From NCBI GenBank assembly GCA_023383035.1, contig JAHDYE010000006.1, positions 1 through 38,599 of the forward strand: DNA of 38,599 nucleotides. The letters are read 5' to 3'. Under the pieces are notes generated by a model. The model ran no database searches. It was given only the letters and a program-made list of their open reading frames with translations, and had not been told where the DNA came from. Position 1 is the stretch's first letter. Each line of letters opens with the position of its first letter. Both the position numbers and the translations under genes were made by a program. Source of the stretch: Burkholderiaceae bacterium. Its GTDB lineage: Bacteria > Pseudomonadota > Gammaproteobacteria > Burkholderiales > Burkholderiaceae_E. This document shows positions 1 through 38,599 of the stretch, one piece after another.

Positions 1-976
1 TGAGCAGCGTGGTGCCGCCGATGTAGAGGAAGTTCCAGCCCACGCCGAGCAGGATCAGCGCGCTCGCGAACGAGCCGAAGCCCGTGCCGGTCAGCACCAG
101 GAGGATGTGACCGAGGAACAGCACGATGCCCGTGAACATCATCCGCAGCACGCCGAAGCGGACGATCAACGAGCCCGTGACGAACGACGGCAGGAACATG
201 CCCAGCACGTGAAGCTGGATGACGGCAGCGGCCGTGCCCAGCGCATGGTCGTGGTGCACCATCGCGATCGGCGTGGCAGTCATCGCCAGGATCATGATGC
301 CGTAGCCCGTGGCCGCACCGAACAGCGCGACGAGATAGGCCGGCTGCAGGACGACCTCCTGCCACGGCCGGCCTTCGCCGACCGATTCGGCGGAAGCGGC
401 CGCTTGTACGGGAACGTGAAAGCCGAGCAGGACGCCGGCGGCGATCAGCGAGACGACCGCCATGATGAGGAACGACCCCAGGTATTCGGGCTGCAGCAGC
501 GGTCCGCCCAGGCGGGCCAGCATGGGGCCGGCCAGCGCGGCGACCACGCCGCCCGCCAGCACGAGCGAGATGGCCCGGGGCCGGAAGGCATCGTCGGCCA
601 CCTCGCTGGCCGCGAAGCGATAGAACTGCGCGAACGCCTGATAGTTGCCGAGCAGGAACGTGCCGAACGCGAGCAGCGTCAGTGACTCTTTCGACAGACC
701 GACAGCGGCCGTGAGGCCGCCGGCAACCCCCAGGAGCGTGCCGCACAGGAAGCCGGCCCGGCGGCCCACGCGGGCCATCCACATCGAGGCCGGGAACATC
801 ATGGTCGCCGTCCCCAGGAACATCGTAGCGATGGGCAAGGTGGCCCATCGCGGAGAGTGCGCGATCAAGGCGCCGGCCAGGCCGCCCACGGTCATGACGC
901 CGACCGAGACGATCTGGAACAGGGCTTGCGCGCTCGCCAGTATCAGCACCTGGCGGTGCATCGTGTGCATCGACAT
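1..976 (-). CDS. MFS transporter (3' end beyond window edge)
   Basis: Minus-strand translation from ATG at 976: MSMHTMHRQVLILASAQALFQIVSVGVMTVGGLAGALIAHSPRWATLPIATMFLG...; multiple hydrophobic helices and MFS-like loop; open to the window edge, so absent from the ORF track. Confidence 0.85.
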   Translation of the reverse strand, partial: MSMHTMHRQVLILASAQALFQIVSVGVMTVGGLAGALIAHSPRWATLPIATMFLGTATMMFPASMWMARVGRRAGFLCGTLLGVAGGLTAAVGLSKESLTLLAFGTFLLGNYQAFAQFYRFAASEVADDAFRPRAISLVLAGGVVAALAGPMLARLGGPLLQPEYLGSFLIMAVVSLIAAGVLLGFHVPVQAAASAESVGEGRPWQEVVLQPAYLVALFGAATGYGIMILAMTATPIAMVHHDHALGTAAAVIQLHVLGMFLPSFVTGSLIVRFGVLRMMFTGIVLFLGHILLVLTGTGFGSFASALILLGVGWNFLYIGGTTLL

Positions 977-1063
977 GCAGGCCCTATCGGTTCCTCCGGC
1001 TCATCCCTGGCCACTCGCCGACTGCGATGCGCCGTACGCAGGAGCCGGTACCTTCTCGAGCGC

Positions 1064-1732
1064 TCAACGACTAGCCAGACGCAGGCCGGCGGCCTGCCAC
1101 TCGCTCACGCCGTCGAGGGTCTTGCTCGCGCGATAGCCGTGCTCGCGCAGCAGCTTCACCGCCTCGTCGGACATCAGGCAGAAGGGGCCACGGCAGTAGG
1201 CGACGATTTCGACATCGCGAGGCAGCTCGGCCAGCCGCTGCGCCAGCTCCGGCAGCGGCACCGAGCGCGCGAACGGCAGGTGCGCGGTATCGAACTCCTC
1301 GGATGGGCGTACGTCGAGCACGATCACCTCGCCCCGCTTGGCCTGCGCCAGCAGCTCCTTGCGGCCGACCCGCGCCAGTCGGTCCGGCTCGGCCATCATC
1401 TGCTGCAGGGCCAGCCTCAGCTCCACCAGGTGCTCTTCGGCCACTTGCCGCAGCGTCACGCCGAGCTGCGCGACGTCGCCCCCGCTGAGCCGATAGATCA
1501 TCCGCTTGCCTTCGCGCCGCCCCTGCACGAGGCGCGCTTCCTTCAAGGCCTTCAGGTGGGCACTGGCCAGCTTGACGTCGATCGCCACCTCGGCTGCCAC
1601 GGTTTCGACGGCCTTCTCTCCCTGCGCCAGCATTTCCAGGATTTCCAGCCGCTTGGGGCTGGCCAAGGCCTTACCGACACGGGCGACCTGTTCGTACAGA
1701 AGATCCTTGAGCCTTCGGTTGTTCACGAACAT
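1064..1732 (-). CDS. ArsR-family HTH regulator fused to a rhodanese domain
   Basis: N-terminal winged HTH (LASPKRLEILEMLAQGEKAVETVAAEVAIDVKLASAHLKALKEARLV) and C-terminal rhodanese with CRGPFC active-site-like loop. Confidence 0.9.
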   Translation of the reverse strand: MFVNNRRLKDLLYEQVARVGKALASPKRLEILEMLAQGEKAVETVAAEVAIDVKLASAHLKALKEARLVQGRREGKRMIYRLSGGDVAQLGVTLRQVAEEHLVELRLALQQMMAEPDRLARVGRKELLAQAKRGEVIVLDVRPSEEFDTAHLPFARSVPLPELAQRLAELPRDVEIVAYCRGPFCLMSDEAVKLLREHGYRASKTLDGVSEWQAAGLRLASR

Positions 1733-1845
1733 ATTCTAACGATCGTGCGAATAATTACAAGACTGCCGAACACGCTTCATGCTTCCGTCGACGCGCTCGT
1801 ATGCGCCTGGTAGCAAACCCGCACACGGTGACCCCGAACGGCAGA

Positions 1846-2418
1846 TCAGACCGAGCCTGCCTGATCAGGCGGATACGTGATCGACGTTCCGTCGATCCGC
1901 GCAAACGGCGTGAGCTCGTGCATTCGATGGCTGCCTGCCGACAGGATCTCCACCACCGGTACGCCACGTACGTTCAGTGCATCGGCCACCAGCGAACGGT
2001 GGCAGCGCCAGGGCACGGCTTCGGCACACATGATCGCCGTGCGCTTCTCGCGTCCCAGCCGGATGAGCGCTTCCAGCGCATCGCTGAATGCCGGGCTCTG
2101 CATGTAGTCCGCATAGCCGCGAAAGCTCTCGTTTCGCCAGCCGGTGTTGAGGGAATCCTTGCGTGCGTGCCGCAACCCTCCGAGTCCCGGCATGGGTACG
2201 TACTCGATGTGTTCCACCGCCAGATTGGGCGCCAGGGTGTCGGCATTGAATTGCGGATTGCGGCGCGAACGGGGCACCGTACGGATATCCGCCAGCCGTT
2301 CGATGTCATGGGTTTTCAGCAGGGCGATGAACTGGTCGCCGGTCAAGGTCGAGTGCCCGATGGTGAATATCGCGCCATCGGGCCAATGCGATCCATCCGC
2401 ACGCCGGCGTCCGGTCAT
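1846..2418 (-). CDS. DUF488 domain-containing protein
   Basis: IFTIGHSTLTGDQFIALLKTHDIERLADIRTVPRSRRNPQFN ... CAEAVPWRCHRSLVADAL typical of DUF488. Confidence 0.88.
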   Translation of the reverse strand: MTGRRRADGSHWPDGAIFTIGHSTLTGDQFIALLKTHDIERLADIRTVPRSRRNPQFNADTLAPNLAVEHIEYVPMPGLGGLRHARKDSLNTGWRNESFRGYADYMQSPAFSDALEALIRLGREKRTAIMCAEAVPWRCHRSLVADALNVRGVPVVEILSAGSHRMHELTPFARIDGTSITYPPDQAGSV

Positions 2419-2613
2419 CCGCCCGCTCCCATGCGGCGCAGCGAATCCGCGATCGTCGCGGCGACGTCGGCAGCGCCCGCTCGCATCCTCTCTGCCCCAT
2501 CATGGACAACGGCCGATCCGTGGCGAGCGGGCGTGATAATGGGTTTGCTGCATGGCCGAACCCGACATCGGGTGGCCTCGCCGGCCGCGCGACGCATCAC
2601 ACGGAGATCCGAC

Positions 2614-4164
2614 ATGACTTCACACGAAGCTCAGGATGCGGGCCCCGATCTGACCCGCGGCGTCACACTCGGCGACTTCGCCGGGCGCGCGATGCTGCGC
2701 GGCCATGTCGGCGGCGAGGCGGTGCTGCTCGCGCGCGTGGGGGAAGCGGTGCTCGCGGTGGGCGCCACCTGCACCCATTACGGCGGCCCGCTCGAGCATG
2801 GCGCGCTCGAAGACGAGACGGTACGGTGTCCGCTGCACCACGCCTGCTTTTCGCTGCGCACCGGCGAGGCGCTTGGCGCCCCCGCCTTCGACCCGATCGC
2901 CTGCTGGAAAGTCGAGCGTGAGGGCGACCGGTTCTTCGTGCGCGAACGAGTCGCGCAGGCTCGGCGCCCGGTGCACGCGGCTGCGGCGGATCAGCCCGCG
3001 CGCATCGTCATCATCGGTGGCGGCGCGGCGGGATTCGCTGCGGCCGAGATGCTGCGCCGGCGCGGCTGGCAGGGGCAGCTCACGATGCTGAGCGCCGACG
3101 CCGATGCCCCTTGCGACCGGCCCAACCTGTCGAAGGACTACCTGGCCGGCAACGCCCCGGAGGAATGGATCCCGCTGCGCGGCGACGACTTCTATCCGGA
3201 GAACCGCATCGACCTGCGGCTTTCCACCAGGGTGAGCCGTATCGACACGGCCGCGCGCACCGTCGTCACGGAAGACGGCAGCAGCCATGCGTACGACCGC
3301 CTGCTCGTTGCCACCGGTGCGGAGCCCGTGCGCCTGCCGCTCCCCGGCGCCGATCTGCCGCATGTATTCACGCTGCGCTCGCTGGCCGACAGCCGCGCCA
3401 TCATCGCGCGGGCCGCGGGTGCGAAATCCGCCGTCGTGCTCGGCTCGGGCTTCATCGGACTCGAAGCGGCTGCCGCGCTGACTGCGCGCGGCCTCGAGGT
3501 GCACGTGGTGTCGCTCGACGCCCGACCGCTCGAGCGGGTGCTGGGAACGGCGCTGGCCGACTTCGTTCGCAAGGTGCACGAGGACCAAGGCGAGATCTTC
3601 CACATGGGCACCTCGATCGCCTCGATCGACGCCGGCTCCGTTGCCCTGGACAACGGAGGGCAGATCGCCGCCGATCTCGTCGTCATCGGCGTCGGGGTGA
3701 AGCCACGCCTCGCGCTGGCCGAGGCTGCGGGTCTTGCCGTGGATCGCGGCATTGTCGTGAACGGGTATCTCGAAGCCTCCCGGCCGGGCATCTTCGCCGC
3801 CGGCGATGTGGCCTGTTGGCCGCACGGTGCGGAGGGCGGAACGGCGCGTGTCGAACACTGGGTGGTGGCCGAACGGCAGGGGCAGGTCGCGGCCGAAAAC
3901 ATGCTGGGAGCGCGCAAGCCCTACCGCGACGTGCCCTTCTTCTGGAGCGCCCATCACGAAGTGACGATCCGCTACGTCGGCCACGCGCCGGCGTGGAACG
4001 AGATCCGCATCGACGGCGACATCGCCGCGCGCGATTGCATGGTCAGCTATGTGAAGGGAGGAAAGACTCTCGCGGTCGCCACCATCGGGCGCGATGCGCA
4101 GGCGCTGGAACAAGCGCAGCTGCTGGCCATCGAGGTAGCGCACACCGGGAAGGATAGTCCGTGA
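2614..4164 (+). CDS. Rieske (2Fe-2S) plus FAD/NAD-dependent pyridine nucleotide-disulfide oxidoreductase
   Basis: Rieske motif CTHYGGPL...CPLHHACF, FAD-binding IVIIGGGAAGFAAAEMLRRRG, second nucleotide site VVLGSGFIGLEAAAAL; internal ATG at 2614 in the 1801-4164 ORF is the likely start. Confidence 0.88.
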   Translation: MTSHEAQDAGPDLTRGVTLGDFAGRAMLRGHVGGEAVLLARVGEAVLAVGATCTHYGGPLEHGALEDETVRCPLHHACFSLRTGEALGAPAFDPIACWKVEREGDRFFVRERVAQARRPVHAAAADQPARIVIIGGGAAGFAAAEMLRRRGWQGQLTMLSADADAPCDRPNLSKDYLAGNAPEEWIPLRGDDFYPENRIDLRLSTRVSRIDTAARTVVTEDGSSHAYDRLLVATGAEPVRLPLPGADLPHVFTLRSLADSRAIIARAAGAKSAVVLGSGFIGLEAAAALTARGLEVHVVSLDARPLERVLGTALADFVRKVHEDQGEIFHMGTSIASIDAGSVALDNGGQIAADLVVIGVGVKPRLALAEAAGLAVDRGIVVNGYLEASRPGIFAAGDVACWPHGAEGGTARVEHWVVAERQGQVAAENMLGARKPYRDVPFFWSAHHEVTIRYVGHAPAWNEIRIDGDIAARDCMVSYVKGGKTLAVATIGRDAQALEQAQLLAIEVAHTGKDSP

Positions 4165-4215
4165 TCGATGCCCACGATCGCCGAAACGCCTTTCGCGAGT
4201 CGCTCGGCTGATCGA

Positions 4216-5598
4216 CTAGGAGGACAAGGCCCTTGCCAGTATGTCGAACACCCGCCTGTCCGCGGATTGCGCGACATTGAAACGCAGGAAGCCGCTCGCA
4301 CTCGACGATTGGCTGAAGGCATTGCCGGGAGCCAGCACCATGCCCTCCTTCAGGCAGGAACGAGCGGTGTCCGCGGCGTCGACGCCTCGGGGCAGGCGGC
4401 ACCAGAGGAACATGCCTGCCTGCGGGACGATCCAGGGCGTGACTTCCATTGCATTGAGACGAGCAATGGTTCTGCTCCTCGCCTCGGCCAGCCGGACGCG
4501 TACTTCCTCCATGTGTTTGCGGTATCCGCTGTCGGTCAATGCGACGAGCAGGACGGCAGCGGCCAGTTGGCCGCCTCCGAAGCTGGTCGCGATCTTGAGG
4601 TCGGCCAGACCGTCGATCCAGTCGGCGCGCGCGGCGATGTAGCCGCAGCGCAGCGAGGCCGAGATGGTCTTGGAGAAGCTGCCGATATGGATCACGCGCG
4701 AAAGGCCATCGAAGGCGGCCAGCCTCGGCGCCGGGCTGACCTCGAAGTCCGCGAAGATGTCGTCTTCGACGATGACGAGATTCGCGTCATCGGCCAGTTT
4801 CAGGAGTCGATGCGCGGTGACCGAGGAAAGCGTCGCGCCCGTGGGGTTGTGGATGCCCGAGTTGGTGATGTAGAGCCGCGGCGAATGCGCCCGCAAGGCG
4901 ACCTCGAACGCCACCACGTCCGGCCCGCCCGGAGTGAACGGCACTCCCACCGCCTTCACGCGATGCGCTCGCAGCAAGGCGTGGAAATTGAAGTAGCACG
5001 GGTCGTCCACCAGCACGGTGTCACCCGGCTCCAGGAAGAAGCGGCAGATCAGGTCGATGGCCTGGGTGCCGGACTCGGTCAGCATGATCTGTTCAGGCGG
5101 CGCTTCGATGTCCGCGGCGGCCATGCGCCGGGCGAGAAACTGGCGTAGCGCCGGCAGGCCCAACGGCGTGGCGTAGTCCGTGAGCACCGCGGTGTCGGCT
5201 CGCGCGGTGGCACGCAGCGCCCGGCGCATCCCCGTCTCGTACATCCACGAGGCGGGAAGCCAGCCGCAGCCGGGCTTGAGCAACGTCGGGCCGGCTTCCA
5301 GCGATTGGCGCGAAATCCAGAGCGGATCGACCTCCCGCTCGAGTTTCGGCCCGGTTCCGGACAGGGCCAGAGGAGCGACAGGCCCGCAGACGTAGAACCC
5401 GGAACCCCGACGGGCGCGAACGACCTCCTCGGCGGCCAATCGCTCATAGGCTTCCACCACGGTGGACACCGAAAGTCCCATCGCCTTCGCCTGCGCACGC
5501 ACGGAGGGCAGGCGCGTGCCCGGCGAATAGGAGCGAGATGCGATTCTCGACCGGATCGCATCCATGACCGCATCGATGCGCGTCTGGCCTTGTTTCAC
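4216..5598 (-). CDS. MocR/PdxR-type regulator (GntR HTH plus aminotransferase class I/II fold)
   Basis: N-terminal GntR wHTH (IASRSYSPGTRLPSVRAQAKAMGLSVSTVVEAYERLAAEEVVRARRGSGFYV) followed by aminotransferase domain with SFSKTIS PLP-lysine region. Confidence 0.92.
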   Translation of the reverse strand: MKQGQTRIDAVMDAIRSRIASRSYSPGTRLPSVRAQAKAMGLSVSTVVEAYERLAAEEVVRARRGSGFYVCGPVAPLALSGTGPKLEREVDPLWISRQSLEAGPTLLKPGCGWLPASWMYETGMRRALRATARADTAVLTDYATPLGLPALRQFLARRMAAADIEAPPEQIMLTESGTQAIDLICRFFLEPGDTVLVDDPCYFNFHALLRAHRVKAVGVPFTPGGPDVVAFEVALRAHSPRLYITNSGIHNPTGATLSSVTAHRLLKLADDANLVIVEDDIFADFEVSPAPRLAAFDGLSRVIHIGSFSKTISASLRCGYIAARADWIDGLADLKIATSFGGGQLAAAVLLVALTDSGYRKHMEEVRVRLAEARSRTIARLNAMEVTPWIVPQAGMFLWCRLPRGVDAADTARSCLKEGMVLAPGNAFSQSSSASGFLRFNVAQSADRRVFDILARALSS

Positions 5599-5725
5599 CT
5601 GCAGCCTCTCTCGGCTATCCGTACTGGCTTCCAGTGCATGACAGTTACTTTTGATTGTATTGGATTGTATGTGGCCGACGCGGCGTTCCCGTGATCAACT
5701 GCGAGGCGATCGGAACGGGACAACG

Positions 5726-6589
5726 ATGAACAAGACGGCAAGCGGGTGGGTCAACGGTTTCGTCGGCGTAGTGATCTTCGCGGGTTCGCTGCCCGCCACG
5801 CGCGCAGCCGTCATGGATCTCGACCCCGTCTTCCTCACATGCGCCAGGGCGGCCATTGCAGCGTCGTTGGGCCTGGCCTTGCTGCTGGTGCTTCGACAAC
5901 GCCGCCCCGCTCCGGCGGAAGTGCCGTCGTTGGCTGTCGTGGTGTCGGGCGTGGTGATCGGTTTTCCGCTGCTGACCGCTCTGGCACTGCAGCATGTTTC
6001 TTCCGCGCATTCGATCGTCTTCCTGGGATTGTTGCCGTTATGCACCGCGATCTTTGGCGTGATGCGCGGAGGCGAACGCCCCCGGCCGGCTTTCTGGCTG
6101 TTCTCCCTGCTTGGAAGCGCGTTCGTCGCAGGCTACGCCGCCCGAGGAGGCATCGAGGCATCCCTGAAGGGCGACCTCTTGATGTTGGCCGCTGTCGTCG
6201 TGTGCGGCCTGGGCTATGCGGAAGGTGCGCGCCTGTCTCGTCACCTCGGCGGCTGGCAGGTCATCAGCTGGGCACTGGTGCTGGCGCTACCCGTCATGCT
6301 CCCATTGACGCTGTTCACGATGCCCGCATCGTTCGAGCATGTGAGTGCATCGGCATGGTTCGGACTCGCCTATGTCTCTCTGTTCAGCATGCTGATCGGC
6401 TTCATATTCTGGTATCGCGGCCTGGCGCAGGGCGGCATCGCCGCGGTCAGCCAGTTGCAGTTGCTTCAACCGTTCTTCGGCTTCGGCCTGGCGGCGGCGT
6501 TTCTCGACGAGACGGTGAGCGCAACCATGCTGGTCGCGACGCTAGGCGCGGTCTTTTGCGTAGCCGGGGCAAGGAAGTTCGCCACCTGA
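5726..6589 (+). CDS. EamA/DMT-family transporter
   Basis: Ten-helix hydrophobic protein with duplicated EamA pattern; divergent from the MocR gene; ATG at 5726 (MNKTASGW...) likely start. Confidence 0.87.
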   Translation: MNKTASGWVNGFVGVVIFAGSLPATRAAVMDLDPVFLTCARAAIAASLGLALLLVLRQRRPAPAEVPSLAVVVSGVVIGFPLLTALALQHVSSAHSIVFLGLLPLCTAIFGVMRGGERPRPAFWLFSLLGSAFVAGYAARGGIEASLKGDLLMLAAVVVCGLGYAEGARLSRHLGGWQVISWALVLALPVMLPLTLFTMPASFEHVSASAWFGLAYVSLFSMLIGFIFWYRGLAQGGIAAVSQLQLLQPFFGFGLAAAFLDETVSATMLVATLGAVFCVAGARKFAT

Positions 6590-6635
6590 ACCCGTGTGAT
6601 CAAGGGGATCGGCTGCTCGAAGGCATCCGATTACC

Positions 6636-9600
6636 ATGTCGCTGGACGAGTGGACCGGCCGTGGATCGCGGACGGTTCGCGGCGTGATGCCCTCGATGGA
6701 GACTGCAACGGCCGATCCACTTGCAAGGTTCACTCCCGCCACCCGCATCTGGTTCGGCTCGACATTCACGTCACCGACTGCTGCGCAGGCGGCCGCGTGG
6801 GCAGCCATCGGCGAAGGCGAGAACGCGCTGGTGATCGCGCCGACCGGTTCGGGCAAGACCCTGGCCGCGTTCATGCATGCGATCGACCAGCTTTTCGGCG
6901 AACGCGAACAGGAGGCGGTCGCCGAAGCGACCAGGCCGCCCAGGGCGGCCACCCGCGTCCTCTACATCTCGCCCGCCAAGGCGCTCGGCGCCGACATCCA
7001 GCGCAATCTGCGCGTTCCGCTTCGAGGCGTCGGCGCGGAGCGGACGCGGCGCGGCGACCCGCCCATCGACATCTCCGTGGGCATGCGCACCGGCGACACG
7101 CCCACGGCCGAACGGGCGAGCCTGGTGCGCCGCCCTCCCGACATCCTCATCACCACGCCCGAGTCGCTCTACCTGATGCTGACATCGAGGGCACGCGAGA
7201 GCTTGCGCGGCGTGCGCACCGTGATCGTCGACGAGGTTCACGCGGTGGCCGGCACCAAGCGCGGCTCGCATCTGGCCCTGAGCCTGGAACGTCTGGACGC
7301 GCTGCTGGCGGCACCGACCCAGCGCGTCGGGCTGTCCGCGACCGTGCGCCCGGTGGATCGGATGGCGCAATTCCTGGGCGGGAGCCGGCCGGTCACGGTG
7401 GTGAACCCGCCCTCCAGTCGCCGGCTCGATCTGAGAATCGTGGTGCCCGTGGAGGACATGAGCGACATTGCGGCGTCCGGCAACCCGTCCGGCCACGCTG
7501 AACGGGGCGCGCGGGCAGGCTCGATCTGGCCGCACGTCGAGGCGAGCATCCTCGACCAGGTTCTCGCCCGGCGCTCGACGATCGTCTTCGCCAATTCGCG
7601 TGGCCTTGCCGAGAAGCTGACCGCAAGGCTCAACGAGCTCCATGCCGAACGATGCGCGGACGACATCCCGCTCCTGCCGCAGCGCGGCGCCGACCCGCCG
7701 GTCCAGTATCGATCGTCCTGCGGCGGCACCGAAGGGCGCTCGACGGGCGCGCCGCCGCTGATCGCGCGGTCCCACCATGGCTCGGTCTCGAAAGAGCAAC
7801 GCGCCGAGATCGAACGCGCCTTGAAATCCGGCGAGCTGCGCTGCGTCGTCGCGACATCGAGCCTCGAGCTCGGCATCGACATGGGTCTGGTCGATCTGGT
7901 GATCCAGGTTGCGGCGCCTCTTTCGGTGGCGAGCGCTCTGCAGCGGGTCGGCCGCGCCGGCCATCAGGTCGGCGGCACCTCGTCGGGGCTGATCTATCCG
8001 CGTACGCGGCGCGATCTGATCGATGCCGCCGTCACCGTCGACCGCATGCTCGCCGGCCGCATCGAGGCGATCGACTCGCCACGCAACCCGCTCGACGTGC
8101 TGGCTCAACAGACGGTAGCGGCGGTCGCCATGGATCCCCTCGATGTCGAGGGCTGGTATGCGACGGTGCGGCGCGCAGCGCCGTTTCGAACCCTGCCGCG
8201 CACTGTGTTCGATGCGACGCTCGACATGCTTGCCGGCCGCTATCCCTCCGATGATTTCGCCGAATTCCGCCCGCGCCTGGTCTGGAATCGCGAAACCGGC
8301 GTGCTGACGCCGCGCCCCGGCGCCCAGCAGCTCGCCGTCACCAGCGGCGGCACCATCCCCGACCGCGGCATGTTCACCGTCGTGCTGCCCGAAGGCGAGG
8401 AACGGGCCGGAGCGCGTCGCGTCGGGGAGCTCGACGAGGAGATGGTCTACGAGTCCCGGGTGAACGACGTGATCGCCCTCGGCGCGACATCCTGGCGCAT
8501 CGAGCAGATCACTCACGATCAGGTGATCGTGACGCCCGCACCGGGCCGTTCCGCCCGGCTGCCCTTCTGGCACGGCGACGGCGTCGGGCGACCCGCCGAG
8601 ATGGGAGAGGCGATCGGCGCTTTCCTCGGCGCGCTCGACGCCGGCACGAGCGGCCAGACCGGAGATGGCGACATCCCTCCCCGGTTGCAGGCGCGCCTGA
8701 AGGCGTCCGGACTCGACCGGAACGCCATTGCCAACATGTTCAGGCTCGTCGCGGAACAGCGGGAAGCGACCGGGACGCTGCCGACGGATCGGACACTGGT
8801 GATCGAACGCTGCCGCGACGAGCTGGGCGATTGGCGAGTGATTCTCCATTCGCCTTACGGGCGCCGCGTGCATGATCCCTGGGCGCTGGCGATCGCGGAA
8901 CGCATTCGCCGCCGCCTGGCGATCGATCCGTCGGTCGTCGCCAGCGACGACGGGATCATCGCCCGCATCCCCGACACCGAAGGCAGGGTGCCGGGCGCGG
9001 AGCTGTTCACCTTCGACCCGGACAGCCTTCGACAGACCGTGACCGATGCCGTCGGCGGCTCCGCCCTGTTCGCCGCCCGCTTCCGCGAATGCGCCGCCCG
9101 CGCGCTGCTTCTGCCGCGTCGCAGGCCAGGTCGCCGCTCGCCGCTCTGGCAGCAGCGGCTGCGCGCCGGCCAGTTGCTGCAGATCGCACAGAACTATCCG
9201 GACTTCCCGATCCTGATCGAGACCGCGCGCGAGTGCCTGCAGGACGTCTACGACCTCGCCGCGCTCGATGCGCTGATGCGCCGCCTGAACGACGGCGCGA
9301 TCCGCATCGCGGAGGTCACGACCGAAGTGCCTTCCCCTTTCGCGGCAAGCCTGTTGTTCGGCTATGTCGCCGAGTTCGTGTACGAGACGGACGCGCCGCT
9401 CGCCGAGCGGCGCGCCTCGGTGCTGTCGCTGGACAGCGGGTTGCTCGCCGACCTTCTCGGCCAGGTCGATCTTGGCGAGCTTCTCGATCCGGGGGTGATC
9501 GACGACGTGCAGAACGAGCTTCAGCGCCTGGCGCCCGATCGTCGGGCGAAGGGCGTGGAGGGCGTGGCCGACCTGCTGCGCGAACTCGGCCCGTTGCCGG

Positions 9601-11483
9601 CGCACGAGGTCGCGCGGCGACTTGCCGGCGAGAACGGCGACGCTGCCGCCCATCTCGCCGCACTCGAGGCTGCCCGACGAGTCATCCGGGTGCCGATCGC
9701 CGATGAGCAGCGCTTCGCCTCGGTCGAGGATGCCGCCCGGCTGCGCGACGCGCTCGGCGTGACACTGCCGGCCGGCATGCCCGACGTCTTCCTGCAGCCG
9801 GTCGCCGATCCGCTGCGCGACCTGGTCGCGCGCTACGCCCGCACCCATGCCCCCTTCAGCACCGGCCAAGTCGCGGCCCACTTCGGCCTCGGCGTCGCCG
9901 TGGCCGACGCAGCGCTGGAGCGGTTGCGCGAGCAGGGCAAGCTGCTGAAAGGGAACTTCGGCGTCGGGCGTCGTCTGGAGGCGCGGGACGTTCCCGGTGC
10001 CGGCATCAATCCTTTGACGCGCCACGAATGGGTGGGCGACGACGTGTTCCGGCGCCTGCGGCTGCGCTCCCTCCGGGCCGCGCGCGAGGCGACCCGTCCC
10101 GTGTCGAGGCAAGCCTATACGCGCCTGCTGCTGGAGCGCCAGGGTCTCGTCGCCGAAGCCGCCGGACATGCCGCCCTTCACTCGATGAGCGCAGGCAGGG
10201 GAGCGCTCGAGGGGATCGATGGCGTCGCCCGCGTCATCGAACAGCTTGCCGGTGTGCCCTTGCCGGCCTCGGTATGGGAGAGCCAGATCCTGCGCCCCCG
10301 CGTGCACGACTATGCGCCGGGCATGCTGGACGAGCTGCTCGCCACCGGCGCGGTCGTGTGGTGCGGCCATGGAAGGCTCAGCGAGGACGACGGCCTGGTG
10401 GCCCTTCATCTGCAGGAGTTCGCCGCCGAAACCCTGCCGGTCGAACCGGGCGGCGATGCAGGGAGGAACCTGTCGCCCCTTCAACGCTCGATCCTGGACG
10501 TTCTCGCCGATGGCGGGGCCTATTTCGGCTGGCAACTCGCGGCCCTCGCGCAAGCACGGCCGGCAGCGGGCTCGAACGAGACAGGCGGGCGGAGCCCCGA
10601 CCCGAGTCCGTCCGATCTTCACGCGGCACTCTGGGAGCTTGCCTGGGCCGGATACGTCACCACCGACACGTGGTCGCCGCTGCGCGCGCTCTCCGGCGCA
10701 CATTCTTTTCAACGACCCCGACAAACCCGGGTCTCCAGGCGGCGCGGCGGGCTTCGCGGGCTCGCGTCAGGCGAACGCCCGTCGCGACCCGGCGCATCGA
10801 CGTTCGGCGCTCCGACCCTGGCCGGCCGATGGTCGCTGCTGCATCGGGAGCCGGTCGGCGATACGGTGCGCGCGCTCGCGCTGGTCGAGGGCCTTCTCGA
10901 TCGCTACGGCGTGGTGACGCGCGGCGCCGCCATCGCCGAAGACGTGCCGGGCGGCTTTCCCGCGCTCCAGCCCGTTTTCCGCGGCATGGAGGATACCGGC
11001 CGAGTGCTGCGCGGCCGCTTCGTCGAGGGGCTCGGCGCCGCGCAGTTCGCCGAGCGCGCGACGATCGACCGGCTTCGCGAGCTGGCCGAGGCGCGGCCCG
11101 CCGAATCCGTTGCGGTCGCACTTTCCGCCGGCGATCCGGCCAATCCCTTCGGCGCGATCCTGCCCTGGCCTTCCCACCCCTCCACGGTCCGCCCCACGCG
11201 ACGCAGCGGCGCGTTCGTCGTCATCGTCGACGGACGCCTCATGCTCTATCTCGCCCAGGGCGGGCGCAACCTGCTTACCTATGTCGATGCCGAGGATCCC
11301 GCCGTCGCCAAGGCAGTGGCCGCCGGCTTGACGGCGCTCTCGGCCGCACTGAAACGCGAGAGGCAACGCACGTTCACGCTCGAGGCGGTCGACGACCGTC
11401 CTGTCGGAGCAACGGGGCTGGTCGACGCCCTGCGCGCCATCGGGTTCTCGAGGGTTCCGAGAGGGCTGAGCTGGGACGGTTGA
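6636..11483 (+). CDS. lhr: Large Lhr-family superfamily 2 ATP-dependent helicase
   Basis: 1615 aa; Walker A APTGSGKTLAAF, DEVH box VIVDEVHAVAG, SAT motif LSATVRP, motif VI QRVGRAGHQ, long Lhr-type C-terminus. ATGs at 6690/6699 are alternative starts. Confidence 0.93.
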   Translation: MSLDEWTGRGSRTVRGVMPSMETATADPLARFTPATRIWFGSTFTSPTAAQAAAWAAIGEGENALVIAPTGSGKTLAAFMHAIDQLFGEREQEAVAEATRPPRAATRVLYISPAKALGADIQRNLRVPLRGVGAERTRRGDPPIDISVGMRTGDTPTAERASLVRRPPDILITTPESLYLMLTSRARESLRGVRTVIVDEVHAVAGTKRGSHLALSLERLDALLAAPTQRVGLSATVRPVDRMAQFLGGSRPVTVVNPPSSRRLDLRIVVPVEDMSDIAASGNPSGHAERGARAGSIWPHVEASILDQVLARRSTIVFANSRGLAEKLTARLNELHAERCADDIPLLPQRGADPPVQYRSSCGGTEGRSTGAPPLIARSHHGSVSKEQRAEIERALKSGELRCVVATSSLELGIDMGLVDLVIQVAAPLSVASALQRVGRAGHQVGGTSSGLIYPRTRRDLIDAAVTVDRMLAGRIEAIDSPRNPLDVLAQQTVAAVAMDPLDVEGWYATVRRAAPFRTLPRTVFDATLDMLAGRYPSDDFAEFRPRLVWNRETGVLTPRPGAQQLAVTSGGTIPDRGMFTVVLPEGEERAGARRVGELDEEMVYESRVNDVIALGATSWRIEQITHDQVIVTPAPGRSARLPFWHGDGVGRPAEMGEAIGAFLGALDAGTSGQTGDGDIPPRLQARLKASGLDRNAIANMFRLVAEQREATGTLPTDRTLVIERCRDELGDWRVILHSPYGRRVHDPWALAIAERIRRRLAIDPSVVASDDGIIARIPDTEGRVPGAELFTFDPDSLRQTVTDAVGGSALFAARFRECAARALLLPRRRPGRRSPLWQQRLRAGQLLQIAQNYPDFPILIETARECLQDVYDLAALDALMRRLNDGAIRIAEVTTEVPSPFAASLLFGYVAEFVYETDAPLAERRASVLSLDSGLLADLLGQVDLGELLDPGVIDDVQNELQRLAPDRRAKGVEGVADLLRELGPLPAHEVARRLAGENGDAAAHLAALEAARRVIRVPIADEQRFASVEDAARLRDALGVTLPAGMPDVFLQPVADPLRDLVARYARTHAPFSTGQVAAHFGLGVAVADAALERLREQGKLLKGNFGVGRRLEARDVPGAGINPLTRHEWVGDDVFRRLRLRSLRAAREATRPVSRQAYTRLLLERQGLVAEAAGHAALHSMSAGRGALEGIDGVARVIEQLAGVPLPASVWESQILRPRVHDYAPGMLDELLATGAVVWCGHGRLSEDDGLVALHLQEFAAETLPVEPGGDAGRNLSPLQRSILDVLADGGAYFGWQLAALAQARPAAGSNETGGRSPDPSPSDLHAALWELAWAGYVTTDTWSPLRALSGAHSFQRPRQTRVSRRRGGLRGLASGERPSRPGASTFGAPTLAGRWSLLHREPVGDTVRALALVEGLLDRYGVVTRGAAIAEDVPGGFPALQPVFRGMEDTGRVLRGRFVEGLGAAQFAERATIDRLRELAEARPAESVAVALSAGDPANPFGAILPWPSHPSTVRPTRRSGAFVVIVDGRLMLYLAQGGRNLLTYVDAEDPAVAKAVAAGLTALSAALKRERQRTFTLEAVDDRPVGATGLVDALRAIGFSRVPRGLSWDG

Positions 11484-11536
11484 CGCGAGCGCGGCGGGAT
11501 CGTCTCGTCTCCAGAGCTTGCTTTGGAGCCCCTCTC

Positions 11537-12437
11537 ATGTCCCTGTTCTTCCCCCTGACGCTCCCCTGCGGTGCCGTCATCCCGAACCGCATCGCCAAGG
11601 CCGCGATGGAAGAAAACATGGCCGACGACGACCATGCCCCCTCGGCCGAACTGCTACGCCTCTACCAGGCCTGGGCCGAGGGCGAGGCCGGACTGATCGT
11701 GACCGGCAACGTGATGGTCGACGCCCGTGCGATGACCGGCCCCGGCGGCGTGGTGCTGGAAGACGATCGCCATCTCGACCGCTTCAGGGCCTGGGCCGAG
11801 GCCGCGCGCTCGCGCGGCGCGCAGGCGTGGATGCAGATCAATCATCCCGGGCGACAGATGCCGGCGGGCCTCGACCAGGAAACGCTGGCGCCGTCAGCGA
11901 TCGCGCTGGACCTCGGTGCGCTGTCGAAGCAGTTTGCGGTGCCGAGGGAGATGACCGAGGCGGACATCGCGGAGGTCGAGCGCCGGTTCGTGACCACCGC
12001 GATACTGGCCGAGCGGGCAGGATTCACCGGCGTGCAGATCCGAACTGTCCGGCGGCAGCTACGAGGCGCCGGCGATGATGGGCGCGGCGCGCGATGGGCG
12101 CAGCCTCGCACGTGAAGCCTATTTCCTCGAATTCGCCCGCGACATCGCTGCGGTCGCGACCATGCCGCTGATGGTCACCGGCGGCATCCGGCGCCGCGAG
12201 ATTGCACAGCAGGTCCTCGACAGCGGCATCGCGATGGTGGGGATCGCGACCGCACTCGCGATCGAGCCGGGCCTGCCCCGCCACTGGCGGCTCGGACGAT
12301 CCCCGGTTCCGATGCTCAGGCCCATCTCGTGGAAGAACAAACCGCTCGCCGCGACGGCGCACATGGCCGCCGCCAAGTACCAGTTGACCCGCCTCAGCCG
12401 CCAGCGGCAGCCGGCTCCCGGCGTTTCGCCGGCCTGA
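11537..12437 (+). pseudogene. NADH:flavin oxidoreductase/old yellow enzyme family gene with internal deletion and frameshift
   Basis: N-terminal part MSLFFPLTLPCGAVIPNRIAKAAMEENM...QINHPGRQ...AGFTGVQI in one frame ends near 12040; sequence resumes in another frame as (E)LSGGSYEAPAMMGAARDGRSLAREAYFLEFAR...MVTGGIR. Confidence 0.85.
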
Positions 12438-12802
12438 GCATTGATCGTCTCGCAGACGGATGCAAGATGCCGCGCTCGCCGCTATCGCCGCTGGATGGCT
12501 GAGCGAACGAATTCGCAACGTCCCGGTTCAGTGCATGGGACAACGTGAAATCGATGCCGCGCCCGTTCGGGTCAGTCGGGTTCGGCGCCGCGGCCGGGCC
12601 ACCGAGACGCCGTGCACTTCACTCGGGAACGGCACGTGGTAGAAGCAAAACGCGCGAAAATCGATCGTTCTCGTTCACGACGAGTCTTGCCGGAGCGAAT
12701 ACAGCCGGAAAGCGAGCGTTTCCGACGTCGACAGGCAGTGTCCGGCGCAATGGCGGAACCGCTCGAAGGCGGATGACGGTCATGGTCAGCGGGGTCATCT
12801 GA

Positions 12803-13666
12803 ATGGACATGCAGAGAGGCAAGCCCGTGCGCGCGATCGAACGCGCGTTCGACGTGCTGCTGGCGGTCGCGGAGCTGAAGCCGGCTTCGCTGCTCGAGAT
12901 TCAGGAGCGGTCGGGGCTCCCACGGCCCACCGTGGCGCGGATTCTCAAGACGCTGACGGAGGTCGGCGCGATCCGGCGCGGGATGAAGGACGAGAAGTAC
13001 CACCTGGCGCACGTGATTGCCGACCTCGCACGCAGGCTCGACCCCAAGGACCTGCTGGCCGAAATCGCCGCACCGTATCTCGACGAGCTGTCGTCTGCGA
13101 TTCACTGGCCCGCCGTCGTCAGCGTCTACGAGCCCGATCCGGGCGAATACATGCTGGTGCTCGAGTCCAGCGTGAAACGCTCGCGTTTCTACGTGCGGCC
13201 CTCCGCCACCAAGGCGCACATCAACGTGCTGCTTTCGTCGCTCGGTGTGGCGTATCTCGCATTCCTCGATGAACCGCGGCGAGCGGTCGTCACGGCGCGG
13301 CTGCGGCAGTCGCGCGATTCGCACAACCTGGTTGGCATCGCCGCGGGCGAGCTCGAGCAGCGCCTGGAGCAGGTGCGCCGCCAGGGCTATGCGGGTCGTC
13401 ATCCCCTGTACCGGGGTGGCTCGTACAACGAGCCGCCGGCGGACGATGGCTTGAGCGGACTCGCAGTGCCGCTGCTGCATGACGACTGCGCTTTCGGATC
13501 GCTGAACGTGTACTGGAACCGGAAGGCGATGAAGGTGGAGGAAGCGGCCGTGCGCCACCTGGAGCGCATCAGGGAGGCGGCGAACCGCGTGAGCGCCGAA
13601 GCCGGGCGCTGCCTGGTGGCGCAGTCGCTCTTACAGGGGCAATGGCCCGCTGACCATCGGGGTTAA
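12803..13666 (+). CDS. IclR-family transcriptional regulator
   Basis: RAIERAFDVLLAVAELKPASLLEIQERSGLPRPTVARILKTLTEVGAIRRG HTH followed by IclR effector domain. Confidence 0.92.
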   Translation: MDMQRGKPVRAIERAFDVLLAVAELKPASLLEIQERSGLPRPTVARILKTLTEVGAIRRGMKDEKYHLAHVIADLARRLDPKDLLAEIAAPYLDELSSAIHWPAVVSVYEPDPGEYMLVLESSVKRSRFYVRPSATKAHINVLLSSLGVAYLAFLDEPRRAVVTARLRQSRDSHNLVGIAAGELEQRLEQVRRQGYAGRHPLYRGGSYNEPPADDGLSGLAVPLLHDDCAFGSLNVYWNRKAMKVEEAAVRHLERIREAANRVSAEAGRCLVAQSLLQGQWPADHRG

Positions 13667-13694
13667 CCCGGATTTTTCTGCCCTTCGTGGATTC

Positions 13695-13711
13695 GGTCCA
13701 CACAGCGGACC
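13695..13711. promoter_or_regulatory. Inverted repeat GGTCC-N7-GGACC between the IclR gene and the catabolic cluster; candidate operator
   Basis: Direct reading ggtccacacagcggacc in the 121-nt gap upstream of the first cluster gene. Confidence 0.35.
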
Positions 13712-13787
13712 AGTCGCGCATCAGAGAACAGCGTCGCTATCCCGCTTTCTACACTGCTCCGACTCGAATCACGAAGGAGCGGAGACG

Positions 13788-14540
13788 ATGGCGGAACTGG
13801 TATTGCGCGAGGACAGGAACGGGCTGACGACGCTCACCCTGAACCGCCCGGAGCGGCTGAACGCGCTGACGGTGGAGATGTTCGCCGAGCTGGAGGAGCA
13901 CGTGGACGCGATCGCGCGTTCGCCCGAAGGCATCGGGCTGGTGGTCCTGCGCGGCGCCGGCAAGTGCTTCTCCTCGGGACACGACGTGGCCGACATCGCC
14001 AGAGGAGAGAAGCTGCCCCGGCCGCACTTTTTCGCCCTGATCCTGCAGAAGCTGTCCAACCTGCCGCAGCCAGTGATCGCAGCGGTTCACGGTTACTGCT
14101 ACACGGGAGCGCTGGAGACGGCGATCGCCGCCGACGTGCTGTTCGCGGCCGAGGGAACCCGCTTCGCCGACACCCATGCCAAGCTGGGGCTGACGCCGAT
14201 CTGGGGCATGACCCAGCGCCTGCCCCGCCGCGTCGGCCGCAGCAAGGCACTCGAGATGCTGATGACGGCGCGCCCGTACACCGGGCGCGAGGCGTACGCG
14301 ATGGGGCTGGTAGACATCTGCGTGCCGGACGACTCGTTCGAGTCGGAACTGCGTCACCTCACCGACGGCATCCTGGAGCAATCGTGGCTCAGCTTCCAGC
14401 GCTACAAGAAGCTGCTGAAGGATACCGACGGCCTGCCGCTGGAAGCGGGCCTCGCGTACGAGATCCTGTACAGCCCGGGACGCGGGCCGGATACGCCGCA
14501 GCGGCTGCAGGCTTTCCTGAACCGGAAGAAGACGGCCTGA
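13788..14540 (+). CDS. Enoyl-CoA hydratase/isomerase family protein
   Basis: Crotonase fold motifs: LNRPERLNALTVEMFAELEEH, VLRGAGKCFSSGHDVADI, AAVHGYCYTGALETAIAADVLFAAEGTRFADTHAKLGLTP. Confidence 0.92.
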   Translation: MAELVLREDRNGLTTLTLNRPERLNALTVEMFAELEEHVDAIARSPEGIGLVVLRGAGKCFSSGHDVADIARGEKLPRPHFFALILQKLSNLPQPVIAAVHGYCYTGALETAIAADVLFAAEGTRFADTHAKLGLTPIWGMTQRLPRRVGRSKALEMLMTARPYTGREAYAMGLVDICVPDDSFESELRHLTDGILEQSWLSFQRYKKLLKDTDGLPLEAGLAYEILYSPGRGPDTPQRLQAFLNRKKTA

Positions 14541-14580
14541 CGCTCGCAGCCGGCAACCGGTCCCTCCTGAGAGGCACTCG

Positions 14581-17500
14581 ATGCAGCTCCCGGCCGTCAC
14601 GCTCGAAGACAAGTACACGTTGCTCAACGGGCGCGTCTTCCTCTCCGCCACCCAGGCGCTGGTGCGGCTGCCGATGCTGCAGCGCGAGCGCGACCTGGCC
14701 GCAGGGCTCGACACCGGAGGGCTGATCTCCGGTTACCGGGGCTCGCCGCTGGGCAGCTACGACAAGGAGCTGTGGGAAGCCGCACCTCTGCTGAAGCGGC
14801 ACAACATCCGGTTCCAGCCGGGGTTGAACGAAGACCTTGCGGCCACGGCGATCTGGGGGAGCCAGCAGGTCGGGATGGTCGCCGGCGCCACCGTCGACGG
14901 GGTGTTCGGCATCTGGTACGGCAAAGGCTTCGGCGTAGACCGCTCGGTAGACGTCTTCAAGCACGCCAACTCGGCCGGCAGCTCGCGCCACGGCGGCGTG
15001 CTGGTGGTAGCGGGAGACGATCACGGCGCGACGTCCTCCTGGATCGCCCACCAGAGCGAGCAGGTGTTCATGGCCGCCATGATCCCGGTGCTCAATCCCG
15101 CGTCGGTGCAGGAATACCTCGACTTCGGCCTGTATGGGTTCGCCCTGTCGCGGTTCTCCGGCTGCTGGGTCGGTTTCAAGGCGATTTCGGAGACGCTCGG
15201 GAGTTCTGCGTCGGTGGAGATCGACCCGCAGCGGGTCCCGATTCACTTGCCGCAGGATTTCGAGATGCCGCCGGATGGCCTGAACATCCGGTGGCCGGAT
15301 CTGGCGCCCGATTCGGAGCGCCGCCTGCATGGGCCGAAGATGGCCGCCGTGGCCGCGTTCGCACGCGCCAACACCATCGACCGGCTGGTATTCGACGCAC
15401 CGCAGGCCCGCCTGGGAATACTTGCCGCAGGCAAGGGCTACCTGGACGTGCGCCAGGCGCTGGCGGACCTCGGTCTGGACGAGGATGGGATGCGGTCGTT
15501 GGGCATTCGCCTCTACAAGCCGGGCCTGACCTGGCCGCTGGAGGAAACCGGCGCGCTTCGTTTCGCGCAAGGACTCGCCGACGTGCTGGTGGTGGAGGAA
15601 AAGCGCGACTTCATCGAAAGCCAGCTGGTGCGCATCCTCTATCACATGGAGCCTGGCCGCCGGCCCAGCGTAGTCGGCAGGCGCGACGAATCGGGGCCGT
15701 TGCTGCCGTCCACCGGTGAACTGACTCCTGTCATGGTGGCACGCGCCATCGTGAAGCGGCTGCGGCGGCTGGGTGTCGAGCGCCCGGACTTCGTCGAGCG
15801 CCTCGCCCGCATGGAGTCCTTCGAGCGCGTGCTGCAATTGCCGCTGCCGAAGGTCCAGCGGACTGCCTCGTTCTGCTCCGGCTGTCCGCACAATACGTCC
15901 ACCCGCGTCCCGGCCGGCAGCCGGGCGCTGGCGGGTATCGGCTGCCACACGATGGCGCTGCGCATCCCCTCCCGCAACACCCAGTTCATCACCCAGATGG
16001 GCGGCGAGGGTGCCAACTGGATCGGACAGGCTGGCTTCACGCGCGAGAAGCACGTGTTCCAGAACCTGGGCGATGGCACCTACATGCATAGCGGCCTGCT
16101 GGCGGTCCGTGCCGCCGTCGCAGCCGGCGTGAACATCACTTACAAGATCCTGTTCAACGACGCGGTCGCCATGACCGGCGGGCAGCCCGTGGAAGGCCAG
16201 ATCACCGTCCCGCGGATCGTGCAGCAACTGCTTGCCGAGGGCGTGACGCAGGTGACGGTGGTGACCGACGAGCCGGCCAAATACGCGAGGAACGCGCTGC
16301 CAGCCGCAACGCCGGTGCGGCATCGGTCGCAGCTCGACGAGGTGCAGCGGCAACTTCGGGACATGGCAGGGGTAACGGCACTGGTGTACGACCAGACCTG
16401 CGCAGCCGAGAAGCGGCGGCGACGCAAGAAAGGCCTGTACCCGGATCCACCCCGGCGCGTGTTCATCAACGAAGCCGTCTGCGAGGGCTGCGGCGACTGT
16501 TCGGAGGCATCGAACTGCATCTCGCTTGCGCCGCACGAAACGGAACTGGGCCGCAAACGCCGGATATCACAGTCCAACTGCAACAAGGATTTCTCCTGCA
16601 TCGACGGGTTCTGCCCGAGCTTCGTGACCGTACACGGCGGATCGCTGCGCAGACTCGCACCGTCCGGGCGCGATCCGGCCGATGGCCTCCTGGCCGCGTT
16701 GCCGCAGCCGCAGCCGGCTGCGCTGGAGCGGCCCTATTCGATCCTGGTCACGGGCATCGGCGGCACGGGAGTGATCACCATCGGCGCACTGCTCGGGATG
16801 GCCGCGCACCTGGAAGGCAAGGCGTGCACCATCCTGGATTTCACCGGCGTGGCTCAGAAGAACGGCGCGGTGATGAGCCACGTGCGCCTGGCCGGCCGCC
16901 CCGACGAACTGCACGCGGTGCGCATCGCCGCGGGCAGCGCGGACCTCGTTCTGGCGTGCGACATGCTGGTGGCCGTCATGCCGCAGGCGCTGGCGCGCAT
17001 GGCGCAGGGGGTCACGCGCGCCGTAGTGAACAGCGACCTTCAGCCGACCGCCGCTTTCGCGCTCGACCCCGATCTCGATTTCGATGCGCCGTCCATGCGG
17101 CGCACTCTGGCCGACACCGTCGGCGCGACCGATGTCGACTTCCTGGATGCGACGACGATGGCGACCGCACTGCTCGGCGACGCGATCGCAACCAACCTGT
17201 TCATGCTGGGCTACGCATGGCAGAAAGGCCTGGTGCCCCTCGGACGCGAGGCGATCGAACGCGCCGTCGAGCTGAACGCCGCCGCCGTCGAGAGCAACAA
17301 GCTCGCGTTCGCGTGGGGCCGACTGGCTGCGCATGACTGCGCCCGCGTGCGGGAGGCGCTGCGGCCGCTGGCAAGCGAGCCGTCACCGCGACCGCGCAGC
17401 GCCGCAGAACTTCTGGAGGATCGAGCCCGCCGGCTCACCGAGTACCAGGACGCCGCGTATGCGCAACGCTATCGCGACGCGGTGGTCCAGGCGCAGGCGG

Positions 17501-18093
17501 CCGAACAGGCGCGCGTGCCGGGCAGCACCGCCTTCGCGGAGGCGGTGGCGCGCCAGCTGTACCGGCTGATGGCCTACAAGGACGAATACGAGGTGGCACG
17601 GCTCTACACGAACGGCGGTTTCACGCAGCGCCTGCGCGAACAGTTCGACGGCGACGTGAAGCTGACGTTCCATCTCGCTCCACCGCTGTTCGCGGCGCGC
17701 GATCCGGCCACCGGCAGGCTGCGCAAGCGTGCCTATGGTCCGTGGATGTTCACGGTCATGAAGATGCTGGCCCGCCTCAAGGCACTGCGCGGCTCCCCGT
17801 TCGACCCGTTCGGGCATACGGCCGAGCGCCGCACGGAACGGCGGCTGATCGGCGAATACGAAGAACAGGTGCGGGAACTGGCCGCGCAGCTCACGCCCGC
17901 GAACCATGCGTTGGCGGTGGAAATCGCGAGCGTGCCGGAACGTATCCGTGGCTTCGGCCACGTGAAGGAGAAGAACCTGACGGAGGCGACCAGGCGGCAG
18001 GATCAGTTGCTGACGCGGTTCCGCCAGCTGTCCGCTGCGACTGTCGTTTCGCAGCGCCGGGAAGAAGCGGAGGACGTCGCGGTTCCGCAATAA
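14581..18093 (+). CDS. Indolepyruvate:ferredoxin oxidoreductase-family protein (fused single chain, about 1170 aa)
   Basis: GLISGYRGSPLGSYD start, TPP region MGGEGANWIGQAGF...FQNLGDGTYMHSG, ferredoxin-like CEGCGDCSEASNC, gamma domain TGIGGTGVITIGALLGMAAH. Confidence 0.9.
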   Translation: MQLPAVTLEDKYTLLNGRVFLSATQALVRLPMLQRERDLAAGLDTGGLISGYRGSPLGSYDKELWEAAPLLKRHNIRFQPGLNEDLAATAIWGSQQVGMVAGATVDGVFGIWYGKGFGVDRSVDVFKHANSAGSSRHGGVLVVAGDDHGATSSWIAHQSEQVFMAAMIPVLNPASVQEYLDFGLYGFALSRFSGCWVGFKAISETLGSSASVEIDPQRVPIHLPQDFEMPPDGLNIRWPDLAPDSERRLHGPKMAAVAAFARANTIDRLVFDAPQARLGILAAGKGYLDVRQALADLGLDEDGMRSLGIRLYKPGLTWPLEETGALRFAQGLADVLVVEEKRDFIESQLVRILYHMEPGRRPSVVGRRDESGPLLPSTGELTPVMVARAIVKRLRRLGVERPDFVERLARMESFERVLQLPLPKVQRTASFCSGCPHNTSTRVPAGSRALAGIGCHTMALRIPSRNTQFITQMGGEGANWIGQAGFTREKHVFQNLGDGTYMHSGLLAVRAAVAAGVNITYKILFNDAVAMTGGQPVEGQITVPRIVQQLLAEGVTQVTVVTDEPAKYARNALPAATPVRHRSQLDEVQRQLRDMAGVTALVYDQTCAAEKRRRRKKGLYPDPPRRVFINEAVCEGCGDCSEASNCISLAPHETELGRKRRISQSNCNKDFSCIDGFCPSFVTVHGGSLRRLAPSGRDPADGLLAALPQPQPAALERPYSILVTGIGGTGVITIGALLGMAAHLEGKACTILDFTGVAQKNGAVMSHVRLAGRPDELHAVRIAAGSADLVLACDMLVAVMPQALARMAQGVTRAVVNSDLQPTAAFALDPDLDFDAPSMRRTLADTVGATDVDFLDATTMATALLGDAIATNLFMLGYAWQKGLVPLGREAIERAVELNAAAVESNKLAFAWGRLAAHDCARVREALRPLASEPSPRPRSAAELLEDRARRLTEYQDAAYAQRYRDAVVQAQAAEQARVPGSTAFAEAVARQLYRLMAYKDEYEVARLYTNGGFTQRLREQFDGDVKLTFHLAPPLFAARDPATGRLRKRAYGPWMFTVMKMLARLKALRGSPFDPFGHTAERRTERRLIGEYEEQVRELAAQLTPANHALAVEIASVPERIRGFGHVKEKNLTEATRRQDQLLTRFRQLSAATVVSQRREEAEDVAVPQ

Positions 18094-18177
18094 GATGTCC
18101 CGCGCGGCCAGACGACCGGCATGGACGCCGACGCACGCTGGAGCGCACCCGTAACGATCATGCCAGGAGGTCATCCG

Positions 18178-19173
18178 ATGAACACATCTTTCGTCCTCCG
18201 CAGCCTGATGCTGCCGCTGCTGTTCGCCGCCTTCCAGCAGCCAACGCCTGCCATCGCCCGATCCGCGGGGGATAGCGGCGCCTACCCCAGCAAGCCTGTC
18301 GAGCTCGTCGTACCGTTCCCCGCGGGCGGTGCCACCGATGCGATCGGCCGGGCACTGGCCAGAGCCCTGCCGAAGTACCTGCCGAATCCGCAGCCGGTGG
18401 TAGTGATCAACATCCCCGGCGCAGGCGGCGTGGTTGGAACCACGGCGGTCTACAACGCCAAGCCCGATGGTTACCGCATCGGTCTGGCCGGCTACGGGTC
18501 GTTCAACATCCAGCCGCACTACGGCAACACCGTCTACGCCCACGACGGACTGCAGCAGATCGCGCGGGTGGTGAGCTATCCGATGGTGATGTTCGTGAGG
18601 AACGACGCTCCGTGGAAGTCGTTCGAGGAGTGGCTGGCCTACGTGAAGCAGAACCCGGACCGATTCGCCTACGCGGTGGCGGGCAACGGTTCGGCCACGC
18701 ACATCGCAATGGAGAACATCAACCAGAAGGCCGGCATCAAGACCAAGGCAGTGGTGTTTCCCGGCGGCGCGGCGCAGATCACCGCGTTGCTGGGAGGTCA
18801 CGTGCACGGCGCGATCCTGGGCGTGGGCGAAGCCAAGCCCTACCTGGAGTCGGGCGACCTGCGCATCCTGTTCAACGCCGGCAGCCAGCAAGACGAATAC
18901 ACCGCCGACGCGGCGTGGCTGAAGAGAAAGGGGATCGACGTGAGCGGAGACATCAGCTTCAGCGCGATCGCGCCCAAGGGCACTCCGCCGGCCATCGTGG
19001 CGACGTTGCACGACGCACTAAGCAAGGCGCTCGAAGACCCCGAAGTGATCGAACAGTATCGCAAGCTGGGCCTGAAGCCCGCCTACGCCAGCGGCGAGAG
19101 CGTGCAGAAGGAGCTCGGTGCCAGCTTCGCCGCCAATCGAGAGGTCCTGCTGAGGATCGGGCTGCTGAAATGA
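18178..19173 (+). CDS. tctC: Bug/TctC-family tripartite tricarboxylate transporter substrate-binding protein
   Basis: YPSKPVELVVPFPAGGATDAIGRALARAL...VVINIPGAGGVVGTTAVYNAKPDGYRIGL; signal peptide-like N-terminus; ATG at 18178. Confidence 0.9.
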   Translation: MNTSFVLRSLMLPLLFAAFQQPTPAIARSAGDSGAYPSKPVELVVPFPAGGATDAIGRALARALPKYLPNPQPVVVINIPGAGGVVGTTAVYNAKPDGYRIGLAGYGSFNIQPHYGNTVYAHDGLQQIARVVSYPMVMFVRNDAPWKSFEEWLAYVKQNPDRFAYAVAGNGSATHIAMENINQKAGIKTKAVVFPGGAAQITALLGGHVHGAILGVGEAKPYLESGDLRILFNAGSQQDEYTADAAWLKRKGIDVSGDISFSAIAPKGTPPAIVATLHDALSKALEDPEVIEQYRKLGLKPAYASGESVQKELGASFAANREVLLRIGLLK

Positions 19174-19622
19174 GCCTGCGAGGCAAGTTCAACTCGGATA
19201 CCTGGGGAGGCCTCGCCTTCCTGACGCTCGCACTGGTGTTCGGCTGGCAATCGTTGGGACTGTCGTACACCAGCCCCGCAGGCCCGGGGCCGCGCTTTTT
19301 CCCGATCTGGCTCAGCGGCGCGCTGGCCTGCCTGTCGCTTCTCTACATCCGGGGTTCGCTGACGGGTGAGGAGCGCTCGGCGGAAACGGCCCGGCCGCCA
19401 CGGCCGGTGCTGGCCGTAAGCGCGTGGATGCTCCTGTTCATCGTGGCCCTGCCCCATGCCGGGTTCGTGCTGACCACCACCGCTTTCCTCTTCCTGCTGC
19501 TGAGCCGGGGCTACCGGTGGAAAGTCAGCCTGCCGCTCGCCATCGCGATGGCGCTGCTGCTGTTCTGGCTGTTCCGCTTCGCGCTGCGCATCCAGTTGCC
19601 GGTGAACAGCCTGGGGTTCTGA
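19170..19622 (+). CDS. tctB: TctB-family small membrane subunit
   Basis: Four-helix hydrophobic protein GLAFLTLALVFGWQSLGLSYTSPAGPGPRFFPIWLSGALACL; ATGA overlap with upstream tctC; precedes tctA. Confidence 0.85.
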   Translation: MSLRGKFNSDTWGGLAFLTLALVFGWQSLGLSYTSPAGPGPRFFPIWLSGALACLSLLYIRGSLTGEERSAETARPPRPVLAVSAWMLLFIVALPHAGFVLTTTAFLFLLLSRGYRWKVSLPLAIAMALLLFWLFRFALRIQLPVNSLGF

Positions 19623-19628
19623 GCGGCC

Positions 19629-21134
19629 ATGGACTCCCTCGCGCTCCTGCTCCATGGCTTCGAGCTCGCGTTCACCTGGGTGAACCTGCTGTATTGCCTC
19701 GTCGGCGTAACGGTGGGGATGCTGGTCGGCGTGCTGCCGGGGCTCGGACCGGTAACCACCACCGCGCTGCTCCTGCCGATCACCTACGGCATGGAGCCGA
19801 TCTCCGCGATCATCATGCTCACGGGCATCTTCTACGCTGCGATGTACGGCGGCACGATCACGTCCGTCCTCATCAACGTGCCGGGCGAGGCGGCATCCAT
19901 CGTCACCTGCATCGACGGCTATCGCATGGCCAGGCAAGGCCGCGCGGGTGCCGCGCTGGGCGTGGCCGCAATCGGTTCCTTCATCGGCGGGATCGTGGCG
20001 GTGCTGGCCCTGGCTTTCCTGGGGCCGACGCTGGCTCGACTGGCGCTGCGGTTCGGGCCGCCCGAATACTTCGCGCTGCTCGTGTTCGGGTTGCTGATGG
20101 TCGTGGCGCTGATCGGCAAATCGGTGGTCAAGGGGATGATCGCCGCCGTCCTCGGCCTGCTGCTGTCCATGATCGGGCTGGACCCGGTCTCCGGCGCGAT
20201 GCGCTTCACCTTCGGACAAGCGAAGCTGCTCGACGGCCTGGACTTCGTCGTGCTGGTCATGGGCCTGTACGGTGTCGCCGAGATCCTGAGTTCGATCGAG
20301 AAGCAGGTCGAGATGAGTCGTCCCGCGCGCATCCAGGGATTGTTCCCGCAGCGCGACGAGTGGAAACCGACCTTGAAGGCGATGGGACGAGGCACCGCAC
20401 TGGGCATGGTTCTGGGGCTGATCCCGGGCGCCAACACCGTCATCTCTTCGATTCTCTCGTATGCACTGGAGAAGAAGGTTGCGAAAGACCCGTCGCGTTT
20501 CGGCAATGGTGCGATCGAAGGGGTCGCCGGGCCGGAAACGGCGAACAACGCGCATGCCGGCGCCGCGCTGATTCCGCTGTTCACCCTCGGCATCCCCGGC
20601 TCGGCCGCCACGGCGGTGCTCCTCGGCGGCTTCATCATGCACGGCCTGATGCCGGGCCCGGCCCTGTTCGCCAAGAACCCCGATGTGGTCTGGGGCGTGA
20701 TCGCCAGCATGTTCATCGGCAACGCGATCCTGCTGGTGTTCAATCTGCCGCTGGCCCGCATCTGGGCCAAGCTGACGCTAGTGCCCTACAAGTTGCTGTA
20801 CCCGATCATCCTGGTGTTCATCATGATGGGCACCTACAGCGTGAACGGCAGCGTCTGGGACATGGTGGCGACGCTGGTGTTCGGCCTCTTCGGCTACTGC
20901 ATGAACAAGCTGGAGATCCCGCTGGCAGCGACCATCCTCACCTTCGTGCTCGGCAGACAGATCGAAACCTCGCTGCTGCAGTCCCTGACCCTGTCCGAAA
21001 ACGGTGCGCTCATCTTCTTCCAGCGCCCCATCTCGGCCACCTTCCTGGTCCTGGCCATCGTCGCAGTGCTGGTGAGCGCGGTCGCGCGCATCCGGCGCGC
21101 CAGGACCCTGACGTACCGCCTGGACACCCATTAG
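19629..21134 (+). CDS. tctA: TctA-family large membrane subunit
   Basis: GVLPGLGPVTTTALLLPITYGMEPISAIIMLTGIFYAAMYGGTITSVLINVPGEAASIVTCIDGY is a hallmark TctA stretch. Confidence 0.95.
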   Translation: MDSLALLLHGFELAFTWVNLLYCLVGVTVGMLVGVLPGLGPVTTTALLLPITYGMEPISAIIMLTGIFYAAMYGGTITSVLINVPGEAASIVTCIDGYRMARQGRAGAALGVAAIGSFIGGIVAVLALAFLGPTLARLALRFGPPEYFALLVFGLLMVVALIGKSVVKGMIAAVLGLLLSMIGLDPVSGAMRFTFGQAKLLDGLDFVVLVMGLYGVAEILSSIEKQVEMSRPARIQGLFPQRDEWKPTLKAMGRGTALGMVLGLIPGANTVISSILSYALEKKVAKDPSRFGNGAIEGVAGPETANNAHAGAALIPLFTLGIPGSAATAVLLGGFIMHGLMPGPALFAKNPDVVWGVIASMFIGNAILLVFNLPLARIWAKLTLVPYKLLYPIILVFIMMGTYSVNGSVWDMVATLVFGLFGYCMNKLEIPLAATILTFVLGRQIETSLLQSLTLSENGALIFFQRPISATFLVLAIVAVLVSAVARIRRARTLTYRLDTH

Positions 21135-21182
21135 CGCCGGGCGTCCGGGCCTATCCATGAAGGTCCCACGAGGAGACACGCG

Positions 21183-22153
21183 ATGCGACAGTTGAACATC
21201 GGGCGCCGCCGGGCGCTGGTCCTGATCGGCGCGACTGCATGCCAGCCGCTGTTCGCCGCAGAGGGTTTTCCCAGCCGGCCGATCGAGCTGGTGGTGCCGT
21301 TCCCGCCGGGCGGCACCACGGATCTGATGGGTCGCGCGCTCGCACGTGCCATGGCCAGGCATCTGCCCAACAACCAGTCGGTGGTGGTGGTGAATGTCTC
21401 GGGCGCCAGCGGCATCGTCGGGATCACCAGCGTGTACAACGCCAAGCCGGACGGCTACCGGATCGGACTGGCCGGCTACACGACGTTCTCGCTGCACCCG
21501 CACTATGGGCGGACCGCCTTCACGCACGACGGACTGCAGCACCTCGGCCGGGTCGCCAATTTCTCGCAGGTGATGCTGGTGCGGAAGGACGCGCCGTGGG
21601 AGACGTTCGAGGACTGGATCGCGCACGTGAAGCGGAACCCGGACAAGTTCACCTATGGCGTACCGGGGGTCGGGTCGATCCTGCACATCACGATGGAACT
21701 GATCAACCAGAAGGCGGGCCTGAAGACCCGGGCCGTGGCGTTCAACGGCGGCGCCGAGCAGATGGCAGCGCTGCTTGGAGGCCATGTGCAGGGCGCGATC
21801 TCCGGTGTGGGCGATGCCAAGACGTACCTCGATTCGGGCGAATTGCGGATCCTGTTCAACGCCGGCACCGGCAGTGACAGTTACACGGCGAAGGCGCCGA
21901 CGGTCAAGGAGAAAGGCGTCGACGTGGCGGTCGACATCGCCTTCAGCGCTGTTGCACCGAAGGGCATTCCGCCGGATGCGCTGTCCGTGCTGCAGGAGGC
22001 CGTGCGCAAGGCGCTCGACGATCCGCAGCTGGCCGAGCAGTTCCGGAACGTGGGACTGAAACCGGGTTATGCAACACCGCAGACGGTGCAACAGGAGATC
22101 GACGCGCAGTTCGCGGCCAACCGCGAGGTGTTGCTCAAGCTGGGCCTGATCAA

Positions 22154-22157
<4 letters not shown>
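21183..22157 (+). CDS. tctC: Second Bug/TctC-family substrate-binding protein, paralog of the 18178 gene
   Basis: FPSRPIELVVPFPPGGTTDLMGRALARAM...YNAKPDGYRIGLAGY; extensive similarity to the upstream TctC. Confidence 0.9.
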
Positions 22158-23976
<1,819 letters not shown>

Positions 23977-23982
23977 TCCGAA

Positions 23983-24217
23983 GCGATACGCTGCGCGGCG
24001 GTGATGGCGCGCTTGCCCCCAGGATCTCGCCGATGCGCTGGGCGGGTACGCCGATCTCCTTCGCCAGCCTGTAGTTGCTCATGCCAAGGGGCTTGAGGAA
24101 TTCCTCCGCCAGCATCTCGCCTTCAGCTGCTCCAGTCGGTTCGCTGGCGGTGCGCGCAGGTCCTCGATACGTCGCGCCAGATCGAGCTGTTTCAACTTGC
24201 GCAGCGCCGGCTCATCG
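23983..24217 (-). pseudogene. Collapsed HigBA toxin-antitoxin relic
   Basis: 24001-24120 encodes MLAEEFLKPLGMSNYRLAKEIGVPAQRIGEI (HigA N-terminus) and 24121-24217 encodes PALRKLKQLDLARRIEDLRAPPANRLEQLK (HigB); both match the intact HigBA at 37441-38054, with about 150 nt missing at the join. Confidence 0.85.
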
Positions 24218-25126
24218 CGCCCGCTGCCGCGTGAACCGTCGCGCCACGCTGACGAACAGCGCCGCGAGGTCCGCGGCCGCCGGCGTCGGCCGCGCATCGG
24301 CCCAGCGGATCAGCGACAGGCTGCCGCTACGGGGGCTGATCTCCAGCGGCAGCCGTACCAGCCCGGAGCCGGCCGGCAGCGCCTCGAACACCTCGGCCGG
24401 CAGGACGCCGACCAGATCGCTGCCGGACACCAGTCGCACCAGCCCGGTCAAGGTCTCGCAGTAGACCGGGCAGCGCGGCACGGGCAGCCGCGCACGCTGG
24501 AAGGCCGTGCGCACCATCCGCGCGGAGGAGCCGCTTGCATTGGGCATCACCCATTCGGCCTGCGCCAGTGCGGCGAGCGACTCGGCCTGGGCGAGCGGAT
24601 GGCCGCGCCGGACGATGGCGACCACGGTGCTGCTGATCAGCGGCGTGACCTGGAACTCGGGGCCGAGCCCGCCCGGCAGGTTGATCACTGCCAGGTCGGG
24701 CGTGCCTTCGCGCAGGCCGACGAAACGGTCCGGGAAGGCCGGTGCGACCACATGGACGACCACGTCCGGCCAGCGAGCGCGAAAGCTGCGCATCACCTCC
24801 GGCAGCAGCACGATGGTCGCCAGGTGCGACGCCGCCACCATGATCCGCCCCTCGCGCAGGCCGCGCAGCTGGGCGATCTCCTCCGTCGCCTGGCGGATCT
24901 GGTCGCGGACGATCCGCGCGCGCGGCAGCAGCGTCGCGCCGTAGGCGGTGGGCTCGACCCCGCGCAGACTGCGCTGGAACAGCAACACGCCCAGGCTCGC
25001 CTCGAATCGACGCAGTTGCTTCGTCAGTGCCGGCTGGGTACAGCCGAGCACCCGGGCAGCAGCGGTGAGGCTGCCCGCCTCGGCCAAGGTGGCGACCAGC
25101 GAGAAGGCGGCAGGATCGAGCGACAT
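24212..25126 (-). CDS. LysR-family transcriptional regulator
   Basis: LVATLAEAGSLTAAARVLGCTQPALTKQLRRFEASLGVLLFQRSLRGVEPTAYG HTH plus LysR substrate-binding domain; ATG at 25126. Confidence 0.92.
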   Translation of the reverse strand: MSLDPAAFSLVATLAEAGSLTAAARVLGCTQPALTKQLRRFEASLGVLLFQRSLRGVEPTAYGATLLPRARIVRDQIRQATEEIAQLRGLREGRIMVAASHLATIVLLPEVMRSFRARWPDVVVHVVAPAFPDRFVGLREGTPDLAVINLPGGLGPEFQVTPLISSTVVAIVRRGHPLAQAESLAALAQAEWVMPNASGSSARMVRTAFQRARLPVPRCPVYCETLTGLVRLVSGSDLVGVLPAEVFEALPAGSGLVRLPLEISPRSGSLSLIRWADARPTPAAADLAALFVSVARRFTRQRAR

Positions 25127-25260
25127 CGGCAGGCTCCGGATCGATGGCGGGATTTCCGCGAGGACGTCGTTTTCCCCCGCGCCTTCACCATAACCTATGG
25201 GAATGGACATGAGCAATTCATGGCTGTTCCAGCATGTGTGGCGGCTATAGTGTTCAGCCA

Positions 25261-25441
25261 TGAGCACCGACTCGCTCGAACCGGCACCGGTGGGAAAGCC
25301 GCAAGGCCCCCGGTCGAGACCGGCGACGTGATCTTCCTGCCGAGAAAGCAGCTGCATTCGCTCGAATGCGCCAGCGCCGAGCCGATACAGCTCGTCGGCG
25401 CGATCCACCCGGGCGACAACCCCGGCATCAACGACTACTGA
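25261..25441 (+). pseudogene. Remnant of a small cupin-domain protein
   Basis: C-terminal cupin-like ETGDVIFLPRKQLHSLECASAEPIQLVGAIHPGDNPGINDY ending at 25441; plausible N-terminus MSTDSLEPAPVGKP starts at 25261 in a different frame. Confidence 0.6.
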
Positions 25442-25493
25442 CCCGTCGGCCGGCTCGTCGCCGACCCTCGAACCGCCCCGCACGGAGACCGCG

Positions 25494-26780
25494 ATGAACG
25501 CCCCCGGCCGCATGCCCTCGAACCGCCCCGACGCCGCAGCCCGGTGCGACGACCTGACTCGCGAGGACTGCGTCGCCCTCGATGCCGGCGACCCGCTGGC
25601 CGCGATGCGGGCGGCCTTCATGCCGGCGCCCGAGGGCTGGATCTGCCTGGATGCGAATTCGCTCGGGGCCTGCCCGACGGCCGCGGCCGATCGGGTGCAG
25701 GCACTGATGCAGCAGCAATGGGCCGGCCTGCGCAGCCAGGCCTGGGGCCTCCCCGAATGGCTGGAAGGGCCGCAGCGGCTCGGCGCGGCCTTCGCGCCGC
25801 TGCTCGGCGCCCGGGCCGACGAGGTCGTCGCGGCCGACAACACCACGACGATGCTGTTCAAGCTGCTCGACTACGCGCTGCGGGTCGCGCAGGCCCGCGA
25901 TTCCGCACGTCGGGTCGTCGTCTATGAGGCCGACGGCTTCCCGACCGACTGCCACGTCATCCAGGGCATGATCCGGCATGCGGACGGCCGGCTGCAGGCC
26001 CGGACCCTCCCCACCAGTGCCGACCCGCAGGCGATGGATGCCGCGCTGGATGCGGCGCTGGGGCCGGACGTGGCGGTGGTGCTGCTGACCCACGGCGACT
26101 ACCGTAGCGGCCATCGCTGGGCAATCCCGGACGTGGTCCGCCGCGTTCATGCGGCCGGCGGCCTGACGCTCTGGGACCTGTCGCATACCGCCGGCGCGGT
26201 GCCGATCGCACTCGATGCGAGCCGCGCCGACTTCGCGGTGGGCTGCGGCTACAAGTACCTGTGCGGCGGCCCCGGAGCACCGGCGCTCGCCTACATCCGC
26301 AAGGACCTGCAGGACCTGGACTGGCCGACGCTGCCCGGCTGGCTCGGGCATGCCGACCCGATGGCCTTCGCCTGCGCCTACGAACCGGCCCGCGGCATGG
26401 CGAGCCTGATCGGCGGCACGATGCCGGTGCTGCAGAACGCGGTAATGGCCGCGGCCGCCGAAGTCTGGTCCATCGTCGACCCCGCGGCCGTGTTCGCCAA
26501 GCACCGGTCGCTGTCCTCGACGCTGATCCGCCTGCTCGACGAGCGCGCCGCCCGCCATGGCGTCGAGCTGATCTCGCCCCGCGACGCCGACCGGCGCGCC
26601 GGTCACGTCGCGATCCGCTGCCCGGGCGGTGCGACCACCGCCGACGCCCTCGCCGCAGCCGGCGTGATCGCGACCCTGCGCCGGCCCGACGTGCTGCGGC
26701 TGGGCATCTCGGCGCCGACGATCCGGCACGTCGACCTCTGGGACGCCGTCTCCCGCCTGCTCGACAGCCTGCCCCACTGA
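25494..26780 (+). CDS. Kynureninase-like aminotransferase class V-fold PLP enzyme
   Basis: ICLDANSLGACPTAAADRVQALM, LWDLSHTAGAVPIALDASRADFAVGCGYKYLCGGPGAPALAYIRKDL (PLP lysine in GCGYKYL). Confidence 0.88.
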   Translation: MNAPGRMPSNRPDAAARCDDLTREDCVALDAGDPLAAMRAAFMPAPEGWICLDANSLGACPTAAADRVQALMQQQWAGLRSQAWGLPEWLEGPQRLGAAFAPLLGARADEVVAADNTTTMLFKLLDYALRVAQARDSARRVVVYEADGFPTDCHVIQGMIRHADGRLQARTLPTSADPQAMDAALDAALGPDVAVVLLTHGDYRSGHRWAIPDVVRRVHAAGGLTLWDLSHTAGAVPIALDASRADFAVGCGYKYLCGGPGAPALAYIRKDLQDLDWPTLPGWLGHADPMAFACAYEPARGMASLIGGTMPVLQNAVMAAAAEVWSIVDPAAVFAKHRSLSSTLIRLLDERAARHGVELISPRDADRRAGHVAIRCPGGATTADALAAAGVIATLRRPDVLRLGISAPTIRHVDLWDAVSRLLDSLPH

Positions 26781-26830
26781 CCCCGCCGACCCCTTTCCGC
26801 CTTCCCCAACCCGTCGACTGGAAGCCTGCC

Positions 26831-27829
26831 ATGTCATCGAACCGCCCCGCTCCGTTGCGCCGTCTGTCCCTGCTGACCGTGGGCGCCGCCGCCCTGGCCG
26901 CGTTCGCCGCCCCGGCGCCGGTACGCGCCGCCGACTACCAGGGCCCCGTGAAGCTGCTGGTCGGCTTCCCGCCCGGCGGCGCGACCGACGTGGTCGCCCG
27001 CACGTTGGGCAACAAGCTGCGGGAGGTGCTCGGCCAGCCGATCATCGTCGAGAACAAGGGCGGCGCCGGCGGCATGATCGCCACCCAGCAGTTGAAGGCC
27101 TCGCCCGCCGACGGCTCGACGGTGATGCTGACGATCGACCACTCGCACGTGATCGTGCCGCTGACCTTCAAGGCCCCGGGCTACAACCCGGCCACCGACT
27201 TCACCGCGATCGCCGGCGTGGCGCAATACTTCAACGCGCTGGCCGTCTCGAGCACGCTGGGCGTGAAGACCATGAAGGAGTTCGGCGCCTGGCTCAAGGC
27301 CAACCCCGGCAAGGCCAACTTCGGCGTGCCGGCCGCCGGCAGCGTGCCGCAGTTCGCCAGCCTGATCGTCGGCGACGCGCTGGGCGTGAAGGCGGTGCCG
27401 GTACCCTACCGCGGCGGCGCACCGCTGGTGGCCGACCTGCTGGCCGGCCAGGTGCCCGCCGGTATCGCCAGCCTCACCGAGGTGATCGAGCACCATCGGA
27501 CCGGCAAGATGCAGGTGCTCGCCGTTTCCGGCGAGGCTCGGGCCAAGGTGGCTCCCGACGTGCCGACCTTCAAGGACCTGGGCATGAAGGGCATCGACAA
27601 GAACCCCTGGCTGGCCTTCTTCGGCCCGAAGGACATGCCCATCGCCTTCGTCGAGCGCTTCTCCAAGGCCGTGGCCAAGGTGCTGCAGGACCCGGAAGTG
27701 ATCGAGAAGCTCGCCAAGATGGGCAACGAAGTCACCTATGCGCCGCCGGCCGAATTGGAGCGCTGGGTCATGGAAGCCACCGCGCACTGGGGCCCGGTGA
27801 TCAAGGCATCCGGCTACGAACTGCAGTAG
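26831..27829 (+). CDS. Bug/TctC-family substrate-binding protein, no adjacent TctAB
   Basis: Signal peptide-like LLTVGAAALAAFAAPAPVRAADYQGPVKLLVGFPPGGATDVVARTLGNKLREVLGQPIIVENKGGAGGMIATQ. Confidence 0.9.
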   Translation: MSSNRPAPLRRLSLLTVGAAALAAFAAPAPVRAADYQGPVKLLVGFPPGGATDVVARTLGNKLREVLGQPIIVENKGGAGGMIATQQLKASPADGSTVMLTIDHSHVIVPLTFKAPGYNPATDFTAIAGVAQYFNALAVSSTLGVKTMKEFGAWLKANPGKANFGVPAAGSVPQFASLIVGDALGVKAVPVPYRGGAPLVADLLAGQVPAGIASLTEVIEHHRTGKMQVLAVSGEARAKVAPDVPTFKDLGMKGIDKNPWLAFFGPKDMPIAFVERFSKAVAKVLQDPEVIEKLAKMGNEVTYAPPAELERWVMEATAHWGPVIKASGYELQ

Positions 27830-27861
27830 CCCTCGGGCCGGGCATCGCGACGGACGATGAC

Positions 27862-27902
27862 GGGCGCTTCGGCGGCGCCCAGCCCGGGGTTCGCCCCGGG
27901 CT
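27862..27902 (+). terminator. Two adjacent GC-rich hairpins; terminator-like without a U tract
   Basis: GGGCGC-ttcggcg-GCGCCC (27862-27880) immediately followed by AGCCCGGGG-TTCG-CCCCGGGCT (27881-27902), 32 nt after a CDS stop. Confidence 0.5.
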
Positions 27903-28173
27903 CGCGAGCCCTTTGGCGACTCGACGCGCAGCACCGCCCGGGCGCCGTGCTCGGAGCCGATGCTGCAAGTTTCATGGCGGGCGTGTCCGAGGCAGGCGCC
28001 GCTCAGCTGGCGCGGTCAAGTTCTGCCTCGCGCGTCCTCGCCTTCGGCGGAGGTGGTTGCCTGCCATCAGGCACCCTCCGAAAAGCGTAGGCCGCACGCA
28101 CGTCAGAGCGGCATCTCGACCCTTCCCCTCACCGCCGCGCATCCTGCGCCGCGCGCGATCGCAGCGAAGAGCG

Positions 28174-28190
28174 CCCTACTCCCACTTGAT
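28174..28190. repeat. Left copy of a 17-nt direct repeat; candidate guaA-type attachment core
   Basis: ccctactcccacttgat; minus strand reads QETIKWE-stop. Confidence 0.5.
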
Positions 28191-28204
28191 GGTTTCCTGT
28201 CATC

Positions 28205-28582
28205 TTAAGTTATTGAAAAAACTAAGATCTTCTTGAAACCGAACAAGAAGCCCTTGATATCGAACGCGATGCCATCGTCCAGGTCGATCGCACGGATCTC
28301 GCGGAACGTCTCGAGCATGGGTTCGGGCGCCGGATCGCCATACCCGAGCAGATCCACGTCGCGGGTGGGGCGGTGCGGATCCTCGAACCATGTCGTTATC
28401 AGCATCGCGCCCTTGAGCACGAAGCGGTCGCGGTGCGATGAGACGCTGAGCCGATGCAGCAGGCGCTCGATGGCGTAGCGCGTCAGCAGAAGGTCGAACT
28501 GTTGGCCCTTCTGCTTCGCCAGATTGAGCAGGCGTGCTCGAACCGACGCACCGATGTCGCGGCGCTTCTTCGGCTCAGGCAT
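28205..28582 (-). pseudogene. abiEii: Truncated AbiEii/AbiGii-family nucleotidyltransferase toxin
   Basis: FVLKGAMLITTWFEDPHRPTRDVDLLGYGD NTase core followed by short unrelated tail (IKGFLFGFKKILVFSIT); 125 aa versus about 300 aa expected. Confidence 0.75.
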
Positions 28583-29198
28583 CGGAGGTCAACGCGGTGA
28601 CGTACGGCTCCATGATCTTCCAGACCTTCGCCTTGACGGCCTGCCTGGCAATCTCGGCGGGCTGCGTCCTCCTTTGCCTCAGGCTCTCGCGCAGCCCTTC
28701 CAGCGCGACGTTGACGCCGACGGTCCGTCGATAGCGGAACAGGTCGGCGACGGTTCGCGCGACGCCGAAGATCGGCACCGACACGCCGTCGATGACATGC
28801 CGCTCCACGTCGTCTGCGAGGCGGTCCTCGGAGAAGCGGGCGAACCGAATGGCCGGATACGCGAGCTTCGGACGCCATTCCTTCAGTCCGATGGCCATCC
28901 AGACCTTCGGGGGGATCTGGTCGGTCAGGCCATGGAAGGCCAGCGCCGACGTGAGGCACACGACACCCTTGGGGACGAGCTTGGAGGCCTCGGCCAGTGT
29001 ATGGTTGGCGTCCAAGGGCACGTCCGGGAGCTGGTACAGCCCGCGGGTCAGCCGCACGATGGCCCCTTCCCGCTCCAGCCGCGAGACGGTTGCCGCGGTG
29101 ATGCCCTGCGCCATCAGCTCGCTCAGGCGAGCCATACCCGTGCCGCGCAGATGCGCGAGGGCAAGATCGCGTTGGCTCAGGGTGCGGCCGGATTCCAC
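28575..29198 (-). CDS. abiEi: AbiEi-family type IV antitoxin/transcriptional regulator
   Basis: HTH ARLSELMAQGITAATVSRLEREGAIVRLTRGLYQLPD and AbiEi domain; overlaps the start of abiEii by 8 nt. Confidence 0.88.
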   Translation of the reverse strand: MESGRTLSQRDLALAHLRGTGMARLSELMAQGITAATVSRLEREGAIVRLTRGLYQLPDVPLDANHTLAEASKLVPKGVVCLTSALAFHGLTDQIPPKVWMAIGLKEWRPKLAYPAIRFARFSEDRLADDVERHVIDGVSVPIFGVARTVADLFRYRRTVGVNVALEGLRESLRQRRTQPAEIARQAVKAKVWKIMEPYVTALTSDA

Positions 29199-29206
29199 TG
29201 ATACAA

Positions 29207-29234
29207 ATCCTTTGGGAAGGATAGAAACTATCCT
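29207..29234. promoter_or_regulatory. Two overlapping inverted repeats upstream of abiEi; candidate AbiEi operator
   Basis: ATCCTT-tggg-AAGGAT (29207-29222) overlaps AGGATAG-aaa-CTATCCT (29218-29234), 9-36 nt upstream of the abiEi start. Confidence 0.65.
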
Positions 29235-29784
29235 AGGTTTTATATCGCGTGTCCACCCCTAGCGGCATGCCGCTGTCGGACTCTCGGGCTGCGACCCGCG
29301 CTTCGTACCGAATCGCGGCCATCCGGCTTTGATCCCTGACGCTTCCGGCCCCTTCAAAGGCCCGCGCGCTGTGCTTGCAGCTGCGTCCTCCCTTAGCGGC
29401 CGCCTCCGAACCTGTGACGGCTGCACTGCCCCGTACAGCTGTCCGTCCCCGGCAATCCCGCCCGACCCTTCCGGAGCCGATCATGTCGAACGAACTCGTT
29501 CTCTACCTGACGTCCCTGGAACCATTCCTCTGCCCCCACTACGGCTTGGAACGGCGATGACGTCGATCTGTTGTGACAGAGGTCCATCTCTGCAGATAAA
29601 GCGCGTGGTAATTTTCTGACGCGACAACATCAACGAGAGGTCCCGGAATGCAACGGTGACCCGTCGACATCCGCTTCGACGAGGCAAGCTGTCACGCCAA
29701 GCCTGCTCGTCTCGTCGCAGTAGGTGGCTCGCCCGATGAACCAGTCGACCTGAACAATGCCTCTCGCGCTGGTGGCGGATCGTC

Positions 29785-29807
29785 GCCGCCTTCGGCGGCC
29801 TTTTTCC
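29785..29807 (+). terminator. Intrinsic terminator immediately upstream of jetA; possible attenuator
   Basis: GCCGCC-TTC-GGCGGC-CTTTTTCC; ends 33 nt before the jetA ATG. Confidence 0.75.
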
Positions 29808-29839
29808 TGCCGTGAGCCTTGTGACAACCGGCCTTGGGT

Positions 29840-31315
29840 ATGAGCAACTACGGCGTTCTGGGACTGTACGACGACCTCAAGACCCTGCGCGAGCAACCGC
29901 ACTGGAAGCTGCTTGCCGCGCACGGTGCATCCGCCGTTGCAGCCAGCCTGTACTGCCTGTTCCTGGATGGTCCTGAACGGCAACTCCCTGCCTCCGCGGT
30001 GCATGAGCGACTGACTCGGCACCTCGAACTGCTGCGAAGCATCGGCGTGGACATGCCACAGACCGCCCAAGGCTACGTGCTGGACTGGCTCGCGCAGGGG
30101 TGGCTGCGGCGCGAGTACCCCGAAGGCGCAACCGAAGAACAGTACGAGCTTACCGCGGACGCCGCCGACACGCTGCGCCACCTGATGAGATTGAACCGGC
30201 CGCGGTCCTTCGCCACCGAGAGCCGACTCACGTCGGTTCTGCAGTTGCTCCATTCGCTGGCTGAGGCGACCGACACCAACCCGGAGACCCGAGTTGCCGC
30301 GCTGTTGGCCGAGCGCGAGCGCATTGACGCTCAGATCGAAGCAGTCAAGGCCGGTCGCTTCAGCACCTTGCCGGTAGACCGGGCGGTCGAACGCGCTCGT
30401 GAAGTCATCTCTCAGGGAGAGGAACTGCTGGGTGACTTCGACAAGGTTCGCGAACTCTTCGCGGAGATCAACCTGCAACTTCGCAAAGATTTGGTCGAGA
30501 ACGATGGCGCCCGCGGAGAGGTGCTGTCCAAGATCTTCGACGGCATCGACGTCCTCAAGCAAACCGATGCCGGCAAGGTGTTCGAGGCGTTCTGGAACCT
30601 GCTTATCGACCCGTTGGCCTCTGCACGATTCGAGGAGGCGCTGCAGCAGGCTGTCGCGCGGCCCTTCGCCGGCAGTCTCAGTATCGAAGAGCGACGCTTC
30701 CTAGCGCACCTCAAGTCACGGTTGGTCGATCACGCGGCCGTCGTCCACGGCGTGCAGTCCAGCTTCGCCTCGGGCCTGCAGTCGTTTGTGCGCAGCCGCG
30801 AGTTCGCCGAACAGCGACGCATCACCAAACTACTGAAGTCAGCACAGCAGGCTGCCCTCGCGGCAGCCGAAGACATCCGACCCAACAGGCGCCTAGACTT
30901 TTACCTCGTGCGCACGAGTGCCGCCATCCGTTCGGCATCGCAGTGGCTGCTGCATGACCCGCTCGTCCGGACGGCGGACACCTCCATGGAATCCTCCGAA
31001 CCTAGCAATCTGCGGCTGGAGGACATCCAGGACTTGGTACAGCGGTCGGAGATCGACGTGCGCACGCTGCGCAAGAACCTCCGAGCGGTCCTGGCAGAGG
31101 CTTCGCCAGTGACTATCGGGCAAGTCCTGCAGCGCCACCCAGCTCGCCAAGGCCTGGGCACGGTGGTGGGCTATCTGCACCTGGCAGTGCGGCACGCAGT
31201 TGCTGCCGAAGGCCGAGAAAGCATCCGCTGGGAAGGCGGCGATGGGACGTGGCGCCGCGCCAGCGCGCCGCTCTTCTACTTCGTCCAGGAGCGCACACAT
31301 GAGCTCGCCGATTGA
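29840..31315 (+). CDS. jetA: Wadjet anti-plasmid system protein JetA (DUF3375)
   Basis: First gene of a four-gene overlapping operon; MSNYGVLGLYDDLKTLREQPHWKLLAAHGASAVAASLYCLFL... DUF3375-like; TTG at 29834 is an alternative start. Confidence 0.9.
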   Translation: MSNYGVLGLYDDLKTLREQPHWKLLAAHGASAVAASLYCLFLDGPERQLPASAVHERLTRHLELLRSIGVDMPQTAQGYVLDWLAQGWLRREYPEGATEEQYELTADAADTLRHLMRLNRPRSFATESRLTSVLQLLHSLAEATDTNPETRVAALLAERERIDAQIEAVKAGRFSTLPVDRAVERAREVISQGEELLGDFDKVRELFAEINLQLRKDLVENDGARGEVLSKIFDGIDVLKQTDAGKVFEAFWNLLIDPLASARFEEALQQAVARPFAGSLSIEERRFLAHLKSRLVDHAAVVHGVQSSFASGLQSFVRSREFAEQRRITKLLKSAQQAALAAAEDIRPNRRLDFYLVRTSAAIRSASQWLLHDPLVRTADTSMESSEPSNLRLEDIQDLVQRSEIDVRTLRKNLRAVLAEASPVTIGQVLQRHPARQGLGTVVGYLHLAVRHAVAAEGRESIRWEGGDGTWRRASAPLFYFVQERTHELAD

Positions 31316-32156
31316 CGACACCTCGTCGAGCACCGGATTACCGGGGGACATCCCGCGCTTATTGTTGAAGCCGGAACTGCAAGAAGCGTCCACGGGATTT
31401 TCGGCACTGTCAGCCGTTCCGGAAGAGGTTCCCGGCGACGACATCAAGCTCGATTCGCAGGTTGACCTGCCTGATGACCGGCTGTTTGAGGGCGACACAG
31501 GCACACTCAAAGGCGAAACTCGCCGCTGCCTTGTTGTATTGCTCAGCGGCCCGAGCGTCGACGGGCGGCGCCAACCGGCGCTCTGGCAAGTGCTGGTTCG
31601 AGACCGGCGCGAGCTTCAATCCCGCCTACATGACATCTTTCTCGACCTGGTCGTCGACATCGACCAGCAGGTTGCGTTCATCCGGCAGATCGCGAGCGAG
31701 GATGGCGACAGCATTCCCATCCTCCTCCGCCGCCAGCAGCTGACCTTCATCGAATCGGCTCTGGTGCTGTTCTTGCGCCAACGTTTGACCGAGGCCGACT
31801 CCGTGAACGAACGTGCGGTTGTCTCTGCGTTGGAAATGACGGACCACCTGTCCGTCTTCGAGAAGGCGAACAACACGGATGGCGTGAAGTTCGACAAGCA
31901 GTGCGTCGCCGCCATCGAGAAGTGCAAGCAACTCAACCTCATCCGCCCGATCCGCGCAAGTGACGGCCGTTTCGAGGTCTCTCCTACCCTCAAGCTCCTG
32001 TTCGGCGCCGAAGACATTCAGGCGCTCACCGCGGCGTACGAGACATTCAAGATAGCGGCGGCCGACGATGACCTAGCGAGCCTGGACGAGGCAATCGCCA
32101 AAGGAATGGCTGAAGGTGCAGCGCCGGACTTCGAAGAAGCGCAGGGAGCGGATTGA
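31299..32156 (+). CDS. jetB: Wadjet protein JetB (DUF4194)
   Basis: LHDIFLDLVVDIDQQVAFIRQ...LLRRQQLTFIESALVLFLRQRL...ERAVVSALEMTDHLSVF; position between jetA and the SMC-like gene; start overlaps jetA by 17 nt. Confidence 0.88.
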   Translation: MSSPIDDTSSSTGLPGDIPRLLLKPELQEASTGFSALSAVPEEVPGDDIKLDSQVDLPDDRLFEGDTGTLKGETRRCLVVLLSGPSVDGRRQPALWQVLVRDRRELQSRLHDIFLDLVVDIDQQVAFIRQIASEDGDSIPILLRRQQLTFIESALVLFLRQRLTEADSVNERAVVSALEMTDHLSVFEKANNTDGVKFDKQCVAAIEKCKQLNLIRPIRASDGRFEVSPTLKLLFGAEDIQALTAAYETFKIAAADDDLASLDEAIAKGMAEGAAPDFEEAQGAD

Positions 32157-35100
32157 TGTTGGAGGACACCGACGCCGAGCAAGCTGCCAGGGAGCTTTTC
32201 GAGACTGCCGCGACACACGGTGCCGAGCAGGTCCTGCGCCTCAAGCGTGAAGAGCTTGAGCAATTCAAGCTTGTCCAGGTACAGAGCTTCAACTGGGGCA
32301 CGTTCAGCGGGCACCTCAAGGTTGACGTCGCACCCAAGGGGATGCTCTTCATTGGCCCCTCCGGTTCGGGCAAGTCCACCATCTTCGACTCGCACGCCTC
32401 GCTCCTGACGCCGCCGCGGTGGCTGAACTTCAACGTCGCGGCCCGCGAATCCGAAAGCCGCCAGGATCGCAACCTGGTCACCTACGTCCGAGGTGTGTGG
32501 GGCGAGCAAACCGGTAGTGCCGGCGAGATCTCCGACCAGCAGCTGCGTCCCAGGCCAACTTGGTCCGCAATCGCCGAGACCTACCGCAGCGGCGAAGGCA
32601 AGGTGGTGACGCTCGCACACGTCTATTGGATCCGCACGGCGTCCAACGCTTCGCGGGATGTCGGGAAGCGCTATCTCGTGGCTGAACGCGCTCTCGACCT
32701 GGCTGAGCTAAAGTTTTTTCCCGAGAGCCAGTTCAACGCGCGGCGCTTCAAGACCGATCTACCCGGCGTCTACGACACCGACGCCTTCAGCGAGTACCAG
32801 GAGCGCTTTCGCTCTCGGCTCGGTATCGACAGCGAACACGCGCTCAAGCTATTGCACAAGACTCAGTCAGCCAAGAACCTCGGCGGCCTGACCGATTTCT
32901 TGCGCGACTTCATGCTCGATGAGCCGCGCACTCGTGAGATGGCCGACGACTTGGTTGAGCAGTTCAGCAAGCTGGACAACGCCCACAACGAGGTGGTGTC
33001 GGCGGGCCGGCAGATTGAAACGCTCAAACCCGCGCGGGAAGCGAATGCCGAACGCCAACGCTTGTTGCAAAGGCGTGGCGAGCTCGAAGAGATCCGCACA
33101 GCGGTGGACAACTTCCAGCAGGAGCGCAGGGGCGAGCTGCTGCAGACGGAACGACGCTCCACCGCAACCCTGCTCGACGGTCAGGCCCAGTTGCTCACCA
33201 TCCTGGAGAAGCGAAAGGCAGAGGCGCGCGCTGATCTCGACCTCCTGGTTGAGCAGCGTCGCGGCATGGGCGGCGAGCAGTTGGAACGCCTGGATGCTGA
33301 TCGCCAACAGGCCGAGCAAGAGGCACAGGACCGAGAGGCCAAACGCGAGCGGGTTCGGCAAGCCTGCTCAGTGCTGGGAGCGACCCTGCCGGATGCGCCG
33401 CAGCGGCACGCGGAGCTGGTCGACTGGGCCAAGTCCGAACTTGAGCAAGCTTCCGAGGGAGACGGTGCAGACAGCGCCAAACGATCTGAACTGGCGGTGC
33501 AGGAGTCCGACCTGAATCGCCGGCTCGTTCAGATCCAGACGGAGCTTGCCAGCCTGGCCCGCCTGCAAAGCTCCAACGTTCCATCCCACCTGGCCGATAT
33601 TCGCTGGCAGCTTGCCAAGGCCCTGCACCTGCGCGAAGGCGAGCTTCCCTTCGCCGGCGAACTCATTGAGGTCAAGCAGCCGGAGAAGCGCTGGCAAGGC
33701 GCGATCGAGAGGGTATTGCGTGGCTTCGCACTGTCCATGCTGGTCGAAGAGCGGCTGTACTCGGCCGTGTCGCGTTACGTTGACCAAACCCACCTGAAGG
33801 GCAGGCTGGTCTATATCCGCATGCTCCCGCAGGCGGCACCCGCAGGCGCGCCGAAATCCAACTCGGTCATGCACAAGGTCGTCGTCTCTGACGGCGCGCA
33901 CCGGCAATGGGTGAGTGCCGAGCTGCGGCATCGGTTCGATCTCGAGTGCGTCGAGACCGCCGATGAGCTGCGAGACCTGGCTAGCGGCGTCACTCGCAAC
34001 GGCCTCATCAAGCAAGGAGGTCGTCGACACGAGAAGGATGACCGCTCGGGCGTCGACGACAGGCGCAACTGGGTGCTCGGCGCAGACACCACGGCGAAGG
34101 TCACGGCCCTGCAAAACGAAGCCGACAGCCTCAACGCGCAGCTGGGCGACGTGCGCCAGCAACTTCAGAAGCTGGACGACCGAAGCCGCAACCAGGTCAA
34201 GCGCGTGCGCGCTTGCCAGACGATCTCGGATCATCGCTGGCAGGACATCGACTCTGCCACGCCGGCGCAGCGAGCGCGCGAACTCATTCAGCAGGCGCAG
34301 CAGCTGCGCGACACCAGCCCTGACCTGGCGATCATCGATGCCCGCATCGAGGTCGCCAAGGGACTGTTGACAGCGGCTGAGAAGCAGCACACCGAGCAGG
34401 CCGCGCAGGTGCTGGCGACCTCTCGGCAATTGGACGATCTAGACAGGGAGATAGCCCGCCGCGCTGAGCTTGCGTTCGTGGCCCCCACGCCCTTTCAGCG
34501 CAACGCTTTGGACGAGCGGCTGGAAACTGCCGGACGAACGCCGACATTGGCGACGTTGGCCGACGACATGCGGTTCGTGGATCGCCGTCTCAGCAACGAA
34601 GTGAATGCCCTTGACGGGCAGTTGGCCGACCTTGTGCGCAAGATCGAGGACGCTTTTTCCGCGTACAACCGCGGCTGGCTCGCAGAGTCCGGTGGGCTGG
34701 ACCCAAAGATGGCGAGCTATGACGAGTACGACGCCAAACTCACCCGCCTGCAGATCGACGATCTGCCGCGAGTTGAAAAGAAGTTCAAGCAGTTGCTCAA
34801 CGAGCAGAGCAATCAGCACATCGCGTTGCTGGCCAACCAGATCGATCAGGAGCGCCGCGACATCAGCGAGAAGATGGACGCGGTCAATCGCAGCCTGCGC
34901 AACGCCGAGTTCAATCCCGGCACCTATCTGGTGATCGAGGTCGAGGACCGCACGCCTCCCGAGGCCAAGCAGTTCAAGGCTGACCTGCGTGCTGCCCTGG
35001 CCAATACGCTCAGCGTCGATGACCAGGCGGCCGAAGCGCGGTTCCAGGCATTCAAGGCCCTCATCAAACGGCTGGCAAGCCAGCAGACACCCGACGTCAA

Positions 35101-35566
35101 TTGGAAGACGCTGGCGCTCGACGTGCGGTTGCACGTGGAGTTCATCGCCCGCGAACTGCGGGAAGACGGCACGGAAGTGGAGGTCTACCGCAGCGGCGCC
35201 GGCAAGTCCGGTGGCCAGCGTCAGAAGCTTACCGCCACTTGCTTGGCGGCGGCCTTGCGCTATCAGTTGGGTGGCCCCGGCCGACTGCGGCCGACCTTCT
35301 CGACAGTCTTCCTCGACGAAGCGTTCGACAAGGCTGATGCCGATTTCACCGAAGCGGCGATGAAAATTTTCAAGATGTTCGGCTTCCAGCTCATCATCGC
35401 CACGCCCATCAAGTCGGTCATGACCATCGAGCCGTACGTTGGGGGCGCGGTGTTCGTGCATATCCAGGACCGAATGCACTCCAAGGTCTTGGTGCTGCCG
35501 TACGACGAAGAGGCACAGCGCATCGACTACGGAGTGCTTGACGGGCATGACCATGAGACGACCTGA
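32156..35566 (+). CDS. jetC: Wadjet SMC-like ATPase JetC
   Basis: Walker A GMLFIGPSGSGKSTIFD, coiled-coil core, signature KSGGQRQKL, Walker B FSTVFLDEAFDKAD; TGATG overlap with jetB. Confidence 0.93.
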   Translation: MLEDTDAEQAARELFETAATHGAEQVLRLKREELEQFKLVQVQSFNWGTFSGHLKVDVAPKGMLFIGPSGSGKSTIFDSHASLLTPPRWLNFNVAARESESRQDRNLVTYVRGVWGEQTGSAGEISDQQLRPRPTWSAIAETYRSGEGKVVTLAHVYWIRTASNASRDVGKRYLVAERALDLAELKFFPESQFNARRFKTDLPGVYDTDAFSEYQERFRSRLGIDSEHALKLLHKTQSAKNLGGLTDFLRDFMLDEPRTREMADDLVEQFSKLDNAHNEVVSAGRQIETLKPAREANAERQRLLQRRGELEEIRTAVDNFQQERRGELLQTERRSTATLLDGQAQLLTILEKRKAEARADLDLLVEQRRGMGGEQLERLDADRQQAEQEAQDREAKRERVRQACSVLGATLPDAPQRHAELVDWAKSELEQASEGDGADSAKRSELAVQESDLNRRLVQIQTELASLARLQSSNVPSHLADIRWQLAKALHLREGELPFAGELIEVKQPEKRWQGAIERVLRGFALSMLVEERLYSAVSRYVDQTHLKGRLVYIRMLPQAAPAGAPKSNSVMHKVVVSDGAHRQWVSAELRHRFDLECVETADELRDLASGVTRNGLIKQGGRRHEKDDRSGVDDRRNWVLGADTTAKVTALQNEADSLNAQLGDVRQQLQKLDDRSRNQVKRVRACQTISDHRWQDIDSATPAQRARELIQQAQQLRDTSPDLAIIDARIEVAKGLLTAAEKQHTEQAAQVLATSRQLDDLDREIARRAELAFVAPTPFQRNALDERLETAGRTPTLATLADDMRFVDRRLSNEVNALDGQLADLVRKIEDAFSAYNRGWLAESGGLDPKMASYDEYDAKLTRLQIDDLPRVEKKFKQLLNEQSNQHIALLANQIDQERRDISEKMDAVNRSLRNAEFNPGTYLVIEVEDRTPPEAKQFKADLRAALANTLSVDDQAAEARFQAFKALIKRLASQQTPDVNWKTLALDVRLHVEFIARELREDGTEVEVYRSGAGKSGGQRQKLTATCLAAALRYQLGGPGRLRPTFSTVFLDEAFDKADADFTEAAMKIFKMFGFQLIIATPIKSVMTIEPYVGGAVFVHIQDRMHSKVLVLPYDEEAQRIDYGVLDGHDHETT

Positions 35567-36749
35567 GGACGTCGTCAACTGGGCGCGGCAACGCTACAGC
35601 AACCAGCGCCGGCGATGGTTGGATGGTGCGGGCGAATGGCCGCTTACGGTGTCGCTGGAACGGCCAAGTGAACAGGCGGCGCTTCGAGACCCTGTTGCCG
35701 TTCGGGCCTGGTCCGAGGCTTGGGCCACGTGGACCCCAATGACCACTGATGTCGCGCTGGAAACCGAAGCGGTCGCCTGGCAACGTATTGGGACACAAAC
35801 CCTACCCTGCCGCATTTCATTTGCCACACCAGCATCCGTTGCCCGCCTCATCGGTGAAGGCTCATCTTGGCAGCGGGCCACCGTACGGCGTGTACAGCTC
35901 GTTCACCGATGGCCGCAGCTGGCCGAAGCTGGCCTGGGAACGCACTTCGATGTCTTGGCAAGCTGGCACGACTCGGACTTCGAGAGGCTCGGTGCGCTGC
36001 TGGAGTGGTTCGAGACGAATCCCCGCTCGGGCCTCTACTTGCGCCAACTTCCCGTTCGCGGCATCGACACAAAGTGGATCGACCTGCACCGACGCGGTGT
36101 GGTGTCAGACTTGCTGCGAAGACTTCGGGGAAACGGAATCGCGTCGAGCGATGAGCCGGACCAGGCGACGGGCCCGGACTTCTTCGAACTCTGTGGTCTT
36201 CGTCGGCCCACGGCCAGGATCAGAGTTCTGCTGCTGTCGCCGGAGCTCAGGCGCGCCGCCGGAGGGCTGAGAGACATTGAAGCGCCGCTGGAACAACTTC
36301 AGGCGCTCGACCTAACACCCCGGCGTGCGCTGTTGGTCGAAAACCTCGAGACGGCGTACGCGCTGCCCGATTTCGCGGGGACGGTCGCTTTCGTGAAGCT
36401 CGGCAACGCGGTCTCACTCGCCAGTCAGATGCCGTGGATGACTGATGCTCAGGTGGTGTACTGGGGTGACATCGACACCCACGGCTTCGGCATCCTTGCG
36501 CAGGCACGCAAGACCCTCAGCAACGTCACGTCGGTGCTGATGGACGAAGCGACACTGCTCGATCACCACGATAGATGCGTTCCGGAGCCGACCCAGACGC
36601 GCAATGCCGATGTCTCGATGCTCACAGATGCTGAAGCGGGCGTCTACAGAGGACTCCTCGACGGAACATGGGGACAGTCCCTTCGCCTCGAGCAAGAGCG
36701 GATTGAGTGGCTGTATGGGGTATCTCGGATTTCGCAGGCGCTGACCTGA
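35553..36749 (+). CDS. jetD: Wadjet TOPRIM-like nuclease subunit JetD (DUF3322-DUF2220)
   Basis: LLVENLETAYALPDF and VVYWGDIDTHGFGILAQAR TOPRIM-like E...DxD; start overlaps jetC end; in-frame ATG at 35547 also possible. Confidence 0.9.
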   Translation: MRRPEDVVNWARQRYSNQRRRWLDGAGEWPLTVSLERPSEQAALRDPVAVRAWSEAWATWTPMTTDVALETEAVAWQRIGTQTLPCRISFATPASVARLIGEGSSWQRATVRRVQLVHRWPQLAEAGLGTHFDVLASWHDSDFERLGALLEWFETNPRSGLYLRQLPVRGIDTKWIDLHRRGVVSDLLRRLRGNGIASSDEPDQATGPDFFELCGLRRPTARIRVLLLSPELRRAAGGLRDIEAPLEQLQALDLTPRRALLVENLETAYALPDFAGTVAFVKLGNAVSLASQMPWMTDAQVVYWGDIDTHGFGILAQARKTLSNVTSVLMDEATLLDHHDRCVPEPTQTRNADVSMLTDAEAGVYRGLLDGTWGQSLRLEQERIEWLYGVSRISQALT

Positions 36750-36802
36750 CGCGGCCTGGGCAGCTGACTGGGTGTGGTCCGGCGTTTCGTTTGTTTCTAT
36801 TT

Positions 36803-37415
36803 TTTACCGTCAGCGCAACTCAGCCTTCAGATCGCCCGGAAGCCCGCATGAATGCTGGGCTTCGCGTCCGGAATTTACTGTCAACCTGAAAATCGACCTG
36901 ACGGTAAATCTCTGCCGGCAACTCGACGAAGCGATTTTACCGCCAGATTTACCGTCAATTCGCTCGGCATGCCGTCGATAGTCGTCGATAATCCTGAACA
37001 GACATTTCTCTGACAGATCAAGACCTTGCGTAGTAGAAAGCACGCCTATCGATAGTCCGCGATAGACGCCGATAGACCTCGATCCCTACTCCCACTCGAT
37101 CATCAACGGCTTCTTTAAGCCATTGATTCGCCTGTACGACATCTCGAACCTCGCTGGTCTTACCGTCAGATGTACCGCCACTTCGCGCGGCATCCCCGCG
37201 CGCAGCTTCCACCATCGATCGACATCTATCGAGAACAGTCGGCGCGTCCACGATGACCAGCTTTCGAGATCTATCGAGATCTATCGCTTCGTTGCATCCG
37301 ATCCCGCAGGTGGAAGCAGCCACTCGGACGCTCGAGTCGGAATCGAGAAGGTGCCGGCATCAGATGGCGTAACCTGTTGTTGCATCATGTCTTTCTGGCA
37401 GAAATTTTACCGTCA
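36803..37415. repeat. Iterated short motifs (TTTACCGTCA-like and CGATAG/CTATCG) in a non-coding segment around the right att-like repeat
   Basis: TTTACCGTCA or one/two-mismatch forms at 36803, 36874, 36899 (reverse), 36935, 36948, 37159, 37171, 37406; CGATAG/CTATCG clusters at 36976-37075 and 37226-37286. Confidence 0.7.
37084..37100. repeat. Right copy of the 17-nt direct repeat; candidate guaA-type attachment core
   Basis: ccctactcccactcgat, 16/17 identical and same orientation as 28174-28190; minus strand reads MIEWE-stop. Confidence 0.5.
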
Positions 37416-37440
37416 CGACGCTGCCGAACGGGCGCGGCGA

Positions 37441-37761
37441 TCAGTGTGCATCCGCCGTCTGCTCCATTGCTTCCTTCCACGGCCTGATCTTCGCGAGCGT
37501 CTTCGCAAGGCCGGCCTTCGCCACCTCGGTATCGTAGTCCGCCTGCAGGCGCAGCCACCATCCATCCGAGAGCCCGAAGAAGCGGCACAGCCGCAGATCG
37601 GTATCCGCAGTGATGGCGCGCTTGCCGGCGACGATCTCGCCGATGCGCTGCGCGGGCACGCCGATCTCCTTTGCCAGACGGTAGTTGCTCATGCTCAAGG
37701 GCTTGAGGAACTCCTCGGCGAGCATCTCGCCCGGCGACACCGGCTTAAGTTTCCTGGTCAT
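37441..37761 (-). CDS. higA: HigA-family addiction module antitoxin
   Basis: MTRKLKPVSPGEMLAEEFLKPLSMSNYRLAKEIGVPAQRIGEIVAGKRAITADTDLRLCRFFGLSDGWWLRLQADYD. Confidence 0.93.
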   Translation of the reverse strand: MTRKLKPVSPGEMLAEEFLKPLSMSNYRLAKEIGVPAQRIGEIVAGKRAITADTDLRLCRFFGLSDGWWLRLQADYDTEVAKAGLAKTLAKIRPWKEAMEQTADAH

Positions 37762-37772
37762 CTCGTCTTGCC

Positions 37773-38054
37773 TCAGTGATAGTCCACGATCTCGACGTCT
37801 TCGGCGTCGCTTCCCGTCCAGCGAAAGCAGATGCGGAACTGATCGTTGACCCGCACGCTCCACTGGCCCGCGCGATCGCCCTTCAGCTGCTCGAGTCGGT
37901 TGGCCGGCGGCGCGCGGAGGTCCTCGATGCGACGTGCGAGGTCGAGTTGCTTCAGCTTGCGCAGCGCCGGACGCTCGATGTTGGCAAAGCGCGCCACGCG
38001 CCGCAGCTGGGACAGTGCCTCGGTGTCGGCGCACTTGAACGTCCGGATCGCCAC
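37773..38054 (-). CDS. higB: HigB-family (RelE superfamily) toxin, probable GTG start
   Basis: VAIRTFKCADTEALSQLRRVARFANIERPALRKLKQLDLARRIEDLRAPPANRLEQLKGDRAGQWSVRVNDQFRICFRW; immediately upstream of higA. Confidence 0.9.
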   Translation of the reverse strand: MAIRTFKCADTEALSQLRRVARFANIERPALRKLKQLDLARRIEDLRAPPANRLEQLKGDRAGQWSVRVNDQFRICFRWTGSDAEDVEIVDYH

Positions 38055-38061
38055 AGGCAGA

Positions 38062-38099
38062 ATAATAACGCAGTGCGTGATTAACGACAAGCGTGATTA
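38062..38099 (-). promoter_or_regulatory. Candidate higBA promoter with a direct-repeat operator
   Basis: Minus strand: TTGTCG-N17-TATTAT with two TAATCACGC direct repeats 16 nt apart covering the -35/spacer. Confidence 0.55.
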
Positions 38100-38102
38100 T
38101 CG

Positions 38103-38599
38103 ATGACCAGACACGCAGCATACAAGTGGGCGTTCGGGCCGCGTTTTCGCCGGCACTCCTTCGGCTGGCGCTCGCAACCAGCCGTGCAGCGGGTCAGGGA
38201 AGCTAGCGCCGAGATCCAGAAGGTTGCGAGGAAAGACCCGGCATTGGCCGCTGCCGGCGCGGTCCTATTCCTGGAGAGGGTGTCGCCTGCGCTCGAACAG
38301 GTCGACAGTTCCTCCGGCGCCATCGGCACCGCCGTCAATCACGCGATCGAGACCTGCGCGACGATCATCGCCGCCGCGCCGGTCGACGACCGAACGCGAG
38401 ATCAGTGGCTCGACCGGCTCTGGGAAGCGCATCAGAACGACGAGATCCCCTACATCGAACGGCTGGCCGACTACTGGGGCGAGCTTTGTGCATCGCAGAC
38501 GCGCGCTTCTGCTTGGGCCGACAGACTGATTGGCGCCGTCGAGAGCATGTGGGGTTCGAACCGGAAGCCCGGAGGCTACTTCCACGGCACGATCGCCTG
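38103..38599 (+). CDS. Conserved hypothetical protein, truncated by window end, divergent from higBA
   Basis: Open frame to the edge: MTRHAAYKWAFGPRFRRHSFGWRSQPAVQRVREASAEIQKVARKDPALAAAGAVLFLERVSPALEQVDSSSGAIGTAVNHAIETCATIIAAAP... Confidence 0.7.
   Translation, partial: MTRHAAYKWAFGPRFRRHSFGWRSQPAVQRVREASAEIQKVARKDPALAAAGAVLFLERVSPALEQVDSSSGAIGTAVNHAIETCATIIAAAPVDDRTRDQWLDRLWEAHQNDEIPYIERLADYWGELCASQTRASAWADRLIGAVESMWGSNRKPGGYFHGTIA

Follow-up and report, generated by a model that had tools for sequence, protein, structure and literature searches.

The window analysed here, the whole 38,599-nt stretch from the 4.1-Mb metagenome-assembled genome (MAG) of a Burkholderiaceae bacterium, carries four overlapping genes on one strand, for which the initial annotation had proposed a complete type I-like Wadjet operon in the matching domain order. 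The four genes are the following.

29840-31315, + strand: jetA, 491 aa, kleisin-like subunit, DUF3375, ATG start (PADLOC JetA1 2e-169; Pfam 6e-134; PDB JetA 6.5e-18).
31299-32156, + strand: jetB, 285 aa, KITE/MukE-like subunit, DUF4194 (PADLOC JetB1 1.4e-81; Pfam 1.9e-42).
32156-35566, + strand: jetC, 1136 aa, SMC/MukB-like ATPase (PADLOC JetC1 E=0; PDB JetC 1.3e-86).
35553-36749, + strand: jetD, 398 aa, TOPRIM nuclease (PADLOC JetD1 9e-119; Pfam JetD_C and DUF3322).

The coordinates, strand and intact frames given in the initial annotation for 29840-36749 were confirmed. The overlaps were likewise as described, with 17 nt between jetA and jetB, 1 nt between jetB and jetC (TGATG, in which jetC begins on the final nucleotide of the jetB stop codon) and 14 nt between jetC and jetD. 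An alternative in-frame ATG at 35547 would lengthen jetD and bring its overlap with jetC to 20 nt. No internal stop was found in any of the four frames. The three JetC motifs, which had been called intact, were located at 32354-32380 (Walker A, GPSGSGKST), 35204-35230 (signature, KSGGQRQKL) and 35309-35329 (Walker B, FLDEAFD), and their key residues were invariant in the alignment with relatives. The TOPRIM-like E...DxD that had been read in JetD held up against the solved JetD and MksG chains. E263 (36339-36341), within LLVENLE at 36330-36350, aligns with the mutated residue 248 of 8q72 JetD(E248A), and D306/D308, within YWGDIDTHG at 36459-36485, fall on the GDxD residues of the solved MksG and JetD (YWGDxD motif). 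Furthermore, the HMM check that had been proposed returned matches above the curated Pfam cut-offs for DUF3375, DUF4194, DUF3322 and JetD_C, as well as for AAA_29 and SbcC_Walker_B, and the Jet families were matched at E-values of 1e-81 to 0.

As for the type of the system, only the type I models of PADLOC matched well, the best JetC2 match being 6e-4 compared to 0 for JetC1. JetA, JetC and JetD have counterparts among the solved JetABCD and MksG chains, which settle the fold. The operon was assigned to type I Wadjet, an assignment that rests on the PADLOC models. Judged from its sequence, it encodes all parts of a type I Wadjet anti-plasmid system, which is, as the initial annotation had recognized, of an already known kind. 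The gene order A-B-C-D, the families, the Walker A/B motifs, the signature and the TOPRIM residues are common to the present copy and the solved JetABCD. However, the present copy is distant (approximately 1e-86 for JetC and 1e-8 to 1e-10 for JetD), and JetB was too diverged to give any PDB match by phmmer. It also differs in lying in a guaA-site unit and in the N-terminus of JetB, where the literal IFDR motif, reported as the JetD contact in a characterised system (PMC10586767), was not found. A different JetB N-terminal sequence could replace IFDR as the JetD contact.

The best PDB match of JetD was MksG (2e-21), followed by 8q72 JetD(E248A) (1.7e-10) and 7til JetD (1.8e-8), and a likeness of JetABC to MukBEF has been noted (PMC10586767). 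Both would fit a condensin-like MksBEF(G)/SMC complex that serves chromosome maintenance instead of defence. Nevertheless, such a role is very improbable for an operon that sits in an island, has a complete jetD with its TOPRIM residues and is matched by type I models alone. In its own GTDB family, JetD_C was matched in only 10 of the 74 genomes, which is unlike an essential function, and the title of PMC10123090 presents MksG itself as the part that executes a plasmid defence.

In the Wadjet family, JetABC forms a dimer of SMC motor units and JetD acts as the nuclease; circles smaller than roughly 50-100 kb are cut whatever their sequence or supercoiling, linear and larger DNA is spared, and a total-extrusion model accounts for the size sensing (PMC10586767). 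By analogy, JetA would be the kleisin, JetB the KITE subunit, JetC the SMC motor and JetD the TOPRIM nuclease of the type I Wadjet described here. Two SMC motors would engage the DNA and reel it into loops; if the DNA is a small circle, the extrusion would be completed, and the colliding motors would activate JetD to cut the plasmid. We infer that the present jetABCD copy cuts plasmids in this way, and its sequence holds nothing decisive against the family mechanism.

On both sides of the operon, the following features were recognized.

28176-28190, + strand: left attachment core with the guaA 3'-end motif (- strand: ...ATCAAGTGGGAGTAG); marks where the unit is bounded on the left and has no TTTACCGTCA arms.
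28205-28582, - strand: abiEii toxin remnant, only the first ~111 residues, cut short close to the left core (PADLOC AbiEii 6.9e-46 over 5-111 of the 299-position model).
28575-29198, - strand: abiEi antitoxin/regulator, intact (PADLOC AbiEi 1.7e-79; Pfam AbiEi_4).
36803-37085, no strand assigned: integrase-side arm, which extends up to the core and holds TATCG repeats and five TTTACCGTCA-type repeats.
37086-37100, + strand: right attachment core, junction of the Wadjet unit with the next unit, five arms to the left and two to the right.
37101-37415, no strand assigned: opposite arm, with which the next unit begins; contains an inverted repeat (CATCAACGGC...GCCATTGATT), two TTTACCGTCA sites and TATCG repeats.
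37441-38090, - strand: higBA of the neighbouring unit (higB 37773-38090; higA in the frame 37441-38121; TIGR02607 3.2e-29; HigB-like_toxin 6.5e-17).

The sequence CTACTCCCACTYGAT occurs only twice in the whole 4.1-Mb assembly, at 28176 and 37086, flanking the operon. On the other strand it reads ATCRAGTGGGAGTAG, which is the end of guaA (GMP synthase, ...TIEWE-stop). The GAGTGGGA core is matched at 8/8 positions by the right copy and at 7/8 by the left copy, AAGTGGGA. All seven TTTACCGTCA sites of the window (at most one mismatch) fall within 36803-37415; a first-order Markov model gave an expectation of 0.43 for the whole window, and the maximum in 60 simulations was 2. The opposite arm at 37101-37415 was matched at 72-89% beside cores in the related genomes G061, G063, G067, G068 and G072. 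The pattern of core plus CATCAA was rare in the order, being found by exact match in 12 of 399 genomes; the attachment region had no match in plasmids, and its pattern had none in viral contigs.

Directly beside the right core, at 37086-37130, lies an imperfect inverted repeat, ATCAACGGCTT...AAGCCATTGAT, which is kept in most units and is perhaps a binding site of an integrase or excisionase. Reading it as an integron attC site was set aside, since the arm repeats fit the phage-type integrase class and the guaA-adjacent integrase of relatives has Arm-DNA-bind_3 and a phage-type catalytic domain.

In the same-genus genomes G060, G061 and G070, an intact tyrosine integrase of 431 aa (domains Arm-DNA-bind_3 and Phage_integrase; 95-98% conserved) comes directly after guaA, and the spacer between the two genes contains TATCG repeats and TGACGGTAAA repeats. 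The other strand of window positions 36803-37100 showed an end-to-end colinear alignment with this spacer, and it was also colinear with what follows guaA in G066. Where the relatives have their integrase start, the window runs on for approximately 50 bp and then into the end of jetD. The Wadjet unit has no integrase gene; the nearest homologue that the MAG offers shares 30% identity and is encoded on another contig. The guaA gene itself was not found in this MAG, which is 83% complete, and the contig ends at 38599, 1.5 kb right of the core. The link of the unit to guaA thus rests on the likeness of the site sequences.

Defence systems commonly cluster in islands without integrases. Moreover, Wadjet I of S. 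maltophilia lies in conventional islands between core genes (PMC11680222). An ordinary chromosomal Wadjet of a defence island, with guaA-like sequences that are there by chance or as unrelated repeats, might therefore be considered. However, we regard this as improbable, because both of the only two cores of the assembly bound the Wadjet segment, because the arm motifs gather 7/7 inside 0.6 kb at one core, and because approximately 300 bp are colinear with true guaA-integrase junctions. In addition, the GC content steps from 68.4% (1-28175) to 62.6% (28176-37085) at the left core.

The numbers of arm repeats left and right of the core were then compared among junctions. They were 5/0 where guaA meets its element (G066). 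Unit starts mostly had 0-1 on the left and 2-4 on the right, and tandem junctions (37086 in the window and position 21598 in G072) had 5/2. The count of 5/2 therefore marks 37086 as the point at which the Wadjet unit adjoins the HigBA unit that follows it. In the same-genus G072 (G072:C2), five cores (1276, 6249, 12728, 17219 and 21598) lie ahead of guaA (28289) in one orientation, and no PF00589 match was found in this five-core stretch. Among the cargo of the G072 units are an SNF2 helicase accompanied by a HigBA-like pair, HigBA together with an HTH-IrrE protein, and a TOTE primase-helicase. The gene set that follows 37086 is also present in the G072 array (HigB 90%, next ORF 82%), and the HigBA pair recurs in units of G072 and G381 (HigB 90-91%). 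After HigBA, the 37441-38599 region holds the start of a conserved protein that has no Pfam or PADLOC match and recurs beside HigBA in guaA arrays (full copy at L061:8605-9747, 380 aa).

From these sequence features, we consider it probable, at roughly 85%, that a type I Wadjet is carried here as cargo in an integrase-less, core-delimited unit stacked at guaA. The operon would be the cargo of an 8.9-kb unit bounded by the guaA-type cores at 28176 and 37086. The unit retains the integrase-side arm, with the Wadjet operon in the place of the integrase gene, and is stacked beside the second, HigBA-bearing unit, presumably downstream of guaA. The initial annotation had pointed to the neighbourhood as a point of interest but had left its nature unstated; what surrounds the operon is a unit without an integrase, delimited by attachment sites, at a guaA-type integration site.

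The left end of the unit differs from that of a relative. In the same-genus G061 (G061:C22), a like left flank, core and AbiE junction are present at 86%, and its AbiE pair is intact, with a full-length AbiEii (81% identical over the shared part) and an AbiEi of 85% identity. Both the armless core and the shortened abiEii would be accounted for if the window unit had lost sequence at its left end, including the remainder of abiEii. Since the left core is without arms, the Wadjet unit may be hard to excise and perhaps immobile now. The truncated abiEii, the lost left arm and the missing integrase could also belong to a degenerating island in which the Wadjet itself has decayed to a non-functional state, as its AbiEii neighbour has; nevertheless, the four jet frames, their overlaps and the active-site residues are all intact, and such decay is hardly probable for the operon. 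Concerning the assembly behind the integrase-less unit, the left junction is also present in G061, an independent genome, and the jetD-to-arm junction was seen in the window alone; a repeat-mediated misassembly at core 37086 is possible. In the left flank, positions 14581-18093 encode a large fusion protein resembling indolepyruvate-ferredoxin oxidoreductase (TPP_enzyme_C, POR, DUF6537).

The relatives of JetC were collected by alignment query. The closest ones, in Ideonella, Trinickia, Telluria, Dyella, Rhodanobacter and Stenotrophomonas, were 40-45% identical over nearly the whole length, and that of Sphaerotilus sulfidivorans, located on a 59.8-kb plasmid, was 47.7% identical over nearly the whole length. 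A single-protein scan of 85,000 genomes with JetC peptide patterns gave no match, the patterns being too specific. The guaA attachment core was absent from the fetched chromosomal loci of these JetC relatives. Within the family, five genomes (G031, G032, G043, G064 and G073) have a type I JetC, which is 32-33% identical to that of the window, and no attachment core was found in the fetched stretch of any of them. They were accordingly rejected as relatives of the genus or family that share the Wadjet at a guaA-type site. Since the JetC of these five relatives is only 32-33% identical, the window Wadjet is probably a separate, laterally acquired lineage, and the GC step from 68.4% to 62.6% is in line with lateral acquisition.

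A comparable arrangement is known from GIsul2, which inserts at guaA with the core GAGTGGGA and has a third site, attLR; its integrase excises and integrates CR2-sul2, a unit without an integrase of its own that is bounded by attLR/attR (PMC9376610). The guaA 3'-end site, the GAGTGGGA core and an integrase-less segment bounded by attachment sites are common to both cases. However, the mobility of CR2-sul2 has been demonstrated and its cargo is resistance, whereas the present unit carries Wadjet, its mobility is a prediction, and no helper integrase was found in the MAG. Since it lacks its own integrase, the Wadjet unit is not an autonomous GIsul2-like island; its excision and insertion would be carried out by the integrase of another element.

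That tandem accretion of att-flanked elements that have lost their recombinase gives rise to cis-mobilizable elements is an established idea. Their formation by accretion of ICEs and IMEs is the subject of a review (PMC5704250). The tandem accretion of att-flanked, recombinase-less elements is shared with the present case, but the hosts, sites and recombinases of those elements are others; here a guaA-site tyrosine integrase, Burkholderiales-like genomes and defence or toxin-antitoxin (TA) cargo are concerned. The new detail is a Wadjet in a predicted mobile, integrase-less segment within a guaA-end stack, which in relatives often comes with defence or TA genes. A literature search for Wadjet, integrase and guaA yielded no statement on a guaA-site Wadjet in the accessible part of PMC11680222. 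A Stenotrophomonas paper rich in guaA mentions concerned MLST only and was set aside.

The window adds one intact, sequence-divergent copy to the type I Wadjet systems. Moreover, its vehicle would show that a 9-kb integrase-less unit can accommodate a large anti-plasmid complex and be stacked with other defence and TA units at a single gene end. This entails a paradox, in that the circle formed on excision of the Wadjet unit would itself fall within the size range that Wadjet attacks. We speculated that the guaA end of these Burkholderiales-like bacteria might serve as an integron-like cassette platform, at which one guaA-adjacent phage-type integrase per species or population adds and removes many integrase-less, attachment-delimited defence or TA units, and that a Wadjet in such an array could cut neighbouring units once they are excised as circles, thereby fixing the array in place; we hold this proposal to be improbable, and offer it as a tentative idea. 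Defence cargo beside guaA-type cores was also found in a genome of another family (G210:C45; L103:2327-11329), in which a CBASS-type cyclase and a patatin effector are located immediately to the left of the first core, and two guaA-type cores enclose an AEP-TOTE protein and AbiE.
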